DNA from: Bacillota bacterium | GTDB lineage: Bacteria > Bacillota > Ch66 > Ch109 | DNA length: 64,000 bases | Assembly: GCA_013178275.1 (NCBI GenBank) | Contig: JABLWZ010000012.1 | Coordinates: 124,001 to 188,000, forward strand | Direction: 5' to 3' | Shown: one piece after another, positions 1-64,000 of the stretch | How the letters are laid out: every line of letters starts with the position of its first letter | Numbering within the stretch: the first letter of the stretch is position 1 | Translations under genes and position numbers: made by a program | Notes under the pieces: model-generated | Database searches by the model: none | What the model was told of the DNA's origin: nothing | The model's input: only the letters and a program-made list of their open reading frames with translations

Positions 1-917
1 ACCCTGACCACCTTGGTCTCCGACCATCCCGCCAGTTCGTAGTGATGGTGCAGCGGGGCCATCAGGAACACTCTCTTGCCGGTGGTCTGGAATGATATCA
101 CCTGGATGATTACCGCCAGGGTCTCCAGTACGAAGACCCCCCCGATTATCAATAAGGCCAGCTCGGTCCGGGTGATTATCGAAAGGCTGGCCAGGGCCGC
201 TCCCAGCGCCAGTGACCCGGTGTCGCCCATGAAGACCTTGGCGGGGTGGTGGTTGTAAACCAGGAACCCCAGGCAGCCTCCCACTACGGCTCCCGCGAAA
301 AGGGCCAGTCCCCCCTTGTCCAGGGCCAGGGCGATGGGTATGAAGACCGCCGCGGCCAGCGCCACCGTTCCCGAGGCCAGCCCGTCCAGGCCGTCGGTCA
401 GGTTGACCGCGTTGCCGAACCCCACCACGATGAAGGCCGCAAAAAACAAATACAGCCCACCCAAGTCTATCTCGAGGTGGGAGAACGGGACGACCAGGCT
501 GGTACCCCGGTCGATTCCCCAGACCGCGATCACTCCCAGCAGGAGCCCGAGCAGAATCTGTCCCAGCAGCTTCTCCCGGGCCCTGAGCCCCAGGGGACGC
601 TTCAGGACCACCTTCAGGTAGTCGTCGATGAAGCCGATCAGCCCGTAACCCAGGGTTATCAGCAGCACGGTGAACAGTTCCATGCTTCGCGGCACCCAAA
701 AGAGCACCGCTGCCGCAATACCGATTAAAAAGATCAATCCCCCCATGGTCGGGGTCCCGGTCTTGCTCAGGTGCCGTAGGGGCCCATCATCCCTGACCTG
801 CTGTCCAAACTTCATCCGGCGGAGGATGGGGATAATCAGGGGCCCTAAAACCAGGGACACGACTAACGCGGTCGCCAGGGTCGCCAGGACTCCCATCCAG
901 GGATTCTCCATCTGCAC
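1..917 (-). CDS. mraY: MraY, phospho-N-acetylmuramoyl-pentapeptide transferase (C-terminus off the left edge)
   Basis: Integral membrane enzyme that transfers phospho-MurNAc-pentapeptide from the UDP precursor to undecaprenyl phosphate, giving lipid I. The frame is open to the window edge (about 305 codons, so nearly complete). Visible motifs are KTGTPTMGG near residue 50, GFIDDYLK near residue 95, [24 protein letters not shown] and APLHHHYE, all hallmark MraY segments including the catalytic Asp pairs. Hydrophobic stretches alternate with these loops. I chose GTG at 917 because AAGGAG lies 5 bases before it; ATG at 911 is an alternative. It starts 9 bases after the murF stop and is the last visible gene of the dcw cluster. 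Confidence 0.95.
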
Positions 918-926
918 TATCTCTCC

Positions 927-2357
927 TTAGCTGTTCGGAGGTTCGGTCAAAGCGGCCACTATCTGCTCCATCTTCATCCCCCGGGAGCCTTTTACCAGCA
1001 CCGTGTCGCCGGGGACCAGCTCCCGCAGCAGGTAATCCGCCGCCGACCGGTTGTCGTCGAAGTGTGCCGTTCGCTCCCGGGGCAGACCGACTGACCGGGC
1101 GCCCTCGGTGATGTACCCCGCAAGGTCACCCACCGTCACCAGCAGCGACACGCCCTGCCTGGCCGCTTCCACCCCCACTATTTTATGTCCCTCTGGGGCG
1201 TAATCCCCCAGTTCGTACATCTCTCCCAGAACCGCCACCCGCCGGCCGGCCGCCAGATGGCTCAGCACCCGTAGGGCCGCCCTCATGGAATCGGGGTTGG
1301 CGTTGTATGTGTCATTGATGATGGTGGTCTGATTCAAGCCCTCCTTGATGTCTAGGCGCATGGCGGACAACCTGGCCTCGGACAGTCCCTCCGCCATCTC
1401 CTCCAGGCGCATGCCCAGCAGGTGTCCCACCGCCAGCGCTCCCAGGGCGTTGCTGATGTTGTGCTCGCCGGGGACCGGCAGGTACACCTCCTGCTCCTGG
1501 CCGCCAAGCCGCACCAGGAAACGGACGCCCTCCTTCCCCGCGAAGCGGAAGTCGCTGGCGGTTATCTTTTCACCCTCGTATTCCCCTATCCCCGGCTGTC
1601 CCGATGCGCTGTAGAACATCACCGAGCCGCGGGTGCGCGCCGCCAGCTTGCGCAGCCACAGGTCATCCCAGTTCAAAACCGCCCACCCCTCGGTCGGGAG
1701 GTTGGTCAGTATCTCCATCTTGGCGCGGGCGATGTTCTCCTGCGAACCCAGCAGCTCCTCGTGGGTGTGCCCGATATTGGTGATCAGCCCGATGCTCGGC
1801 CGGGCGATGGAACACAGGTAGGCTATCTCGCCCGGTCCCCGCATGGCCATCTCGATCACCGCCGCCTGATGCGTCCCGTCGAGCTGCATCAGGGTAAGCG
1901 GCAGCCCGATCTCGTTGTTGTAGTTGCCGCTGGTCTTTAGGGTCTTGAACCGCCGCGACAGGACCGCGGATATCAGGTCTTTGGTGGTGGTCTTGCCGGT
2001 GCTCCCGGTTACCCCGACCACTGGTATATTATACCTTTGACGGTTCCATGCCGCCAAGTCCTGAAGCGCGGTAAGCACATCCTTGACCTCGAGCAGCACC
2101 GAGTCCGCCTTCTCCCCGGGATCGAACCCCTCGGGGACCCGGCTCACGACAGCCGCAACCGCGCCAGCCTTGAGCGCTGACTCCACGTACTCGTGACCGT
2201 CGACCCTCTGCCCCGGCAGGGCGAAGAACAGGTCGCCGGGCTTCACCGTGCGGCTGTCGATGCTGACTCCACTCGCCAGCAGGTGCGGGGCTACCTCCCC
2301 GGCCGGCGGTTTCGCCCATATCACCTGGGCGATGGCCGCTAGACTCGTTCTCTCCAC
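927..2357 (-). CDS. murF: MurF, UDP-MurNAc-tripeptide--D-Ala-D-Ala ligase
   Basis: Cytoplasmic ATP-dependent ligase that adds D-Ala-D-Ala to the UDP-MurNAc tripeptide. The 476-aa length is normal. An N-terminal Mur domain (residues 20-90) precedes the ATP loop GVTGSTGKTTTKD near residue 113, then the central domain with NYNNEIGLPLTL and ITNIGHTH, and the C-terminal domain with NDTYNANPDSM and GEMYELG. The start is GTG with GGGAG upstream, one base after the murE stop, so translation is probably coupled to murE. Confidence 0.96.
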   Translation of the reverse strand: MERTSLAAIAQVIWAKPPAGEVAPHLLASGVSIDSRTVKPGDLFFALPGQRVDGHEYVESALKAGAVAAVVSRVPEGFDPGEKADSVLLEVKDVLTALQDLAAWNRQRYNIPVVGVTGSTGKTTTKDLISAVLSRRFKTLKTSGNYNNEIGLPLTLMQLDGTHQAAVIEMAMRGPGEIAYLCSIARPSIGLITNIGHTHEELLGSQENIARAKMEILTNLPTEGWAVLNWDDLWLRKLAARTRGSVMFYSASGQPGIGEYEGEKITASDFRFAGKEGVRFLVRLGGQEQEVYLPVPGEHNISNALGALAVGHLLGMRLEEMAEGLSEARLSAMRLDIKEGLNQTTIINDTYNANPDSMRAALRVLSHLAAGRRVAVLGEMYELGDYAPEGHKIVGVEAARQGVSLLVTVGDLAGYITEGARSVGLPRERTAHFDDNRSAADYLLRELVPGDTVLVKGSRGMKMEQIVAALTEPPNS

Positions 2358-2360
2358 TCT

Positions 2361-3842
2361 CTACTCCCGCCTTTCACGCAGGGCTTCCCTTGCCACCTTT
2401 CGGTCATCGAAGGGAAAGGTCTCGGTCCCCACTATCTGGTAGGTCTCGTGCCCTTTTCCCGCTATAACCACTATATCGCCCGGCCTGGCCATACCCACCG
2501 CCCGCCTGATAGCGGAGCGGCGGTCCTCGATCACCTCGTACCTCTCGCTCGGCATCCCGCTGACGCCGGGGAGGATGTCATCGATGATCCGGCCCGGGTT
2601 CTCAGTCCGCGGGTTGTCCGAGGTGACGATCACGTAATCGCTCCAGCGAGCGGCTGCCTCGCCCATCAGGGGCCGCTTGGTCCGGTCCCGGTCTCCCCCG
2701 CAGCCGAAAACTGTTATCAGCCTCTCCCGGGTAATCCCCCGGGCCGTCGAGAGCACGTTTTCCATCCCGTCCGGGGTGTGGGCATAGTCCACCACCACCG
2801 CGAACTCCTGTCCCTCGCTGACCGCCTCGAAACGCCCCGGGACGCCCTCCACGCCTGCCAGGGCGGACCTGATGACCGCGGGGTCTATCCCCTCCCGCCA
2901 TCCCACGGCGACAGCGGCCAGGGCGTTGTAGACATTGAACCGTCCCGATATCTGGAGCTGGACGTCGATCTCGCCGCCGGGCGTCACGGCGGTAAAGCTC
3001 ACGCCGCGCAGGGTGATCTCCAGGTCCCGGGCCGATACCGCCGCATCGCTGTTGATACCAAAAGTTATCACCGGCGCTGTGGAGGCCTGGATGAAAAACT
3101 CGGCAGCCGGGTCGTCCCGGTTTATCACCGCGTACTTGGTACCGGTCTTGGCCTCTCCCTCCCCCAGCCTTGAAAACAGCAGCTGTTTCGCCTCGCGGTA
3201 GTCATCCATGCCGGTGTGAAAGTCCAGGTGGTCCTGGGTCAGGTTGGTAAAAACCCCCACGTCGAACTCGCAGTCCGCCACCCGCTTTAAGGCCAGGGCG
3301 TGCGAGGAGACCTCCATCACCACGCACTCCGCTCCCTCCCGCAGCATACGGGCCAGCAACTCCTGCAGGTCGAGAGACTCGGGGGTGGTGTGGGCGACCG
3401 GGAAGCTCTGCTCCCCCATCCTCCCCCCGATCGTGCCAAGCAGCCCGGTGGGTCTCCCCGCGGCCTTCAGCATCGCCTCGATCAGGTGAGTGGTGGTCGT
3501 CTTGCCGTTGGTCCCGGTAACCCCGATCATCCGCAGACGGCGGCCCGGCTCCCCGTAAAAAGCGGCCGCCAGCCTCGATAATGCCGTGCGGCTATCCCGC
3601 ACCTGCACCACAACGGCCCCGGAGGGAGCGGCGTCCATCCGCTCCACGACGACCGCGGCCGCCCCGGCTTCGACTGCACCATCCACAAAGAGGTGGCCGT
3701 CGTTTTTCAGGCCCGGTACGGCCACAAAAAGATCCCCCGGCCTAATCCGCCGTGAATCATACTGCACACCGTTTATCTCAACCCCTGGATCACCCACCAA
3801 CTGGACTACCTCCAGTCCAGGCAGCAGTTGGTTCAGCTTCAT
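2361..3842 (-). CDS. murE: MurE, UDP-MurNAc-L-Ala-D-Glu ligase, probably meso-diaminopimelate-adding
   Basis: Adds the third amino acid to the peptidoglycan stem peptide in the cytoplasm. The 493-aa protein carries the ATP loop GVTGTNGKTTTTH near residue 108, the carbamylated-lysine region, and DNPRTENP in the C-terminal domain. The DNPR motif is the accepted marker for meso-diaminopimelate rather than lysine specificity. AGKGHETY lies near the C-terminus. The ATG start follows GGAGGATAAACC. It lies downstream of the PBP gene and directly upstream of murF in a leftward operon. Confidence 0.96.
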   Translation of the reverse strand: MKLNQLLPGLEVVQLVGDPGVEINGVQYDSRRIRPGDLFVAVPGLKNDGHLFVDGAVEAGAAAVVVERMDAAPSGAVVVQVRDSRTALSRLAAAFYGEPGRRLRMIGVTGTNGKTTTTHLIEAMLKAAGRPTGLLGTIGGRMGEQSFPVAHTTPESLDLQELLARMLREGAECVVMEVSSHALALKRVADCEFDVGVFTNLTQDHLDFHTGMDDYREAKQLLFSRLGEGEAKTGTKYAVINRDDPAAEFFIQASTAPVITFGINSDAAVSARDLEITLRGVSFTAVTPGGEIDVQLQISGRFNVYNALAAVAVGWREGIDPAVIRSALAGVEGVPGRFEAVSEGQEFAVVVDYAHTPDGMENVLSTARGITRERLITVFGCGGDRDRTKRPLMGEAAARWSDYVIVTSDNPRTENPGRIIDDILPGVSGMPSERYEVIEDRRSAIRRAVGMARPGDIVVIAGKGHETYQIVGTETFPFDDRKVAREALRERRE

Positions 3843-3901
3843 GGTTTATCCTCCTGTTTGCTCCGCTTCATTTAGTATTATTACCCATTATCGCATCCGC
3901 C

Positions 3902-6040
3902 TCAACCCGGGGGATTAAACGTCACGGCGACGATGGTCCCGGGCTCTACCACGGTCCCCGGTCTGGGGTTCTGCTCCGCCGCTATCCCGCTGCCGTTCGC
4001 CTGCAGGCGGAGCCCCAGCGCTCCCAGGTTCAATCCCGCCTCCCGGATGGTCTGCCCGGTGACGTCAGGCACCGTCACCTTTTGGCCGTTATCACCCTTA
4101 ATCTCCTTCGGACCGATATACAGCACTATCTTGGACCCGCTGGCTACCAGCGCGTCCTCGGTCGGGGTCTGCCCCCACACCTTCTCGCCCTGACCTTCCA
4201 GGATCACGCCCAGTCCCACCTGCTGGAGGGCCCTCTCGGCTTCGGTCACGCTGAGGGTTACCACCTTCGGGACCGCCACCTGGTTCTTCTGAGAGTCCTG
4301 TCCGCCAGGCTGCGACTGGGTTATCATCGAGGTAGGCTGGTAATCGTAAGGCACCTGCATGTAACGCAGGGTGTCCCTCACCACTTCCTTGAACACCGGG
4401 GCGGACACCCAGCCCCCATAGAAGGGAAGGCCCTGGGGAGCGTCCACCATTACCAGGCAGGCCACCTTTGGGTTGTCGGCGGGCGCGAACCCGATAAACG
4501 AGGCCAGGTACTCATCGGGGAGGTACCCGCCGCCAGGGGCTATCTTCTGAGCCGTGCCGGTCTTGCCCGCCACGTGGTACCCGTCGATCTGGGCGTTGCT
4601 GCCGCTCCCTTTGGCGACGACGTTCTCGAGTATCGCCCTCATCTCCGCCGAGGTCTGGGGCGAGATGGACTGCCGCATTACCTCCGGCTGAAACTCCTTG
4701 ATCACGCTGCCGTCAGGGCCGAGGACCTGCTTGGCCAGGTGCGGCTTGATGTAGTTTCCCCCGTTGGCCACGGTACACATAGCTGTCATCAGCTGTATGG
4801 GGGTCAGGGCGTTGGCCTGTCCTATGGACATGGTGGCCAGGTCGATCTGCTTGACGTTCTTCTGGTTGACCAGGATCCCGGTGGCCTCGCCGGGGAGGTC
4901 GATGCCCGTCTTCTCCCCCATCCCGAAGGCCCGCAGGTACTTGTAGAAAACCTCCTGCCCCATCCGCATCCCCACGGTGGCGTGCCCTATATTGCAGGAG
5001 ACGGCGACCGCATCGGTGAAGGTCTGGCTGCCGTGGGCCCGGTTGCCCGAGCAGTGGATGGTGTGCTTGCCCACGGTCAGCCCGCCCGAGCAGTAGACCG
5101 GGGTCTGGGGGGTGACCACTCCCTCGTCGAGCGCCCCCGAGGCCGTGACTATCTTGAAGATGGACCCCGGCTCATAGGCGCTGCTGACCGCCATGTTGCG
5201 GCGGTTCTCGGCCGGGAATTCACTGTAGGAGTTGGGATTGAAGTTGGGGCGGGAGGCCATGGCCAGGACCTCTCCCGTGTTAGGGTCCATGACGATGATG
5301 GTCGCGGCTTTCGGCTGGCGGGCCTTGAACACCTTATCCAGTTCCCGCTCCGCGATATACTGGATGGTTTCATCGATGGTCAGGACCAGGCTGTTGCCGT
5401 CCTGGGGCGGCACATACATATGGGTCGCCTGGGGTATCTTGCGCCCCAGGGCGTCGTACTCGATCATTATCCTCCCCGGGACACCGCTCAGTTCCTGGTT
5501 ATAGGCATAGTCTATACCCTCCAGGCCGGTGTTGTCTATCCCGGATATCCCCAGCACGTGGCAGGCCAGGAAGTCTTTGGGGTAGAAACGCTGGCTCTTT
5601 TCGGCGAAATCGATGCCCGGCAACTGGAGGCTTTTTATCTCCTGCGCCTTTTCGGGGGGAACCTTTAATTTTATCCATTCGTGACGGGATTTTTTGATGA
5701 GCTTTTCGTAGATGTCGTTTTCATCCATCCCCAGGATCGCGGCCAGTTTCTGGGCTATCTCCCTCTCCCGGCCCGACTGCTGCACCTCGGGAGGGATGGC
5801 GTACAGGGCGTCGGAACTGATGCTGACCGCCAGTTCCTGACGGTTGCGGTCGTAAATGGTGCCACGCTTGGACTCCACGGCTACGTCGCGCAGCCGGTTG
5901 TCAAGCGCCTTCTGGGTCAAAAAGTCTCCCTGCACGAACTGTATCCAGGCCACCCTGACCGCCAGGACGAGTAGGCCTGCCCCCAGGATAACGAAGACCC
6001 ACTTTATTCTTTTTCGCACCACAGCAGATGAGTAACTCAA
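3902..6040 (-). CDS. PASTA-domain penicillin-binding protein 2 (SpoVD/FtsI type transpeptidase)
   Basis: Class B peptidoglycan transpeptidase for septal or spore cortex synthesis, anchored by one N-terminal membrane helix (residues 11-32). After the PBP dimerisation domain comes the transpeptidase domain: SxxK as SIFK near residue 295, SCN near 350 and KTGTAQK near 495. Two PASTA domains follow (about 590-645 and 655-710). The 712-aa length and the two PASTA units fit SpoVD or PbpB of Firmicutes, and the position between ftsL and murE fits both. I cannot tell whether it is vegetative or sporulation-specific, since no second copy is visible. The start is TTG after AAAGGGGAACTGCC. Confidence 0.93.
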   Translation of the reverse strand: MSYSSAVVRKRIKWVFVILGAGLLVLAVRVAWIQFVQGDFLTQKALDNRLRDVAVESKRGTIYDRNRQELAVSISSDALYAIPPEVQQSGREREIAQKLAAILGMDENDIYEKLIKKSRHEWIKLKVPPEKAQEIKSLQLPGIDFAEKSQRFYPKDFLACHVLGISGIDNTGLEGIDYAYNQELSGVPGRIMIEYDALGRKIPQATHMYVPPQDGNSLVLTIDETIQYIAERELDKVFKARQPKAATIIVMDPNTGEVLAMASRPNFNPNSYSEFPAENRRNMAVSSAYEPGSIFKIVTASGALDEGVVTPQTPVYCSGGLTVGKHTIHCSGNRAHGSQTFTDAVAVSCNIGHATVGMRMGQEVFYKYLRAFGMGEKTGIDLPGEATGILVNQKNVKQIDLATMSIGQANALTPIQLMTAMCTVANGGNYIKPHLAKQVLGPDGSVIKEFQPEVMRQSISPQTSAEMRAILENVVAKGSGSNAQIDGYHVAGKTGTAQKIAPGGGYLPDEYLASFIGFAPADNPKVACLVMVDAPQGLPFYGGWVSAPVFKEVVRDTLRYMQVPYDYQPTSMITQSQPGGQDSQKNQVAVPKVVTLSVTEAERALQQVGLGVILEGQGEKVWGQTPTEDALVASGSKIVLYIGPKEIKGDNGQKVTVPDVTGQTIREAGLNLGALGLRLQANGSGIAAEQNPRPGTVVEPGTIVAVTFNPPG

Positions 6041-6057
6041 GGCAGTTCCCCTTTGCT

Positions 6058-6561
6058 TTAATCATACACCGCCGCCTTGGTCTTCATCCCCTGAGCTGCA
6101 GCCTTCTGAGTTGCCGGTTTTTGGGTCGTGGGCTTTTGGTTGGTAGCCCCCCGCGATGGTGAGGTCCCGGAAGCGGCCCCCTGACCGGTGGTCCCCTGTG
6201 TACTGGCTACTACCTGCTTGGCCGCTGTGGTGTTGGCTTCCGCAGACGTATTGGAGGGGCTGGAGGAGGTGCCCGGGTTTTGGGCAGCAACCAAAATTCC
6301 CGCATCTTCCGGCCGCTTCATGTTCAACCTGCTTACGGCGATGCTCTCGATGCGTTCGAGAGATTTACCCTTGGCGATGGTCAACTCCAACTGCTTATTC
6401 TCTTTTTCGAGCTGCGCCAGTTCTTTTTCCAGCTGTACCTGACGGTATCCCAGCTGGGTGGGGTAGATATAGGTCAAAGCGACAAAGACGCCCACCATGA
6501 ACAGGGCCACGATCACAAGCAGTCCCTTCGCGGTCCGGTTTCTGATCCTCTTCCTTTCCAC
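6058..6561 (-). CDS. ftsL: FtsL-like septum formation protein (N-terminus possibly longer)
   Basis: Small bitopic divisome protein. The conventional GTG start gives 167 aa: a short basic cytoplasmic segment, one membrane helix (residues 12-34), a coiled coil rich in Leu, Glu and Lys (35-75), then the segment SRLNMKRPEDAGI typical of FtsL/DivIC proteins. A low-complexity tail rich in Thr, Gln and Ala follows. Position between rsmH and the PBP gene supports ftsL. The frame stays open upstream and encodes a plausible cytoplasmic tail (VLAQEKYFSPDQLNKE). In that extension the only codon with a well-placed Shine-Dalgarno is ATA at 6657, so the true start may be non-canonical. Confidence 0.85.
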   Translation of the reverse strand: MERKRIRNRTAKGLLVIVALFMVGVFVALTYIYPTQLGYRQVQLEKELAQLEKENKQLELTIAKGKSLERIESIAVSRLNMKRPEDAGILVAAQNPGTSSSPSNTSAEANTTAAKQVVASTQGTTGQGAASGTSPSRGATNQKPTTQKPATQKAAAQGMKTKAAVYD

Positions 6562-6704
6562 GCGGCTGTCCTTTGGCGGCGCCGGCCGGACATCGACCGT
6601 TTCCTTATTTAATTGGTCGGGGGAAAAATATTTTTCCTGCGCTAATACAAAGCTTATTTCCCCTCTCCCCTTCCTAGAACCTTGATCTGGAACCGACCCG
6701 AAAG

Positions 6705-7637
6705 CTAGATCTTCTCGACCACCCGCAGCCTCGAACTGCGTGAACGCGGGTTTTGGGCGATCTCGTCCTCCCCTGGGACAATCGGCTTTCGGGTTATCAG
6801 CTTAACCTGCGGTTTCGCGTTACAGACGCAGACCGGCAGATCGGTTGGGCAGGTGCAGGGATTGGCGGCCCGGGCGAACCTCTCCTTTACCAGCCGGTCC
6901 TCCAGCGAGTGAAACGAGATGACGGCCATCCGTCCACCCACCACCAAATGATCCAGGGCCGCATCCAAAACATCCGCCAGTGCCCCTAATTCATCGTTGA
7001 CCGCGATCCGGATCGCCTGAAAGGTCCTTCTCGCGGGGTGCGGCCCGGTACGCCGCGCCGCGGCTGGTATCGCCGCTTTAATGATCTCCACCAGTTCCTG
7101 GGTGGAGGTGATAGCCTGCTGCCTTCGCCGCTCCACGATAAACTTCGCGATCCGGCTGGCCCAACGCTCCTCCCCGTAGTCGCGGATTATCCTCACCATT
7201 TCCGGCTCCGAGGCCTTGTTGACAAGATCATAAGCCGAAACCTCCGCCGCAGGGCTCATCCTCATATCCAGTTCAGCGTCTTCCCAGTAGCTGAAGCCTC
7301 GCTCCTTCTCGTCCAGTTGAAAAGAGGAGACCCCTAAATCCAGCAGTATCCCGTGCACCCGGTCGATCCCCAGTTCAGCCAGTATCCTCCCCAAGTGACG
7401 AAAATTCCCCTGGACCAGATCCACCCTGGCTTCGGTTCCTTCCAGTTTGGGTTTTGCCGCCTCCAGCGCCCTGGGGTCCTGGTCAATCCCCACCAGACGT
7501 CCCCCGGGACCGAGCCGGTCGAGTATCGCGCGGGAGTGCCCGCCGCCCCCCAGGGTGCAGTCCACATAGGTTCCTCCCTTGACCACCCTTAGGCCTTCGA
7601 TTGTCCCTGAAAGCAAGACCGGTAAATGCATCAACAT
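6705..7637 (-). CDS. rsmH: RsmH (MraW), 16S rRNA cytosine-1402 N4-methyltransferase
   Basis: SAM-dependent methyltransferase acting on the decoding site of 16S rRNA. The 310-aa length is typical. It begins MLMHLPVLLSGTIEGL and has the SAM-binding loop DCTLGGGGHSRAIL near residue 27. GILLDLGVSSFQLD, RGFSYWEDAELDMRM, RRTFQAIRIAVN and VISFHSLEDRLVK are all family signatures. It lies immediately downstream of mraZ. GGAGGT stands rather far (about 19 bases) from the ATG start; I saw no better in-frame start. Confidence 0.96.
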   Translation of the reverse strand: MLMHLPVLLSGTIEGLRVVKGGTYVDCTLGGGGHSRAILDRLGPGGRLVGIDQDPRALEAAKPKLEGTEARVDLVQGNFRHLGRILAELGIDRVHGILLDLGVSSFQLDEKERGFSYWEDAELDMRMSPAAEVSAYDLVNKASEPEMVRIIRDYGEERWASRIAKFIVERRRQQAITSTQELVEIIKAAIPAAARRTGPHPARRTFQAIRIAVNDELGALADVLDAALDHLVVGGRMAVISFHSLEDRLVKERFARAANPCTCPTDLPVCVCNAKPQVKLITRKPIVPGEDEIAQNPRSRSSRLRVVEKI

Positions 7638-7677
7638 TTTATCCGCCCGACAAGTCTTTTACCTCCGAGGTCAGCCT

Positions 7678-8109
7678 CTATAGATTTAGCGCGGCGACAC
7701 TCTCGGCCATACTTTCGTAGGCGGCTTCCGCCTCTTGATTGAATCTATCCCATTCTTCCTTGGCCCAGACCTCGGCCCGGGAGGACACCCCGGTGATCAC
7801 CACGTCCTTGGTGATGCGTGCGAAATCGCGCAGGTTTTGAGGCAGCAGGATGCGCCCCTGCTTGTCGACCTCGCACTCGCTGGCCCCGGAGTAGAACATC
7901 CTGACAAAGGCCCTGGTATCCGCCTTGGTAAAAGGCAGATCCCTCATCTTCTTATCTATTATTTCCCATTCACTCAGGGGATAAAGAAAAAGGCAGCGGT
8001 CCAGCCCTTTGGTGGCAATAAAACGCTCGCCCAGGTCCTCTCGGAGCCGGGAAGGAATGAATAGCCTGCCCTTGCTGTCTAGTGAATGATTAAAAGACCC
8101 TATAAACAC
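7678..8109 (-). CDS. mraZ: MraZ, transcriptional regulator of the dcw cluster
   Basis: Ring-forming DNA-binding protein related to AbrB that controls the division/cell-wall cluster it heads. The 143-aa protein contains the two DxxxR motifs that define the family, DSKGR near residue 11 and DKQGR near residue 83, each starting a SpoVT-AbrB-like half. The GTG start follows GGAG by 9 bases. Three GTGG boxes spaced exactly 10 bp apart lie just upstream (8142-8165) and match the known MraZ operator layout, so autoregulation is likely. Confidence 0.95.
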   Translation of the reverse strand: MFIGSFNHSLDSKGRLFIPSRLREDLGERFIATKGLDRCLFLYPLSEWEIIDKKMRDLPFTKADTRAFVRMFYSGASECEVDKQGRILLPQNLRDFARITKDVVITGVSSRAEVWAKEEWDRFNQEAEAAYESMAESVAALNL

Positions 8110-8141
8110 AGCTTTTCACTCCACGTTTTTACCCTTGGACA

Positions 8142-8165
8142 CCACTTTCCCCCACTTTCTACCAC
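8142..8165 (-). promoter_or_regulatory. MraZ-box operator
   Basis: On the minus strand GTGG occurs three times at exact 10-bp intervals (8162-8165, 8152-8155, 8142-8145), about 35 bp upstream of the mraZ start. Tandem GTGG-type boxes in helical phase are the known MraZ binding site in other bacteria. Confidence 0.75.
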
Positions 8166-8216
8166 TACGACATTTCTATAAGCTGGTTTTAATTCCTCCC
8201 GAATATATGTTCTAAA

Positions 8217-8250
8217 TTAAAAAAATAGCCCTGGAAAGGGCTATTTTTCC
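8217..8250 (-). terminator. Intrinsic terminator of the ACT-domain gene
   Basis: Perfect stem: AAAAATAGCCCT (8221-8232) and its complement (8237-8248) around the loop GGAA. On the minus strand the stem runs into TTTTT, about 125 bp past the ACT gene stop. The symmetry means it could work in both directions and would separate the ACT gene from the dcw promoter. Confidence 0.8.
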
Positions 8251-8371
8251 ACGTTTTCCGATTCAGAGGGGTGTCAATAAATTGATGTTTTTCCCTGGAT
8301 TTTTTAATGCCTGATACTACCTGTAGTGCCGAGTCCTGAGCCAGGGTCCGGGAAAAAATTTATAAATTTTT

Positions 8372-8803
8372 TTACAAACTGTACACCAGTTCCCCGGGGA
8401 GGATCTTCACGTGGGACTTCTCCAGCAGGCTTATGGCTTCCTCGGGGTTCTCCACCCGGAAGATGATCACGGCGTTTTCCGCTGACCTGGTAATGAAAGC
8501 GTAGAGGTACTCGATATTGATCTGGGCCTGCCCCATGGTTTCCAGTACCGCTGCCAGCCCGCCCGGTACGTCGGGAAGCTCGATGGCCAGCACGTCGGTC
8601 TCGGTCGCCGAAAAACCCGCCCCTTTCAGCACCTCGTAAGCCTGGTCGGGCTTGTCGACGATGATGCGGAGGATTCCAAAGTCCGCTGTATCCGCTATGC
8701 AGAGGGCCCGGATATTGACGTTCGCGTTGCCCAGCGTTCGGGTGACATTGGCCAGACGGCCCGCCTTGTTCTCCAAGAAGACCGAAATCTGTTTGACCTT
8801 CAT
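8372..8803 (-). CDS. Tandem ACT-domain protein (amino-acid sensing)
   Basis: A 143-aa cytoplasmic protein made of two ACT modules, MKVKQISVFLENKAGRLANV (residues 1-70) and DVLAIELPDVPGGLAAVLET (71-143). ACT domains bind amino acids at dimer interfaces. Stand-alone pairs are common in anaerobic Firmicutes, often near phenylacetate-CoA ligase or indolepyruvate oxidoreductase genes, but none is next to it here, so the ligand is unknown. I chose the internal ATG at 8803 because GGAGGAGG ends 2-3 bases before it; the upstream ATG at 8821 would bury that site. Confidence 0.85.
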   Translation of the reverse strand: MKVKQISVFLENKAGRLANVTRTLGNANVNIRALCIADTADFGILRIIVDKPDQAYEVLKGAGFSATETDVLAIELPDVPGGLAAVLETMGQAQINIEYLYAFITRSAENAVIIFRVENPEEAISLLEKSHVKILPGELVYSL

Positions 8804-8834
8804 GGTCCTCCTCCCTTCCATGTGATATATATAT

Positions 8835-8846
8835 AATTATACTATC
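8835..8846 (-). promoter_or_regulatory. Possible -10 element (TATAAT) for the ACT gene
   Basis: TATAAT followed by an AT-rich stretch lies about 35 bp upstream of the ACT gene start on the minus strand. No good -35 is seen. A small imperfect inverted repeat (GGATAGGCTAATCC) sits where the -35 would be. Confidence 0.35.
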
Positions 8847-8961
8847 TCCCAGTGGATTAGCCTATCCAAATGAGCAAGATAGTCTAAATAAAAAACGGCA
8901 CTCGATAGGCCGGTCTCGGTCTTCGCGGCGGCGCCAGCCTGGCGGCGGGCAGGAGAAAGGA

Positions 8962-8980
8962 CCCCGATCCGTAATCGGGG
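8962..8980 (-). terminator. Possible terminator hairpin after the nitroreductase gene
   Basis: CCCCGAT and ATCGGGG form a 7-bp GC-rich stem around CCGTA, 20 bp past the stop of the nitroreductase gene. The tract after it on the minus strand is pyrimidine-rich but lacks a clear run of T. Confidence 0.4.
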
Positions 8981-8999
8981 CCCACACTCATACAATCCC

Positions 9000-9572
9000 T
9001 CAGCCGATAACCGATACCATCTCCTCCAGGGGTTTTCGCTTGACCTGCGCCGCGGTACCCGCCGGGTAACCCAGGACCACCATGCTTACCACATCCAGTT
9101 CCTTGGGGATGTCCAGGATTCCCTTCACCTTATCGTTTTCATAGAGGGTGAACCAGAGGGTGCCCAACCCCAGTGCGTGGGCTATCAGGTGCATGTTCTG
9201 CACCGCGGCGCAGCAGGAAAAGGCGTAACCCCTCCCGGTTTCGAGGATAAACTGGTCCGCCCCGGTCTTTTGGGGGTCCCCGGTCACAGCTATAATCACC
9301 GGTGCCTGGCTCAGGAACTCCAGACTGAATCTGCTGACCCAGCCCCAGCCGCTGGCCTGGTAAATCTTCTGGAGGGTCTCCTGGCAGGACTTCTTGAGCC
9401 GGTCCTTGATGTCCTGGTCCTTTATCACGATAAACCTCCAGGGCTGCAGGTTCATGACCGAGGGTGCCCAGCGGCCCGCCTCCAAAACGGCCTGCAGCTT
9501 TTCCTCCTCGACCGGCCGGTCGAGGTAGCTTCGGTACGACCGCCTCTCCTTGATGGCCTGTAAAACCTCCAT
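9000..9572 (-). CDS. Nitroreductase-family FMN oxidoreductase
   Basis: FMN-dependent NAD(P)H oxidoreductase of the nitroreductase superfamily, about 190 aa. The start shows the family motif IKERRSYRSYLDRPVEE (FMN phosphate binding), followed by GRWAPSVMNLQPWRF. The C-terminal part has GLGTLWFTLY and MVVLGYPAGT, as expected. I chose ATG at 9572 with AAGGAGGGGTGAGG in front; the longer reading adds a poor N-terminus that overlaps the upstream gene. It lies 16 bp after the QueG-like ferredoxin protein and is probably co-transcribed with it. Substrate unknown. Confidence 0.88.
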   Translation of the reverse strand: MEVLQAIKERRSYRSYLDRPVEEEKLQAVLEAGRWAPSVMNLQPWRFIVIKDQDIKDRLKKSCQETLQKIYQASGWGWVSRFSLEFLSQAPVIIAVTGDPQKTGADQFILETGRGYAFSCCAAVQNMHLIAHALGLGTLWFTLYENDKVKGILDIPKELDVVSMVVLGYPAGTAAQVKRKPLEEMVSVIG

Positions 9573-9588
9573 CCTCACCCCTCCTTGA

Positions 9589-10431
9589 TTAAAAACCGGC
9601 CTGCTCACCCGCGGCCGGCTTCTCGGGTATCCCCGCTTCGCAGGGCACACCGACCTGGCACTTCCCGCAGCCGTACCGGGGTTTGTACTTCTCGCTGGTC
9701 CGGTCCAAAAACCGGCTGCAGACCGGGTGTTTTTTACCCTCTTCCAGTGAGATCGCCCTGACCGGGCAGTTTTTCACGCAGCTGCCGCACATGGTGCAGT
9801 ATCCATAGACCTCGTCGTACCCTCTCGGGTCAGGAGGCAGGTACAGCTCGGTGATGACGCTGCCGAATCTCCCGGCTATCCCTTTCGCGGTAATCAGCCC
9901 CTTGGAAAGCCCGAAGGTTCCGAGGCCGCACACGAAGGCGGCGTGTCTTTCAGACCAGTTGCTGGTGAATGACGCCCCGGGATGCGGTGTATCGGCATTG
10001 TACGCGGCCTTCGACCAGAACCTTCCGTCCAGGGACGGAGCCAGGCTGTTATACCCCGTGTCGATAAGCTCCGACCTCAGGAACGCGCACAGTTGGTTTA
10101 GAAAGGCCTGCCCCTCGATGCGTCCGTGCAGCCACCCCTCGGAGGGCCACGCCGCGTCTTCGAGGTTTCCTTTTCTCACCGCTTCGCTGAACGGCAGGAA
10201 AAACGAGACAACCGTCCTCGCCCCGGGCAGCCACTCCCGGGGAGCGAGGAAGTGCTCCCCGATCACGGAAGGGTCCTTGAACTCAATGAAGTACCCGTCG
10301 TCCGCGGAACCGAATCCAAAGATCGGCTCCTCATAGATCTTCATCCCCACGGACCTCTCGGAAATGGCTGCCTGCTTCGAAACATAGTTCCCCTCGGAGT
10401 TCTGGATGAAGTCCGCGGCTTTCTGTATCAA
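9589..10431 (-). CDS. Epoxyqueuosine reductase-like protein with a C-terminal ferredoxin domain
   Basis: About 280 aa. The C-terminal part has CTMCGSCVKNCPVRAI near residue 212, a complete 4Fe-4S ligand set, followed by more Cys (CSRF, YGCGKCQVGVPC) that could complete a second cluster. The N-terminal two thirds resembles the QueG-like family (VGLGTFG-type segment seen as CGLGTFGLSKG). The HEAT-like tail of true QueG is missing, and a QueH is encoded elsewhere in the window, so this is probably a different reductase. The listed start is TTG, which has no good Shine-Dalgarno; ATA at 10446, in frame, follows GGGGAGGG and restores a family-like N-terminus. ATG at residue 30 is a less likely start. 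Confidence 0.8.
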   Translation of the reverse strand: MIQKAADFIQNSEGNYVSKQAAISERSVGMKIYEEPIFGFGSADDGYFIEFKDPSVIGEHFLAPREWLPGARTVVSFFLPFSEAVRKGNLEDAAWPSEGWLHGRIEGQAFLNQLCAFLRSELIDTGYNSLAPSLDGRFWSKAAYNADTPHPGASFTSNWSERHAAFVCGLGTFGLSKGLITAKGIAGRFGSVITELYLPPDPRGYDEVYGYCTMCGSCVKNCPVRAISLEEGKKHPVCSRFLDRTSEKYKPRYGCGKCQVGVPCEAGIPEKPAAGEQAGF

Positions 10432-10516
10432 GTCCTGCTTGTCTATCTCGGTCCCTCCCCTCTCTCCTCTTTGCCCTTACCGGTATCCCACCGGTATGAA
10501 ACCCGCTTTTGGTTTG

Positions 10517-10546
10517 AATATACTATAGGTTGTATATATTTGTAAA
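10517..10546 (-). promoter_or_regulatory. Promoter of the QueG-like/nitroreductase operon
   Basis: On the minus strand TTTACA (10546-10541) and TATATT (10522-10517) are separated by 18 bp; each differs from the sigma-A consensus at one position. The predicted 5' leader is about 65 nt. Confidence 0.6.
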
Positions 10547-10551
10547 TTTGA

Positions 10552-10579
10552 ATAAAAAGAGCGCCTACCCGGCGCTCTT
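10552..10579 (-). terminator. Terminator of the hydrogenase gene, overlapping its stop codon
   Basis: On the minus strand AAGAGCGCC (10579-10571) pairs perfectly with GGCGCTCTT (10565-10557), with the loop GGGTA followed by TTTTTATT. The TAG stop codon of the hydrogenase gene (10567-10565) straddles the loop and stem, so the terminator is partly coding. Confidence 0.9.
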
Positions 10580-12025
10580 AGATCCTTCACGGCTGAACTC
10601 GTCCACCATCCTGGCGGCCACGGCCGGCTTGAGGCTGGTCGCCGGCCCCCCGACGCAACCCCCGGCACAGGCCATCCCCTCCACCAGCCCGCCGGGCAAT
10701 CTCCCAGCGGCGGCGGCCCGCAGCATCCGGTCGCACTCGGCCAGCCCATCCGCCCGTTCGGTACTGACCTCCAGCCCCGGCTCCAGCCGGGTCAGGGTAT
10801 CGGTCAGGGCCTCGCTGACCCCTCCTGCCCTCGCGAAGATGCGTCCGCTTCGCGAGGCCTTCCCAAACCCATCTCTCCCCTTCAGGGCGGTCGGGTCGAT
10901 GTCGGCGGCTTTGAAGAGCGCCTTCAGCTCGTCGAAGGTCAGCACCGCGTCGATAAAGCGTCGGGCCGCGGGCTGCAGAGCCTCCGCTTTCTTGGCCACG
11001 CAGGGGCCGATGAAGACCACCCGGGACCTGGGGTGCCGCTCCTTGATCAGCTGCCCGGTGCGGACCATCGGTGATGCCGATTTAAACTGGTGCCGGGCCA
11101 GCTCCGGGTACCGCTTCTTCACCAGTTGGTCGAACCCGGGGCAGCAGGTGCTTAAAAACAGTCCGCCTTCGGCATGCTTCTCCAGCAGGTACTCCTCCGC
11201 CTCTTCCCGCGCCACCAGCTCGGCCCCCTCGGCGGCCTCCAGCACGTCCGCGAAACCGAGCCGCATAAGGCCCTCCCTGAGCTTCGCGGGGGAAACCCGG
11301 CTCCCGAACTGGCCGACGAACGACGGCGCGAGCACCGCGTACACCGGCTGCCGGCCCCTCAGCATGGCGACGACCGGCAGCAGGGCCGATTTGTCCGCGA
11401 TAGCTCCATAGGGGCAGGCCTGGATACAGTTCCCGCAACTCACGCACTGGCGGTAGTCGATGTGGGCCTTGCGCTCCTGGTCGGCCTGGATGGCCCCGAT
11501 GCTGCAGGCCCGGATGCAGGGTCGGATCACCTCTACTATCGCGTTGAAGGGACACGCCCCGGCGCAACGCCCGCACTCGATGCAGCGGCTCTGGTCGATC
11601 AGCGCCCGGCCGCCGGCGATCACGATCGCCTCCCGGGGGCACACGTTGCGGCAGGCGTGAGCCATGCAGTTGCGGCAGGCGTTGGTCACGTTGTAGCGGT
11701 CGATCGGGCAGGCGTCGCAGGCCGCGTCTATCACCACCGTCACCGGCTCCTTCAGCCGCTTCTGGGCGGCGGCTTTCCCCACCAGGGAGGAGAGCCGCTC
11801 GGGGCCCCCACCCTTTCCGCCGTCGAGGCCCATCGCCAGCCGGGCCCGTTCCGCGACCACCGCGCGCTCGTGGTAAACGCAGCACCGGTAGGTAGGGCGC
11901 TCCCGGTCGATGATGCGGTAGGGAAGCCCGTCGATCTCCGACTCCAGCTCATTATTTAAAGCCATCCGGCTGACCTCGGTCAGCACCTTCTGCTTGATCT
12001 CGTCGATCACCTGGTAACGTTCCAT
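10565..12025 (-). CDS. Monomeric [FeFe]-hydrogenase, group B type
   Basis: About 486 aa. Cys-rich ferredoxin-like motifs occupy residues 105-225 (CDACPIDRYN, CRNCMAHACRNVCP, CIECGRCAGACP, CIRAC, CVSCGNCIQACP). The H-cluster domain follows with L1 as STCCPGF, L2 as GPCVAKKAEA and L3 as GMACAGGCVGGP. These keep the four cluster Cys but differ from the classical TSCCPxW and MPCxxK motifs, which is what group B enzymes show. The direction of catalysis is not known for this group. No diaphorase or electron-bifurcating subunit gene is adjacent. I chose ATG at 12025, 9 bases after AAGGAG; a TTG three codons upstream is too close. The C-terminal codons form part of the terminator. Confidence 0.9.
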   Translation of the reverse strand: MERYQVIDEIKQKVLTEVSRMALNNELESEIDGLPYRIIDRERPTYRCCVYHERAVVAERARLAMGLDGGKGGGPERLSSLVGKAAAQKRLKEPVTVVIDAACDACPIDRYNVTNACRNCMAHACRNVCPREAIVIAGGRALIDQSRCIECGRCAGACPFNAIVEVIRPCIRACSIGAIQADQERKAHIDYRQCVSCGNCIQACPYGAIADKSALLPVVAMLRGRQPVYAVLAPSFVGQFGSRVSPAKLREGLMRLGFADVLEAAEGAELVAREEAEEYLLEKHAEGGLFLSTCCPGFDQLVKKRYPELARHQFKSASPMVRTGQLIKERHPRSRVVFIGPCVAKKAEALQPAARRFIDAVLTFDELKALFKAADIDPTALKGRDGFGKASRSGRIFARAGGVSEALTDTLTRLEPGLEVSTERADGLAECDRMLRAAAAGRLPGGLVEGMACAGGCVGGPATSLKPAVAARMVDEFSREGSKSAG

Positions 12026-12058
12026 AAATATCAACTCCTTTACCGGAACAGCCTTTCT

Positions 12059-12087
12059 ATTCTACACCCATCGCCCCGCTAAACCAA
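12059..12087 (-). promoter_or_regulatory. Probable promoter of the hydrogenase gene
   Basis: TTGGTT (12087-12082), a 17-bp spacer and TAGAAT (12064-12059) on the minus strand, with a leader of about 27 nt. The -10 matches the consensus at 5 of 6 positions, the -35 is weak. Confidence 0.45.
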
Positions 12088-12141
12088 GCAGTGACTTGCT
12101 GGAAGTCCCATTGGGTTTTAAGGTTTCCGGCTATTTAATGA

Positions 12142-12212
12142 TTGTTCTTTAAAGCCGATAAGTTATAATGTACTAAGGGAACCAGGGAATACCTCTCGGT
12201 TTCCCGGGTATT
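12142..12212 (+). promoter_or_regulatory. Promoter and possible operator of the MFS/TetR operon
   Basis: TATAAT at 12164-12169 is preceded at 16 bp by the weak -35 TTGTTC (12142-12147). Between it and the MFS gene an inverted repeat AATACC (12188-12193) and GGTATT (12207-12212) sits in the early transcribed region, where the TetR protein encoded in this operon could bind. The operator role is inferred. Confidence 0.45.
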
Positions 12213-12242
12213 GCAGGTCAGGCAGACTAGGGGAGTATGGGA

Positions 12243-13826
12243 GTGGAAGAGACTAACAACGGTAAGATACCGTGGGCGGTCATGTTCGCGGTGGTGGCTG
12301 GAGGATTCGTGGCGCTTCTGGTTTCCAGCAGCGTCAATGTGGCCCTGCCCAAGCTGATGACCATCTTCGGGGTCAACGCGGACTCCATCCAGTGGGTGGT
12401 GACCTCCTACACCCTGGTGAGCGGCATAATCGTGCCCATCACCGGGTACCTGACCATGCGTTACGGAAGCAAGCGCATTTACATACTGTCGCTCGCTATA
12501 TTTACCGCTGGCTCCGTTCTGTGCGCCGTCTCCTGGAACAACACCTCGCTGGTGGTCGCGAGGATCATCCAGGGCGTGGGCGGCGGGATGATAAACCCGG
12601 TGGGCATGGCCATAGTCTACCTCATGGTCCCGCGGGACAAGATGGGGGTCGCCATGGGGGTGTACGGTATTGCCGTGACCGTGGCGCCGGCGATCGGTCC
12701 CACCATCGGGGGTTTTCTGGTGGAACACCTGAGCTGGGAGTGGCTCTTTATCACGAACATCCCGATCGGCCTGGCCGCCATCTTCCTGTCCATAGTCGTG
12801 CTCAAGGAGACTCCCCGCCAGACCGGCCTCAAGCCCGACGTGCTGGGCATCATCATCTGCACCGGCGCCTGCTTCTCGCTCCTTTTGGCCTTGAGCCAGG
12901 GGACCAGCAAGGGGTGGGACTCCCTCTACATCGTGAACCTGTTCATCTTCGCGGGATTCAGTTTCGTGCTGTTCGTGCTCTGGGAGCTTATATTCCCCCA
13001 GCCGCTGATCAATATGAGGCTGTTCAACAACCGCACCTTCTGTATCAGCCTCTTGGCCGCGTCCATTATAACCGTGGGGCTGTACTCGGGCACGTTTTTC
13101 ATCCCCCTCTACGCCCAGACGGCGATGGGGTTTACCCCCATGGAGACGGGCCTGATGCTGATGCCGGCGGCTGCGGTGGTGGCCCTGATGATGCCGATCA
13201 GCGGCCGGCTGTTCGACAAGGTAGGGGCGATGCCGCTTTGTATAGTCGGGTTCTCCCTCATCGCCTATTATACCTACGGGCTGCACAACCTGGGGGTTGA
13301 CACCAGCGTTTCTGATCTCAAGTGGATGCTGGTTAAACGCTCCGTGGGACTGGGGCTGGCCATGATGCCGCTGTCCACCGTGGGGATGAACACTATCCCG
13401 AGGCTGATGGTCTCCCAGGGATCGGCGTTGAACAACCTGGTACGCATGCTTTCGATCTCTATCGGGCTGCCCTGCCTCACGTCGATAATGACACACCGCC
13501 AGATATACCACGCCGCCTGGCTGCGGGACACCGTCACCTGGTCCTCGCCGGCCGCTATCCAGACGATAGGCAAGCTCAAGGGCATACTCTTCCTGAAAGG
13601 TATCCCCCAGGCCTATACGTCTTCCGCTTCCCTGGGTCTGCTGTCCAAGAACATCAGCCTCAACGCATTCATCAGCGGGATCAATGACTCTTTCGTGGCG
13701 GCCGCGGTATTGATGGTCGCCGCCATTCCGCTGGGTCTGTTCCTCACCAAACGGGCGGCGGAGGCCGAAACCGAGAAGCAGAACCAGCTGTTCAGCGATA
13801 TTTCGGACACCTCTATTGATAATTAG
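12243..13826 (+). CDS. MFS multidrug exporter, DHA2 (EmrB/QacA) family, 14 TM
   Basis: Proton-coupled drug exporter of about 527 aa. Hydrophobic segments run through the whole length in a 14-helix pattern. WVVTSYTLVSGIIVPITGYL near residue 50, GSKRIYILSL after helix 2, RIIQGVGGGMINPVGMAI (helix 4 region) and GPTIGGFLVEHLSWEWLFITNIPIG (motif C region) are DHA2 signatures. GTG at 12243 has GGGGAG at 7 bases; the ATG at 12237 is too close to that site. A TetR regulator and a stress protein follow in the same direction, suggesting a drug- or stress-inducible unit. Substrate not predictable. Confidence 0.92.
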   Translation: MEETNNGKIPWAVMFAVVAGGFVALLVSSSVNVALPKLMTIFGVNADSIQWVVTSYTLVSGIIVPITGYLTMRYGSKRIYILSLAIFTAGSVLCAVSWNNTSLVVARIIQGVGGGMINPVGMAIVYLMVPRDKMGVAMGVYGIAVTVAPAIGPTIGGFLVEHLSWEWLFITNIPIGLAAIFLSIVVLKETPRQTGLKPDVLGIIICTGACFSLLLALSQGTSKGWDSLYIVNLFIFAGFSFVLFVLWELIFPQPLINMRLFNNRTFCISLLAASIITVGLYSGTFFIPLYAQTAMGFTPMETGLMLMPAAAVVALMMPISGRLFDKVGAMPLCIVGFSLIAYYTYGLHNLGVDTSVSDLKWMLVKRSVGLGLAMMPLSTVGMNTIPRLMVSQGSALNNLVRMLSISIGLPCLTSIMTHRQIYHAAWLRDTVTWSSPAAIQTIGKLKGILFLKGIPQAYTSSASLGLLSKNISLNAFISGINDSFVAAAVLMVAAIPLGLFLTKRAAEAETEKQNQLFSDISDTSIDN

Positions 13827-13854
13827 GTATTCTCAGGATGAGGAGGTATGAACA

Positions 13855-14442
13855 ATGGACATCCAGACCCGGGAGCGAATCATCGAAGCGGCGGTGGACC
13901 TCTTCAACTCCCGAGGGTACCGGAACGTAACCCTGGCTGAGATCGCCGGGCACCTGGGAATCAGCAAAAAGACCATCTACCAGTTCTTCACCGGCAAGGA
14001 TGAGATCGCGGAGAGGGTCCTCATCTTCCTCTCCACCAAGATGAACCACCGGCTGAGGGAGATAAAGGACCAGGAACTCGCCCCGGCGGACAGGCTCCGT
14101 GAGATCGTCAAGCTATCCCGGACAGTTTTGACCAAGACCAACCCCCTGTTCCTGGAGGATATCCGCAAATACGTCCCCAACCTGAAAGAAGAGCTTGAAA
14201 AAATCAGGCAGGAGAGGATACTTATAATAGAGGCCATCGTCAGGGAGGGGCAGGATCGGGGAGTCTTCCAGGACGGCATCGATACCCGGCTGGCAGCCAT
14301 GGCCTACTACGAGGTCCTGATGTCCGTTCACAACCCCTCCATCATCACCAGGATGAGCGGATACACTCCCGAGTATCCCACCGACCAGGTGGTGGACTTC
14401 CTGCTGGAGGTTTTTCTGAAAGGCATCAGCAGCAACGATTGA
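13855..14442 (+). CDS. TetR/AcrR-family transcriptional regulator
   Basis: 195 aa with an N-terminal TetR helix-turn-helix (residues 8-55: ERIIEAAVDLFNSRGYRNVT, then LGISKKTIYQFFTGKDEI) and a helical ligand-binding C-terminal part. It starts 28 bp after the MFS gene at ATG with AGGAGG 11 bases upstream. Genes of this kind next to an exporter usually repress it; the inverted repeat at 12188-12212 is a candidate operator. Confidence 0.92.
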   Translation: MDIQTRERIIEAAVDLFNSRGYRNVTLAEIAGHLGISKKTIYQFFTGKDEIAERVLIFLSTKMNHRLREIKDQELAPADRLREIVKLSRTVLTKTNPLFLEDIRKYVPNLKEELEKIRQERILIIEAIVREGQDRGVFQDGIDTRLAAMAYYEVLMSVHNPSIITRMSGYTPEYPTDQVVDFLLEVFLKGISSND

Positions 14443-14461
14443 AACTTGGAGGAGGGCAACC

Positions 14462-14899
14462 ATGTACGAAAAGGCGCTGGTGGCGGTAGACGGCTCGAAA
14501 CCTTCCCTGAAGGCGGTGGAAACCGCCCGGGAACTGGCCAGGAAAGGCCTGCTGCGGAACATTACCCTGGCCTACGTTATACATATCCCCCACCCGATAG
14601 ACTCGGTCGACGGCATGGTGCTGGATTTTATCCCCCCGGGGTACCAGAAAGAACTGCTGGGTGAGGCGCGAAAGGTTATGGGGCAGGCGAGGGATCTGTT
14701 TCCCCCGGACTGCACGGTCGAGGCGGTTATCGAAAGCGGTCCCCCGGCGGAGACCATCCTGCATATGATCGACAAGGAGCGTTTCGACCTGGTGATCGTT
14801 GGCCACCGGGGGTTGAACCAGCTGCAGCGCCTCTTCCTGGGAAGCGTCAGCAACAAGATCGTCAACCTGGCCAGCTGCACGGTCATCGTGGTCAAGTAG
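14462..14899 (+). CDS. UspA-type universal stress protein
   Basis: 145-aa single-domain protein. It starts MYEKALVAVDGSKPSLKAVE and carries the ATP-binding motif G-x2-G-x9-G-S as GHRGLNQLQRLFLGSVS, so it is probably an ATP-binding member. The ATG follows GGAGGAGGG. It is the third gene of the MFS-TetR unit, 19 bp after the regulator. The molecular role of such proteins in stress tolerance is not defined by sequence. Confidence 0.92.
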   Translation: MYEKALVAVDGSKPSLKAVETARELARKGLLRNITLAYVIHIPHPIDSVDGMVLDFIPPGYQKELLGEARKVMGQARDLFPPDCTVEAVIESGPPAETILHMIDKERFDLVIVGHRGLNQLQRLFLGSVSNKIVNLASCTVIVVK

Positions 14900-14930
14900 G
14901 AAGGGACCCAGACCTGTCTTATACAGTTGA

Positions 14931-14966
14931 AAAGGCAGACCACCTTGATCAGGCGGATCTGCCTCG
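14931..14966 (-). terminator. Terminator of thrC
   Basis: On the minus strand AGGCAGA (14964-14958) pairs with TCTGCCT (14939-14933), and an inner CCT/AGG pair extends the stem. TTTTC follows directly. It lies about 60 bp past the thrC stop and may also stop read-through from the converging uspA gene. Confidence 0.6.
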
Positions 14967-15024
14967 CTCGCACATTCAATACTCCCGGGCCCCGGTCCGG
15001 GCGATCATCTTCCATCTCCTGCCC

Positions 15025-16521
15025 CTACAGACCCAGCACCTTGCCCACTGCCGCCCGCATCCCGTCCGGGGTGGTGCCGGCCTGGTGCAGTATCTCCCGG
15101 TTCTCCAGTCCCTGCAGGCCGCGCGGGATCGACAGTCCGCACCTCTCAGCCAGCAGCCTCAGCAGGTGAAACTCGTCCTGCCCCGCCGGCTCCTCGGGGA
15201 ACAGCGCCTCCGTCACGCTGGAGCAGAACTTGAACGGGCTCGCGGTAGACGCGATCACGGTGGGGATGTCGTCCCCGGTCGCTTCCAGGTACCTCTGGTA
15301 CACGAACCTTCCTACCGCGGTATGGGTATCCAGCAGGTAGCCGCACTCCCGGTAGGTGTCCCGGATGGTGTCCCGGGTCTGCTTATCGTCAGCGGAGTCA
15401 GACCAGAATCCCGCTCTGATCTTTTCTCTGGTCTCCCCGTCCACCTGGTAGACCCCCTTCTCGACCAGTGCGCCCATCCAGGACCTGATCTGCCGGTGGT
15501 CGCGGCCGGTAACCTCGAACAGCAGCCGCTCCAGGTTGCTGGATATCAGGATGTCCATGGAGGGCGAAATGGTCTTGAAAAACTCCCGGTTGCGGTCGTA
15601 AACCCCGGTCCGGATAAAATCGGTCAGGACGTTGTTGGCGTTGGCGGCACAGATCAGGCGCCTTAGCGGCAGCCCCATCCGCTGGGCGTAGTAGGCGGCC
15701 AGGATGTTGCCGAAGTTGCCGGTCGGCACCACCACGTTGACCGGCTCCCCGAACCTCGTCCCCCGCTGCTTCAGCAGCTGGGAATAGGCGGAGATGTAGT
15801 ACACTATCTGCGGCGCCAGCCGGCCCCAGTTGATGGAATTGGCCGAGGAGAGCTTTTTATTCCGTTCGGCCAGCGACTGGTTGAACGGCTGGTTGCCGAA
15901 GATGGCCTTGACCCCCGACTGGGCATCGTCGAAGTTGCCCTGGACCGAGATCACGGCTACGTTGCCGCCGACCTGGGTGATCATCTGGCGCTTCTGCACC
16001 TCGCTCACCCCCTGCTCGGGGTAGAAGACCACGATCCTGGTCCCCGCGACGTCGTGAAAACCGTCCAGCGCCGCGGTGCCGGTATCCCCCGAGGTCGCCA
16101 CCAGGATGACTATCTCGTCTTTTTCCCCGGTCTTGACCAGGCTGGTGGTCAGTAGGTGCGGCAGAATCTGCAGCGCCAGGTCCTTGAAGGCCGCGGTGGG
16201 ACCGTGCCACAACTCGAGGATGTACTCGTTCCCCTTCAGGTGGACCAGCGGGGTCACCGCCGGGGAATCGAAGGTATCGGGGTTATAGGCTCGGCTGACG
16301 CACTGCCGGACCTCCTCCGAGGTGAAGTCGGTCAGCAGCCGCTTGAGGACTGTAAACGCCAGCTCCGGATACTCCATCCCCAGCAGGCGCTCCCACTCCG
16401 CGGGTGAGAACACCACCTGCTCCTCGGGCACGTACAGCCCGCCGTCAGGCGCCAACCCCTGTTTGATAGCCTCGGCCGCGCTGACCGGCCGCCACCCTCC
16501 CCTGGTGCTCTGGTACAACAA
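15025..16521 (-). CDS. thrC: Threonine synthase
   Basis: PLP enzyme converting O-phosphohomoserine to threonine. The 498-aa length matches the long E. coli/yeast-like class. The PLP lysine is in HGPTAAFKDLALQ near residue 115, followed by VATSGDTGTAALDGF (phosphate and PLP contacts), PTGNFGNILAAY and SSANSINWGRLAPQ. The TTG start follows AAGGGGGATTTTTAG. It has its own long leader (about 250 nt) with a copy of the repeat described at 16562-16650, and is flanked by unrelated genes. Confidence 0.95.
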   Translation of the reverse strand: MLYQSTRGGWRPVSAAEAIKQGLAPDGGLYVPEEQVVFSPAEWERLLGMEYPELAFTVLKRLLTDFTSEEVRQCVSRAYNPDTFDSPAVTPLVHLKGNEYILELWHGPTAAFKDLALQILPHLLTTSLVKTGEKDEIVILVATSGDTGTAALDGFHDVAGTRIVVFYPEQGVSEVQKRQMITQVGGNVAVISVQGNFDDAQSGVKAIFGNQPFNQSLAERNKKLSSANSINWGRLAPQIVYYISAYSQLLKQRGTRFGEPVNVVVPTGNFGNILAAYYAQRMGLPLRRLICAANANNVLTDFIRTGVYDRNREFFKTISPSMDILISSNLERLLFEVTGRDHRQIRSWMGALVEKGVYQVDGETREKIRAGFWSDSADDKQTRDTIRDTYRECGYLLDTHTAVGRFVYQRYLEATGDDIPTVIASTASPFKFCSSVTEALFPEEPAGQDEFHLLRLLAERCGLSIPRGLQGLENREILHQAGTTPDGMRAAVGKVLGL

Positions 16522-16561
16522 CTAAAAATCCCCCTTGTATTTCAGATTCTAATCTAATTCA

Positions 16562-16650
16562 ACTGCGGTCTTCAGATTTACCGATCAAGTTTTCTGTCGC
16601 TCCAATATCAGGTGGTTCGATTATTTCCTCTGTGGCTGGCAGTACCGCTC
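16562..16650 (-). repeat. Dispersed spacer repeat, copy A (thrC leader)
   Basis: About 85 bp with a core read on the minus strand as TTGGAGCGACAGAAAACTTG (core TGTCGCTCCAA on plus at 16595-16605). It shares this core and much of its flanks with copy C at 19829-19915 and partly with copy B at 18986-19034. It lies in the same orientation as the gene it precedes (thrC), about 40 bp upstream of the start. A perfect 7-bp hairpin GCTGGCA/TGCCAGC lies at its 5' side. Confidence 0.75.
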
Positions 16651-16774
16651 TTGCCAGCTTTCGTTCGCTTTTAAAAAACTGGTTTTATTATTTCCCTATT
16701 GGATGAGTCCAGCTCACTCAAGCCTTTAATAGCTTTTTACCGACAGCATTTAAGCTTACAGCAAATTTGTCTCT

Positions 16775-16783
16775 ATTATACCA
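16775..16783 (-). promoter_or_regulatory. Extended -10 promoter of thrC
   Basis: TGGTATAAT on the minus strand (TATAAT at 16780-16775) is an extended -10. The -35 is poor. It predicts a leader of about 245 nt that contains repeat copy A. The rest of the 546-bp spacer (16790-17067) is fairly GC-rich, but I recognise no gene, T-box or riboswitch in it. Confidence 0.5.
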
Positions 16784-17067
16784 GGGATTCTGCGGTTTGT
16801 GCACTTTTTCCCAAAACGTATATACTATCGACCACCGGCAGGCTGCGCGCGGCCTCCTCCACGAGCGCACCGTCCCTGGCGGCCAGGATAAATGGACCGG
16901 AAAATCAAAACCGACAGCACCGTGCTGCCGTTATCCCGACCAACCAGAACTGACACCGGGGGGCACCCCGGGTGGTCTCCGGCCGGTAGGTAATGAAATA
17001 AAGGTTGTTCGGGCAATCCGGTTTAAAAAGCGGGTAAGCCCGTCGATGTCCTGACCGCGGGCCAAGG

Positions 17068-17760
17068 TCATGTCCCGGCGCCGTTTCTATCCTCTCCACA
17101 CATCTCCCGCAGCGGGCACTCCCCGCAGCGGGGCTTTTTGCTCAGGCAGACCCGGTTGCCCAAGCCGTCTATCAGGGCGTGGTACTCGTTATAGATCTCC
17201 TCGCTTCCCCTGAGGTGGAGCATGAAGAAGTCCTGCATCTCCTGGTAACCGGCGTCCTCGGGCAAAAGCCGCAGCCGGCTGAAGATGCGCCGGGTATAGG
17301 CGTCGACCACGAACACCGGGTGCCGGCCCGCGTACAGCAGGATGGAGTCCACCGTTTCCGGACCCAACCCCCAGAGGGACAGCAGCTCCCCGCGCAGTTT
17401 CGCCCAGGGCTGGTCGAGCAGCCGGTACAGGTCCCCGTCGTAGTTTTCCACCAGGTAAGATACGAACCGTTTCAGCTTCCGAGCCTTGACCTGGTAGAAA
17501 CGGGTGGGTACGATCAGCACGGCCAACTCCTCCTCGCTGGCCTGGCGCATCCTCTCCAGCTCCAGCAGGCCCGCCCCGCGGAGGTTGTCGATGGCCTGCA
17601 CCACGTTGCGCCAGGCCACGTTCTGGGTAAGGATGGCGCCCACCACCACCTCCCAGTCGGTTTCCGCCGGCCACCACCCCCGCGGCCCGAAGTGGTCGAG
17701 CAGCCGGTCATAGATCAGCCGCAGTTTTTCCGCTTGCTTTTTACTTTTTCTACGCTGCAA
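17068..17760 (-). CDS. Endonuclease III-like DNA glycosylase (HhH-GPD, 4Fe-4S)
   Basis: 230-aa base-excision repair protein. LTQNVAWRNV near residue 50 and the helix-hairpin-helix LWGLGPETVDSILLYAG near 130 are present, with the catalytic Asp in VFVVDAYTRRI. The C-terminal loop C-x6-C-x2-C-x5-C (CLSKKPRCGECPLREMC) completes an FeS cluster site. The Lys of bifunctional Nth (normally in the HhH) is replaced here by Glu/Thr context, so it may be a MIG-like or monofunctional member rather than classical Nth. The TTG start lies 24 bp after the ABC permease stop, so it may share that transcript. Confidence 0.85.
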   Translation of the reverse strand: MQRRKSKKQAEKLRLIYDRLLDHFGPRGWWPAETDWEVVVGAILTQNVAWRNVVQAIDNLRGAGLLELERMRQASEEELAVLIVPTRFYQVKARKLKRFVSYLVENYDGDLYRLLDQPWAKLRGELLSLWGLGPETVDSILLYAGRHPVFVVDAYTRRIFSRLRLLPEDAGYQEMQDFFMLHLRGSEEIYNEYHALIDGLGNRVCLSKKPRCGECPLREMCGEDRNGAGT

Positions 17761-17784
17761 TTGCCGGTTCTCCCATCCATGCTG

Positions 17785-18972
17785 TTATTCATAGCGCAGG
17801 GCCTCGATCGGGCTGAGCTTGGCAGCCTTGCTCGCGGGGTAGATACCGAAGAAGATTCCCACCGCGGAGGAAAAACCGAATGCGAGCAGTAGGGTCGACA
17901 GCGAGAACCCGAAAGGCAGTTCGAGCACCGCCGAAAACAGGGCCGACAGTCCAGTCCCCAGCATCAGGCCGACGATGCCCCCCACCAGGCTGAGCACCAC
18001 CGCCTCTATCAGGAACTGGCGCAGAATATCCCGCCGCTTGGCGCCGACCGCGATGCGGATGCCGATCTCCCTGGTCCTCTCGGTGACCGACACCAGCATG
18101 ATGTTCATCACCCCGATACCGCCCACCACCAGAGAGATGCCGGCGATGGCCCCGATGACCATGGTCACTATCTCCATGGCCTTGTTGGCCGACTCCATCT
18201 GCTGTTCCAGGTTGAAGGCCTTGTAGCGGTCATTGTTGTGGTGCCGCTTGTGCAGCAGGTTTAGTATGTCCTTGATGGTGGAGTCTACAGTCTCCTTGCT
18301 GATGGCCTTCCCCTCGATCTCGTCCACCCGGTTGGAGGCGAAGATGTCCTCCCAGAGGGCCCGGGGGATGATCGCCTGCCCCTGCCGGTTGGGTCCCATC
18401 ATGCTCGAACCCTCCTCGGACACCCCGATCACCGTCACCGGCACCGAACGGATGACTATCCGCTGCCCGATCGGGGAGGCCGTGCCGAAGAGGTCCTCCG
18501 CCATCTTGGGGTTGATCACCGCCGCCCGGCGTCCGACCCGGGCGTCCGAGTCGCTGAAGAAGCTGCCCTGCTTCAGCTTGAGGTTGAAGACCTCCTGGTA
18601 GCTGGCGGTGGTCCCGATGATCATCCCCTGCTTGCTCTTGTACTGGGTCCTGGTCTCCGCGTATTCGTAAGAGCTGGGAGCGATAGCCTTGACCGTCTTC
18701 ACCTTGTCCTGGATGGCATCGATATCATCCAAGGTGATGCGCTCGTCCTGGCGCACCGTGTCACTGCTGACCGCCTCGGTGTAGACGATGAACAGGTTGG
18801 TACCGATCTTCTCCAGCTCGCTCATCAGTTTCGCCTTGCCGCCCTGCCCGATGGCCACAACCAGGATGACCGCCGCCACCCCGATTATTATTCCCAGCAT
18901 GGTCAGCCCGGCCCGGAGTTTGTTCGCCCACATCGCCTCCAGGGCTACGCGGATACTTTCAAGTAAGTTCAT
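17785..18972 (-). CDS. MacB-type ABC transporter permease
   Basis: 395 aa with the MacB/FtsX topology: helix 1 near residues 20-42 (LTMLGIIIGVAAVILVVAIGQ), a large extracytoplasmic domain (about 45-265), and three C-terminal helices (270-385) with GGIGVMNIMLVSVTERTREIGIR and ALRYE at the end. Such permeases act as mechanotransmitters with a separate ATPase and a MacA-like adaptor. All three are in this operon (19043-21266). The ATG start is preceded by a 70-bp spacer with repeat copy B. Confidence 0.93.
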   Translation of the reverse strand: MNLLESIRVALEAMWANKLRAGLTMLGIIIGVAAVILVVAIGQGGKAKLMSELEKIGTNLFIVYTEAVSSDTVRQDERITLDDIDAIQDKVKTVKAIAPSSYEYAETRTQYKSKQGMIIGTTASYQEVFNLKLKQGSFFSDSDARVGRRAAVINPKMAEDLFGTASPIGQRIVIRSVPVTVIGVSEEGSSMMGPNRQGQAIIPRALWEDIFASNRVDEIEGKAISKETVDSTIKDILNLLHKRHHNNDRYKAFNLEQQMESANKAMEIVTMVIGAIAGISLVVGGIGVMNIMLVSVTERTREIGIRIAVGAKRRDILRQFLIEAVVLSLVGGIVGLMLGTGLSALFSAVLELPFGFSLSTLLLAFGFSSAVGIFFGIYPASKAAKLSPIEALRYE

Positions 18973-18985
18973 ACTAAATACCTTC

Positions 18986-19034
18986 AGACTGCAAGTTTTT
19001 TTAACCTACCGATTAAGCTTTCTGTCGCTCCAAT
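18986..19034 (-). repeat. Dispersed spacer repeat, copy B (between ABC ATPase and permease)
   Basis: The core TGTCGCTCCAA is at 19023-19033 (plus). About 30 bp around it match copies A and C nearly exactly, and the part nearer the permease start is diverged. It fills most of the 70-bp spacer upstream of the permease gene. Confidence 0.7.
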
Positions 19035-19042
19035 GTTACAAA

Positions 19043-19828
<786 letters not shown>

Positions 19829-19915
19829 ACTGCGGTTCTCCAGATTTATCGATTAAGTTTTTTGTCGCTCCAATTATTAATGGTTCGATTATTGCCGCTG
19901 TGACTGGCGGTACCC
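19829..19915 (-). repeat. Dispersed spacer repeat, copy C (between adaptor and ABC ATPase)
   Basis: About 85 bp with the core TGTCGCTCCAA at 19863-19873 (plus). It matches copy A over almost its whole length, including a shared TGGTTCGATTATT segment and the GTACC-containing flank. It runs directly up to the ATG of the ATPase gene. Confidence 0.75.
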
Positions 19916-19982
19916 CTCAGGTCAAGCTCTATTTCGCCTCCAGCGATGTTGGTTCGTTTGAATAACAGTGGAGGATGTCGGC

Positions 19983-21266
19983 TCAGTCGAGCTTGGTCGG
20001 CTCCACCTTCACCGCCACTCCGTCTTTGACCTCCTCCGACGGGTTGAGTACGACCTGATCGCCTTCCGCGATCCCATCCAGTATCTGCACCTGGCTTTCA
20101 TCGCTCAGGCCGACCGTCACCTTGCAGAGCCTGGCGATACGGTCCTTCACCACGAAGACCTGCGGACCCTCGTCCTTTTCCACCAGTGCCTCGTACGGTA
20201 TGACCAGGGCCGACTCCTCCAGCCCGGTGGTGATCTCCACGTCGGCATTGGTCCCCGGTATCAGCCGGTTCTCACCCTCCACCGTCACTGTCACCGGGAC
20301 CACGGTCTGCTCCCCGCCGTTCTTGACCCGGATGACCGCCTGGGGGGCGATCGCGGTCAGGGTGCCTTTCTGCTTGGCCTTTTCGCTGGCCGCGCTGGTT
20401 ATCTCCACTGCCTGTCCGACGCGCAGGCGCCCGGCGTCCACCTCGCTGACCTCGGCCTCTATCTCCAGCTCGCTCAGGGACCCCAGGGTAACCAGGGCCT
20501 GGTCCTGAAGCACCATGTCCCCGGGTTTTATCTCCAGGCGCAGCACCCGTCCCCCGTTCACGGTCCTGATGGTGGCGTGTTCCAGCTTGTAGCGGGCCTG
20601 ATCCAGCGCCGCCCTGGCCTGTTCGGTCTGGGCTGCGCTGGCCCTAAGCGACGCCTCGCTGCCCGCGCGGGCCGCTGGGAGCTGCTCTACCGCCAGTTCG
20701 TACTGCGACTGCTTCAGTTCATAATCCAGCCGCGCCGCGTCCAGGTCCTGCTTCGAGGCGGCCCCCGCCTGATATAGTGTCTCCAGGGAATCGAGCTTCT
20801 GTTTGGCGTTGTCCCGGCTGGCCTCGAACTGGGCCAGGTTGGCCTCCGCCTGGGCCACCTCGTTCACCCGGGTCGAGGTCCGGGTCTTCTGCTCGTTCGC
20901 CTCCGCCAGGGTCAGGGCCGACTCCTGCTGCGCGACCGTCATCAGCAGCTGCTCGTCGTCGATCTGGGCCAGGACCTCGCCCGGGCCCACCTCCTGCCCC
21001 ACCTGCACCAGCACCTTGTTTATCTTGCCGCCGGTCACCGCGTAGATCACCTCGGGGTTTTTCACCCTCACCCGGCCGTCAGCGATCACTGTGGTCTGCA
21101 TCTTCTTCTTTTCCGCTATGCCGGTGGTCACCGCGACCCCCGGGGGGTTCTTGATGCGGTAGAGGTTCATCCACACCATCCCCACCAGCAGCAGGGCCAC
21201 CACCCCGATGATCAACGCTTTGCGGCTGGGAAGCCGCCCGCCGACTTTTGTCAAAAATCCACCCAT
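19983..21266 (-). CDS. MacA/HlyD-type membrane fusion (adaptor) protein
   Basis: About 427 aa. One N-terminal membrane helix (residues 18-38), then a lipoyl-like half (VLAQIDDEQLLMTVAQQESA), a long coiled-coil hairpin rich in Ala, Gln and Glu (about 105-215), the second lipoyl half (GGRVLRLEIKPGDMV) and beta-barrel and membrane-proximal parts to the C-terminus. This is the periplasmic adaptor fold; in a monoderm-like Firmicute it would span the wall. It is encoded directly upstream of the ABC pair. ATG at 21266 has GAGGGA 7 bases upstream; a GTG five codons earlier is less well placed. Confidence 0.92.
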   Translation of the reverse strand: MGGFLTKVGGRLPSRKALIIGVVALLLVGMVWMNLYRIKNPPGVAVTTGIAEKKKMQTTVIADGRVRVKNPEVIYAVTGGKINKVLVQVGQEVGPGEVLAQIDDEQLLMTVAQQESALTLAEANEQKTRTSTRVNEVAQAEANLAQFEASRDNAKQKLDSLETLYQAGAASKQDLDAARLDYELKQSQYELAVEQLPAARAGSEASLRASAAQTEQARAALDQARYKLEHATIRTVNGGRVLRLEIKPGDMVLQDQALVTLGSLSELEIEAEVSEVDAGRLRVGQAVEITSAASEKAKQKGTLTAIAPQAVIRVKNGGEQTVVPVTVTVEGENRLIPGTNADVEITTGLEESALVIPYEALVEKDEGPQVFVVKDRIARLCKVTVGLSDESQVQILDGIAEGDQVVLNPSEEVKDGVAVKVEPTKLD

Positions 21267-21333
21267 CAAACCATCCCTCACCGACGTTTAATCTATTTGA
21301 CTGAAACACCTGCACTTACTTTGGACGCCTGGA

Positions 21334-22041
21334 TCAACCCATCCCCGCCTGGCCGCCGAAGATCGAGCCGAGCGCCGATACCCCCACCGCGTAGATCAGC
21401 CACAGGACGAAGAGAAATCCTCCCACCTTTTTCGGGCTCTGTTTGAGCGCCAGACCGCCGCCTATCGCCATCAGCACCAGCGACCAGATGGTGAAGAAGT
21501 CGATCCGGGACAGAAACTGGTAGGCGAAACTGGTGGTAGCGCCGCTGGAGTAGAAAAGGGCCAGGCTGGTGCTGATGCGCATCATCTCCTGGGCCGTGGC
21601 GAACATCGCCAGTACGGAGGTGATGATTCCCCCAAGCATGGTGGGGAGCATCGACCAGGTAACCGCCGAGAAGACCGCCTTGAAGCTCCCCTCCCCCAGG
21701 GTGAACTGGCTGAAAAACTTCAGGAGGCCGGCGATGACCAGGATTATAATCGGAATCACTATCAAAGAGGACGCTAGGCCCGTGATCAGGGTAATTACTT
21801 TCATTGACGCCAACTGCTCGGCAGAGTATGACTGCCCCGTTTTTTGGAGTATCGCCAGCGATAACTCCCATGTCTTGTCCCTCAAAAGAAAAGTAAGTAT
21901 CAGGGTGACCGCCAGCTGCAGCAGCAAAACCACCAGGAACTTAGGCCTCTCGGCGATATCCCGAAAGGTCTCGACCGGACTGAAAAATACCCCCAGCAGC
22001 CGTTTCCCAAAACCCATGGGCTGCACCAGTTCTTCTGTCAC
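21334..22041 (-). CDS. YIP1-family membrane protein
   Basis: About 235 aa with five or so hydrophobic segments, beginning QPMGFGKRLLGVFFSPVETFRDI, which is typical of bacterial YIP1-domain proteins, followed by KPKFLVVLLLQL-like helix 1. The family has no settled biochemical role; in Firmicutes such genes often lie beside MacAB-like operons, as here (67 bp upstream of the adaptor). The GTG at 22041 has AGGGGGG 9 bases upstream, so the open frame upstream of it is probably untranslated leader. Confidence 0.8.
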   Translation of the reverse strand: MTEELVQPMGFGKRLLGVFFSPVETFRDIAERPKFLVVLLLQLAVTLILTFLLRDKTWELSLAILQKTGQSYSAEQLASMKVITLITGLASSLIVIPIIILVIAGLLKFFSQFTLGEGSFKAVFSAVTWSMLPTMLGGIITSVLAMFATAQEMMRISTSLALFYSSGATTSFAYQFLSRIDFFTIWSLVLMAIGGGLALKQSPKKVGGFLFVLWLIYAVGVSALGSIFGGQAGMG

Positions 22042-22080
22042 AACGATTACCCCCCTGTTCTTTTTTACGCTATCAGAAAG

Positions 22081-22109
22081 TATATAAGGGAACTTTCTGA
22101 TGCAAGCAA
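22081..22109 (-). promoter_or_regulatory. Possible promoter of the YIP1-MacA-MacB operon
   Basis: TTGCTT (22109-22104), a 17-bp spacer and TATATA (22086-22081) on the minus strand, about 40 bp upstream of the YIP1 gene start. The -35 is weak. Confidence 0.35.
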
Positions 22110-22289
22110 GTGCACTCCGAAGCAAGTGTAACTATGGTTCCTGCCTTCGGCAGTAACCTAGTTTTCTTCGCTACGGGCCCCCAGTTAATAACGGATAACT
22201 CGCCAGTTACGTTACATTAATTCTTGACAGTTGTTCATCCAGTATATACCACCAAGACCCATTTTATATGAATCCGGTCCCGCCCACAA

Positions 22290-22592
22290 TCATCTCCCAA
22301 GCATTACCAGCGCCAGCACCGCGCCGACGGCGGCGGCCGCTGCCGCGGTCAGAACGGCGGCCCGGATCCAGCCGCGGGTGATTATCCGGTACCGCGACTG
22401 GTAGACGGTCACCGCCAGCCCCGCCCCGATCACGATCCCCAGCAGGTCCCAGCAGCTCTCCTGCAGCCGCAGGGACCGGTACATAACATCCAGCAGGATG
22501 GCGAAACTGATCAGCTTGTAACCGAAAGAAAGGCTGGCGTTCTCCACTGCCGTGGTCCTTTCGTCCCGTTCCGGCATCTTATACTCGTTCAC
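22290..22592 (-). CDS. Small membrane protein paired with an XRE regulator
   Basis: 100 aa: a hydrophilic N-terminus with PERDERTTAVENAS, then three predicted membrane segments (about 25-45, 50-65, 75-98). Proteins with this N-terminal PERDER-like motif commonly follow a small XRE regulator. The GTG start overlaps the regulator stop by 4 bases (GTGA), so the two are translationally coupled. Function unknown. Confidence 0.75.
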   Translation of the reverse strand: MNEYKMPERDERTTAVENASLSFGYKLISFAILLDVMYRSLRLQESCWDLLGIVIGAGLAVTVYQSRYRIITRGWIRAAVLTAAAAAAVGAVLALVMLGR

Positions 22593-22810
22593 GGCTTTAC
22601 CTCCTCCAGGTAGAACAATTCCTCGAACCTCTTGCCCAGCTTCCCGGCCAGGATAAGCGCCAGCTTGGCCGAAGGGCAGTACTGTCCCGTCTCGATGGCG
22701 CCGATCGTCTGGCGGGTAACCCCGGCCATGGCGGCCAGGGCTTCCTGCGACAGGTTCTTCTCCGCCCGCGCCACCTTCATGCGGTTCCTGAACCTATACT
22801 CTTCGCTCAC
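22589..22810 (-). CDS. XRE-family small transcriptional regulator
   Basis: About 73 aa, almost entirely a Cro/CI helix-turn-helix: RMKVARAEKNLSQEALAAMA, GVTRQTIGAIETGQYCPSAKLAL, ending FEELFYLEE. GTG at 22810 is chosen because known relatives start a few residues before the RxKxxRAEKxLSQ motif. This GTG also overlaps the stop of a possible upstream small ORF. It probably controls its own expression and that of the membrane protein encoded after it. Confidence 0.85.
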   Translation of the reverse strand: MSEEYRFRNRMKVARAEKNLSQEALAAMAGVTRQTIGAIETGQYCPSAKLALILAGKLGKRFEELFYLEEVKP

Positions 22811-23010
22811 CGCACCATCCCCCACCACTTTTCATCAATTCCAGGATATACCCGGTTCCCGGCAATGTCAAGTATGCTTTGCATTTTGCTATTGAAACTT
22901 GTCATCTGGTAAGTTTTGGATTGCATATGAGCTGTTCCCAGGATCAATGTCGGCAGAAAGAACGCAGTTAGCAAAACGGTATAAACAAGCTCGAACGAGC
23001 CGACCTCCAC
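22807..23010 (-). CDS. Doubtful small hydrophobic ORF ahead of the XRE gene
   Basis: 67 codons from GTG, with a hydrophobic segment LVYTVLLTAFFLPTLILG near the N-terminus. Its stop overlaps the XRE start as GTGA, which would suit translational coupling. No family is recognised, and the Shine-Dalgarno is poor. It could equally be the leader region of the regulator. Confidence 0.25.
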   Translation of the reverse strand: MEVGSFELVYTVLLTAFFLPTLILGTAHMQSKTYQMTSFNSKMQSILDIAGNRVYPGIDEKWWGMVR

Positions 23011-23018
23011 AACTGGTA

Positions 23019-23050
23019 ATACAAAAAGACCAGGCTCATGCCTGGTCTTT
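23019..23050 (-). terminator. Intrinsic terminator of the 6S-like RNA
   Basis: Perfect 11-bp stem AAAGACCAGGC/GCCTGGTCTTT (23025-23035 and 23040-23050) with the loop TCAT, followed on the minus strand by TTTTTG. Confidence 0.9.
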
Positions 23051-23298
23051 CATTCGCGTTCTCTCTTCCTTTTGTCCGGTTTCTTCAAAGAAACCCCACC
23101 GATGCCGTGGGGCCGACGTTTTTGAACCTGCTCTCCAGCAGGTTGGTGCCCGCCTGGCGGCTTTTGATGTCCTCCCGAAGAGGCTTACCAGCCACCGTCA
23201 GAGACAAGGCTCCTATCGTTTTGGTGTTGGCTCAAAACGCATTCGGCTGCGACACGTACACAGCAGGGCGAAAATTGCTTTGGATAGATTCCTGTCAC
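23050..23298 (-). ncRNA. ssrS: Structured RNA, probably 6S RNA
   Basis: Non-coding region between aspS and the XRE pair with its own promoter and terminator. On the minus strand CCCTGCTG (23268-23261) pairs fully with CGGTGGGG (23101-23094) as a closing stem. GGTGGCT (23196-23190) pairs with AGCCGCC (23162-23156) as the apical stem, capped by CCTC-TTCG-GAGG. Small hairpins CGTTTTG/CAAAACG and AACCTGCT/AGCAGGTT (23144-23125) lie on the two sides of the central bubble. This closing stem, two-sided bubble and apical stem are the 6S RNA layout, which mimics an open promoter and binds sigma-A RNA polymerase. B. subtilis bsrA also lies beside aspS. The precise ends are uncertain; a mature form of about 200 nt would fit. 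Confidence 0.7.
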
Positions 23299-23304
23299 AT
23301 GCCT

Positions 23305-23333
23305 ATGATATCACATGCACCAAACTTTAGCAA
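23305..23333 (-). promoter_or_regulatory. Promoter of the 6S-like RNA
   Basis: TTGCTA (23333-23328), 17-bp spacer and TATCAT (23310-23305) on the minus strand; the predicted start is near 23298. It lies between the aspS stop and the structured region. Confidence 0.6.
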
Positions 23334-23395
23334 CCCAGCCGCGCCTGTCTGTCCTGTTTTTCTATTGGTTATAGTTATTTTGACAAATTAATTGT

Positions 23396-25207
23396 TTATT
23401 TATCCGCCTTTTTGTTTCCCGGCAGATCATTTTTGATATGCAGCTCCCGAAGCTGCTGCGGAGCCACCGGCGAAGGCGCGCCCGTCATCTGGCAGATGGC
23501 GCTGGCGGTCTTGGGGAAGGCTATGACGTCCCGGATCGAGGGCCTCCCCGCCATCAGCATGACCAGCCGGTCCAGTCCGAAGGCGATTCCGCCGTGAGGC
23601 GGGGTGCCGTACTCGAAGGCGTCCAGCATGAAGCCGAACTTCTCCTGGTAGTCCTCCTTCGAGTGTCCTAAAAGGGCGAACATCTTCTCCTGCACCGGCC
23701 GGCGGTGGATCCTGATGCTCCCGCCCCCGATCTCCACCCCGTTCAGGGTCAGGTCGTAGGCCTTGGCCCGCACCCGGCCGGGGTCGGTATCCATAAGCCC
23801 CAGGTCCTCGTCCACCGGGGAGGTGAAGGGATGGTGCATGGCTGCCCAGCGTTTTTCATCGGGGTCCCACTCCAGCAGCGGGAAGTCCAGTATCCAGGCG
23901 AAGCTGAGTTTCTGCGGGTCGGTGAGCCCCAGGCGCTGCCCGAACTCCGTGCGCAGGCGCCCCAGCACGTTGTGGGCCGCCGCCGGCTGGTCCGCGATCA
24001 CCAGCAGCAGGTCGCCCGTCTTGGCTCCCGCCTGCTCCAGCAGCTGCTGCATCACCTCGGGGGCGAAGAATTTGCTGATGGGAGACTTCACCCCGCCCGC
24101 CTGGCAGGCCAGCCAGGCCAGTCCGCGGGCCCCGAACGATGCGGCCAGCGGGATCAGGTCGTCCAGTTCCTTGCGGGTGTAGTCGGCTCCTCCCGGCACA
24201 GCAATGCACTTCACCACCCCGCCCTGTTCCAGGGCGGACTTGAAGACCTTGAAGTCGGAAAGCGCCGCGGCCTTGCTGATGTCCTTTATCTCCAGCCCGA
24301 ACCGCAGGTCGGGTTTGTCCGACCCGTATCGGGTCATGGCCTCATCGAAGGAGAGCCGGGGAAACGGCAGCGTCAGCTCGACTCCCAGCACCTCCCCGAA
24401 TATGTAGGCCGTAAGCTCCTCCATCATCGACAGCAGCTCGTCCCGCTCCATGAAGGAGACCTCCAGGTCGAGCTGGGTGAACTCAGGCTGGCGGTCAGCC
24501 CGCAGGTCCTCGTCTCGGAAACAGCGGGCGATCTGGAAGTACCGCTCCATACCCGCCACCATCAGCAGCTGCTTGAACTGCTGGGGCGACTGGGGAAGGG
24601 CGTAGTAGCTGCCGGGGTTGACCCGGCTGGGCACCAGATAGTCCCGCGCCCCCTCGGGGGTGCTCTTGGCTAATATCGGGGTCTCGACCTCGATGAACCC
24701 CTGACTGTTTAAAAACTCCCTCATCGCCAAGGCGACCCGGTGCCTCAGCATCAGGGCCTGCTGCATCTCGGGCCTCCTCAGGTCCAGGTAGCGGTAGCGC
24801 AGCCGCAGCAGCTCGTCCGCCGCCACCCCGTCCTCGATATAGAACGGCGGGGTCTTGGAGCGGTTCAGGATCTTCAGCTCCGACACCCTCACCTCGACCT
24901 CCCCGGTGTCCAGGTTGGGGTTGGCCGTACCCTCGGGGCGGGCCTCGACCTTACCCTTCACCGCTATCACGTACTCGCCGCGCAGGGTCGCCGCGCGCTC
25001 GAAGAACTCACTCCCGTTTTCCTGGTCGAAGACCACCTGCACGATGCCCGAACGGTCGCGCAGGTCGATGAAGATAAGTCCCCCATGGTCCCGGTTGGTC
25101 TGCACCCAACCCATCAGGCAGACGTCCTGCCCGAGATCGGACAGCCCCAGCTCTCCGCAGTTCCTGGTTCTCCTCCAGTTGTTCAGTCCTTCAGCTTCGA
25201 TTACCAT
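23396..25207 (-). CDS. aspS: Aspartyl-tRNA synthetase
   Basis: Class II aminoacyl-tRNA synthetase, about 603 aa. It has an N-terminal OB-fold anticodon domain ([25 protein letters not shown]), motif 2 as [18 protein letters not shown], a bacterial GAD insertion domain and motif 3 as [13 protein letters not shown]. Whether it also charges tRNA-Asn cannot be judged here. ATG at 25207 is 6 bp after the hisS stop, with GAGGAG upstream inside the end of hisS. The hisS-aspS order is standard in Firmicutes. Confidence 0.97.
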
Positions 25208-25212
25208 CCTAC

Positions 25213-26502
25213 CTACCACTCCTCAACTTTATGCCGCATCCCGACCAGGCGCGCCAGCAGGTACTGTCCCGCCTGGTCCAGGGAAACCTCTTCCTGTTTG
25301 GCCTTGTCCATCTGCCGAACCGTGACCGCGCCGCGGCCCAGCTCGTCTCCTCCCACGATCACCACCAGCGGCGCGCCGCTCTTGCCCGCCGCCTTCATCT
25401 GGGCCTTCAGGCTGCGGCCCAGGTAGTCCATGTCCGCGGCTATCCCCAGGGACCGAAGCTGGTTCAACAGCTTCATCGCGGGGATACGGGCCCCGGGCTC
25501 CAGGGTCCCCACGTAAACCTCCAGGCCGGCCGTGTTGGGCGCCTCACCCCGCTGTTCTTCCAGCGCCAGCAGCACCCGCTCCATACCGAAGGCGAACCCG
25601 ACCCCGGGTGTCGGCGGCCCCCCGCAGGCCTCCACCAGGCCGTCGTAGCGTCCCCCGCCCCCGATCGAGTTTTGGGCCCCGATACCCGGAACCATCAGCT
25701 CGAAGGCGGTCATGGTGTAGTAGTCCAGCCCCCTCACCAGGCGTTTGTCGACCTGGTAGGCGACCTCCATCTCCTCCAGCCCCCGCTTGACCGCGGCGAA
25801 GTGCTCCGCGCAGGTATCGCAGAGGTAGTCCACCGGGGTGGGGGCATTCACGGTCAGCCTCTGGCACTTCTCGTTCTTGCAGTCCAGCACCCGCATGGGG
25901 TTGGTCTCCAAGCGGCGCTGGCAGTCCTCGCACAGGCTTCCCCGCACATTGTAGACATACTCCCGCAGCCCTTTCCGGTGCTCCGTCCGGCAAGTGGGAC
26001 ACCCCACGCTGTTTATATGCAGTTCCCACTCCTTCAGCCCCGCCTGCTGGCAGAAGCTGTTGGCCAGGGCGATCAGCTCCACGTCCAGGAGCGGGTCCCG
26101 CGTGCCCAGTACCTCCACGTCGAACTGGTGGAACTGCCGGAACCGCCCCGCCTGGGGCCGGTCGTAGCGGAACATGGGCCCCAGCAGAAAGAGCTTGATC
26201 GGCTGGGGCTGGCCGTACATCCCGTTCTCGATGTAGGCCCGGACGATGGCCGCGGTGGCCTCCGGCCTGAGTGTAAGGCTGGATTTGCCCCGGTCCATGA
26301 AGGTATACATCTCCTTCTCGACCACGTCGGTGGTCTCTCCCACCCCGCGGTTGAAAAGGATGGTGTGTTCGAATATGGGGGTCCGTATCTCCCCGTAACC
26401 ATACTCCCGGCACAGCCGGCGGATCTTCCCCTCCAGGGACTGCCACCGCTCGACCTGCCCCGGCAGTATGTCGTTGGTTCCTCGCGGCCTGTTGGTCAGC
26501 AT
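25213..26502 (-). CDS. hisS: Histidyl-tRNA synthetase
   Basis: Class II synthetase of 429 aa. It starts [14 protein letters not shown]. Motif 2 region is [18 protein letters not shown] and [16 protein letters not shown]; the His-A loop is [14 protein letters not shown] and [15 protein letters not shown] follows. Between residues 165 and 245 it carries four Cys pairs (CPTC, CEDC, CKNEKC, CDTC) in an insert, a likely metal site seen in many clostridial HisRS. ATG start with GAGGGTGG upstream. It precedes aspS in the same operon. Confidence 0.96.
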
Positions 26503-26543
26503 TAATCCACCCTCAACCTTTCCGCCCAGAGAATACCAGTATT

Positions 26544-27734
26544 CTAACCCAACCCCGATAGCTTGTCAACTTGGCGCCGGGTCAGCTCGTCGATGCGGGA
26601 CACGTAGTTTATCGGGTCCTTAGGGTTGTAGCTGTTGACCAGCCACCAGCCCCCCGGGCGCAGCCACTTCGAGCCCGCTCCCGCTCCCAGGCCGATGACG
26701 GTCTGGCGCTCCTCGATCATCTGGATGTTGTACACCCCTTCGAAGCCGGGACGGGTATAGCCCACGTTCTCCAGGCCCCCCAGGATGTCGCGCTGCCGGT
26801 ATAAATAATATGGTAGATAACCCGCTCCCCGCGCGAAACCGGACGCCGCCGCCAGTGATTCCGCAGCCGCCCCGTCGTCAGGCAGCTTCCATAGCTGCTG
26901 TTCGGCTTTCAGCCGGGAGGCCCGCTTCAGGGCCAGGGTGTGGACGGTCAGGTTCTCCGGGTTAAGCTCCGCTACCCCCGCCAGGGTCCGGTCCAAATCA
27001 GCCCGGGTCTCCCCCGGCAGCCCGATGATGATGTCCATATTGATGCAGGTGAACCCCGCCTCCCGCGCCCGCCGGAAGGCGGCGAAGGTGTCGGCCGCGG
27101 TGTGCCGGCGGCCGATCAGTTCCAGGGTATGGTCGTTTAAGGTCTGGGGATTGATGGTCAGGCGTCCCACCCCGGCCCGCCGCAGAACGGCCAGGCACTC
27201 CCCGGTCAGGGTCTCGGGCCGCCCCGCCTCCACCGTGAACTCGAAGGTCCTCGGCCCGCGCAGGTGCCGCACGATGCCGCCCAAAACCCGGTCGAGCTGT
27301 TCCGGATTCAGGCTGGTGGGGGTGCCTCCCCCCATGTAGATGGTCTGCACCGTCATCCCCCGGCGGCCTAAGCCTTCCCCCACGGTCTCGATCTCCCTCT
27401 GCAGCGCCGATACGAAGTCCTCGACCAGGCTGCCGCGGGCCGGTAGGGGGTAGCCGGGGAACGAGCAGTAAAGACAGCGGGAAGGGCAGAAGGGTATGCC
27501 GATATAGATGGAAACCAGCCGGTCGGCCTGCTCCCGGTTCAGGAGCCACGGCCTCTGCCGGCGTGCCACCTCCAGCAGGAGACGGGCCTTGTCCCGCGAC
27601 ATCCCGTACACCTGCGTGAGTTCATCCTCGATCTGCGCCGGTCCTTTACCCTGGTCCATCCACCTCTGTACGATCTTGCCGGGCCTGACCCCTTTTAGGC
27701 TCCCCCAGGGGCCGGTCGAATCAGCCATATCCAA
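26544..27734 (-). CDS. hemZ: HemZ-type radical SAM coproporphyrinogen dehydrogenase-like protein
   Basis: 396 aa. The radical SAM motif C-x3-C-x2-C is CPSRCLYC near residue 85, followed by YMGGGTPTSLNPEQL and NIDIIIGLPGET-like SAM and cluster-binding segments, and VHTLALKRAS. These and the gene order (rel-dtd-MBL-hemZ-hisS-aspS) match HemZ of Firmicutes, thought to act in anaerobic haem synthesis; direct activity has been doubted in relatives. B. subtilis HemZ is longer at the N-terminus. TTG start with AGGAGG 8 bases upstream; ATG two codons later is the alternative. Confidence 0.88.
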   Translation of the reverse strand: MDMADSTGPWGSLKGVRPGKIVQRWMDQGKGPAQIEDELTQVYGMSRDKARLLLEVARRQRPWLLNREQADRLVSIYIGIPFCPSRCLYCSFPGYPLPARGSLVEDFVSALQREIETVGEGLGRRGMTVQTIYMGGGTPTSLNPEQLDRVLGGIVRHLRGPRTFEFTVEAGRPETLTGECLAVLRRAGVGRLTINPQTLNDHTLELIGRRHTAADTFAAFRRAREAGFTCINMDIIIGLPGETRADLDRTLAGVAELNPENLTVHTLALKRASRLKAEQQLWKLPDDGAAAESLAAASGFARGAGYLPYYLYRQRDILGGLENVGYTRPGFEGVYNIQMIEERQTVIGLGAGAGSKWLRPGGWWLVNSYNPKDPINYVSRIDELTRRQVDKLSGLG

Positions 27735-27746
27735 CCACGAGGCCTC

Positions 27747-28382
27747 CTAAACCAGGAAAGGATTGTTCCGCCGCTCGAAACCGATATTGGTATGCGGCCC
27801 GTGGCCGCTGTAGACCAGGGTACTGTCGTCGTACACCAGCAGCTTTTCCTTGATCGAGTCGATCAGCTGCTTGTATGAACCGCCGGGGAAGTCGGTGCGC
27901 CCGATGCTGCTGTTGAACAGGGTGTCGCCCACGAACAGCAGGGTCTTGTCGTCCACCTTCAGCTCCAGGGTCATGCCCCCCGGGGTGTGGCCGGGGGTGT
28001 GCAGCACCTTGAACTCCACCGTGCTGCCCACCTTTATGGTATCCCCCTCTTTGACCTCGCGGTCGGCCGCCGGTCCGCTCACCACCGAGCCCGAAAACAG
28101 CGACAGGTTGCGGCCGGAGCTGGTCAGCATCGGGGCGTCGGTTTCGTGGATGATGAGTTCCGCTCCCGTCTCCTCCTTGAGGCGCTTGTTGCCCCCGATG
28201 TGGTCGATGTGTCCGTGGGTGTTGATGATGTGCGTTACCTTGAGATCGTTCTTCTCGATCACCTTCATGATTCGGGGGACGTCCCCGCCGGGATCGATAA
28301 CCGCTGCTTCCCTCGTTTCCTCACAGCCGATTATGTAGCAGTTCGTCATGATCGCGCCAACCTCGAGACCTAACAGAATCAT
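27747..28382 (-). CDS. MBL-fold metallohydrolase (glyoxalase II-like)
   Basis: 211-aa metallo-beta-lactamase fold hydrolase. The metal motif is THGHIDHIGG near residue 56; further ligands are HTPGHTPGG, FVGDTLF and GHGPHTN. Single-domain proteins of this type hydrolyse thioesters such as S-lactoylglutathione or persulfides, but the substrate cannot be told. It sits in the conserved rel-dtd-MBL-hemZ order. ATG start after GGAGGTAAAGCG. Confidence 0.9.
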   Translation of the reverse strand: MILLGLEVGAIMTNCYIIGCEETREAAVIDPGGDVPRIMKVIEKNDLKVTHIINTHGHIDHIGGNKRLKEETGAELIIHETDAPMLTSSGRNLSLFSGSVVSGPAADREVKEGDTIKVGSTVEFKVLHTPGHTPGGMTLELKVDDKTLLFVGDTLFNSSIGRTDFPGGSYKQLIDSIKEKLLVYDDSTLVYSGHGPHTNIGFERRNNPFLV

Positions 28383-28413
28383 CGCTTTACCTCCAACTTT
28401 GGTTATTTACAGC

Positions 28414-28863
28414 CTAAAACTGGCGTTGACTGTCCAGCAGCATGGTCACCGGCCCCTCGTTGATGATCTCCACCCGCATGTGGGCCCGGAAGGTCCCGGT
28501 TTCAACCCGGAGGCCCAACCCCCGCAGGTGCTCCACAAACCCCAGGTACAGCCGGTCGGCCTCTTCCGGCGCGGCGGCGGCGGTGAAGCTCGGACGCCGG
28601 CCCTTGCGGCAGTCGCCGTAGAGGGTGAACTGGGAAACCACCAGCAGCTCCCCTCCGGTTTCCAGTACCGAACGGTTCATCTTGCCTTCCCCGTCCTCAA
28701 AGATGCGCAGGTTGGCGGTCTTGTCCGCCAGGTACGAGGCGTCGGAGCCGCTGTCCCCGGTCCCGACCCCCAGGAGGACCATCAGGCCGGGGCCGATCTC
28801 TCCCACTGTCCCGCCGTCGACCAGCACCCGCGCCCGGGACACCCTCTGGATAACCGCCCGCAA
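28414..28863 (-). CDS. dtd: D-aminoacyl-tRNA deacylase
   Basis: 149-aa proofreading enzyme that hydrolyses D-aminoacyl-tRNA (and Gly-tRNA-Ala). It shows [13 protein letters not shown] at the start, [18 protein letters not shown] (the SQFTL active-site motif) near residue 78, and [11 protein letters not shown] at the end (the conserved NxGPVT motif). TTG start with GGGGG upstream. It is 18 bp after rel. Confidence 0.96.
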
Positions 28864-28881
28864 TAAACCAACCCCCCGTTT

Positions 28882-31047
28882 CTATTTCGGCACCACCCGC
28901 CGTACGTCCATCACGTCGTTGACCCGTCTCACCTTCTGGATCACGTGGTTCAGCTGCTCCACGTTCGCGATCTCGATCTTCAAATTTACGGCCGCCATCT
29001 TGTTCTTGGTGGCCCGGGAGAAGACCGAGTTGATTATGGTCTTGGTATCCGTTATCATGCTCATGATGTCCATGGTCAGCCTCGGCCGGTCCATCGCGGT
29101 GACCTCTATCTCCACCTGGTACTGGGACTGGTCGTCCGTGTCCCAGGATACCTGCGTGAGCCGGTAGGGTTCATGCTGCCTATACCCTATCGCGTTGGGG
29201 CAGTCGGCCCGGTGTATCGACACCCCCCGGCCCCGGGTGATGTAGCCGATTATCTCGTCCCCGTGCAGCGGGTTGCAGCAGTGGGCGAACCGGACCATCA
29301 GGTTGTCGACCCCCAGCACCCGCACCCCCTTGGAGGCGGTGCTCTTTCCCCGGGGTCGGGGTTCGGAGATGAATGAGGCCTCGGTGGCCTGGGCCTTGCG
29401 TTCCTTCTGGAACTCGTCCCGGACCCGGCCCACCACCTGCAGCGGGGTGACGGTGCCTACCCCGATGGCCGCGTAAAGCTCATCCACCGACAGGAAGGTG
29501 AACCGCTTGGCGATGTCTACCAGCTTATCGCCGCGGAACCACTCGAAAAGTTCGGTCCCCTGCTTCTTCAGCTCCCGCTCCAGGGCGTCCCGGCCCCGTA
29601 CGATGTTCTCCTCCCGGTTCTCCCGCTTGAACCAGTGGCGGATGCGGGCCTTGGCCTGGCTGGTCTTGACCAGGCTCAGCCAGTCGCGGCTGGGGCCGGC
29701 GGACTGCTTGGAGGTCAGAATCTCCACGATGTCGCCGTTGTTCAGGCGGTAATCGATGGGAACGATCCGGCCGTTCACCTTGGCCCCCACGCAGCGGTTG
29801 CCCACCTCGCTGTGGACCCGGTAGGCGAAGTCGATCGGGACCGCCCCCGCCGGCAGCTCTATCACGTCGCCCTTGGGGGTGAAAACGAACACGGTGTCGG
29901 AAAAGAAGTCTATCTTCAGCGACTCCATGAACTCCTGGGCGTCCCGGAGTTCGAGCTGCCACTCCAGGAGCTGCCGCAGCCAGGACATCTTGGCGTCGAA
30001 GTCCTTGTCCCCCTTGCCCCCCGACTTATACACCCAGTGGGCCGCGATCCCGTACTCGGCGGTGCGGTGCATCTCCCAGGTCCTTATCTGGATCTCGAAC
30101 GGCTCGCCCCGGGGGCCGATCACGGTGGTATGCAGCGACTGGTACATGTTGGGCTTGGGCATCGCGATAAAGTCCTTGAAGCGCCCGGGGATGGGTTTCC
30201 AGAGGGTATGCACGATACCCAGCGCCCCATAGCAGTCCTTCACGTTGTCGACGATCACCCGGATTGCGATCAGGTCGTAAATCTCGCTGATGTCCTTGTT
30301 CTGTTTGATCAGCTTATGATAGATGCTGTAAAAGTTCTTGGGGCGGCCCGAGATGTCCGCCTTGATCTCCACCGCGGCGAGCTGCTTCTTCAGCCGCTCC
30401 ACCACCTGGTTGATGTACTCCTCCCGCTCGTTGCGGCGGGCGGATATCTTCTCCACCAGTTCGTAGTATCCATCCGGCTCCAGGTACCGCAGGGCCAGGT
30501 CCTCCAGCTCCCACTTCAGCTGGAAAATGCCCAGCCGGTGGGCCAGAGGGGCGTATATCTCGATGGTCTCCCTGGCTATCTCCAGCTGCTTGGAGGGCGG
30601 CTGGTGCTTCAGGGTCTGCATGTTGTGCAGGCGGTCGGCCAGCTTGATCAGCACCACCCGGATGTCCTTGGCCATGGCCAGGAACATCTTGCGCAGGTTC
30701 TCCACCTGCTGCTCTTCCTTGGACTTGTATTCGATCCGGCTCAGCTTGGTGACCCCGTCCACCAGCTCCGCGACCTCGGACCCGAACCTCTTCTCCAGGT
30801 CCTGCAGGGTGTACCGGGTGTCCTCCGCCACGTCGTGCAGCAGCCCGGCCGCTATGGTGGCGGTGTCGAGTTCCAGCTCGGCCAGGGTGTAGGCGACCCG
30901 CAGGGGGTGGACGATATAGGGCTCCCCCGAGTTGCGGGTCTGCCCCTCGTGGGCCTCACGGGCGAACTCGTACGCCCGCGTGACCATCTCCAGGTCCGCC
31001 TCGGGGTGATAGCTCTTGATTTTTTCGAGCAGTTTTTTAATCGGCAA
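28882..31047 (-). CDS. rel: Bifunctional (p)ppGpp synthetase/hydrolase Rel
   Basis: 721 aa with HD hydrolase (LLHDVAEDT near residue 68), the RelA/SpoT synthetase (GRPKNFYSIYHKL; PGRFKDFIAMPKPN; EIQIRTWEMH), TGS (FVFTPKGDVIELPAGAVPIDFAYRVH), a zinc-finger-like region (FAHCCNPLHGDEIIGYITRGRG) and ACT at the C-terminus. RFKD in the synthetase marks the bifunctional class, as opposed to the ExDD of RelA. It controls the stringent response. TTG start with AGAGGT 7 bases upstream; it overlaps the end of recJ by 11 bases. Confidence 0.96.
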   Translation of the reverse strand: MPIKKLLEKIKSYHPEADLEMVTRAYEFAREAHEGQTRNSGEPYIVHPLRVAYTLAELELDTATIAAGLLHDVAEDTRYTLQDLEKRFGSEVAELVDGVTKLSRIEYKSKEEQQVENLRKMFLAMAKDIRVVLIKLADRLHNMQTLKHQPPSKQLEIARETIEIYAPLAHRLGIFQLKWELEDLALRYLEPDGYYELVEKISARRNEREEYINQVVERLKKQLAAVEIKADISGRPKNFYSIYHKLIKQNKDISEIYDLIAIRVIVDNVKDCYGALGIVHTLWKPIPGRFKDFIAMPKPNMYQSLHTTVIGPRGEPFEIQIRTWEMHRTAEYGIAAHWVYKSGGKGDKDFDAKMSWLRQLLEWQLELRDAQEFMESLKIDFFSDTVFVFTPKGDVIELPAGAVPIDFAYRVHSEVGNRCVGAKVNGRIVPIDYRLNNGDIVEILTSKQSAGPSRDWLSLVKTSQAKARIRHWFKRENREENIVRGRDALERELKKQGTELFEWFRGDKLVDIAKRFTFLSVDELYAAIGVGTVTPLQVVGRVRDEFQKERKAQATEASFISEPRPRGKSTASKGVRVLGVDNLMVRFAHCCNPLHGDEIIGYITRGRGVSIHRADCPNAIGYRQHEPYRLTQVSWDTDDQSQYQVEIEVTAMDRPRLTMDIMSMITDTKTIINSVFSRATKNKMAAVNLKIEIANVEQLNHVIQKVRRVNDVMDVRRVVPK

Positions 31048-33523
31048 ATTGATTACCTCTTTGAATCCCCTGGTGATAACTCCAGAGCCTCATCCCCTCG
31101 CGAAAACGGAGAGACTGGTTGAGATCCGCCTTGCTTTCGGTCCGGTTAAGAAATACCTCCAGGCCCGCCCGGCCGTCTCGGATGCTCGCTAGTGAAAGCT
31201 CTTCCATTATATAGAGCGCCGCCGGCACCAGCCGATCCAGGTCGGGATTCTCGCCCGGCCGCCGCCGGCTCCACCAGGAGGCAATGCCCCGTTTATCAAG
31301 TACTACCCAGTCCTGCTGCCCCCCGTGCTGCCGGATGTACTGGAACACCTCCGCCAGGTGGTCGCGCTGGGGGAAACTCCACTGGTTGGCCTTCCAGGCC
31401 GCCTCTCCCGCTCCCGGGGTCAGCACCGCGCGCAGGTAGGAGATGTCGCGCACCTCCGGGACTCCCAGACCCGCTATCGCCCCCGTCGGGTCCGGCAGGC
31501 CCAGGTCTTTGGGACCGGATTCGACCAGCAGGAGCCCGATCCCCTGCCGGCGTCCATTGAATTTTTCTACATGATATGTCAGGTAATCAATGGTTGTCAA
31601 GACGAGGTCCAGTCCTTCGCCATGTAATGCCTTCCAGAAGGACCGCTGCTGCTCCGGCGGCTGATGGCTCAAGACCACCGCGACCCTCAGCCCCTCGGCG
31701 CTGATGGACGCGCGGTAGTTGTCCCAGAACTCCTCCGCCCAGGACGGCAGCGCCTGCAGAATAAAGCAGCACTCCCCGCGCTCCACCACCGCCTTTATCT
31801 CTTCCAGGCCCGGCAGCACCGGCCTGAACGGCCTCATTTCCAACACCTTCAGCTGGAGGCGGGATCTGCCCTGCCAGGTGTTCTCCTCCAGGTGGAAGGC
31901 CAGGTCCACCCTGCCGCCGGCAGCCACCGTTCCCGCCTCCACCTCACCCCCCTGGCGGAAGGCTATCGCTTCCAGGGACCTGCCCGAACCGTTGAGGTGT
32001 AGTTTCAGGTGTTCGCTTTCACTGCCCAGGAGCTGAAACCGGTTGACCTCCGCCCCCTCCAGCAGCAGCAGCGGGGCGGGATTCCCCGGGCCATAGGGCT
32101 TCAGTCCCTCCAGCTCCTCCCGCAGGCCGCAGTCCAGGTCCACGACCGACGCGACAGCGTCTATCTTCAGCTCCGAGCCGGACTCTTCCCAGCTCCAGAG
32201 CGCCTCTACCTTTTTCATAAAATCAGCGGCGAAACCCTCCAGGTTCGCGGCCGCGATGGCCATCCCCGCCGCCTGGGCGTGCCCGCCGTACTCCTCCAGC
32301 CAGGAACCGCACTCCCGCAGGGTCTCTATCAGGTTCACCCCCGGCACGCTCCGCCCCGAACCGCTCCCCCGCTCTCCCTCCCGGGCGAACAGGATGGCGG
32401 GACGGCTGTATTTTTCCACCAGGCGGGACGCTACTATCCCCAGCACCCCGGGGTGCCAGGACTCCCCCATCAGCACCAGGGCCGGAGCTGCGGCCAGGCC
32501 GGTTGAAGCGATGGATTCCTCCGCCTCGGCCAGGATGCGCTTCTCCCAGGCCTGTCTCTCCTGGTTGGCGACCTCCAGCAGTTCCACCAGCTCGGCCGCC
32601 TCGGGCAGCGACTCCGTCTGCAGCAGTTTCACCGCCGCCTCCGCGTTGCCCATCCGTCCCGCCGCGTTCAGCCGGGGACCCAGGACGAACCCGATATGCC
32701 AGGCCTCGATCTCCTTGCCCAGCAGCTTGGTGGACCGCAGCATTTCCTGCAGACCCACCCGCTGGGCCTCGGCCAGGACCTTCAGCCCCTCGCCGACCAG
32801 CCGGCGGTTGACACCGCGTAGCGCCACCACGTCCGCCACCGTCCCCAGCGCCACCAGGTCCAGGTAGTCCCGGGCCCGCCGCGGCCGATCGGGAACCCCG
32901 ACTGCCTCCAGCAGGGCGCAGGCCAGGTGATAGGCCACCCCAACCCCCGCCAGGTCTTCCCCCGTCTGGTCGAGCTTGGGGTTGATGATCGCCGCGGCCG
33001 CCGGCAGCTCCGCCGGGGGCTGGTGATGGTCGGTGATGACCACGTCGATCCCCAGGCTTCCAGCCAGCTCCACCTCGATGGTCGAACTTATCCCGCAGTC
33101 GACGGTGACGATAAGGTTGTAGCCCCTCTCCGAGGCCAGGAGTATCGATTCCCGGCTGAGCCCGTACCCCTCCGCCAGCCGGTCGGGTATGTAGCGGTCG
33201 GCCCCGATCCCGATCTCCCGCAGGACCGACTGCATCAGCACCGTGGAGGTCACCCCGTCGACATCGTAGTCGCCGTAAACCAGCACCCGCTGCTTTTCCC
33301 GCCGGGCTTCCAGGATGCGCCTGACAGCGTCATCCATCCCGCCCAGCGTCAGGAGCCTGGTGTAGTCCTGGTCCATAAACCTGAGGACCGATTCCCGGTC
33401 GCTGAAACCCCGGCTGGCAAGCACCTGGGCCGTGACCAGGGACACCCCCAGCGAACCCGCCAGGTCGAATTCGAGCTGTTCGTTGCGCGGCGGCAGGACC
33501 CACCGGCGCGGCTGTTTCTGCAT
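31037..33523 (-). CDS. recJ: RecJ, single-strand-specific 5'-3' exonuclease
   Basis: 828-aa DHH-family nuclease in recombination and repair. Motif I DYDVDGVTST near residue 80, motif III VVITDHHQPPAE, and the DHHA1 part GGHAQAAGMAI near 415 are present, followed by the OB-fold and a long C-terminal region (about 560-828) of the Firmicute type. ATG start after GGAGGATAAG. The gene overlaps rel. Confidence 0.95.
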   Translation of the reverse strand: MQKQPRRWVLPPRNEQLEFDLAGSLGVSLVTAQVLASRGFSDRESVLRFMDQDYTRLLTLGGMDDAVRRILEARREKQRVLVYGDYDVDGVTSTVLMQSVLREIGIGADRYIPDRLAEGYGLSRESILLASERGYNLIVTVDCGISSTIEVELAGSLGIDVVITDHHQPPAELPAAAAIINPKLDQTGEDLAGVGVAYHLACALLEAVGVPDRPRRARDYLDLVALGTVADVVALRGVNRRLVGEGLKVLAEAQRVGLQEMLRSTKLLGKEIEAWHIGFVLGPRLNAAGRMGNAEAAVKLLQTESLPEAAELVELLEVANQERQAWEKRILAEAEESIASTGLAAAPALVLMGESWHPGVLGIVASRLVEKYSRPAILFAREGERGSGSGRSVPGVNLIETLRECGSWLEEYGGHAQAAGMAIAAANLEGFAADFMKKVEALWSWEESGSELKIDAVASVVDLDCGLREELEGLKPYGPGNPAPLLLLEGAEVNRFQLLGSESEHLKLHLNGSGRSLEAIAFRQGGEVEAGTVAAGGRVDLAFHLEENTWQGRSRLQLKVLEMRPFRPVLPGLEEIKAVVERGECCFILQALPSWAEEFWDNYRASISAEGLRVAVVLSHQPPEQQRSFWKALHGEGLDLVLTTIDYLTYHVEKFNGRRQGIGLLLVESGPKDLGLPDPTGAIAGLGVPEVRDISYLRAVLTPGAGEAAWKANQWSFPQRDHLAEVFQYIRQHGGQQDWVVLDKRGIASWWSRRRPGENPDLDRLVPAALYIMEELSLASIRDGRAGLEVFLNRTESKADLNQSLRFREGMRLWSYHQGIQRGNQFAD

Positions 33524-33637
33524 CTTATCCTCCCGGAGATAAAACCGAACCTACGGACCGTTATCAAAAAAGCGGGTTGGCCTTTGATTCCGGTCTCTTT
33601 ATATTGATCCAGAGGGAGTGAAGTACGTCCACAAAAA

Positions 33638-33665
33638 TAATAACCTATTGAAGCCTCAATAGGTT
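33638..33665 (-). terminator. Terminator of the LapA-domain gene
   Basis: Perfect 10-bp stem AACCTATTGA/TCAATAGGTT (33642-33651 and 33656-33665), loop of 4, then ATTATTTTTGT on the minus strand. It separates this gene from recJ-rel. Confidence 0.8.
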
Positions 33666-33674
33666 AATAAATCT

Positions 33675-33983
33675 TTATAAAGATGCTTTACCGGCCCTGG
33701 ATTCCTCCCCTGGGGACCGCCCGGCCTTTTCCAGCTGTTCTTTCAGACGCTGGTTCTCGTGGGCGTACTGTTTTAAACGGGTTCCCATCTTCCAGAACCG
33801 CACCAGGTCGAAGGCCAGGACCGCGATACCGCCCCCCAGGGCCGAACCCAGGATCAGCATCACCAGCGAAGTGTTCGGCATCTCCCAGAACAGGAACCGC
33901 AGGCTCACCACGCTCGGGTTCTGAACCGCCAGGATGGCGATTACCAGTGCGATTACCAGTGCGATCAGGAAATAAATCTGCAA
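33675..33983 (-). CDS. LapA-domain (DUF1049) small membrane protein
   Basis: 102 aa, two membrane segments (about 3-20 and 38-60) with the family pattern AVQNPSVVSLRFLFWEMPNTSLV between them, then a cytoplasmic coiled-coil tail (KQYAHENQRLKEQLEKAG). The family is widespread and relates to lipopolysaccharide assembly proteins in Gram-negatives; the role in Firmicutes is unknown. TTG start with GGGGTGGGG upstream. Confidence 0.85.
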   Translation of the reverse strand: MQIYFLIALVIALVIAILAVQNPSVVSLRFLFWEMPNTSLVMLILGSALGGGIAVLAFDLVRFWKMGTRLKQYAHENQRLKEQLEKAGRSPGEESRAGKASL

Positions 33984-34061
33984 GATTCCCCACCCCCTGG
34001 TGAAGGTATTCGCTGTTGGTACTGGATTCCCCTTCTTAAAAGGCTATTTTAACCAGAGCTT

Positions 34062-34994
34062 TTATCTCCGGAGGCCGGGGTCCAGCATCTCCAGGTAGGT
34101 CTCGCAGACCGAGCAGTCCTTCCCCGATTCACTGCAGCAGGGTTCCATATGGATGACCACAGTGGTGTTTTCGAGCTGCTCCTTGATCTCCATCTCGATG
34201 TTCTCGGTCAGGTCGTGCACCGACAATAAGTCCAGGTTGCCGGGCAGCACCAGGTGGACGTCTACGTGGCGATCAGCCCCCGCCTGCCGAGTCCGCAGCT
34301 TGTGAAACCCGTTAACCTTCCCTTCCCGCTGGTACCCCTCGAGGATATCCCGTACCACCAGCTCCTCTTTTTCCGGCAGCGCGGTGTCCAGCAGGGGCAT
34401 GAAGGCCACCCGGGTCAGGCCGATGGAGGCCTTGATGATCAGAATGGCGACCCCGATCGCGACCAGCGGGTCGATAACCTCGTACCCGGTGATATATATC
34501 AAACCCAGACCGACCATCACCCCCGCCGAGGTGTAGACATCAGTCCTGAGGTGAAGGGCGTCGGCCTCCAGGGCGATAGAGTTGGTAGCCTTGGCGACCC
34601 GGTACAGGTAGGTGGAGATCGCCCAGTTGGCAGCCGCGGATATCGCCATAATCAGCACCCCGTAACCGAGCATCTCCACCGGGGTGCGCGACATCAGTTT
34701 ATCCACGGCCTCGACGATGATCCAGACCGCGGCGGCAAAGATAAGCAGCGCCTCTATAGTGCCCGATACGTTCTCGACCTTTCCATGGCCGTATCGGTGC
34801 TGCTCATCGGGCGGCAGCGAAGAAACCCGCACCGAAAACAGGGCGATCAATGCGGCGGCCAAATCCAGTCCCGAGTGAATCGCTTCCGAGATAATACTGA
34901 CCGAGCCGGTTATAATGCCGACGACGAGTTTTAGAATGACCAGAATAGTGTTGGAGATTACCGAGAATAATGCCGCCTTGGTTTTTACCTCCAA
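34062..34994 (-). CDS. Cation diffusion facilitator (CDF) family metal exporter
   Basis: About 310 aa. Six predicted membrane helices in the first 200 residues with the metal-site helices EAIHSGLDLAAALIAL (helix 2) and EADALHLRTDVYTSAGV (helix 5), then a cytoplasmic dimerisation domain (about 205-290) with RTRQAGADRHVDVHLVL. The tail has extra Cys (CCSESGKDCSVC), possibly metal-binding. It exports a divalent metal (Zn, Mn, Fe or Co; not decidable here). A leader hairpin at 35021-35060 suggests control by attenuation. TTG at 34994 is 8 bases after AGGGG; GTG at 35003 is the alternative. Confidence 0.9.
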   Translation of the reverse strand: MEVKTKAALFSVISNTILVILKLVVGIITGSVSIISEAIHSGLDLAAALIALFSVRVSSLPPDEQHRYGHGKVENVSGTIEALLIFAAAVWIIVEAVDKLMSRTPVEMLGYGVLIMAISAAANWAISTYLYRVAKATNSIALEADALHLRTDVYTSAGVMVGLGLIYITGYEVIDPLVAIGVAILIIKASIGLTRVAFMPLLDTALPEKEELVVRDILEGYQREGKVNGFHKLRTRQAGADRHVDVHLVLPGNLDLLSVHDLTENIEMEIKEQLENTTVVIHMEPCCSESGKDCSVCETYLEMLDPGLRR

Positions 34995-35009
34995 GATAAA
35001 CACCCCTGA

Positions 35010-35107
35010 TAAATAAAGTAAACCCGCGGAACCTCGAATAATTTCGAAGTCCCACGGGTTCTTTGCTCCCCGCTGCCAGGGCCGGCCTGGTCCATACAGG
35101 AACCTGA
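35010..35107 (-). promoter_or_regulatory. Candidate attenuator/riboswitch leader of the CDF gene
   Basis: The leader folds into a 17-bp stem (35060-35044 with 35037-35021, including three G-U pairs) followed by TTTACTTTATTT, a terminator within the 5' UTR. Upstream, GGTTC (35103-35099) can pair with GAACC (35062-35058) around a CCAGG/CCTGG hairpin. GAACC overlaps the terminator 5' arm, so the two folds exclude each other. This is riboswitch-like logic, but I do not recognise a known aptamer. Confidence 0.5.
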
Positions 35108-35118
35108 CTTACCGTTTG

Positions 35119-35148
35119 ATTTTACCACAGAGTTTACAGCTAAATCAA
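35119..35148 (-). promoter_or_regulatory. Promoter of the CDF gene
   Basis: TTGATT (35148-35143), 18-bp spacer and TAAAAT (35124-35119) on the minus strand. It predicts a leader of about 120 nt containing the attenuator-like fold. Confidence 0.55.
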
Positions 35149-35199
35149 GACATAAACCACCTTTTTCAGGCATAAAAGCAGTATTTCCTGCTAACGGAA

Positions 35200-35655
35200 T
35201 CACATGCACCACAGGATAACGACAGCGGCCGCCAGGGCTCCCATCCCCCTCGCCAGCATCAGCCAGGACCAGTGGACGGCCTTTCCGAGTTCATCCATTA
35301 TCTCCTCCGCCGGCCGCTCCCAGAGGAACCGCCCCAGCCCCATCCACCATACCGCCAGCGCCGCCAGGTGATGAAAGAAGGAACCCAACACAAGTTGGGT
35401 CCCCCCGCTGATAACCACTCTTTTTATCAATCCTTCAGGGACTGGCGTCCTCCTCCGGGCCCTCAGCACCATCCACTCGATGCCGAGAGCCATCAGCAGC
35501 AGGCCTCCCAGGGTGCCCAGCGACTCCGGGCCCCGGTGCGCCAGGCTGAAAACCAGTTCTCCGGTCGAAAGGAGCAGGAACCAGCCCGTCCACCCCCAGA
35601 TCACGGTCGCCGGCACAGCCGCGATTAAAATCAACAGGCACAGCAGGTCTGACAA
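35200..35655 (-). CDS. Membrane protein of unknown function
   Basis: 151 aa with four or so hydrophobic segments (about 3-35, 47-65, 85-110, 130-150) and a short basic loop RARRRTPVPEGL. I do not recognise a family. It lies 31 bp after secF in the same direction, so it may be the last gene of the secDF transcript, before the separate CDF promoter. Confidence 0.65.
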   Translation of the reverse strand: MSDLLCLLILIAAVPATVIWGWTGWFLLLSTGELVFSLAHRGPESLGTLGGLLLMALGIEWMVLRARRRTPVPEGLIKRVVISGGTQLVLGSFFHHLAALAVWWMGLGRFLWERPAEEIMDELGKAVHWSWLMLARGMGALAAAVVILWCM

Positions 35656-35686
35656 GATACAGCTCTCCTATACCGCCCCCGCCCGG

Positions 35687-36700
35687 TTATCTGGCTCCGG
35701 CGAAGGACCCGCGCCCTCCCTTGTTGTTTCCGATGCTCATAAGGTCGACCCAGATCGGGCTCGCGTTGCAGATCGACGAGTAGCACCCGCTGACCACCCC
35801 TATCAGCATGGCCAGGACAAACACCTTGGTAGTGGCCCCGCCGAAAACCAGCAGCGCCACCAGGCAGATGACCACTGTCATCACCGTGTTGATGGACCGG
35901 GTGAGGGTCTGGGTGATGCTGCGGTTGACCATCTCCGTCAGTTCCATCCGGGGGTAGTTCTTGCGGTTTTCCCGGATGCGGTCGAATATCACGATGGTGT
36001 CGTCGATCGAGTAACCCAGTATCGTCAATAAAGCCGCCACAAAGGAAACATCGACCTCCAGCTGCAGCAGGGAGAATACCCCCACCACCACCAGCACGTC
36101 ATGCAGTAGCGCGAGTATCGAGGCCACCCCGAAACGGAACTCGAATCGTATGGTAATAAAGACCAGCATCGTCAGCGAGGCAATGCCTATGGCCAACAGC
36201 GCTTTATTACGCAATTCGTCACCGAAGACGGCTCCCACCTTCTCGTTTCGCTGCACATCGAACGCTCCCAGCTTCTGCTGCATGGAGTTGAGCAGTTTTT
36301 CGTTCTGGGTTTCGTCAAGCACCTCGGTGCGAATCAGGAATTCGCCCTCGGAGGTGGTTTGAATCATCGGTTCCTTCTCCAGCCCTACCTCGCTGAATAC
36401 CTCACGTACTTGGGCGGTATCCACCGCCTGATTGGCGAACTTGACCTGCAGCATATTCCCGCCGGTAAAGTCGATCCCCAGGTTAAGACCCTGCATTCCC
36501 AGGGAGATAAGCCCCGGGATCATGATCAGCAGCGAGATGATGTACCAGATCTTGCGGCGGTTGACAAAGTCTATCACCCGTTCCCGGCGGCCCTCAGGAG
36601 TAGGAGAGGCGGCGGTTCCCGCGGCCTGGCTTACAGCTTGTACATCGGAACCGTCCGCTGACTTGTTCTTGATGGTGACGTACTTTTTCTTCTTCGACAT
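35687..36700 (-). CDS. secF: SecF, protein translocase accessory subunit
   Basis: 337 aa, six membrane helices. The first periplasmic motif is GIDFTGGNMLQVKF near residue 75, with GYSIDDTIVIFDRIREN in helix 4-5 and the conserved VTxxL helix 5-6 region (RSINTVMTVVICLVALLVFGG). SecDF uses the proton gradient to pull proteins across the membrane after SecA. The N-terminal 40 residues are a hydrophilic extension rich in Lys and Ala. ATG start, 15 bp after secD. Confidence 0.96.
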   Translation of the reverse strand: MSKKKKYVTIKNKSADGSDVQAVSQAAGTAASPTPEGRRERVIDFVNRRKIWYIISLLIMIPGLISLGMQGLNLGIDFTGGNMLQVKFANQAVDTAQVREVFSEVGLEKEPMIQTTSEGEFLIRTEVLDETQNEKLLNSMQQKLGAFDVQRNEKVGAVFGDELRNKALLAIGIASLTMLVFITIRFEFRFGVASILALLHDVLVVVGVFSLLQLEVDVSFVAALLTILGYSIDDTIVIFDRIRENRKNYPRMELTEMVNRSITQTLTRSINTVMTVVICLVALLVFGGATTKVFVLAMLIGVVSGCYSSICNASPIWVDLMSIGNNKGGRGSFAGAR

Positions 36701-36715
36701 CCTCCTACCTCCTTT

Positions 36716-37927
36716 CTAAACCCCGTAAAATTTAAGGTTGGTGACCGCCTTGGAACGCGCGATCAGGCGCAGCATGTACCGGGTGAAGGTTATCGACGTG
36801 AACAGGTTGACCACGATACCGATGCTTAGCGTCACCGCGAACCCCTTGATCGGGCCGGTCCCCAGGAAGAACAGCACCCCCGCCCCAATCAGGGTAGTCA
36901 ATTGAGAGTCGAATATGGTCCAGAAGGCCCGGGCGAACCCGGCGTCGATGGCCGCCATCAGGGTTTTGCCGGTCCGCAGTTCCTCCTTCATCCGCTCGTA
37001 GATGATGATGTTGGCGTCCACCGCCATGCCTATAGAAAGGATGATACCCGCTATACCCGGCAGGGTAAGGCTGGTATTGATCAGGGCAAGTACCCCCATC
37101 ACGATCAGGGTATATAACAGCAGGGAAAAGTCAGCGATCACACCTGGCAGGCGATAAAACGCCAGCATGAAGATGAAGACCACTATTATACCGATGATCC
37201 CCGCCTCCATGCTCTTTTTCAGCGAATCGGCGCCCAGGGTGGGCCCCACCGTCCGTTTCTCCACCATCTCCAGCTTCACCGGCAGCGAACCGGAGCGGAA
37301 CATGATGGCGTCATGCTCGGCCTCTTCCAGGGTCTGGTACCCGCCGCTGATCCGCGCTTTGCCCCCGGTTATGGGTTCATTTACCACTGGCGCGCTTATT
37401 AACTCGTTGTCCAGAACCACCGGGATTACCTTGCCCACGTTCTGGGAGGTCAGATTCCCGAAAAGCTGCGTACCCTTTTCGGTAAACTCCAGGTTGACCT
37501 CCGGCTTGTTGGTCTGCGGGTCGATGTTCGACTTGGCGTCCTTCAGCTCCGAGCCGTACAGGACGGTATTGCCATCAGGGTCTTTGAACTCCAGCAGCGC
37601 CGTCTTCCCGATCACCCGGATGGCCTCCTGCGGGTCCTGTATCCCGGCCAGCTCCACGATGATCCTCCGGTCGCCCTGCTTCTGGACGATCGGCTCCTTT
37701 ACCCCCAGCTGGTCGACACGGGTGCGGATGATGTTCAGCGCCCCATCGACCTTGTCGCTGGAGACCGGGTTGTCCGGGGCATCAACCGCCTCCATCACCA
37801 CGTGCAGCCCACCCTGCAGGTCCAGCCCCAGGTTGATGTGGTTCCTGATCGGTTGATAGAGACCCACGGTAGCGGCGATCACGATGACTATTATAACAAA
37901 CAGCTGTATCAGACTTCCCCTTCGCAT
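36716..37927 (-). CDS. secD: SecD, protein translocase accessory subunit
   Basis: About 403 aa. Signature LGLDLQGGLHVVMEA after helix 1, the P1 periplasmic domain, then helices 2-6 with GIAGIILSIGMAVDANIIIYERMKEEL (the motor Asp region) and GTGPIKGFAVTLSIGIVVNLF. The ATG at 37927 has AGGGGGATAGGA upstream; an upstream ATG at 37954 is in the leader repeat and lacks a ribosome site. It leads secF under a perfect consensus promoter. Confidence 0.95.
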   Translation of the reverse strand: MRRGSLIQLFVIIVIVIAATVGLYQPIRNHINLGLDLQGGLHVVMEAVDAPDNPVSSDKVDGALNIIRTRVDQLGVKEPIVQKQGDRRIIVELAGIQDPQEAIRVIGKTALLEFKDPDGNTVLYGSELKDAKSNIDPQTNKPEVNLEFTEKGTQLFGNLTSQNVGKVIPVVLDNELISAPVVNEPITGGKARISGGYQTLEEAEHDAIMFRSGSLPVKLEMVEKRTVGPTLGADSLKKSMEAGIIGIIVVFIFMLAFYRLPGVIADFSLLLYTLIVMGVLALINTSLTLPGIAGIILSIGMAVDANIIIYERMKEELRTGKTLMAAIDAGFARAFWTIFDSQLTTLIGAGVLFFLGTGPIKGFAVTLSIGIVVNLFTSITFTRYMLRLIARSKAVTNLKFYGV

Positions 37928-37947
37928 TCCTATCCCCCTATCCTGTC

Positions 37948-37983
37948 TTCGCATAGGTTGTACCCTATTTTTCGCATAGGTTG
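37948..37983 (-). repeat. 13-bp direct repeat in the secD leader
   Basis: CAACCTATGCGAA occurs twice on the minus strand (37983-37971 and 37960-37948), at or just after the predicted transcription start. ATGCGAA recurs a third time as the first codons of secD. Confidence 0.7.
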
Positions 37984-38012
37984 ATTATAATCCTCGCCCT
38001 CCGGGGTGTCAA
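37984..38012 (-). promoter_or_regulatory. Consensus sigma-A promoter of secDF
   Basis: TTGACA (38012-38007), exactly 17 bp, TATAAT (37989-37984) on the minus strand: a perfect match in both hexamers and spacing. Confidence 0.85.
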
Positions 38013-38054
38013 CCAAGCCTCGGTGGTGAGAATTCTGGTTTTACTTACAATTAA

Positions 38055-38723
38055 CTACAATAAACGAGCCTCGTTGATGATGAGCCCGAAGGTGGCCTGC
38101 AGAAACTCCGCGGCCCGCCGGCAGAGCAGCATACGGGTGAGGAATATCTCGAAGTACTCCATTACCGGACAGATCTTGATGTCGATCGTCAGCTCCATCG
38201 TCACGGTACGCTGCTTGCCGTCCACCTGGAGGTGGGATTCCTCCACCGCGTAGTTGACCCGGTCGTGGATGTCGAAGGTGGCCGCGTCCTGGTTCCTGAC
38301 CCGCCTCCGGTGCACGTCGGACTTGTCCGCCAGGATCAGCGCGGCGGCCACCGAGTTGACCGGGGTCCCCACGCTCTCGTCGTGGTTGCCGATCGCTCCC
38401 ATGACGATGGCGATTTCGTTCAGAGGCATGCCCAACCGGTTCAGGATATGGAAGGCCAGGATCGCCCCCGACTGGCTGTGTCCCACCCGGTTGATGACAT
38501 TCCCCACGTCATGCAGGTAGGCGGCGATACAGGTAAGCTCGATCTCCCGCTGGGAGAAACCGAGTTCGGTCATTATGTGCCGCCCCCGGTCCGCTACCAC
38601 CTTCAGGTGCCTCAGGCCGTGCTCGGTATACCCCATGGAACCTAGGTACTCGTTGCCCTGGCGCACGAAGGCGTCGACCTCCGGGTCGCGCATTATATCC
38701 GACACAGTCAAAATATTGCTCAT
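38055..38723 (-). CDS. HD-domain phosphohydrolase
   Basis: 222 aa with HD-superfamily metal ligands: H in EHGLRHLKVVADRGRHIM, the HD pair in AAYLHDVGNVINRVGHSQSG and a later D in LILADKSDVHRRRV. Such proteins hydrolyse nucleotides or cyclic dinucleotides; the substrate is unknown. It sits between yajC and secD, a place where HD proteins are common in related genomes. ATG start after GGGGAACCGACGA. Confidence 0.88.
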   Translation of the reverse strand: MSNILTVSDIMRDPEVDAFVRQGNEYLGSMGYTEHGLRHLKVVADRGRHIMTELGFSQREIELTCIAAYLHDVGNVINRVGHSQSGAILAFHILNRLGMPLNEIAIVMGAIGNHDESVGTPVNSVAAALILADKSDVHRRRVRNQDAATFDIHDRVNYAVEESHLQVDGKQRTVTMELTIDIKICPVMEYFEIFLTRMLLCRRAAEFLQATFGLIINEARLL

Positions 38724-38743
38724 TCGTCGGTTCCCCTCGTCAA

Positions 38744-40253
<1,510 letters not shown>

Positions 40254-41315
40254 TTATATTATCAGCATCGCGTCCCCGTAGCTGAAGAACCGGTACCTCT
40301 CCTCGACCGCCTCCCGGTAAGCGCGGAGGATCATCTCCCTCCCCGCGAAGGCGCTCACCAGCATCAGCAGGGTGGAGCGCGGCAGGTGGAAGTTGGTCAC
40401 CAGGGCGTCCACCGCCCTGAAGCGATAGCCCGGGTAGATAAACAGGTCGGTCCAGCCGCTGCCGGGGGTCACCAGCCCCTCCTGGTCCGCCCGGCTCTCC
40501 AGGGTGCGGGCCACGGTGGTACCCACCGCGAACACCCTCCCCCCCCTCGCGTGGGTCGAGTTCACCAGGTCGCAGGCCTCGGGCGGCACCTCGAAGTACT
40601 CGGCGTGAATCCGGTGCTCCTCCACCCGGGCGGCCCGCACCGGGCGGAAGGTCCCCAGTCCCACGTGCAGGACCAGCCTGGCTATCGATACTCCTCTATC
40701 CCTTAGCTTTTCCAATAGCTCGTCGGTAAAATGCAGGCCGGCCGTGGGCGCGGCCACCGAACCCGTCGTCTCCGCGTAGACGGCCTGGTACCTCTCCACG
40801 TCCTCCTCCCGGGCCGGCCGCTTGATATACGGCGGCAGAGGGGTCTGGCCGTGAGTGTTGATGAGTTCCGAGATCACCGGACCGACCTTATCGCTCCCCG
40901 GCCGGTTGAACCGCAGGACCCGCCCGCCCTCCAGGGTGTCGGACAGGACCACCGCCTTGAGTTCCCCCTCCTCGGACTCCCGGCTAAACCGCAGTACGGT
41001 CCCGTTTCGGGCCTTGCGCCCGGGGCGGACCAGTGCCTCCCAGCGGTCCTCGCCCGACTGGCGCAGCAGAAAGACCTCTACCTCCGAGCCGCTCTTGCAG
41101 TTCCAGGCGGTCAGGCGCGCGGGGAAGACCCGGGTGGAGTTGACCACCAGGCAGTCACCCGGCCCAATGAAATCCACCAGGTCCCGGAAGTGGCGGTGCT
41201 CCAGACAGCAATCGGCCCGACGAACCACCAGCAGACGGGACTGGTCCCGAACCGGGACCGGCTCCTGAGCTATCAGTTCCTCGGGCAGGTAGTAATCGAA
41301 ATCGGAAACCAGCAT
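40254..41315 (-). CDS. queA: QueA, S-adenosylmethionine:tRNA ribosyltransferase-isomerase
   Basis: 353 aa, forms epoxyqueuosine from preQ1-tRNA using SAM as ribosyl donor. It starts DFDYYLPEELIAQEPVPVRDQSRLL. HGQTPLPPYIKRPAREEDVERYQAVYA and GSVAAPTAGLHFTDELL are family signatures, as is HLPRSTLLMLVSAFAG near the end. It is followed by tgt and preceded by the spoIID-like gene. Confidence 0.97.
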   Translation of the reverse strand: MLVSDFDYYLPEELIAQEPVPVRDQSRLLVVRRADCCLEHRHFRDLVDFIGPGDCLVVNSTRVFPARLTAWNCKSGSEVEVFLLRQSGEDRWEALVRPGRKARNGTVLRFSRESEEGELKAVVLSDTLEGGRVLRFNRPGSDKVGPVISELINTHGQTPLPPYIKRPAREEDVERYQAVYAETTGSVAAPTAGLHFTDELLEKLRDRGVSIARLVLHVGLGTFRPVRAARVEEHRIHAEYFEVPPEACDLVNSTHARGGRVFAVGTTVARTLESRADQEGLVTPGSGWTDLFIYPGYRFRAVDALVTNFHLPRSTLLMLVSAFAGREMILRAYREAVEERYRFFSYGDAMLII

Positions 41316-41328
41316 CTCTTCACTTCAC

Positions 41329-42759
41329 TTACTTAAGGGTTACCAGTCGGGTCCCGCTGTAGTAAAACGCCAGTATCTGGTTAAAACCGAAGCCCTGCTT
41401 GGCCATCCCGTAGGCCCCCCACTGGGACATGCCCACCCCGTGACCCCAGCCGTGCCCCTTGATCGTGATGGTCTTGGGCAAAACCTTGATCGAACCGGTT
41501 CCAGCGGCCCCCTGGACCGATAAAGCCCCCTGGCCGCTGCTGATGGTCCTGGTCGTCCCGCCACCTCCCAGCACCGACAGGCTGCGTTCACGGCCGCTCA
41601 CAGTGGCGACCAGCCCATTCACTCCCATCAAGCTGTAAGTGGCGTCGGTCTCCAGGTCGAAGAACCGCCCCATAAACTGGTCGGCTCCGACCTTCTGGAA
41701 TCCCGGGTTGTAGAGGCATCCGAACTGGCTTCCGGTTTTTTCCGTAGTATTGCCTTTATCATCGGTAATAATAACCTTTTCCACCCGTCCCGCGGGGTTC
41801 TTGATCAGCTTTATCGCCTCGATATGCCCGATGCTGGCCCCGTCGGCATTCAGGAGTTCCCTGAGCCCCATCCGGCCGGACGAGTCCCGGCCCTCCAAAA
41901 CCGTCGTCAGCCCCCAGTCGTAAAGACCATAGCCTTTGCTGTACGGGTCTGGTTTGGCTTTCAGGTAGTAAAGGTCAGCTCCAAAAACGTTTACGTTGTC
42001 CTCCAGGTACCCGCCGCTGTTCGAGTGGAAAAGCGTCACCGCCATCTCCCCCAGGTTATCCTGCAGGACCATCCCTTTCGTCTCGTTCACCGCCCGGGTG
42101 CAGTTGGCCCCCTCACAGTCGTAGCCCCCGTACACCTGGCAGTTGGTCCCGCTGCAGAGGTCGTACCCCTCATCGGAGTGCTTGTTCAGGGTGCGGAGGG
42201 TGTAGGTGCGGGCGGCGACCGCCTGCGCCTTCAGCGCCTCCAGCGGCCATCCTTCGCTGACCTCACGGGGCAGCACCCCGTAGAGGTATTCCTCCAGCAT
42301 CAACTGGTTGATCGCGACCAGCCCGGTGCCGCCGCTGTTTGCCCTTACCTCCATCGAACCCCGGTACCGCTTCCCATCGAGTTCCACCAGCGAATCGGAG
42401 GACTTCCGCTCCATGACCACCGGCCCCTTGAAGCTGCCCTTTTCCTTCATGGAGCCGCCCGCGGAGGCGCCGAAAACCTTTAACTTACCTGACTCCATCT
42501 TTACCCGGCAGGTGTCGCCGCAGTTTATCGAGGAGATGATCGCCTTGCCGGTCGCCTTGTCCAGCAGCCGGTACCCCCCCTGTGACGCCTCGAGGTCGAT
42601 AATAGTAGAGTCCCCCGTGACTATCCCGATGCGGACGAACGACGGGATGGCGGCGGCAGCCATCCGCTGGTTGGAACTGAAGGTAAAGACCCAGACCACC
42701 GCCATCGCCAGCAGGACAATAACCGACAAAAATTTTTTTCGCCAGAGGTTTCCTGACAT
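41329..42759 (-). CDS. SpoIID/LytB-domain protein
   Basis: 476 aa, N-terminal membrane anchor (about 8-28), a middle amidase-enhancer-like part, and the SpoIID lytic transglycosylase domain: LEEYLYGVLPREVSEGWPLEALKAQAVAARTY near residue 170 (the catalytic Glu is in this segment) and GWGHGVGMSQWGAYGMA near the C-terminus. SpoIID degrades glycan strands during engulfment, but vegetative LytB-like paralogs exist, so the sporulation role is likely rather than sure. ATG start after GGAGGGCTG. It heads the queA-tgt-yajC run. Confidence 0.9.
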   Translation of the reverse strand: MSGNLWRKKFLSVIVLLAMAVVWVFTFSSNQRMAAAAIPSFVRIGIVTGDSTIIDLEASQGGYRLLDKATGKAIISSINCGDTCRVKMESGKLKVFGASAGGSMKEKGSFKGPVVMERKSSDSLVELDGKRYRGSMEVRANSGGTGLVAINQLMLEEYLYGVLPREVSEGWPLEALKAQAVAARTYTLRTLNKHSDEGYDLCSGTNCQVYGGYDCEGANCTRAVNETKGMVLQDNLGEMAVTLFHSNSGGYLEDNVNVFGADLYYLKAKPDPYSKGYGLYDWGLTTVLEGRDSSGRMGLRELLNADGASIGHIEAIKLIKNPAGRVEKVIITDDKGNTTEKTGSQFGCLYNPGFQKVGADQFMGRFFDLETDATYSLMGVNGLVATVSGRERSLSVLGGGGTTRTISSGQGALSVQGAAGTGSIKVLPKTITIKGHGWGHGVGMSQWGAYGMAKQGFGFNQILAFYYSGTRLVTLK

Positions 42760-42854
42760 CAGCCCTCCGATGACTAATAAACAATCGTTTTATCCGACAA
42801 ACGGCCCCAAACACTTGATACTTCGACACGTGGATGGCAATTCCTGCCCCCTTT

Positions 42855-42868
42855 GCCAAGATATTGGC
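42855..42868. promoter_or_regulatory. Small palindrome in the divergent spoIID/AAA-ATPase spacer
   Basis: GCCAA and TTGGC separated by 4 bp lie in the 251-bp spacer between two divergent genes; a GCAAAAA/TTTTTGC inverted repeat lies 15 bp further on. Either may bind a regulator. I found no strong promoter in the spacer. Confidence 0.3.
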
Positions 42869-43010
42869 GAAACGCCTGCAAAAAATGGCATTTTTAACCC
42901 ACTTTTTGCGGCAAAGCAGGAGATTCGATGCCAGTTATAGTAATTAATGGGATATAAAGGTTGGTCATAGAGAGGGCCGGTACCCAAATAAACTTAAAAC
43001 CGGAGGAGTT

Positions 43011-44060
43011 ATGAGCATCACTCGGAGAGCCGCCAGCCTCTGGATAAACCAGGGCAAGGACATTTTAAGGAAGATACTTTCCACCCCCCTGCCGCCCGCC
43101 ATCATGCTCTGGGGTCCCCCGGGGATAGGAAAGTCGGCCATGATAAGGCAGATCGCCCAGGAAAAAGGCTGGGGCGTCGTCGATCTGCGGATGCTGCTGC
43201 TCAACCCCGTCGACCTCCGCGGCATCCCGGTGCCCGACCGCGAGAGGCGGCGGGCCGACTGGCTCCCGGCTGATTTCCTGCCCGACACCGATCGCGACGG
43301 TCCAGAAGGCATCCTCCTCCTGGACGAGATAAACGCCGCTCCCCCGGCGGTCCAGGCCAGCGCCTACCAGCTGCTGCTGGACCGCCGGAGCGGCGAGTAC
43401 CTGCTGCCCCCCGGCTGGCGGATCGTGGCCGCCGGCAACCGGGTGACCGACCGCGGGGTGATAAACCGCATGCCCGCTCCCCTGGCCAACCGCATGCTGC
43501 ACTTCGAGCTGATCTGCGAACTCGGCGACTGGAAGACCTGGGCGATGGTCAGCGGCATCCACCCGCTGGTCGTTTCCTTCCTGAACTTCCGCCCCGAACT
43601 GCTCTACAAGTTCCCCGAGGGGGCGGCGGAGATAAGGGCTTTCCCCTCGCCCCGCAGCTGGGAGTTCACCTCGCGCCTGATCGACCTGTTCGACGACTGG
43701 GATATGCTGTTCTACGCGGTGGCGGGCGCGGTCGGCGAGGGGGCCGCGTTCGAGTTCATCGGTTTCGCCCGCCAGGCGCAGGAGCTGCCCGACCCCGAGT
43801 CCATCCTGGGCGGGGAGGAGTTCGATCCCCCCGACCGTCCCGACCTGATCTACGCCCTCTGCAGCGGGCTGGTGAACCGCCTCCAGGCCAACCCCGGTCC
43901 CGAAAGGGTGGCCAGGTTCCTCGACTGCCTGCTGCAGATGCCCTCGGAGTTCCAGGTCATGACCATGAAAGACGCCTGGGCCTCGGGACTGATAGACCAG
44001 ATCACCGCCCACCCCGCCTACCTCGAATGGGCGCGGGCCAACCAGGCGGTGGTGCTGTAA
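43011..44060 (+). CDS. MoxR-like AAA ATPase
   Basis: 349 aa. Walker A GPPGIGKSAMI near residue 36, Walker B ILLLDEINAAP near 105, sensor-1 IVAAGNRVTDRG and the arginine-finger segment MPAPLANRMLHFEL are intact. The C-terminal half is helical and family-specific. Proteins of this type act as chaperones that load or remodel a partner with a VWA domain, and such a gene follows at 44539. The ATG start follows GGAGGAGTT. Spacing to the next gene is unusually large (478 bp) and holds an inverted-repeat element. Confidence 0.88.
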   Translation: MSITRRAASLWINQGKDILRKILSTPLPPAIMLWGPPGIGKSAMIRQIAQEKGWGVVDLRMLLLNPVDLRGIPVPDRERRRADWLPADFLPDTDRDGPEGILLLDEINAAPPAVQASAYQLLLDRRSGEYLLPPGWRIVAAGNRVTDRGVINRMPAPLANRMLHFELICELGDWKTWAMVSGIHPLVVSFLNFRPELLYKFPEGAAEIRAFPSPRSWEFTSRLIDLFDDWDMLFYAVAGAVGEGAAFEFIGFARQAQELPDPESILGGEEFDPPDRPDLIYALCSGLVNRLQANPGPERVARFLDCLLQMPSEFQVMTMKDAWASGLIDQITAHPAYLEWARANQAVVL

Positions 44061-44117
44061 AAAACTTGAATAAGTCTGTATTTTAGTCGGGGGAAGAACC
44101 TTGAAATGGAAAAAAGC

Positions 44118-44505
44118 GCGGCGCATGCTACATTTCAACCAGCTCTTACCCTCACATTAATCCCCCGCGAAATCCGGTACTTCGGTGGAACTATAAGCTG
44201 CTCCGTCAGAATCGGGGATCTTTCAACATCACTTCCTTGTGAGCTCGAAAAGCGATTTCACCTGATAACTTGTAATTTCTTTTTTGTCTCTCCTACAACA
44301 TTCTAAGCAATGGATATAGTGATGTTATCTAAAAAAGGACGTTAACTGGCTTTATGAGTATTACCCGAAATAATTCACGGGGTTATACCTCCATGTCCGC
44401 TCACCCCGATTCTTCCTCCGCTTATCGCTTAGTTCCACCATGAAGCGGGGGGATTGTCGCGGGGTCTTAATGTTCAGCGGCTGTATGGAAGGTATATAGC
44501 GCCGC
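44118..44505. mobile_element. 388-bp element with long imperfect inverted repeats (MITE-like or transposon relic)
   Basis: The left arm (44118 to about 44215, read on minus) and right arm (about 44402-44505, read on plus) align in order through CCCCGATTCT, GCTTA, AGTTCCACC, GAAG, GGATT, TCGCGGGG, TTAATGT, GCTG and GCGCCGC. The middle 180 bp is AT-rich and holds no gene I recognise. I see no clear target duplication. It fills most of the gap between the AAA and VWA genes. Confidence 0.6.
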
Positions 44506-44538
44506 TGTGGTGCATGTTAATAAAAGAAAGGGACCACC

Positions 44539-45708
44539 ATGGACCGCTCCCCTGATAGCAAAAAAACATCCGCTACCTCCTTCCTCCCGGTCCTGACCTG
44601 GGCGCGGACCCACCTGATTATAAACTACCCCTTCTTCGGGCTGCTCGCTCTCTACCTGCCCATCAAGCTCGACCTCGACGTCCAGACCGCGCTGACCGAC
44701 GGGAAGTACGTGACGGTCAACCCCTCCTGGATCGACGGGGTGGTCAGGCGCGAGGGACGCGAGGTGATAGCGGGGCTGATCGCCCACGAGGTGATGCACA
44801 TGGCCCTGCAGCACCTGTGGCGGCGGGGCACCCGGGTGGTGAAGGTGTGGAACAACGCCTGCGACTACGCGGTGAACTCCATCCTGGCGGGGGCGGGCAT
44901 CAAGCTCCCCGCCGGCGCCCTTTTGAACTACGAGTACAGCGGCCTGACCGCCGAAGAGATCTACAGCCGGCTGCAAAAGAAGTCGGACCAGCCCTCCCCG
45001 CCCCAGCCCTGGGGAGAGCACCAGCACTGGGACGAGGCGGAGAAGGACCCGGTGGAGGCGGCCGAGCAGCAGCGGGAGTGGGAGATGCGGATTGCCCGCG
45101 CTGCCGAGTCGTCCCGCCAGGCCGGGAAGTTCCCCGGCGGCCTGGAACGGCTGGTCCGGGAGTGGCTCTACCCCCGGATCGACTGGCGTCAGGCGCTGGC
45201 CGTGTTCCTCCAGCCCACCCGGAAGGACTACACCTTTATCCCGCCCGACCGCCGCTACCTGAGCCAGGAATACGACGGTATGGTGATGCCCGACTTCGGG
45301 CAGGTCGGCCTGGAGGAGGTCGTCATAGCGGTGGACACCTCGGGTTCCGTCAGCGGGATGGAACTGGACGCCTTCCTGGGCGAGGCGGCCGGCATCCTCG
45401 AAGCCTTCCCCGAGATGCGCGGGATAATGGTGAGCTGCGACGCGGCGGTCGCGGGGTGGCACGAACTGGAGCCGGGCGAGGCCTGGCCCAGCCCCCGGAT
45501 GATCGGCGGCGGCGGGACCGACTTCCGCCCCGTGTTCGATGAGATCGAGCGGCGGGACATACACCCCGCGGCGGTGGTGTTCCTCACCGACGGTGCGGGT
45601 CAGTTCCCGGCCGAGCCCCCGCCCTACCCGGTGCTCTGGGTGATTGTGAACAACCATCGGCTGGAGGTCCCCTTCGGACTGAAGATAGACCTTGAGGTAA
45701 AGGAATAA
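44539..45708 (+). CDS. DUF2201-type metallopeptidase-like/VWA-domain protein
   Basis: 389 aa with two parts. The N-terminal part (about 1-150) has the zinc-peptidase motif HEVMH in LIAHEVMHMALQHLW and NNACDYAVN, whose Asp could be a third ligand. A charged linker follows, then a VWA-like domain (about 265-389) with the MIDAS motif DTSGS in VIAVDTSGSVSG, GGGTDFRP and LTDGAG. The combination is that of DUF2201 proteins, which usually travel with a MoxR-type AAA ATPase, as here. Activity and substrate are unknown. ATG start after AAAGGGACCACC. Confidence 0.88.
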   Translation: MDRSPDSKKTSATSFLPVLTWARTHLIINYPFFGLLALYLPIKLDLDVQTALTDGKYVTVNPSWIDGVVRREGREVIAGLIAHEVMHMALQHLWRRGTRVVKVWNNACDYAVNSILAGAGIKLPAGALLNYEYSGLTAEEIYSRLQKKSDQPSPPQPWGEHQHWDEAEKDPVEAAEQQREWEMRIARAAESSRQAGKFPGGLERLVREWLYPRIDWRQALAVFLQPTRKDYTFIPPDRRYLSQEYDGMVMPDFGQVGLEEVVIAVDTSGSVSGMELDAFLGEAAGILEAFPEMRGIMVSCDAAVAGWHELEPGEAWPSPRMIGGGGTDFRPVFDEIERRDIHPAAVVFLTDGAGQFPAEPPPYPVLWVIVNNHRLEVPFGLKIDLEVKE

Positions 45709-45731
45709 GCAGGTGACAGGAGGTATCCCCG

Positions 45732-46409
45732 GTGCAGGCATACATCCCTTATCTGTCCACAGGAGAGATCACCCGCAAGGGGACTGAAGAGGTCGAGGTG
45801 GTGGTGGATAGAGAAACCAGCCGCATCACCATGTTCCAGGCGGCCTGCCTGGGCGGGATATTCGGCTGGGGCGGCATCGAGATCGAGGAGGGCCGGCAGG
45901 AGGACTTCCTGAAGATAGTGCGGCAGCCCTGGCCGCAGTTCCTGGTGACCGTGGCCCGCCACCTGGTCCTGCAGCCCGAGGACCCGGCGGACGAGTACGC
46001 GGACAGCCGGCTCTACCGGTACGTCCTGCCCCGGGAGCCGCACCTTTCGCTCTCGTCGCACCCCTTCCCCCGGGACTTCGTGGAAAACCCCGACTGGCCC
46101 GGGGACACCGACACCTCCGCGATCTCGAAGCTGCACGCGGCAGCCTACTGCAGCCTTTGCGGCGCCTATACCTCGGATGAGACCAGGCAGTGGCTGCACA
46201 GCCACGCCCGGCTGATCGTGAAGTGCCTGCAGAACCTGCGCCACGCCCGGCTGTTCGTTCCTCACAGCCGCTACCTGACCAAGCATTCCTACCTGCACGA
46301 TATCTCGATACTCCTGGGGATTCTGATCCGCGGCGCGGGAGAAGAGTTTATGGTCACCATGACCCTGTGCGGGGGGCAGCAGTTCCTGCATGAGGTGGGA
46401 CTGGTCTAA
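45732..46409 (+). CDS. Unknown protein, third gene of the AAA/VWA operon
   Basis: 225 aa, no signal peptide or membrane helix seen. The only eye-catching motif is CSLCGAYTSDETRQWL near residue 140 plus scattered His and Cys (one in VKCLQNL, one in LCGGQQ). I recognise no family. The GTG start has a strong AGGAGG 8 bases upstream and lies 23 bp after the VWA gene, so it is part of that operon and may be the substrate or cofactor of the AAA/VWA pair. It ends convergent with the FAD oxidoreductase gene, overlapping by 4 bp. Confidence 0.8.
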   Translation: MQAYIPYLSTGEITRKGTEEVEVVVDRETSRITMFQAACLGGIFGWGGIEIEEGRQEDFLKIVRQPWPQFLVTVARHLVLQPEDPADEYADSRLYRYVLPREPHLSLSSHPFPRDFVENPDWPGDTDTSAISKLHAAAYCSLCGAYTSDETRQWLHSHARLIVKCLQNLRHARLFVPHSRYLTKHSYLHDISILLGILIRGAGEEFMVTMTLCGGQQFLHEVGLV

Positions 46410-47551
46410 AAGATGCACCCCTCGACCGCTTCCAGCCGGCTGACGAACCTGGCGGGAGAGAGAGAACCGATGTCCAGGCTGGTCCTTCCGTCCACAGCCA
46501 TCTCCGCCAGCAGCCGTCCGACCGCCGGGGCGTGCATGAAGCCGTGTCCGCTGAAGCCGCCGGCCCAGAAGAGCCCCGGCACCTGCGGGTGTTCCCCCAG
46601 GATGGCGTTGTAGTCGGGGGACATCGAGCGCAGGCCGACGTAGCCGTGGGAGATACCCGCCCTCTCGATGGCCGGCAGGCGGGCGGTCGCCGCCTCGATC
46701 AGCACACCCAGCTTAGCCCAGTCCACCGCGGTGTTCCACTGGGGGAGGCACTCCTTGTCAGTCCCCCCGGTGTAAAAACGCCCGCCGTGGGAGCGATGCA
46801 GGTACCAGCCGGTGTCCAGGTCGACGGTCAGCGGCACCGGGTAGTCCAGGCTCGGAATGCTGTCCACCAGGAACACCTGCCTGGGGTGGACCGTGACCGG
46901 GAGGTCGATGCCCACCATCCGGCCCACCTCGGCCGACCAGGGGCCCGCGGCCGAAAAGAGCAGCGGGGTCGAAAAACCATGCCTCCGGGTCCTGACCACG
47001 AAGGTCCCACCGCGCAGCGGACTTATCGAAGAGACCGGCTCGTCGGTCAGGAGGACCGTCTCCACCCGCCCCAGCAGGCGGACCAGTCCCTGCACCACAC
47101 CATCGGGACTGGCCTGGGCGTCGACGGGACAGAAGGTTCCCCCCGCCAGGTCGTCGGTGCGCAGCGAGGGGAAGATGTCCCCCACCCGCCCCGGGTGGAC
47201 CAGCTCGCTGGGAACGTCCAGGGCCCGCTGCATCTCCACGTTGGCCCGGAACTCCTCCAGCTTCGAGGCCTTTGCGGTCAGAAACAGGTACCCGCTCTGC
47301 TCGAACTCCACCGCCGCCCCGGTCTCCTCCTCCAGGTGCGAAAAGAACGGCAGGCTCATCTGGGTCAGCCGGATATTGACCGGGGAGGTGAACTGGTGGC
47401 GTATCCCTCCGGTACAGCGGGAGGTCTCCCCCCAGCCCGCGCTCAGCTCCCTCTCCAGCACCACCGTGCGGATCCCTTTCATCGACAGGTGGCGGGCAAT
47501 GGACAGCCCGACTACCCCGGCCCCGATAACAACCGCGTCAGCGGTCTCCAT
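46406..47551 (-). CDS. FAD-dependent amino acid/sarcosine oxidase-like oxidoreductase (DAO family)
   Basis: About 381 aa. The N-terminal Rossmann motif is VIGAGVVGLSIARHL; the C-terminal FAD motif is PQVPGLFWAGGFSGHGFMHAP, typical of the sarcosine oxidase beta/glycine oxidase group, as is GIRHQF. In anaerobes such proteins may act as dehydrogenases on N-methyl or D-amino acids. No subunit partners are adjacent, so the substrate is open. The second ATG (47551) is better placed behind AGGGAGG than the first. Confidence 0.85.
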   Translation of the reverse strand: METADAVVIGAGVVGLSIARHLSMKGIRTVVLERELSAGWGETSRCTGGIRHQFTSPVNIRLTQMSLPFFSHLEEETGAAVEFEQSGYLFLTAKASKLEEFRANVEMQRALDVPSELVHPGRVGDIFPSLRTDDLAGGTFCPVDAQASPDGVVQGLVRLLGRVETVLLTDEPVSSISPLRGGTFVVRTRRHGFSTPLLFSAAGPWSAEVGRMVGIDLPVTVHPRQVFLVDSIPSLDYPVPLTVDLDTGWYLHRSHGGRFYTGGTDKECLPQWNTAVDWAKLGVLIEAATARLPAIERAGISHGYVGLRSMSPDYNAILGEHPQVPGLFWAGGFSGHGFMHAPAVGRLLAEMAVDGRTSLDIGSLSPARFVSRLEAVEGCIF

Positions 47552-47563
47552 ACACATACCTCC

Positions 47564-47788
47564 CTAACGGCGGGCGATCCAGTTCAGTATCAGGGTTAGC
47601 ACCACGCTGACGATCAGCATGCTGACCAGGGGGAAGTACACCGTAAAGTTGCCCTTCTGAAACAGAAAATCCCCCGGCAGCCGCCCCAGGGGAAAACCAC
47701 GTCCCAGCCCCAGCATTATCAGGCCGACGGCCACCAGCACGATTCCCGCGATAATGATCAGCTTGGCCATCTGTCCCCATTCACCCAT
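47564..47788 (-). CDS. DUF2905 small membrane protein
   Basis: 74 aa, two membrane helices (about 9-26 and 46-70) flanking the family motif LGRLPGDFLFQKGNFTVYFP. Function unknown. It is commonly found after ruvB in this bacterial group; here it follows queH by 6 bp. ATG start with AAGGAG 9 bases upstream inside queH. Confidence 0.88.
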   Translation of the reverse strand: MGEWGQMAKLIIIAGIVLVAVGLIMLGLGRGFPLGRLPGDFLFQKGNFTVYFPLVSMLIVSVVLTLILNWIARR

Positions 47789-47794
47789 CTGGGA

Positions 47795-48349
47795 TTACTC
47801 CTTCCGCTGCCTTTTGTCCGCCCTCGGGGCGTAGCGGTCCCGTTCGCTGTAGATGCAGCCGCAGTAGGTCTGGCGGTAGAGGCCCATCGCCTTCGAACGC
47901 TCCGTCCCCTCCCGGTACCCGGGCCGGTAGTCCTCGTAGTAGAAAGGCACCCCCACCTCGGCCGCCACCTGCTCCCCCACCTCCCTGATCATAGCGTGTT
48001 TCTGGCGCGGGCTGACCAGCAGGGTGGTGGTGAATCCATCGTACGCGCCTTCCCGGGCGGCCTCGGCGGTCTTCCTCAGCCGCATCTCGTAGCAGAAGCG
48101 GCAGCGGATATCCTCCCGGTTGCATACCTGGCGCAGGTATCCCTCCAGCTCGTAGCCGGGGCTCCCGACCATCTCCACGCCGTACTCCCGGGCCAGCCGC
48201 CGGGCGGAATCCTCCCGCTCCCGGTACTCCCGGTAGGGGTGGATGTTGGGGTTGTAAAAAAAGCCGCTCAGCTCGTGGCCTTCGGCCTGCAGGCGGGGAA
48301 CCGGGTAAGCGGCGCAGGGGCCGCAGCAGATGTGGACCAGCAGCCGCAT
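47795..48349 (-). CDS. queH: QueH, epoxyqueuosine reductase
   Basis: 184 aa, non-orthologous replacement of QueG; reduces epoxyqueuosine in tRNA with an FeS cluster. Ligands visible are the N-terminal CCGPC, CRFCYEMR near residue 100 and YCGCIYS near 160. NPNIHPYREYRER is a family motif. ATG start after GGGAGGGAGACAG. With queA and tgt nearby it completes the late queuosine pathway. Confidence 0.93.
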   Translation of the reverse strand: MRLLVHICCGPCAAYPVPRLQAEGHELSGFFYNPNIHPYREYREREDSARRLAREYGVEMVGSPGYELEGYLRQVCNREDIRCRFCYEMRLRKTAEAAREGAYDGFTTTLLVSPRQKHAMIREVGEQVAAEVGVPFYYEDYRPGYREGTERSKAMGLYRQTYCGCIYSERDRYAPRADKRQRKE

Positions 48350-48418
48350 CTGTCTCCCTCCCTATAGGACTCCAGTTAATTAATTATAATCCTGTTTTTT
48401 AGAGAAAAAAACCGGTTA

Positions 48419-49048
48419 TCAGTAGTACTCGTCCAGGTTGTCCAGCGCCTGGCTGAGGGTCTCCGAGTCGATAAACTCCAGGGTTCCCTGTCTTATGGTC
48501 TCCTGCCACTCGGGCGGCAGTTTCTCCATAGGTATCTGGGTAATCTTTTCCAGGGCCCCGCTGTACCCGGCCGGGCCGATGAAGATGGCCACCCGGTCGT
48601 TGACCTCGCCCAGGTGCCGTTTGTGCGAATCGACCTGGCAGAGCTGCTCCAGGTTTAGGCGCAGCAGCAGGCGGCTGGGCTGGTCGAAGTTCACCTCCCA
48701 GCCCTCGCTGGCGGGATACAGCCGGTTTATCTGCTCCAGGGTCAGCCCCACCAGCAGCGGGTCCCGGGTCGTGACCCCCGACTCCGTGTGGCCGCACCAC
48801 TTGTAGTGATATTCCCGCACCACCGCCGTATCCTGGGTAATCACCGGAGAGATCAGCGGCCTCCCCAGTATAAGCTTGCTCCCCGCCGTAGAGTAGGAGG
48901 CGACCTTGGCCGCCAGGTCATCGACCTTCGGCGGCTTGAAGTCCGGCAGCTTAAACCCCTGAAGGCCGAACCAGGCCGCCGAGGCCAGCGCGCTCACCAG
49001 CATCAGACCTAACAAGGTTCTTATCCTGAAAAAACGAATCCCAGACAC
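48419..49048 (-). CDS. BofC-like sporulation protein
   Basis: 209 aa: an N-terminal membrane anchor or signal (about 8-30), then an extracytoplasmic domain with REYHYKWCGH and the BofC C-terminal domain (about 90-205: TLEQINRLYPASEGWEVNF, VAIFIGPAGYSGAL). BofC of B. subtilis restrains SpoIVB in pro-sigma-K processing. Its place near yebC supports the call. GTG start. Confidence 0.82.
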   Translation of the reverse strand: MSGIRFFRIRTLLGLMLVSALASAAWFGLQGFKLPDFKPPKVDDLAAKVASYSTAGSKLILGRPLISPVITQDTAVVREYHYKWCGHTESGVTTRDPLLVGLTLEQINRLYPASEGWEVNFDQPSRLLLRLNLEQLCQVDSHKRHLGEVNDRVAIFIGPAGYSGALEKITQIPMEKLPPEWQETIRQGTLEFIDSETLSQALDNLDEYY

Positions 49049-49131
49049 AGTCCATCATCCCTGTAAAAAAAGTATCCTTAAATACCTATTTTTACCGGGT
49101 AATGACATCGGCATACCTGGGATGAACAAAT

Positions 49132-49878
49132 CTATAGGTTTTCCATGATGGTTTCTGGGATATCGAAGTTGGAGTAGACCTCCTGCACGTCGTCGTGTTC
49201 CTCCAGCATGTCCATCAGGCGCAGGATGGCGGCCGCCTGCTCGCGGTCCTCCACCGACACCGTATTCTGCGGCAGCATGGTCACCTCCGCCCGGGCGAAA
49301 ACCAGTCCGCCGCCGGCCAGGGCTTCCCTCACGCTTTCGAAGTCATCCGCCCCGGTGATTATCTCCACGCTGTCCTCTTCCACCCGCACGTCCTCCGCCC
49401 CCGCGTCCAGGGCCAGGAGCAGCAGCTCGTCCTCGTCCGGCGGAGGCTCGTCGAGGTTCATGACCCCCTTGCGCTGGAACATCCAAGCCACACAGCCGCC
49501 CTCGCCCAGGCTGCCCCCGTTCTTGGAAAAGATATGGCGGATCTCGGCGGCGGTCCGGTTGCGGTTGTCGGTGGCCGCGCTCACCATGATCGCCACTCCG
49601 CCCGGGCCGTAGCCCTCGTAAGTGATCTCTTCGTACGCGGACCCTTCTATCTCTCCGGTCCCCCGCTTGATCGCCCGGGTAATGTTGTCCATCGGCATGT
49701 TGGCCTCACGCGCCTTGGTGATGGCCATCTTCAGGCGCATGTTGCCGGCCGGGTCCGCTCCCCCGGCGCGGGCCGCCAGGATGAGTTCTCGGCCGATCTT
49801 GGTGAACAGTTTTCCCCTCTGGGCGTCCACTTTTGACTTGTGGCGTTTTATCGTAGCCCATTTCGAGTGCCCGGACAC
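49132..49878 (-). CDS. yebC: YebC/PmpR-family transcription/translation factor
   Basis: 248 aa. It starts [27 protein letters not shown], diagnostic for the family, with [34 protein letters not shown] in the middle. Members are DNA-binding or ribosome-associated; recent work links YebC to translation of proline-rich stretches. The GTG start at 49878 has GGGGGGAG upstream and replaces a spurious far longer frame that runs through the divergent gene. Confidence 0.95.
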
Positions 49879-49906
49879 CGTATCTCCCCCCTTCGAATTC
49901 AGCCTA

Positions 49907-49935
49907 ATTTTAGCACAGCCGCCAAATGCTTGCAA
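49907..49935 (-). promoter_or_regulatory. Promoter of yebC
   Basis: TTGCAA (49935-49930), 17-bp spacer and TAAAAT (49912-49907) on the minus strand, about 30 bp upstream of the yebC start. Confidence 0.6.
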
Positions 49936-50022
49936 ACTGCTTTCACCAGGGTTATCATCATCTAAGAGCCGTAAATCAGGCAAGACCCCACACCAAAATT
50001 CCGCGACGAAAGGAATACCGCC

Positions 50023-50742
50023 ATGCCCATCGACCTCGACCGAGTGAACTACCTCCTGTTCGACCTGGACGGCACCCTGTTGCCGATGAACATGGACGTC
50101 TTTGTGGAAGCATACATAAAGAGACTGACGGTGCGGGCCGCCGCCTACCTGCCCCCCGAGTCCTTCCCCAAGTACCTGTGGGCCGCCACCGGGGCCATGA
50201 TCGAGAGCGGCGACCCCGAAGCGCAAAACCACGAAGTCTTCTGGGCGCACTTCAGCCGGTTCGCCCGGCATCCCCGCGAGGTCCTGGAGCCGGTCTTCGA
50301 GGAGTTCTACCTCAACGAGTTTACCGCCCTGATAGACGTCACCCAGCCCAGCCCCGTGGCCCGCGAGATCGTGAACCTGGCCGTCGGGAGGGGCAAGCAG
50401 GTGGTCCTGGCCACCAACCCCATCTTCCCCGGCATCGCTGTACGGGAGAGGATGCGCTGGGCTGACATCCACGACCTCCCCTGGCTGCACGTCACCACCT
50501 ATGAAAACAGCCGCTACTGCAAGCCCAACCCCGCCTACTACCGGGACCTGCTGCAGCAGCTTGCGATCCCCCCCGGGGAGTGCCTGATGATCGGGAACGA
50601 CGTCCAGGAAGACCTGGTCGCCTCGGAGCTGGGGATAGCCACCTGCCTCATCACCGACTGCCTGCTGGACCGGGGCGCCCCCGCCTACGAACCCGACTGG
50701 CGGGGCGGGCTGGCGGAACTCAGGGACTGGCTGCGGGGATAA
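50023..50742 (+). CDS. HAD-superfamily hydrolase
   Basis: 239 aa. Motif I is [12 protein letters not shown] near residue 12; motif II is VVLATNP; the Lys of motif III is in CKPNPAYY; motif IV is [13 protein letters not shown]. It is a phosphatase-type HAD; the substrate is unknown. ATG start after AAAGGAATACCGCC, and it is followed after 20 bp by a DUF2461 gene. Its codon use and GC content look like its neighbours. Confidence 0.9.
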
Positions 50743-50762
50743 CGACGAAGGGAGGACCACGC

Positions 50763-51449
50763 ATGAAAGCAGGAGAATTCAACGGCTTCTCGCCCGATAC
50801 CCGGTTCTTTTTATTCAACCTGGTCATGATGAACAGCCGAGAATGGTTCGAGGAGCACCGGGAGGAGTACCGGGAGTGCCTCCTCCACCCGCTGCAGGAC
50901 CTGGTCCGCTCCCTCGCCGAGACCATGCTCTCGATCGACCCCGAACTCGACGTCGCCCCGGTGACCGGCCGCACCATCTCCCGCATCTACCGCGACACCC
51001 GCTTCTCCCGGGACAAGTCGATCTTTCGGGGCAGCATGTGGATAACCTTCAAGCGGCCGCGAAAGGACTGGCAGGATACCCCCGGCTTCTTCTTCGAGAT
51101 CAACCCCGTGACCTACCGGTACGGGATGGGGTTTTACCGGGCGCAGAAGTCCACCATGGACCGGTTCCGCGAGACGATAGCCAAAAAGCCCCAGGAGTTC
51201 CTGAAGACCGTGGCGTTCATGGAGGACCGGGAGGGTTTCCGGCTGGAAGGCGACAAGTACAAGCGGACCCTCGACCCGGCCCAGCCGCCCGCCATCCAGG
51301 ACTGGTACCAGCGCAAGAGCTTTTATATCGCGTGCCACCGCGAGGCGGACGACCGCCTCTTCAGCCGCGGGATACTGGACGACCTGGCGAGCGGCTTCCA
51401 GGCCGCCGCCCCGCTGTACCACTATCTGTGGAAGGTGTGTAGGGGGTGA
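50763..51449 (+). CDS. DUF2461 (TIGR02453) family protein
   Basis: 228 aa. The start [28 protein letters not shown], then [21 protein letters not shown] and [19 protein letters not shown], are characteristic of this family. No enzymatic role is known. ATG at 50763 with GGGAGGACC upstream; a longer in-frame reading starts inside the HAD gene and is not credible. Confidence 0.92.
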
Positions 51450-51476
51450 TTCTGTTTCAGGGGTATCGAATTCCCC

Positions 51477-52178
51477 CTATTTCTCACACAGATACACCGC
51501 CATGAATCCGTCTGTATACTTCTTCTTTTTGATGTCAAACCCGGCTCGGGTGAGCAGTCCCTCCATGATCCAGTCCCAAGTGTAGAACTCGTCTTTTATA
51601 GAGGTCTCCGTGTCCACGGCCATTCTTTCTCCGGCCGCCTGCCTTAGCCCATCGACCCATTGGTCAAAAAACGAACGATAGTGATCCGGTTCAAATGAAA
51701 ATACTATATCCCGTAGATAAAACCTACCTCCGTCTTTTAACATCCCATGAACCTTTTTCAAGGCGATGAGTTTCCAAAAATCCGGGAGGTGGTGGAGGGC
51801 GATCTGAGATACCACGGCATCCAGCGGTTCCCGGTCATGCTCGTAAGTCAAAAAACCAGCCTGGTAAAATTCTATGTTCCGAATGCCTTTCCCAAGGGCC
51901 TTGCGTCTCGCGTACTCTATCATCGTAGCCGACACATCGACCGCGAGGACCCGGCTGTAGTACCCTGCCGCCTCCACCGCGAAGGTTCCGGTACCGGTCC
52001 CGATCTCCAGCAGGGTGGCGGCTGGGGGCAGAGCAAGGGTACTAATGACTTCTTTACTCTCCGTCCCGATGTCTCTGATCCTGCTCATCTGGTCATCGTA
52101 AGCCTGGACCTCGAAGATATTCGAGTAATCCACCCCGGTGGATTTCATCTCATCATACTGCCATTTTGGAATGTCCAA
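51477..52178 (-). CDS. Class I SAM-dependent methyltransferase
   Basis: 233 aa. Motif I is LLEIGTGTGTFAVEAA near residue 56, motif II-like LAVDVSATMIEYARRKA, then VVSQIALHHLPDFWKL (post-motif). Resembles the UbiE/small-molecule methyltransferase group. Substrate unknown. TTG start, AAAGGAGG about 10 bases upstream. It converges with the DUF2461 gene. Confidence 0.9.
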   Translation of the reverse strand: MDIPKWQYDEMKSTGVDYSNIFEVQAYDDQMSRIRDIGTESKEVISTLALPPAATLLEIGTGTGTFAVEAAGYYSRVLAVDVSATMIEYARRKALGKGIRNIEFYQAGFLTYEHDREPLDAVVSQIALHHLPDFWKLIALKKVHGMLKDGGRFYLRDIVFSFEPDHYRSFFDQWVDGLRQAAGERMAVDTETSIKDEFYTWDWIMEGLLTRAGFDIKKKKYTDGFMAVYLCEK

Positions 52179-52359
52179 AAGAACAACCTCCTTTAAGACT
52201 GCGAGCTCGGTCTTTTAAGCGGTTCTCAATTTATACGCATAATCAATATCCTCCAATCAGCTCACCCAAGAAAAAGGTTATCAGACAATAATTATAAAAT
52301 AAAATAAAACCTCGGCATCATTCGAGGGGAAGACTAAAAAATGGTTTAATTTTCTTTAC

Positions 52360-52570
52360 GTCGATGACGAACTGGCAGGGTCTATGAAGCTGAACGAGCG
52401 CCAGTCGCGGACCGACATCCACGACCCCGACTCGTTGGAGACCGAGAGGATATGCGTTAAAAATCTCCCCGGCAGAAGGTCTGGAGGAACTCCTACTGGG
52501 GAAGGCGGTCGATGCCGCTATCTCCGGGGCAAGGCCTACTACATCTGGCCAGGGCTAATATGCATGAGAT
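52360..52570 (+). pseudogene. Possible decayed coding fragment
   Basis: Within a 424-bp spacer this GC-rich stretch reads like protein in two overlapping frames (DDELAGSMKLNERQSRTD, then after a frame change ISPAEGLEELLLGKAVDAAI). That suggests a frameshifted remnant. I cannot name the family; the remaining spacer is AT-rich with a CCTCG/CGAGG hairpin and no other gene. Confidence 0.3.
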
Positions 52571-52602
52571 GAATTGAAAGCGATGCCGCTTTCCCTCCAC
52601 CT

Positions 52603-52863
52603 CTATCCATTTTGTGTTTCCAGAGGGTGCTGACACTTGGGACAGTACTTGGTTTTTCTTTTTTTCTGGATGTATAACATGCCGATTGAGTCTAAGACAA
52701 GCATAATTATGATAGCGTAAGTAAAACCGATTTTATAATAGGCAACACAGAAGATGGCTAATGGAATTAAATAGATGGCCCCTATGATTGTTTTGTCAAT
52801 CTTGCCCGTCTCTGGTTCGACCTCCTCCATACAAAACTGACAGTTCATAGTTTTGTCTCCCAT
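52603..52863 (-). CDS. Small zinc-ribbon membrane protein (paralog 1)
   Basis: 86 aa: N-terminal CQFC (residues 8-11), two membrane helices (about 25-42 and 45-62), then a C-terminal CPKC. The two Cys pairs could together form one zinc ribbon with the helices as a hairpin between them. A related protein is encoded at 55403-55693 in the same orientation, beyond the two stalk-domain genes. Family not recognised. ATG with GAGGAGG upstream. Confidence 0.75.
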   Translation of the reverse strand: MGDKTMNCQFCMEEVEPETGKIDKTIIGAIYLIPLAIFCVAYYKIGFTYAIIIMLVLDSIGMLYIQKKRKTKYCPKCQHPLETQNG

Positions 52864-52982
52864 ACAACGTTCCTCCTCAAAATGCTAATCATTTTATATA
52901 TACCTCAATTTTATATTTACGACTTTTTTTGTTAATATCCTGCTTTATTAGAAATATCATCTTAGATACCACAGAAAAAAGG

Positions 52983-53043
52983 TATTCGACCGGTTTAATA
53001 AAAATTGGCAAAAGTGAAGGTTTTTTAATATATAAGTCGAATA
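52983..53043 (+). promoter_or_regulatory. Promoter of the stalk-domain genes, flanked by an inverted repeat
   Basis: TTGGCA (53005-53010), 18-bp spacer and TATATA (53029-53034). An 8-bp perfect inverted repeat, TATTCGAC (52983-52990) and GTCGAATA (53036-53043), brackets the promoter and could be a pair of operator half-sites. Confidence 0.5.
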
Positions 53044-53073
53044 AATACATAAAACCAAGGAGGTGTTTTTGAT

Positions 53074-54378
53074 TTGAACATTAAAAAACCGCCGCTGCTT
53101 TTAGCATTGATTATACTACTGCTGCTGCCGGCGCAGGCACTGGCGCTGACCGAGGTGGTATCCCTGTTCCAGGTCGGCAACAGCGAATACCTGGCGGCCG
53201 GTCAGAAAAGGGTGATGGACGTCGCGCCGATAGTGATAGACGGCCGAACTTACGTCCCGTTGAGGTACCTCGCGTACTCGATAGGGATCACCGATGAAAA
53301 CATCAGGTGGGACCCAGCGGCTTCGAAAGTAACCCTGGCCAAGGACGGCAAGACAGTGGAACTCTTCATCGGCAAACCCGAGATGACAGTGAACGGCAGC
53401 CCCCAGGCCATCGAAGCGGCCCCCATCATAGCGGACGGCCGGGTCTTTTTGCCCGCCCGGTACATCGCTATCGCCTTTGGATACTCGATCACCTGGAACG
53501 CGGAGCAGGGGCTGGTCTCTATAAATACCGAAGCTTCACCCATGGCTACCAAGGACTACATAGACAAGGAGAACAACTTCCGGCTGCGTTACCCGGCTGG
53601 CTGGTCGGCGCGTAAAGCCAGTTCTTCCGGAACCGTGGCCTTTTTCGCCGCCCCCCCGGAGAACAGCAACGACGACTATTCGGAAAACATCACCGTCCTG
53701 CACTTAAAAAACCAGGTGCTGAACAGCCTGTCTTCCGATGAACTGCAGGAGTATATCTTAAGCAACCAGAGCAATTCGCTGCCGGTGTTCAACATATACG
53801 AGACCGGGGCGGTGGATCTGAGCGGGCTGCCCGCCCAGTACGTCAAAGCCCGGTGCAGCGACGGTGAACGCGAATTCTGCGTTCACCAGGTTATCGTCAA
53901 AGAAGGTGACGAGTGCTTCATGCTCACACTGTCGGTAAAGGAAGACAAGCTCTCTCAATACGGCGATCTGTACAACCGTGTCCTGAAGTCCTTTCGGATG
54001 CTGGACCAGGTGACCCGGGTCTTCCCGGCGGGTACCGCCAAGTACGATGGGCAATGGAGCGAACCCGACGACCGGGGATACATCTACCCGCATGGGTGGG
54101 GCAAGATGACCTATACCAACGGCGACATATACGAAGGTGATTTCGAGTACGGCAAAAGGGAAGGGCTAGGGAGCTACTGGGCGCGGCTCGATGACGACTA
54201 CCACGGCCAATGGAAAGACGACAAGAGGCACGGGAGAGGGATTCTCTTCGGCGCCTCGACCGGTTATAAGGAAAAAATGGCTTATTACGAAAACGACGTA
54301 CTGATAAAGGTAACCGATTTTCAAAAGGGGACCGAGCCTATGCCGATGGCCCCGACTCCCTTTGAAATAGGGCCGTGA
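53074..54378 (+). CDS. Secreted stalk-domain protein with MORN repeats
   Basis: 434 aa. Signal peptide (about 1-24, LLLALIILLLLPAQALA). Copper-amine-oxidase-N-like stalk domain (about 40-152) with two copies of the GRTYVPLRYLA-type unit (GRTYVPLRYLAYSIG, GRVFLPARYIAIAFG). A PsbP/LpqN-like domain (about 158-310: DKENNFRLRYPAGWSA). About three MORN repeats (320-400: YPHGWGKMTYTNGDIYEGDFEYGKREG, HGQWKDDKRHGRG). The stalk domain is widespread in Firmicute surface proteins. The MORN tail is unusual here. Role unknown. TTG start behind AAGGAGGTG. Confidence 0.88.
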   Translation: MNIKKPPLLLALIILLLLPAQALALTEVVSLFQVGNSEYLAAGQKRVMDVAPIVIDGRTYVPLRYLAYSIGITDENIRWDPAASKVTLAKDGKTVELFIGKPEMTVNGSPQAIEAAPIIADGRVFLPARYIAIAFGYSITWNAEQGLVSINTEASPMATKDYIDKENNFRLRYPAGWSARKASSSGTVAFFAAPPENSNDDYSENITVLHLKNQVLNSLSSDELQEYILSNQSNSLPVFNIYETGAVDLSGLPAQYVKARCSDGEREFCVHQVIVKEGDECFMLTLSVKEDKLSQYGDLYNRVLKSFRMLDQVTRVFPAGTAKYDGQWSEPDDRGYIYPHGWGKMTYTNGDIYEGDFEYGKREGLGSYWARLDDDYHGQWKDDKRHGRGILFGASTGYKEKMAYYENDVLIKVTDFQKGTEPMPMAPTPFEIGP

Positions 54379-54426
54379 TACGGGTTATGTCCCTGCCCGA
54401 CTTAGATGATTATGGAGGTGCTCCGG

Positions 54427-55389
54427 TTGCGTAAGATTTGTCTGTTATCGACCCTGGTTCTGGTGCTGCTGCTCCTGCCGGTGAAAGCCCTGGCGGTAAC
54501 CGAGGTGGTGTCCCTGTTCAAGATCGGGGAAGACAGCTTCTACTACAACGGCCAGCAGTACCAGATGGATGTGGCGCCTTTTATCAAAGACGGGAGGACT
54601 TTCATCCCCGTCCGCTATCTGGCCAACTCGATAGGGATCAGCAACTCCGACATCAGATGGAACCCCGATACCGCCACCGTTACCCTGACCAAAGGTAATA
54701 CGGTGGTCGAACTGGTGGTGGGCGACACTAATCTGTACTCCTACGGAAAAAGGTGGGTAATCGACACCGCCCCGCTGGTCGAGGACGGGAGGGTTTTTCT
54801 GCCCGCCCGCCACGTGGTCGGAAACTTCGGGTACACGGTAAGCTGGAACCCGGGGAAACAGACCCTGTCCATCAACCAGGAGACCTCGATCAAGAACATG
54901 CCGGAGTACCTGGATGAAGAAAACAACCTGGGTATCTCCTACCCCTCCAGCTGGGAGGTAAACAAAATAAACCGCGGCCCGGTGGTGGTGGTCTTCACCT
55001 CTCCCCCCGAGGACTGCAATGACACCTTCCCCGAGTCGGTGACTGTCGAGCACGCCAAAGACCCGAGCTTTATGAATATGACCCTCGACCAGATAGAGGA
55101 ACGGCTGCTGCAGAACCTGAAGGGTTCGCTCAAATCCTTCGATTTGTATGAGAACAAAGACGGTTACTGGTACAACAACCCGGCCAAGATAATCAAAGTC
55201 CGCTGCAGCGATGGTACAACCAGTTACTGCGTCCATATGTTTTTAACCAAGTTCGACGATGAATACTTCATCGCCTGCCTGTCCGCCGAGAACGAGGATA
55301 AGATCGAGGCCTTTTACGACCCGACCTTTCTTAACATGAAGATGTCCTTTCACACCTACCGGCTGCCGCATTTTGTGCTATATGATTAG
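54427..55389 (+). CDS. Secreted stalk-domain protein without MORN repeats (paralog)
   Basis: About 320 aa. Same plan as the gene before it: signal peptide, then AVTEVVSLFKIGEDS, two stalk units (GRTFIPVRYLANSIG, GRVFLPARHVVGNFG) and the PsbP/LpqN-like domain starting DEENNLGISYPSSWEV, ending without a MORN tail. The two are clearly tandem paralogs. TTG at 54427 follows GGAGGTG by 6-8 bases, matching the layout of the first gene; the ATG at 54406 would overlap that site. Confidence 0.87.
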   Translation: MRKICLLSTLVLVLLLLPVKALAVTEVVSLFKIGEDSFYYNGQQYQMDVAPFIKDGRTFIPVRYLANSIGISNSDIRWNPDTATVTLTKGNTVVELVVGDTNLYSYGKRWVIDTAPLVEDGRVFLPARHVVGNFGYTVSWNPGKQTLSINQETSIKNMPEYLDEENNLGISYPSSWEVNKINRGPVVVVFTSPPEDCNDTFPESVTVEHAKDPSFMNMTLDQIEERLLQNLKGSLKSFDLYENKDGYWYNNPAKIIKVRCSDGTTSYCVHMFLTKFDDEYFIACLSAENEDKIEAFYDPTFLNMKMSFHTYRLPHFVLYD

Positions 55390-55402
55390 AAGTGAATTCA
55401 GG

Positions 55403-55693
55403 CTACCCGATAGGGCCCTCAGTTTGGTTCAGATTGGTCCGGCACTTTGGGCACACCCTGGTTCTGAAGATAAACACTCCGACTGCCGCGACAATCATTG
55501 CTGCTAATACCTCGATTAATTTAACTGCTATGCTGAAAACAAAAATTTCATTTAGAAAACACAAAATCAATGCCGCTACTGCAACTGGTGCAAGAATAAA
55601 TTTTAATATACCCATCCTGTCATTCGCAGTGTGCTCCCATACGGGCTTGACATCTTCCCTGCAACTAGGACAGTAAAAATTTTTGTCGCTCAA
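55403..55693 (-). CDS. Small zinc-ribbon membrane protein (paralog 2)
   Basis: 96 aa: N-terminal CPSC (residues 8-11), two membrane helices (about 30-50 and 55-76), C-terminal CPKC. Same layout as the protein at 52603-52863, with low but plain similarity in arrangement. It converges on the second stalk gene with 13 bp between stops. TTG start, GGGGAG 7 bases upstream. Function unknown. Confidence 0.75.
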   Translation of the reverse strand: MSDKNFYCPSCREDVKPVWEHTANDRMGILKFILAPVAVAALILCFLNEIFVFSIAVKLIEVLAAMIVAAVGVFIFRTRVCPKCRTNLNQTEGPIG

Positions 55694-55935
55694 ACCATTA
55701 CTCCCCTTAAAAACAGTTTATCCATCTACATTTTCAACTCGCCTTATACATAATTCTATAAATTGTATTATATTCCTCCTAAGTAGATAACTGATCTTTC
55801 AGCCGCATTCCTACATTGGGAATTACCCCGATATTCTTTCCGGCAGCATAAAACGAAGCGCGGTGATTCAGCTTTTGCACATCGCTGTATCTACTGCGCT
55901 CCATTAATTGTATACAGTATCGGTAAAAATGCTTT
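55694..55935. other. AT-rich spacer, no gene seen
   Basis: 242 bp between the small membrane protein and the second ABC system. It contains a weak AT-rich hairpin GTAAAAA/TTTTTAC about 55923-55939 after the adaptor stop, possibly a poor terminator. Nothing else is recognised. Confidence 0.4.
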
Positions 55936-57117
55936 TTACTTCGCCGCCGCTTCCTTCACCCGGGTCCCCTCGGCCAGGTTCTGGCTGCCGTCGGTTATCA
56001 CCTTGTCCCCCGCCTGCAGGCCCCCGGTTATCTCCACCGTTTCGGTGTTGCTCACCCCGAGCTGGACCGGCAGGTGCCGGACCTTCCCGTCGACCACCGC
56101 CATGACCTCCTTCTGGCCCTCTCCGACCGTGCGGACCGACTCCCGGGGGACCACCAGCACGTTGTCCCGGGTGGCGGTCTCGATGGCCACCCGCACCTCG
56201 TAGCCCGGTTTCAGGACCGAGGCGCTGTCCAGCCGAATGATCACCGGCACCCGGCGCTGCACCACGCCCAGCGCCGAGGTTTTCTCCTCCGCCTGCGGGT
56301 AGATCTTCTCGACCACCCCGGTGATTTTCGACTGTCCCAGGACCGGGGCGGTTATCACCACCCGCTGCCCCAGGCGCACCTCACCCAGGTCGTCGCTCAG
56401 GATGTCCGCCTTGACCTCCATCTGGTCAGGCGCTGCTACCGACACCACCAGGACTCCCGGCGTCAGGACCTGCCCCTTCTTGACCGGGAGGCTCATCACC
56501 GCCCCCGGGAGCGGGCTCCTGACCACCAGCTGCTGTTCCTTGGCGGACATTGAATCCAGCGACTCGGCCAGGCTGGCCTCCTGCTGCCGGGCCCCGTTCA
56601 GCCGCGCGGTCAGGTCCAGGACGCTCTGCTGTCCGGTGTCGACCTGGAGCTTGGCCCGGTCGTAGTCCGCGGGGGACGCCACCCCCGCCTGGTACAGCTT
56701 CTCCACCCGGGCCAGGTTGTCCTCGGCATCCTTGAGCTGTATCTTCGCGGTCTCCAGGGCGGTCCGGGCGGAGGCTGCCGCAGCGGAGGCCTGGGACAGC
56801 TGGGACCGGGTTTCACTGGACTGGATGGACAGGTCGAGGTTCTCCAGGACCACCAGGGTCTGGTCCTGCGCCACCACCTGCCCGCTCTCCACCGGCAGTT
56901 CCACTACCCGGGCGCTCTGGGTGGCGTAGAAATTGAAGTCCTCCACCGGCTGCACGTAGCCCGTGTCGCTCACGGTCCGTACGACTCCCCCGGCCTTCAC
57001 CTCGGTCAGTGCCGCCTCGGTCCCTCCCCCGAGGGCGAGCGCCCCCACGGTTGTCACCACCACCAGCGTTACCCCGATCCACATATAGGTCTTCCGTTTC
57101 AGCTTCGGCAACTTCAT
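55936..57117 (-). CDS. MacA/HlyD-type adaptor protein of a second ABC exporter
   Basis: 393 aa with an N-terminal membrane helix (about 12-30), lipoyl halves around a coiled coil (about 85-180), beta-barrel with VVSVAAPDQMEVKADILSDDLGEV, and a membrane-proximal domain ending EITGGLQAGDKVITDGS. The plan matches the adaptor at 19983-21266 although the sequences are diverged. It follows the permease by 43 bp, so the gene order is the reverse of the first system (ATPase, permease, adaptor). ATG start. Confidence 0.92.
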   Translation of the reverse strand: MKLPKLKRKTYMWIGVTLVVVTTVGALALGGGTEAALTEVKAGGVVRTVSDTGYVQPVEDFNFYATQSARVVELPVESGQVVAQDQTLVVLENLDLSIQSSETRSQLSQASAAAASARTALETAKIQLKDAEDNLARVEKLYQAGVASPADYDRAKLQVDTGQQSVLDLTARLNGARQQEASLAESLDSMSAKEQQLVVRSPLPGAVMSLPVKKGQVLTPGVLVVSVAAPDQMEVKADILSDDLGEVRLGQRVVITAPVLGQSKITGVVEKIYPQAEEKTSALGVVQRRVPVIIRLDSASVLKPGYEVRVAIETATRDNVLVVPRESVRTVGEGQKEVMAVVDGKVRHLPVQLGVSNTETVEITGGLQAGDKVITDGSQNLAEGTRVKEAAAK

Positions 57118-57160
57118 ACCCCAGCCCTCCCGACTGCCGCGTTTTACGCGTCGTTTTTGT

Positions 57161-59545
57161 CTACTCCCGATCCTTCAATACTTCAACCAGGTCAAGGTGT
57201 TTGACCCCCCGCACCGCCAGCCGGTGCGCGACCATGATAAACATCACCCCGCCCAGGGCGGAAAGCACGTAGGTCAATGGATATACGATGACCGGCAGGG
57301 TAAACAGGTCGCTGCTGGCCATCTGCATGAACCCCTGCGACATCAACCTCCCGAAGGGCAGCCCCAGCGCCACCCCCAGCAGTGACTGCAGCAGGGTCTC
57401 CTTCAGCATCAGGCGGGACACCTCCCCGGGGGTGAAACCCAGCACCCGGAGGGAGGTCAGCTCCCGCTTCCGCTCCGCGAAGCCGATGACCGACGAGTTA
57501 TAGATGATAGCAAAACCCAGCACCACCGAGAAAAACACCATTATCCCTATGGAGACCACCATGCTCTCCAGGTTTTTGTAAAAGTTGTCCAGTTCCTTCT
57601 GGCGGCTCATCACCGAAGATACCCCGTTCATCTTGTTCAGTTCCGCCTCGAAGGCCTTGGCGTAAGCGGGATCGATCTTCAGCACCGCCCCGGAGACCAG
57701 GTTCCTCTCCAGCAGCAGCCGGTTGAGCTGCTCCAGGTCCAGGTACGAACCGCCCCCGATAAGCTGCCGGTTGACGCCCACCACCTTTACCCAGGCCGTA
57801 TGCTTTGGCCCTATCCCCAGCAGGGTCTCGACCTCCACCCGATCCCCGGCCTCGATCCCCAGCTTCTTCGCGGTCAGGCTGCTGATCAGGATACCGTTCT
57901 CGGGCAGTGAGACGGGCTGCCCGGTATCGCTTACCAGGTCCTTCAGCTTCTCATCGGGCACGAGGCCCAACAGCAGTTCGTCGCGGCTCTGCCCCATAAA
58001 GTGCACCTTGGCCGGGACCTCCAGGATCGGTTCGGTCCTGGTCACCCCCTCGATGCGGGACAGGCTCAGCAGCTCGGACGAGTCCACCGGCGTATTGAAC
58101 CTCACCAGGTAGTCGTACTTCTGCTCCTTGAAATAGTGCTGCGTCAGCATGTAATCGATAGAGTCGTTGCTGAACAGGGACATCACCAGCATCCCCACCG
58201 CGAATATGACCCCTACCATCACCACCGCGAACCGCCCCCGGTTGCGGGAGACCGTCCGCACCCCCATCTTCCATGTGGGGTCGAGCCTCGCCCACAGCCA
58301 GATCCACCGTTCCGCCAGGGTCCGCCCTCCCCGCTTGGGAGGCTCGGGCCGCATCGAGTCCGCGGGATTGATCCGGGTCACCCGGCGCGAGGATGTGATC
58401 CCCGCCAGTCCGCCCACCCCCAGGGTCAGCAGAAACCCGTACCCGATCGCCTCGACATTCACCCCCCCGATCGCCTGCGGCAGGTTGAAGTACAGCGAGT
58501 AGAGGTCGGAGAAGACCGAGGCCAGCATGACCCCAAGCCCGGTGCCGATCGCCGCTCCGGTGACAGACATCGCCAGAGCGTACTCGGTATAGTGCAGCAT
58601 TATCTGGCGGTTGTTGTATCCCAGTGCCTTCATCACCCCGATGGGCAGGCGCTGGGTCTTGATGATCCTCCCCACGATCACCAGTTGGATCAGGGCGGCC
58701 ATACCCAGGAAGATTACCGGCATAACCGTGGCTGTGTTCTTCAGCTGCGACAGCTCGCCATCCAGCACCATGTGGCTGGTCTGCTGCTTGCGGGGGTAAT
58801 CGGCCAGCAGCCCGTAGGGCTCCAGGATATACTTGATCTCTTTCGCGACCCGCTCCTCGTCCGCCCCCGGCGCCAGCTTCACGACCACCTGGTTGATCTG
58901 GCCGTTCAGGTTCATCATCTGCTGCGCCTGCTTGTACGGTATCATCGCGATGCCGAAGGTCTCGGGCTCCGGCAGCAAGCTCGACGCGTCCTTCATCGCG
59001 TAGATGAACTCGGGGCTGGTAGCCGTGCCCACCACTGTGAGCGGCGTCTGCTTGCCCTCCACCACCACGTTTATCTCATCGCCGAACCGGAGGTGGTTGG
59101 CCGTGACGAACTTCCCGTCCATCAGCACCTCGGTGGTCCCGCCCGGAGGATACTCCTCGAACATCCTCCCGCTCTGCAGCATCAGGCGGTTAACTTCATT
59201 CTCCATCGGCAGCGGGAAGCTGATCAGCCGGACCGTCCCCCGCTGGTCGTTCTCCTTGAGCAGCGGCACGTCTTTCTGGAGCCTCCCGGTCGCCCGCTCC
59301 ACCCCTGGCACCGCCTCGATCCGGTGGGTCACCTGCTGCGGCGCCCGGACCACGTGGAAGAAGTAGTCGGCGAAGTTCGTGTCCTGGTAGAACCTCTCCC
59401 GCGAGGTGTGGAGGTTGTTGTAGGAGGTGCTCATCGAGATGTACACCGTCACCCCGAGCGCCACCACCGCCACCACCGCGAAGAACTGGCCCTTGGTGCT
59501 CCATATGGTGCGCAGAAGCTTCTTGGTCAGAGGTCCCATCACCAT
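57161..59545 (-). CDS. Large FtsX-type ABC transporter permease
   Basis: 794 aa with two FtsX-like modules. One helix near residues 18-38, a large external domain (about 45-255), three helices (about 265-385), a linker RGGRTLAERWIWLWAR, another helix (about 440-460), a second external domain, and three C-terminal helices with GFAERKRELTSLRVLGFTPGEVSRLML. Such large permeases serve lipoprotein, peptide or antibiotic efflux. It overlaps the ATPase gene by 7 bp. ATG start in the alternative [11 protein letters not shown] or two codons later. Confidence 0.92.
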   Translation of the reverse strand: MVMGPLTKKLLRTIWSTKGQFFAVVAVVALGVTVYISMSTSYNNLHTSRERFYQDTNFADYFFHVVRAPQQVTHRIEAVPGVERATGRLQKDVPLLKENDQRGTVRLISFPLPMENEVNRLMLQSGRMFEEYPPGGTTEVLMDGKFVTANHLRFGDEINVVVEGKQTPLTVVGTATSPEFIYAMKDASSLLPEPETFGIAMIPYKQAQQMMNLNGQINQVVVKLAPGADEERVAKEIKYILEPYGLLADYPRKQQTSHMVLDGELSQLKNTATVMPVIFLGMAALIQLVIVGRIIKTQRLPIGVMKALGYNNRQIMLHYTEYALAMSVTGAAIGTGLGVMLASVFSDLYSLYFNLPQAIGGVNVEAIGYGFLLTLGVGGLAGITSSRRVTRINPADSMRPEPPKRGGRTLAERWIWLWARLDPTWKMGVRTVSRNRGRFAVVMVGVIFAVGMLVMSLFSNDSIDYMLTQHYFKEQKYDYLVRFNTPVDSSELLSLSRIEGVTRTEPILEVPAKVHFMGQSRDELLLGLVPDEKLKDLVSDTGQPVSLPENGILISSLTAKKLGIEAGDRVEVETLLGIGPKHTAWVKVVGVNRQLIGGGSYLDLEQLNRLLLERNLVSGAVLKIDPAYAKAFEAELNKMNGVSSVMSRQKELDNFYKNLESMVVSIGIMVFFSVVLGFAIIYNSSVIGFAERKRELTSLRVLGFTPGEVSRLMLKETLLQSLLGVALGLPFGRLMSQGFMQMASSDLFTLPVIVYPLTYVLSALGGVMFIMVAHRLAVRGVKHLDLVEVLKDRE

Positions 59546-60249
59546 TCAATCCTTTCCGGCGGAAGCGGCGACGGGTTATAGGAGACCTCCACCACCCGGC
59601 CGCTGCTCATGCGGATAACCCTCCGCGCCATGGCGCTGATCGCGGTGTTGTGGGTGACTATCACCACTGTGCTGCCGCGCTCCTGGTTGATGCGCGACAG
59701 GAGGCTCAGTATCATCTGCCCGGTCTGAAAATCCAGCGCCCCGGTGGGCTCGTCGCACAGCAGCAGCCGCGGGTTCTTGGCCGCCGCCCGGGCTATCGCC
59801 ACCCTCTGCTGCTCGCCCCCGGAGAGCTGCGAAGGGAAGTGGTCCATCCGTTCCCCCAGGCCCACATCTGACATGATCTGCTCCACCGGGATCGGGCGCT
59901 CCACCAGGTTGGCGGCCAGCTCCACGTTCTCCCGCGCGGTCAGGTCGGAGATCAGGTTGTAAAACTGGAACACGAATCCGATCTCGTTGCGGCGAAAATC
60001 CGTCAGGTCCTCGTCGTCCGCGTGGCTCAGGTTCTTGCCCCCGAAAAAAACATCCCCCGAGGAAGGCAGGTCCAGCCCCCCGATGATGTTCAGCAGGGTG
60101 CTCTTCCCCGAACCGCTGGGCCCGAGGATCACCACCAGCTCCCCCTTCAGGAGGTCCAGGCAGGTATCCTTCAAGGCCTCCACCCTGATCTCGCCCATCA
60201 CGAAGGTCCGGCTCACGTTTTCCATCCGCATCAGTACTTCTTCCGCCAT
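59539..60249 (-). CDS. ABC transporter ATPase of the second exporter
   Basis: 236 aa. Walker [10 protein letters not shown] near residue 41, Q-loop [12 protein letters not shown], signature [15 protein letters not shown], Walker [14 protein letters not shown]-loop VTHNTAIS. It belongs to the LolD/MacB group. ATG start after GAGGGAGTT, 42 bp after the GbsR-like regulator. The operon order is regulator, ATPase, permease, adaptor. Confidence 0.95.
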
Positions 60250-60291
60250 AACTCCCTCACCCTAAACGGTTTATTCCGATAATTATATGAT

Positions 60292-60765
60292 TCAAGCTCG
60301 GTCGCTGAATTCTCCTCTTTTCCACCGCTCGTAGTACTCGTCGATATCGGACATGTACCAGATACAAAAGTCCAGGTAGTCCTTCATCCCCTCCAGGTTC
60401 TCCCTGGCGCTCGGGTTATCGGCCGGAATGATGCTGAGTCCGTGCAGGATGATCTGGTTCCACTCCTCAATGACCTTCATCTTGTTTTCTATCGCCCTGG
60501 TCCAGGATCTGATGCTGGCGGTATAGTAGTCCTTGCGCTGGCCGGGCCGGCTCACCTTCTCAATCAGCGCCATGAGCAGACCTTGGCGGACGGTCAGGGA
60601 GGCCGTGGCCTTGCTGAACAGCAGGTCGGACGATATCTCGTCCAGGGTTTTCGGCTCGCCCGTCAGCATCAGGTAACCGAAGACCCGCCCCAGGGTCTTG
60701 GTCCCCCCCGCCTCCTCCATCAGGAGCCCGAACCGCTCGATAAACCGTATCTCATCAGGGACCAT
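60292..60765 (-). CDS. GbsR/MarR-family transcriptional regulator
   Basis: 157 aa. Winged-helix region about 25-95 (GRVFGYLMLTGEPKTLDEISSDLLFSKATASLTVRQGLLMALIEKVSRPGQRKDYY), typical of GbsR-like proteins, with a helical dimerisation part after it. Heads the second ABC export operon and probably controls it in response to a small molecule. ATG start behind GGGGGG. Confidence 0.87.
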   Translation of the reverse strand: MVPDEIRFIERFGLLMEEAGGTKTLGRVFGYLMLTGEPKTLDEISSDLLFSKATASLTVRQGLLMALIEKVSRPGQRKDYYTASIRSWTRAIENKMKVIEEWNQIILHGLSIIPADNPSARENLEGMKDYLDFCIWYMSDIDEYYERWKRGEFSDRA

Positions 60766-60927
60766 GGTAATTCCCCCCTTTAATCAACATCTTACTGCCA
60801 ACTTTGTTTAATTACAACTAAATAAATTATTCCATCTTAATCTTGGTAAAACAAAATCCTCAGGGAACCATTCTTCTGGATTCAGTTTCAGTACCGGGTC
60901 TTGTCGAATAATAAACTGTTTAAACAA

Positions 60928-60956
60928 TTGACACAGCTGCACTATTGTACTAATAT
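60928..60956 (+). promoter_or_regulatory. Promoter of the GntR/SPFH operon
   Basis: TTGACA (60928-60933), 17-bp spacer and TAATAT (60951-60956). The spacer and -10 lie inside the 36-bp palindrome, so a bound regulator would block RNA polymerase. Confidence 0.7.
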
Positions 60957-60973
60957 ATTAGTACAATAGTGCA
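60938..60973. promoter_or_regulatory. 36-bp perfect palindrome, likely operator of the GntR/YtrA regulator
   Basis: The sequence around TAATATATTA reads identically on both strands over 36 bp, with arms TGCACTATTGTACTAATA and its complement and no central gap. It covers the spacer half and -10 of the promoter and ends 13 bp before the regulator start codon. YtrA-type regulators usually bind palindromic sites of this sort in their own promoters. Confidence 0.8.
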
Positions 60974-60986
60974 AGGGGTGTTGCAC

Positions 60987-61355
60987 ATGCCATTCAGTAT
61001 TAACCCAGAAAGCCGCATCCCGATTTATGTGCAGCTCAAAGAAGCGATCAAGTTCGCCATAGCCACCGGTGAACTTCCTCCCGCTTCACAGCTGCCCACC
61101 GTTCGTCAACTCGCCGTCGAGCTTAAGATCAACGCCAATACTGTTGCCCGGGTCTATTTAGAACTTGAGAGCGAGGGGGTATTATCAACCAGACCGGGGA
61201 AAGGGACCTTTGTGAGGGAGCACCCGAAGATTAATAACACGTATAAGGAAGAAAGCCTGGGTGAACTTCTGGACGACGTGATTATCAAGGCGTCCTCACT
61301 GGGTTTTTCCCCTGCGGAATTGCTGAAGGCGTTTGAAAAAAAACTGAAGGGGTGA
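60987..61355 (+). CDS. GntR-family regulator, YtrA subfamily
   Basis: About 122 aa. GntR winged helix: RIPIYVQLKEAIKFAIATGEL, then LPTVRQLAVELKINANTVARVYLELESEGVLSTRPGKGTFV, followed by a short helical tail (about 45 residues), the layout of the YtrA subfamily. These usually repress their own operon with membrane transport or surface genes. ATG at 60987 is chosen because GGGGTG is 6 bases upstream; the frame open at 60969 would start inside the operator. The stop overlaps the start region of the next gene. Confidence 0.9.
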   Translation: MPFSINPESRIPIYVQLKEAIKFAIATGELPPASQLPTVRQLAVELKINANTVARVYLELESEGVLSTRPGKGTFVREHPKINNTYKEESLGELLDDVIIKASSLGFSPAELLKAFEKKLKG

Positions 61356-61360
61356 AAAAA

Positions 61361-62275
61361 ATGGTTAAAAGCAGTGCGGGATTTGCTAGAATTCAGGTGC
61401 CGTCACGGAGAGTCCACCCTATCTCAGCAGCCTTATTTGCAGTAGTGTTTATACCCGGCTTGATTTGGGGCATTTACCAGTATCAGCCGTTCATAGCTGT
61501 CGCATCTCTTTTAATCGCCACCCTGGCCTCGTCCGCGGTGAAGGTCTCCCAACAATGGGAAAAGGCCGTGGTCCTGCGCCTCGGTAAATTTAAAAAGCTG
61601 TCCGGGCCTGGACCGTTTCTAATCATCCCGGTGGTAGACACCGTATCGAGCTGGATCGACCAGAGAATCATCGCAACCCCCTTCAACGCTGAACAGACCC
61701 TGACCAAAGACACCGTTCCAGTCGATGTCGACGCGGTGCTTTTCTGGATGGTCTGGGACGCGGAAAAGGCCGCCCTGGAGGTTGAAAGCTACAAGGACGC
61801 GGTCGCCTGGGCATCACAAACCGCCCTTCGGGATATCATCGGCAAGACCCAGCTTTCCGAACTGCTTGCCGGGCGGGAACACATCGATGATGAACTGAGA
61901 AGGATAATCGACCTCCGTACCGTACCATGGGGCATTTCCGTGCAGTCCGTGGAAATCCGCGACGTAAGCATCCCCAAAAGCCTCCAGGACGCGATGTCCC
62001 GGGAAGCCCAGGCCGAAAGGGAGCGTAAGGCCAGGGTTATTTTAGGGACAGCTGAAACCGAGATATCGGCCAAATTCGCCGAAGCGGCCAAGGACTACGA
62101 AAATAACCCGGTGGCCCTGCACCTTAGAGCAATGAACATGCTTTACGAAGGGCTTAAAGAAAAAGGAGCTCTGGTAGTGGTTCCCAGCACCGCCGTCGAG
62201 ACCATGGGCCTGGGTACCATAACCGGCCTTACATCCTTGACCAGGTATCCTGTTGCTGAAAAAAATAAGGACTAA
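61361..62275 (+). CDS. SPFH-domain (slipin/stomatin-like) protein
   Basis: About 304 aa. Two hydrophobic segments (about 20-38 and 42-58), then the SPFH domain (about 60-250) with VVLRLGKFKKLSGPGPFLIIPVVD, DVDAVLFWMVWDAEKAAL, LRDIIGKTQLSELLAGRE and WGISVQSVEIRDVSIPKSLQDAMSREAQAERERKA. These build membrane microdomain scaffolds. Co-transcribed with the YtrA-like regulator (6 bp apart) and a small membrane protein. It usually partners NfeD proteins, but no NfeD gene is seen here. ATG at 61361 has AAGGGGTG in place; a GTG three codons earlier overlaps the regulator stop. Confidence 0.92.
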   Translation: MVKSSAGFARIQVPSRRVHPISAALFAVVFIPGLIWGIYQYQPFIAVASLLIATLASSAVKVSQQWEKAVVLRLGKFKKLSGPGPFLIIPVVDTVSSWIDQRIIATPFNAEQTLTKDTVPVDVDAVLFWMVWDAEKAALEVESYKDAVAWASQTALRDIIGKTQLSELLAGREHIDDELRRIIDLRTVPWGISVQSVEIRDVSIPKSLQDAMSREAQAERERKARVILGTAETEISAKFAEAAKDYENNPVALHLRAMNMLYEGLKEKGALVVVPSTAVETMGLGTITGLTSLTRYPVAEKNKD

Positions 62276-62350
62276 AAATAAAAAACATAATCAAACTGTA
62301 GACCTGACCTCAACAGTAGAAATAGAGGGTGGTAAAAGGAGAGAAACTTT

Positions 62351-62767
62351 ATGAAGCGAGGGATTCTCGGTCTTATTTCGCTCACAGCCTACGGCGCCCT
62401 GCTTTACCTGGGCTCGCTGTATCAGGAGCACCTGAAGCATATCGCCTCAACCACATATGACCCCTACCCCAGTCTATTGTTCACGAGCCTGTTCCCCATC
62501 GTTTTCGGGATGCTTTTGGCCCTGCCCCATCTGTACCGGACCGTCAGGGGCGAAGGCCGGCTGGGTGTCGATATCTATCGGCTGGTTTTAATGGGCATCC
62601 CCACCCTTTACGTCGCGGCGGTTCCCCTCCTGGTTTTCTCGCCAGTAGGGAGATACCTGGTGACCAGCTATATTTTTTTCCGGTACAATCTACTGACTTT
62701 TGCCGCTGGCGCGGCCTTCGGCTATATTCTGGTCACGTCGTTTAAGAAGGGTGGTCAGCACCCTTAA
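62351..62767 (+). CDS. Membrane protein of unknown function, third gene of the SPFH operon
   Basis: 138 aa with four predicted helices (about 5-22, 42-62, 78-100, 107-130) separated by short loops. No family recognised. The ATG start follows AAGGAGAG, 75 bp after the SPFH gene. It could be the membrane partner of the SPFH protein in place of NfeD, which is only a guess from position. Confidence 0.75.
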   Translation: MKRGILGLISLTAYGALLYLGSLYQEHLKHIASTTYDPYPSLLFTSLFPIVFGMLLALPHLYRTVRGEGRLGVDIYRLVLMGIPTLYVAAVPLLVFSPVGRYLVTSYIFFRYNLLTFAAGAAFGYILVTSFKKGGQHP

Positions 62768-62773
62768 AAGGTT

Positions 62774-63529
62774 CTACCTGCCCTCCCGCTGGTAGGCGGC
62801 GGCTAGCCGCCGCTTGTGCTCGGTCACCCGGTGCAGGTGCTCGATCCTCTCCCGCGCCTGCTCCCCGATCGGTTTCCCCTCCAGGAGGTCGTCGATCTCC
62901 TGGTAGGTCACCCCCATCTCTCCCTCGTCGGTCTGGCCGGCCCAGAGTCCAGCGGTCGGGTCCTTCAGAATCACCCTTTCGGGGACTCCCAGCAGCGACC
63001 CCAGCGCCCTGACCTCCCGCTTGGTGAACTGGGAAAGCGGCAGCAGGTCGACCCCTCCGTCGCCGTACTTGGTGAAGTAGCCGGTGTACACCTCGGCCGC
63101 ATTGTCGGTGCCCACCACCAGGTACCCCAGGGCGTTGGCCAGGGTGTACAGGGAGCTCATCCTGAGCCGCGCCCGCAGGTTGGCGTCGGCGATCCGGCGG
63201 TATTCTTCCCTAATCGCCGGGCTTCCCGGCAGCTTATCCAGTATCCCGGGGAAGATGCTGTCCCTGGCCTCCAGCAGGTCGTATTCCAGGTGGGGCAGGC
63301 CTATGGTGCGGCACACCAGCCTGGCGTCTTCCAGGTCCTCGCTGCTGTTGCTGCAGGCGAGTATCACCCCCAGGGAGTTCTCCCCGGCTGCCCGACTGAT
63401 CAGGGACGCGACCACCGCCGAGTCGATCCCGCCCGAGACCCCAACCAGCAGCCCCCGCATCCCGGCCTCCGCCCGCCGGTCACGCAGCCACTGGACCAGC
63501 AGCCCAATCTCCCGTTCCAAAGACTCCAT
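62774..63529 (-). CDS. nadE: NAD synthetase (ammonia-dependent)
   Basis: About 251 aa, single-domain adenylating amidotransferase-fold enzyme that makes NAD from nicotinate adenine dinucleotide. The P-loop-like motif is GVSGGIDSAVVASL near residue 33; VGTDNAAEVYTGYFTKYGDGGVDLLPL and LKDPTAGLWAGQTDEGEMG are active-site segments. It has no glutaminase domain, so it should use ammonia directly. ATG at 63529, GAGGGGG about 9 bases upstream; ATG at 63535 is possible. Confidence 0.95.
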   Translation of the reverse strand: MESLEREIGLLVQWLRDRRAEAGMRGLLVGVSGGIDSAVVASLISRAAGENSLGVILACSNSSEDLEDARLVCRTIGLPHLEYDLLEARDSIFPGILDKLPGSPAIREEYRRIADANLRARLRMSSLYTLANALGYLVVGTDNAAEVYTGYFTKYGDGGVDLLPLSQFTKREVRALGSLLGVPERVILKDPTAGLWAGQTDEGEMGVTYQEIDDLLEGKPIGEQARERIEHLHRVTEHKRRLAAAYQREGR

Positions 63530-63562
63530 CGCCATACCCCCTCTACCACAGATTACCACAAA

Positions 63563-64000
63563 CTACCATCTGCTTTCCATCCCAACCGCGTGGTCCACCG
63601 GACCCGGTCCGGCCCCCACCTCGAAGGCATGCTCCAGGGCCGTGGTCAGGTAGTTCTTCGCCCGGAAGACCGCCTCGGGGAGCGGCAGTCCCTTGGCCAG
63701 CCCGGCGGCGATGGCGGCCGAGAGGGTGCAGCCGGTGCCGTGCCCGTGGCGGGTCTGGCAGCGCCGAGCAAATAAATCGGTCGGCCCCTCCGGGGTGAAA
63801 AGCATATCGCGGGCCACCTCGTCCGAGCTGTGCCCTCCCTTGAGCAGCACCGCCCCCACCCCGGTGGAGAGGAGGTTTTCGCCCGCCTTCACCCAATCAT
63901 CCTCGCTTTTCAGCTCGATCCCGGTCAGGGTCTGCGCCTCCTGCAGGTTGGGGGTCACCAGGACCGCCAGCGGCAGGAGTATCTCCCGCATCGCGGACAG
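63563..64000 (-). CDS. thiD: ThiD, hydroxymethylpyrimidine (phosphate) kinase, partial
   Basis: C-terminal 145 or so codons of a ribokinase-fold kinase of thiamine synthesis; the N-terminus lies beyond the right edge. VTPNLQEAQTLTGIEL, VLLKGGH and the anion-hole/catalytic motif HGTGCTLSAAIAAGLAKG are family hallmarks, and NYLTTALEHAFEVGAGPGPVDH is the usual end. It is 33 bp upstream of nadE in the same direction, suggesting a small cofactor operon. Confidence 0.93.
   Translation of the reverse strand: MSAMREILLPLAVLVTPNLQEAQTLTGIELKSEDDWVKAGENLLSTGVGAVLLKGGHSSDEVARDMLFTPEGPTDLFARRCQTRHGHGTGCTLSAAIAAGLAKGLPLPEAVFRAKNYLTTALEHAFEVGAGPGPVDHAVGMESRW

Follow-up and report, generated by a model that had tools for sequence, protein, structure and literature searches.

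The window, by which we mean the whole 64,000-nucleotide stretch of the Bacillota bacterium chromosome that was analysed, holds three consecutive plus-strand genes exactly where the sequence-only reading had placed them. The first (43011..44060) encodes a 349-aa AAA+ ATPase homologous to gp24 of phage N4; the second (44539..45708) a 389-aa protein, homologous to N4 gp25, that joins a putative zincin-type metallopeptidase domain to a VWA domain; and the third (45732..46409) a 225-aa orphan protein with a GTG start. The AAA and VWA genes are separated by a 478-nt gap of about 47% GC (44061..44538), in which lies a copy of a genome-specific interspersed element (44117..44508, plus strand). A gene for an FAD-dependent oxidoreductase of the DAO family (46406..47557, minus strand) converges on the orphan gene. 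Conserved minus-strand genes bound the region: a SpoIID homologue on the left (41329..42759), a DUF2905 protein on the right (47564..47788) and, next to the latter, the QueH epoxyqueuosine reductase (47795..48349).

Coding potential was checked because long chance reading frames are frequent in this GC-rich window and a 264-aa antisense frame overlaps the third gene. Bits per codon come to 0.48 for the AAA gene and 0.50 for each of the other two, values like those of native genes, and their GC3 of 0.87-0.90 (0.87 for the third gene) is likewise that of native genes; the antisense frames of the three score from -0.09 to -0.16. All three are thus real genes with native codon usage. That the third might be a spurious reading frame is ruled out by its codon usage (0.50 bits per codon, against -0.15 for its antisense frame).

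The AAA protein passes the Pfam AAA_5 model (27.3 bits against a cut-off of 22; 4.1e-06) but scores only 19.3 bits against a cut-off of 27 with the MoxR model AAA_3, so the MoxR label first given to it is loose, although the two models are related; the bpMoxR model lies far below its cut-off (13.1 bits against 27). It matches phrog_1297 of PHROGs at 8e-91 and shows 30% identity to N4 gp24 (2e-42). Walker A (GPPGIGKS) and Walker B (ILLLDEI) are intact, as had been read, and so are the sensor-1 and arginine-finger positions.

The VWA protein contains DUF2201_N (residues 20-242; 139.8 bits against a cut-off of 23.2, 1.7e-40) followed by DUF2201 (residues 261-385; 86.1 bits against 26.4, 2.8e-24); with PF13203 and PF09967 both above their curated cut-offs in N-to-C order, it is a DUF2201 metallopeptidase-VWA protein. 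It matches phrog_1314 at 3e-86 and is 28% identical to N4 gp25 (6e-38), and its AF2 model (pLDDT 83.6) matches phage metallopeptidase-VWA proteins (8e-26) as well as solved VWA domains. The HExxH motif is present as HEVMH (H83, E84 and H87) together with the invariant H92, and the MIDAS is complete (DTSGS, T327 and D351). Across 43 homologues there is no variation at H83, H87, H92, D109 or the MIDAS residues, and next to none at E84; the motif residues of the AAA and VWA proteins mostly occupy invariant or nearly invariant alignment columns. With Walker, HExxH and MIDAS motifs all intact, the pair looks active, as the sequence-only reading had expected. Many phage records carry members of phrog_1314 under the label 'HNH endonuclease' (e.g. 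NC_023719.1 gp576), a label at odds with their zincin and VWA domains and, it would seem, a misannotation that has propagated.

The motifs bear on the view that the pair is an ATP-dependent protease, whose AAA+ ring unfolds substrates for the zincin domain of the VWA protein to cut, with the third protein as adaptor or substrate. Such an enzyme would accord with the HExxHxxxxH motif and its invariant H83, H87 and H92, and peptidolytic processing has been put forward for a phage pair (PMC7824862). The HExxH glutamate is kept in 116 of 128 homologues, which can be taken as support, and is lost in about 9%; because it is kept in only these 116, several losses of peptidase function are probable, and peptidase activity may be dispensable. 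As the losses are independent and include a close Firmicute relative (locus L032), and zincin activity itself is putative, we consider the protease reading unlikely. At L032 (genome G085, 5812-6630) a related AAA-VWA pair has housekeeping genes on both sides and is preceded by a gene for a 272-aa pentapeptide-repeat protein; its VWA protein lacks the HExxH glutamate (HTVLH).

Relatives of the VWA gene occur in 584 phage records and 107 plasmid records, and relatives of the AAA gene in 837 phage records. A scan of viral contigs with the single VWA protein as query returned no match, whereas an alignment query did, giving at least 576 stretches with candidate VWA relatives. Among sampled genomes of the phylum, 29 of 399 carry a relative; none of the three sampled relatives from the same family or order does. 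An AAA gene lies nearby in 90 of 100 loci holding the VWA gene, and in 87 of those 90 it is upstream on the same strand. The window pair has this order too, a homologous AAA gene upstream of a homologous VWA gene on one strand, as in the phage arrangement of phrog_1297 and phrog_1314. Spacing is below 100 nt in only 20 loci, and the neighbours of the pair vary between lineages. Other genes often intervene, from one of two conserved families: one of about 290 aa, with 36 sequences, and one of 220 aa that has an Nmad5 match, with 47. Phage pairs in the viral contigs L101-L180 often carry members of both; the two families are absent from the window locus, as they are from many other loci, and so do not define the pair. 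Directly downstream of the pair in several proteobacterial genomes, mostly of sulphur oxidisers (L245, L254, L255, L256 and L282), a conserved 372-387-aa protein is encoded, which may resemble DsrS.

Because the N4 core genes and a jumbo-phage pair have already been described, the AAA-VWA machine is one of a known kind, a poorly understood family of phages, plasmids and bacteria, of which the window holds an intact, lineage-specific copy. In the literature we found an experimentally shown function for no member of this AAA-VWA (DUF2201) family. That the locus is an anti-phage defence module, as its patchy spread (29 of 399 phylum genomes), gain on an island and fast-changing partner genes might suggest, seems highly improbable: phages themselves commonly carry the family, and PADLOC gives only weak P-loop matches to the AAA protein and none to the VWA or third protein.

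In the closest relatives the gene order is queH-DUF2905-spoIID-queA, and DUF2905 and spoIID lie only 49 nt (G003) or 105 nt (G002) apart. The same slot in the window holds about 4.8 kb, namely the minus-strand FAD oxidoreductase gene and the three plus-strand genes. Comparison with close relatives thus bears out an interruption between spoIID and DUF2905, as had been proposed, but its extent was understated, since the oxidoreductase gene (46406-47557), missing from the relatives' slot, belongs to the insert too. A slot of 4.8 kb against 49-105 nt supports a lineage-specific gain, also anticipated in the sequence-only reading; base composition and codon usage of the insert are native, so a transfer leaves no mark in the letters themselves and the gain is not recent.

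In a tree of concatenated AAA and VWA proteins the window pair is sister to that of genome G274 (SH-aLRT 96), both falling within a group whose rows come from Firmicutes, phage G and other genome contigs. About 5 kb from the G274 pair are tyrosine-integrase-like and excisionase-like genes, with RadC-like and repressor-like genes near, all named from their sequences by eye; the window insert has no integrase, no phage gene and no phage structural genes. Our best reading is that an ancestor of the lineage acquired the block on mobile DNA and retained it. The region could alternatively be what is left of a decayed phage or integrative element, with no present function, a view to which the integrase-bearing surroundings of the sister locus and the repeat element that landed between the AAA and VWA genes lend something. 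Three intact reading frames, native codon usage, intact motifs and the lack of phage structural genes in the insert argue against it, and we regard decay as distinctly unlikely.

The three genes had been read as a single operon. This is probable for the VWA and third genes, which are 23 nt apart, but is not confirmed for the AAA and VWA genes, between which lie 478 nt with a 392-nt interspersed repeat; with a gap of this size their co-transcription is in doubt, and the two may not be co-transcribed. The element, 392 nt here (44117-44508), is about 305 nt elsewhere in the genome, the extra sequence of this copy lying in the loop. About nine full or partial copies exist in its own genome (at L088, L089, L091, L092, L094, L095 and L097, with partial ones at L090 and L093), and a DNA search of 100 further genomes from the phylum detected none. 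Eight of the copies share a fold, a single long hairpin with 15 pairs changed on both sides; shuffles give 8.3 ± 1.8 such compensatory pairs (0 of 500 reach 15), and sliding gives 0-7. The ends are GCGGCG/CGCCGC, this copy reading (C)GCGGCG...CGCCGCTG, and no target duplication was seen by eye. The AAA-VWA gap matches nothing in Rfam up to an E value of 1. The element is a candidate MITE-like or structured RNA element.

The third gene starts 23 nt past the VWA stop codon with an AGGAGG ribosome site between, the tight spacing and strong site noted from the start, and the two genes are probably co-transcribed. Its product has one CxxC (YCSLC) and belongs to no Pfam or NCBIfam family; PADLOC gives none either, and the best matches in PHROGs (0.09 over 23 residues) and the PDB (1.3) are not relatives. 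At pairwise sensitivity and in sampled genomes, no relative was found in the genomes of 101 relatives or in 399 genomes of the phylum, none in phages, plasmids, viral contigs or genome contigs, nor any among the neighbours of AAA-VWA pairs or in 32 genomes holding AAA relatives. Weak genome matches (E 0.003-0.4) were short, several with internal stops, and were taken as chance; a profile comparison with clustered viral and bacterial pair neighbours reached at best 19% probability over 15 residues and was rejected. No alignment could be built, and the AF2 model from the single sequence, with a pLDDT of 42, is uninformative. Most probably the gene is an orphan confined to this lineage.

This bears on the central proposal of the sequence-only reading, a three-gene system in which the 225-aa protein is the dedicated client that the AAA-VWA machine activates or remodels; that reading had itself named the lack of co-occurrence of the three genes in other genomes as telling against it. 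Because the third gene has no relative in any search, beside AAA-VWA loci or elsewhere in the collections covered, the neighbourhood survey found no such co-occurrence, and the neighbours of the pair vary by lineage. The short gap of 23 nt, the strong ribosome site, the native codon usage of a coding third gene and the action of NorQ/NorD-type machines on specific clients (PMC9976466) weigh on the other side; on balance a dedicated client is improbable. We would be similarly doubtful of a scheme in which the pair came from a mobile element and the orphan newly evolved as client, adaptor or inhibitor in place of the phage partner genes, the third component being swapped between lineages. The third protein may be a partner of the pair, an inhibitor, a client or a mere passenger.

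We therefore favour, with a probability of roughly 0.6, a chromosomal member of the phage and plasmid family of AAA+ and metallopeptidase-VWA proteins (the kind of N4 gp24/gp25), brought in on mobile DNA and kept, with the third gene as a lineage-specific orphan; it is best read as a chaperone or protease pair domesticated from a mobile element, to which an orphan gene is attached as passenger or partner. In NorQ/NorD the VWA domain has been modelled as the plug of an AAA+ hexamer, with MIDAS residues binding the client (PMC9976466). By analogy, the AAA+ protein of the window would form a hexamer, the VWA domain would dock on its pore and hold a client through the MIDAS metal, and ATP hydrolysis would remodel that client, which the N-terminal zincin domain of the VWA protein might clip or hold. 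Because this N-terminal domain is zincin-like, the pair could remodel its client, cleave it, or do both. If the pair does bind or cut the downstream orphan, the latter would be the first candidate client for a widespread family; if it does neither, the locus is just an ordinary insertion specific to its lineage. Stable bacterial copies, lying outside any phage genome, could allow proteins like N4 gp24 and gp25 to be studied in a cell that undergoes no infection cycle.

The VWA partners in NorQ/NorD, RavA/ViaA and CbbQ/CbbO carry other N-terminal domains and are not known to have a DUF2201_N zincin. The likeness to these systems lies in an AAA+ ATPase with a MIDAS-bearing VWA partner encoded nearby (PMC9976466). 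The bpMoxR ternary and VMAP systems (PMC7159879) also combine an AAA+ protein, a VWA protein and a third protein, but the window AAA protein scores 13.1 against 27 bits with the bpMoxR model, and the third gene of the window does not encode any component known from the ternary systems. Closer is the MoxR-vWA chaperone of group 2.2 jumbo phages, for which a role in virion assembly is proposed and whose vWA is fused to a metallopeptidase (PMC7824862): the layout is the same, an AAA+ protein adjoining a vWA protein with an N-terminal metallopeptidase domain, whereas the window pair sits on a bacterial chromosome in an insert without phage structural genes. In N4-like phages gp24 (AAA) and gp25 (vWFA) are core genes of unknown function (PMC4193335, PMC2784036). 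The AAA-VWA gap in N4 is 167 nt, compared with 478 nt in the window, a dCTP deaminase gene follows gp25 where the orphan follows here, identity is only 28-30% and the window pair is chromosomal; the two pairs are nonetheless homologous over nearly their full length, in the same order and of similar sizes.

Follow-up and report, generated by a model that had tools for sequence, protein, structure and literature searches.

In the archaeon Sulfolobus acidocaldarius the regulator YtrASa, a member of the YtrA subfamily encoded by the first gene of an operon together with a membrane protein, represses its own operon by binding to a long inverted repeat that lies at the start. Secondary half-sites next to it, each a direct repeat of its primary counterpart, are needed if binding is to be tight (PMC6746942). 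The locus described here resembles this system in gene order, in the layout of its operator and in the very small size of the regulon, but it is bacterial, its membrane protein is a slipin while that of YtrASa belongs to no known family, and the core of its operator measures 22 bp instead of 14 bp. Bacterial operators of the subfamily are, like the present one, long palindromes in which GT and AC stand well away from the centre and which have extra, weaker boxes; they differ from it by being usually single sites and by standing mostly before ABC-transporter operons (PMC4494728). Weaker boxes at distances of 7-12 nt accompany many GntR-family sites (Suvorova et al. 2015, PMC4494728), and the direct-repeat sites cited in the same work concern some FadR, HutC and MocR members, not YtrA; its text contains no match for slipin, stomatin or SPFH.

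Stomatin-like proteins, or slipins, occur in all domains of life, and their role in bacteria is poorly known. The relatives with solved structures, stomatin, PH1511 and QmcA, share the SPFH domain with the present protein, but the paper on this family (PMC2258279) discusses neither a regulator nor an operon. No paper linking a slipin to a GntR regulator was found in the open-licence literature.

The window analysed here is a stretch of 64,000 nucleotides from a Bacillota bacterium (contig JABLWZ010000012.1, positions 124,001 to 188,000), and all coordinates refer to its first letter (Table 1). The original prediction placed a perfect, gapless 36-bp palindrome, TGCACTATTGTACTAATATATTAGTACAATAGTGCA, over the spacer and the -10 box of a promoter in which TTGACA and TAATAT are 17 bp apart, and both statements are confirmed: the two 18-nt arms are 100% complementary with 0 nt between them, and the promoter agrees with the consensus at 10 of 12 positions. 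No other gapless palindrome in the window is as long, the runner-up having arms of 10 nt, and in ten shuffles of the whole window the longest arms were 7-9 nt. Transcription is predicted to start near position 60963, and an AAGGGG ribosome site overlaps the last base of the palindrome. The same intergenic region is shared by a divergent exporter operon on the minus strand (55936-60765), with genes for a CudC-like regulator, an ABC ATPase, an FtsX-type permease and an HlyD-type protein.

Table 1. Positions of the promoter, the putative operator and the genes of the operon in the window.
Feature	Position	Strand	Remark
-35 box TTGACA	60928..60933	+	layout TTGACA/TTTACA-N17-TAATAT also in L176, L052
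Left outer half-site CTGCACTA, 6/8 to TTGTACTA	60937..60944	-	not kept in closest relatives L052, L176
Perfect gapless 36-bp palindrome, putative operator	60938..60973	no strand	arm comparison and shuffles
Core operator TTGTACTA-ATATAT-TAGTACAA	60945..60966	no strand	exact in 3/300 phylum genomes; unique in own genome
-10 box TAATAT, within operator	60951..60956	+	
Right outer half-site TAGTGCAA, 7/8 to TAGTACAA	60967..60974	+	repeats inner one directly, 8 bp
YtrA-type GntR regulator, 122 aa	60987..61355	+	ATG 60987 preferred over GTG 60969
Slipin (stomatin-like SPFH protein), 304 aa	61361..62275	+	Band_7; two N-terminal hydrophobic segments
138-aa protein, four hydrophobic segments	62351..62767	+	possible operon passenger, not conserved member

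The regulator has a GntR winged helix-turn-helix (Pfam PF00392, E=1.7e-16) at its N terminus and no further domain, and its length falls within the 120-130 aa, with a C-terminal domain of about 50 aa, that characterize the YtrA subfamily. Its best relatives among PDB sequences are 3by6, 3neu and 4ham, YtrA-sized chains which the profile spans over their full length, in support of the YtrA-type assignment made earlier. Because the closest orthologues, L052 (70%) and L176 (74%), begin at the corresponding MPF- methionine, the ATG is the best start of the gene, the longer GTG alternative falling within the palindrome; from this follows a distance of 13 bp between the end of the palindrome and the start codon. 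An ABC-transporter operon partner, which is typical of the subfamily but neither universal nor defining, is absent, and a slipin stands in its stead.

The slipin assignment rests on a Band_7 domain (Pfam, E=1.6e-32) that is closest to stomatin (top PDB match, E=4.8e-52) and lies behind an N-terminal membrane segment (hydrophobic residues 21-62). When a profile built from seven slipins of this phylum was used in a survey, 80 slipin loci were obtained, and in 68 of them a YtrA-type GntR gene lies directly upstream on the same strand. According to the record titles, the gntR-slipin loci belong to Bacillota, Chloroflexota, Acidobacteriota, Planctomycetota and Eremiobacterota, mostly as metagenome assemblies, and the pair of YtrA-type GntR regulator and slipin is thus widespread, in at least five bacterial phyla. 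NfeD does not stand beside the slipin of the window, where the next gene has no Pfam match, nor is it among the 25 families listed for 47 genes downstream of slipins. In several Bacillota, genes for membrane electron transfer adjoin the pair: a NapC/NirT-type multiheme cytochrome in L023, L026 and L028, and NrfD in L069 and L027, accompanied by FeS and molybdopterin subunits or without them. No known defence system was matched by PADLOC.

Within the palindrome, the elements follow each other in the order CTGCACTA, TTGTACTA, ATATAT, TAGTACAA, TAGTGCAA. The core consists of two inverted octamers 6 bp apart, TTGTACTA-N6-TAGTACAA, with the -10 box in its middle and displaying the GT and AC far from the centre that mark YtrA-subfamily operators, and each core arm is flanked on its outside by a further octamer that repeats its neighbour directly at 8 bp. 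Four half-sites can accordingly be counted, which supports the earlier remark that the palindrome is longer than one dimer needs. Among relatives with inverted operators, an octamer 8-9 bp outside the core agrees with the half-site in at least 5 of 8 positions in 60% of cases on the left, where the score is possibly inflated by overlap with AT-rich promoter sequence, and in 35% on the right, against a background of 6%, so that added half-sites are the best reading of the extra length. The closest relatives have the core in an unchanged promoter register, exactly in L176 and with one mismatch in L052, but their outer arms differ, and the outermost 7 bp on each side are not preserved. The expectation that the palindrome would precede orthologous operons thus holds for the core, exact or nearly so, and fails for the outer arms. 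Judged from these comparisons, the perfection over the full 36 bp is particular to this genome, and the conserved object is the 22-bp core.

Among 300 evenly sampled genomes of the phylum, three have an exact match to the core TTGTACTA-N6-TAGTACAA; in all three its centre is ATATAT and it heads an operon that contains the gntR-slipin pair. The core directly precedes the pair in the genome of the window and in L176. In the third genome, G330 (L184:1-8001), the exact operator and gntR are 3.5 kb apart, the operator lying upstream; CoA-activase-like genes lie in the interval and the pair stands at the end of the operon, whose regulator and slipin are 53% and 67% identical. The core is unique in its own genome, and this uniqueness, together with its position before gntR-slipin operons, points to a single-target autorepressor. 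Three further candidate sites in the same genome, with 3 mismatches each, were rejected (4 against 16 per strand in the reversed control).

The regions upstream of 74 gntR-slipin pairs contain the half-site core TACAAT 173 times in forward orientation, to be compared with 6.3 in shuffles. The 24 loci with a YtrA regulator that does not adjoin a slipin contain 4 such cores, and no array is seen at slipin genes that lack GntR. When the 74 operators were classified by scores chosen in this analysis (threshold 12/16 for inverted sites and 20/24 for direct repeats), 20 were inverted, 49 consisted of a chain of four direct half-sites, one was ambiguous and four were unassigned. Shuffled sequences reached the direct-repeat threshold in 0 of 750 cases and the inverted threshold in 14 of 750, so that the two weakest inverted calls, L075 and L111, are uncertain. 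The inverted sites, among them those of Bacillota and Acidobacteriota, use the same half-site in both orientations. Three Bacillota loci (L027, L028, L069) have the pair and no recognizable operator in the region examined.

What the sequence itself shows is how the operator is built, that it is conserved along with the gene pair and that it is unique in the genome; from this we infer a scheme for binding, repression, stoichiometry and signal. We consider it highly probable that the palindrome serves the gntR-slipin operon as an operator for autoregulation, where repression would come about by blocking of the -10 box and the outer half-sites would recruit subunits. A dimer of the encoded YtrA-type repressor would occupy TTGTACTA-N6-TAGTACAA, where it would cover both the -10 box and the predicted start and keep RNA polymerase off, so that the regulator would repress its own operon. 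The outer half-sites, as direct repeats of their neighbours at 8 bp, would bring in more subunits and strengthen repression, while release by a signal would induce regulator and slipin together. A dedicated repressor with a single target, kept across phyla, would also be a handle, in that the signal which releases it should reveal under which condition the slipin is needed.

A different arrangement is seen in one Chloroflexota clade, where three to six half-sites, placed head to tail at intervals of 8-9 bp and lacking an inverted partner, stand before the gene of the orthologous regulator. The spacings in these arrays are 9-8-9, 8-8-8 or 9-8-8, with up to about six units, and as the conserved sequence is confined to the direct units and TTGACA, the idea of hidden inverted half-sites was rejected. 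In 44 of 50 direct-repeat loci the first TACAAT unit lies 16-17 bp after a TTGACA-like box, and this unit therefore doubles as -10 box. Each of 11 Chloroflexota genomes has a single three-unit array, which lies before the gntR-slipin operon, and the reversed pattern gave 0 matches; an order-level sample of 151 genomes contained 14 with an array, which in 12 of them directly precedes an orthologous GntR gene, and two of these GntR genes are followed by an ABC transporter and not by a slipin. In the Chloroflexota loci L157 and L158 the orthologue with the same direct-repeat array is followed, in place of a slipin, by a small membrane protein together with an ABC transporter.

The tree of the regulators gathers every array-type row in a single branch (support 96/95), which also holds one truncated row of the inverted type and one row without assignment; the Chloroflexota neighbours of this branch have inverted sites, several of them N7. 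One change from inverted to direct sites fits the tree, whose alignment is short (136 columns) and in which a strict count gives three to four label changes, so that a single origin is a reading and not a proof. Regulators of the array clade are set apart, within and behind the recognition helix, by F (96%) between two invariant Asn, where inverted types have A or P, and by R (96%) after a conserved AY, followed by DE (90/94%); their C-terminal domain is retained. A tentative proposal, to our judgement possible rather than probable, is that, among the orthologous YtrA-type repressors that control this one conserved operon, the symmetry of the gntR-slipin operator changed once, from inverted half-sites to head-to-tail arrays in a Chloroflexota clade, that the array type would coat DNA as asymmetric oligomers instead of binding as symmetric dimers, and that the operator of the window, with both inverted and direct relations, would be an intermediate. 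Such a row of head-to-tail repeats is unusual for this repressor family. The natural comparison may be BldC, a winged helix-turn-helix protein that binds 9-bp direct repeats head to tail, with a ratio of 4:1 on four repeats (PMC5859096), and that resembles the Chloroflexota arrays in the period and number of its repeats. The likeness would be one of mechanism, not of membership, since BldC is MerR-like, not GntR, with no homology claimed, and the operator of the window is itself inverted. If the switch is real, the evolution of operator symmetry could be tested with natural proteins and sites.

The position of the first array unit behind its TTGACA-like box is also what one would expect if the repeats were elements for RNA polymerase, i.e., tandem -10 boxes with multiple starts, rather than half-sites for a repressor. 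We find this very unlikely, as the units past the start are as well conserved as the first, arrays are missing from slipin genes that lack gntR, and one and the same half-site serves in both orientations in the inverted sites outside the array clade. It is extremely unlikely that the palindrome works by folding on itself, as the cruciform or the RNA hairpin near the start that had been suggested. Its perfect self-complementarity over 36 bp would favour such folding, and the full palindrome taken as RNA reaches -23.3 kcal/mol (z=-4.9). With a start near 60963, however, the left arm would be left out and only the right arm is expected in the transcript, the 5' end of which folds no better than shuffles (z=0.29), and this speaks against the hairpin; orthologous operators are imperfect, N7-spaced or direct repeats that cannot fold back, and this speaks against the cruciform; a conservation limited to the 22-bp core speaks against both.

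The original prediction also drew in the third gene, as part of a possible membrane-stress module; a further reading would make this a module of three genes defined by the 138-aa protein. The membrane character of the operon's products is evident from their sequences, the gene lies on the same strand 75 bp behind the stop codon of the SPFH gene with no convincing terminator or promoter seen in the gap, and in Chloroflexota another membrane protein, SdpI/DUF1648, often comes after the slipin (29 of 47 sampled downstream genes). Yet the gene trio is not conserved and the proposed co-occurrence did not materialize: a homologue of the 138-aa protein is found at none of the 80 slipin loci and beside none (0/74) of the other GntR-slipin pairs, while homologues (L003-L021) in ten other genomes of the phylum lie away from slipins. 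A module defined by this protein is hence very unlikely, and the protein, which is no conserved partner, may be a passenger in the operon. It has no Pfam or NCBIfam match, and assignment to a known family was rejected, the weak matches being scattered. Its homologues (L004, L005, L013-L021 and others) make up an unnamed group of solitary four-helix membrane proteins with the motif G-x-W-K-x-D-W and no Pfam family, of which nine copies occur in the single genome G081.
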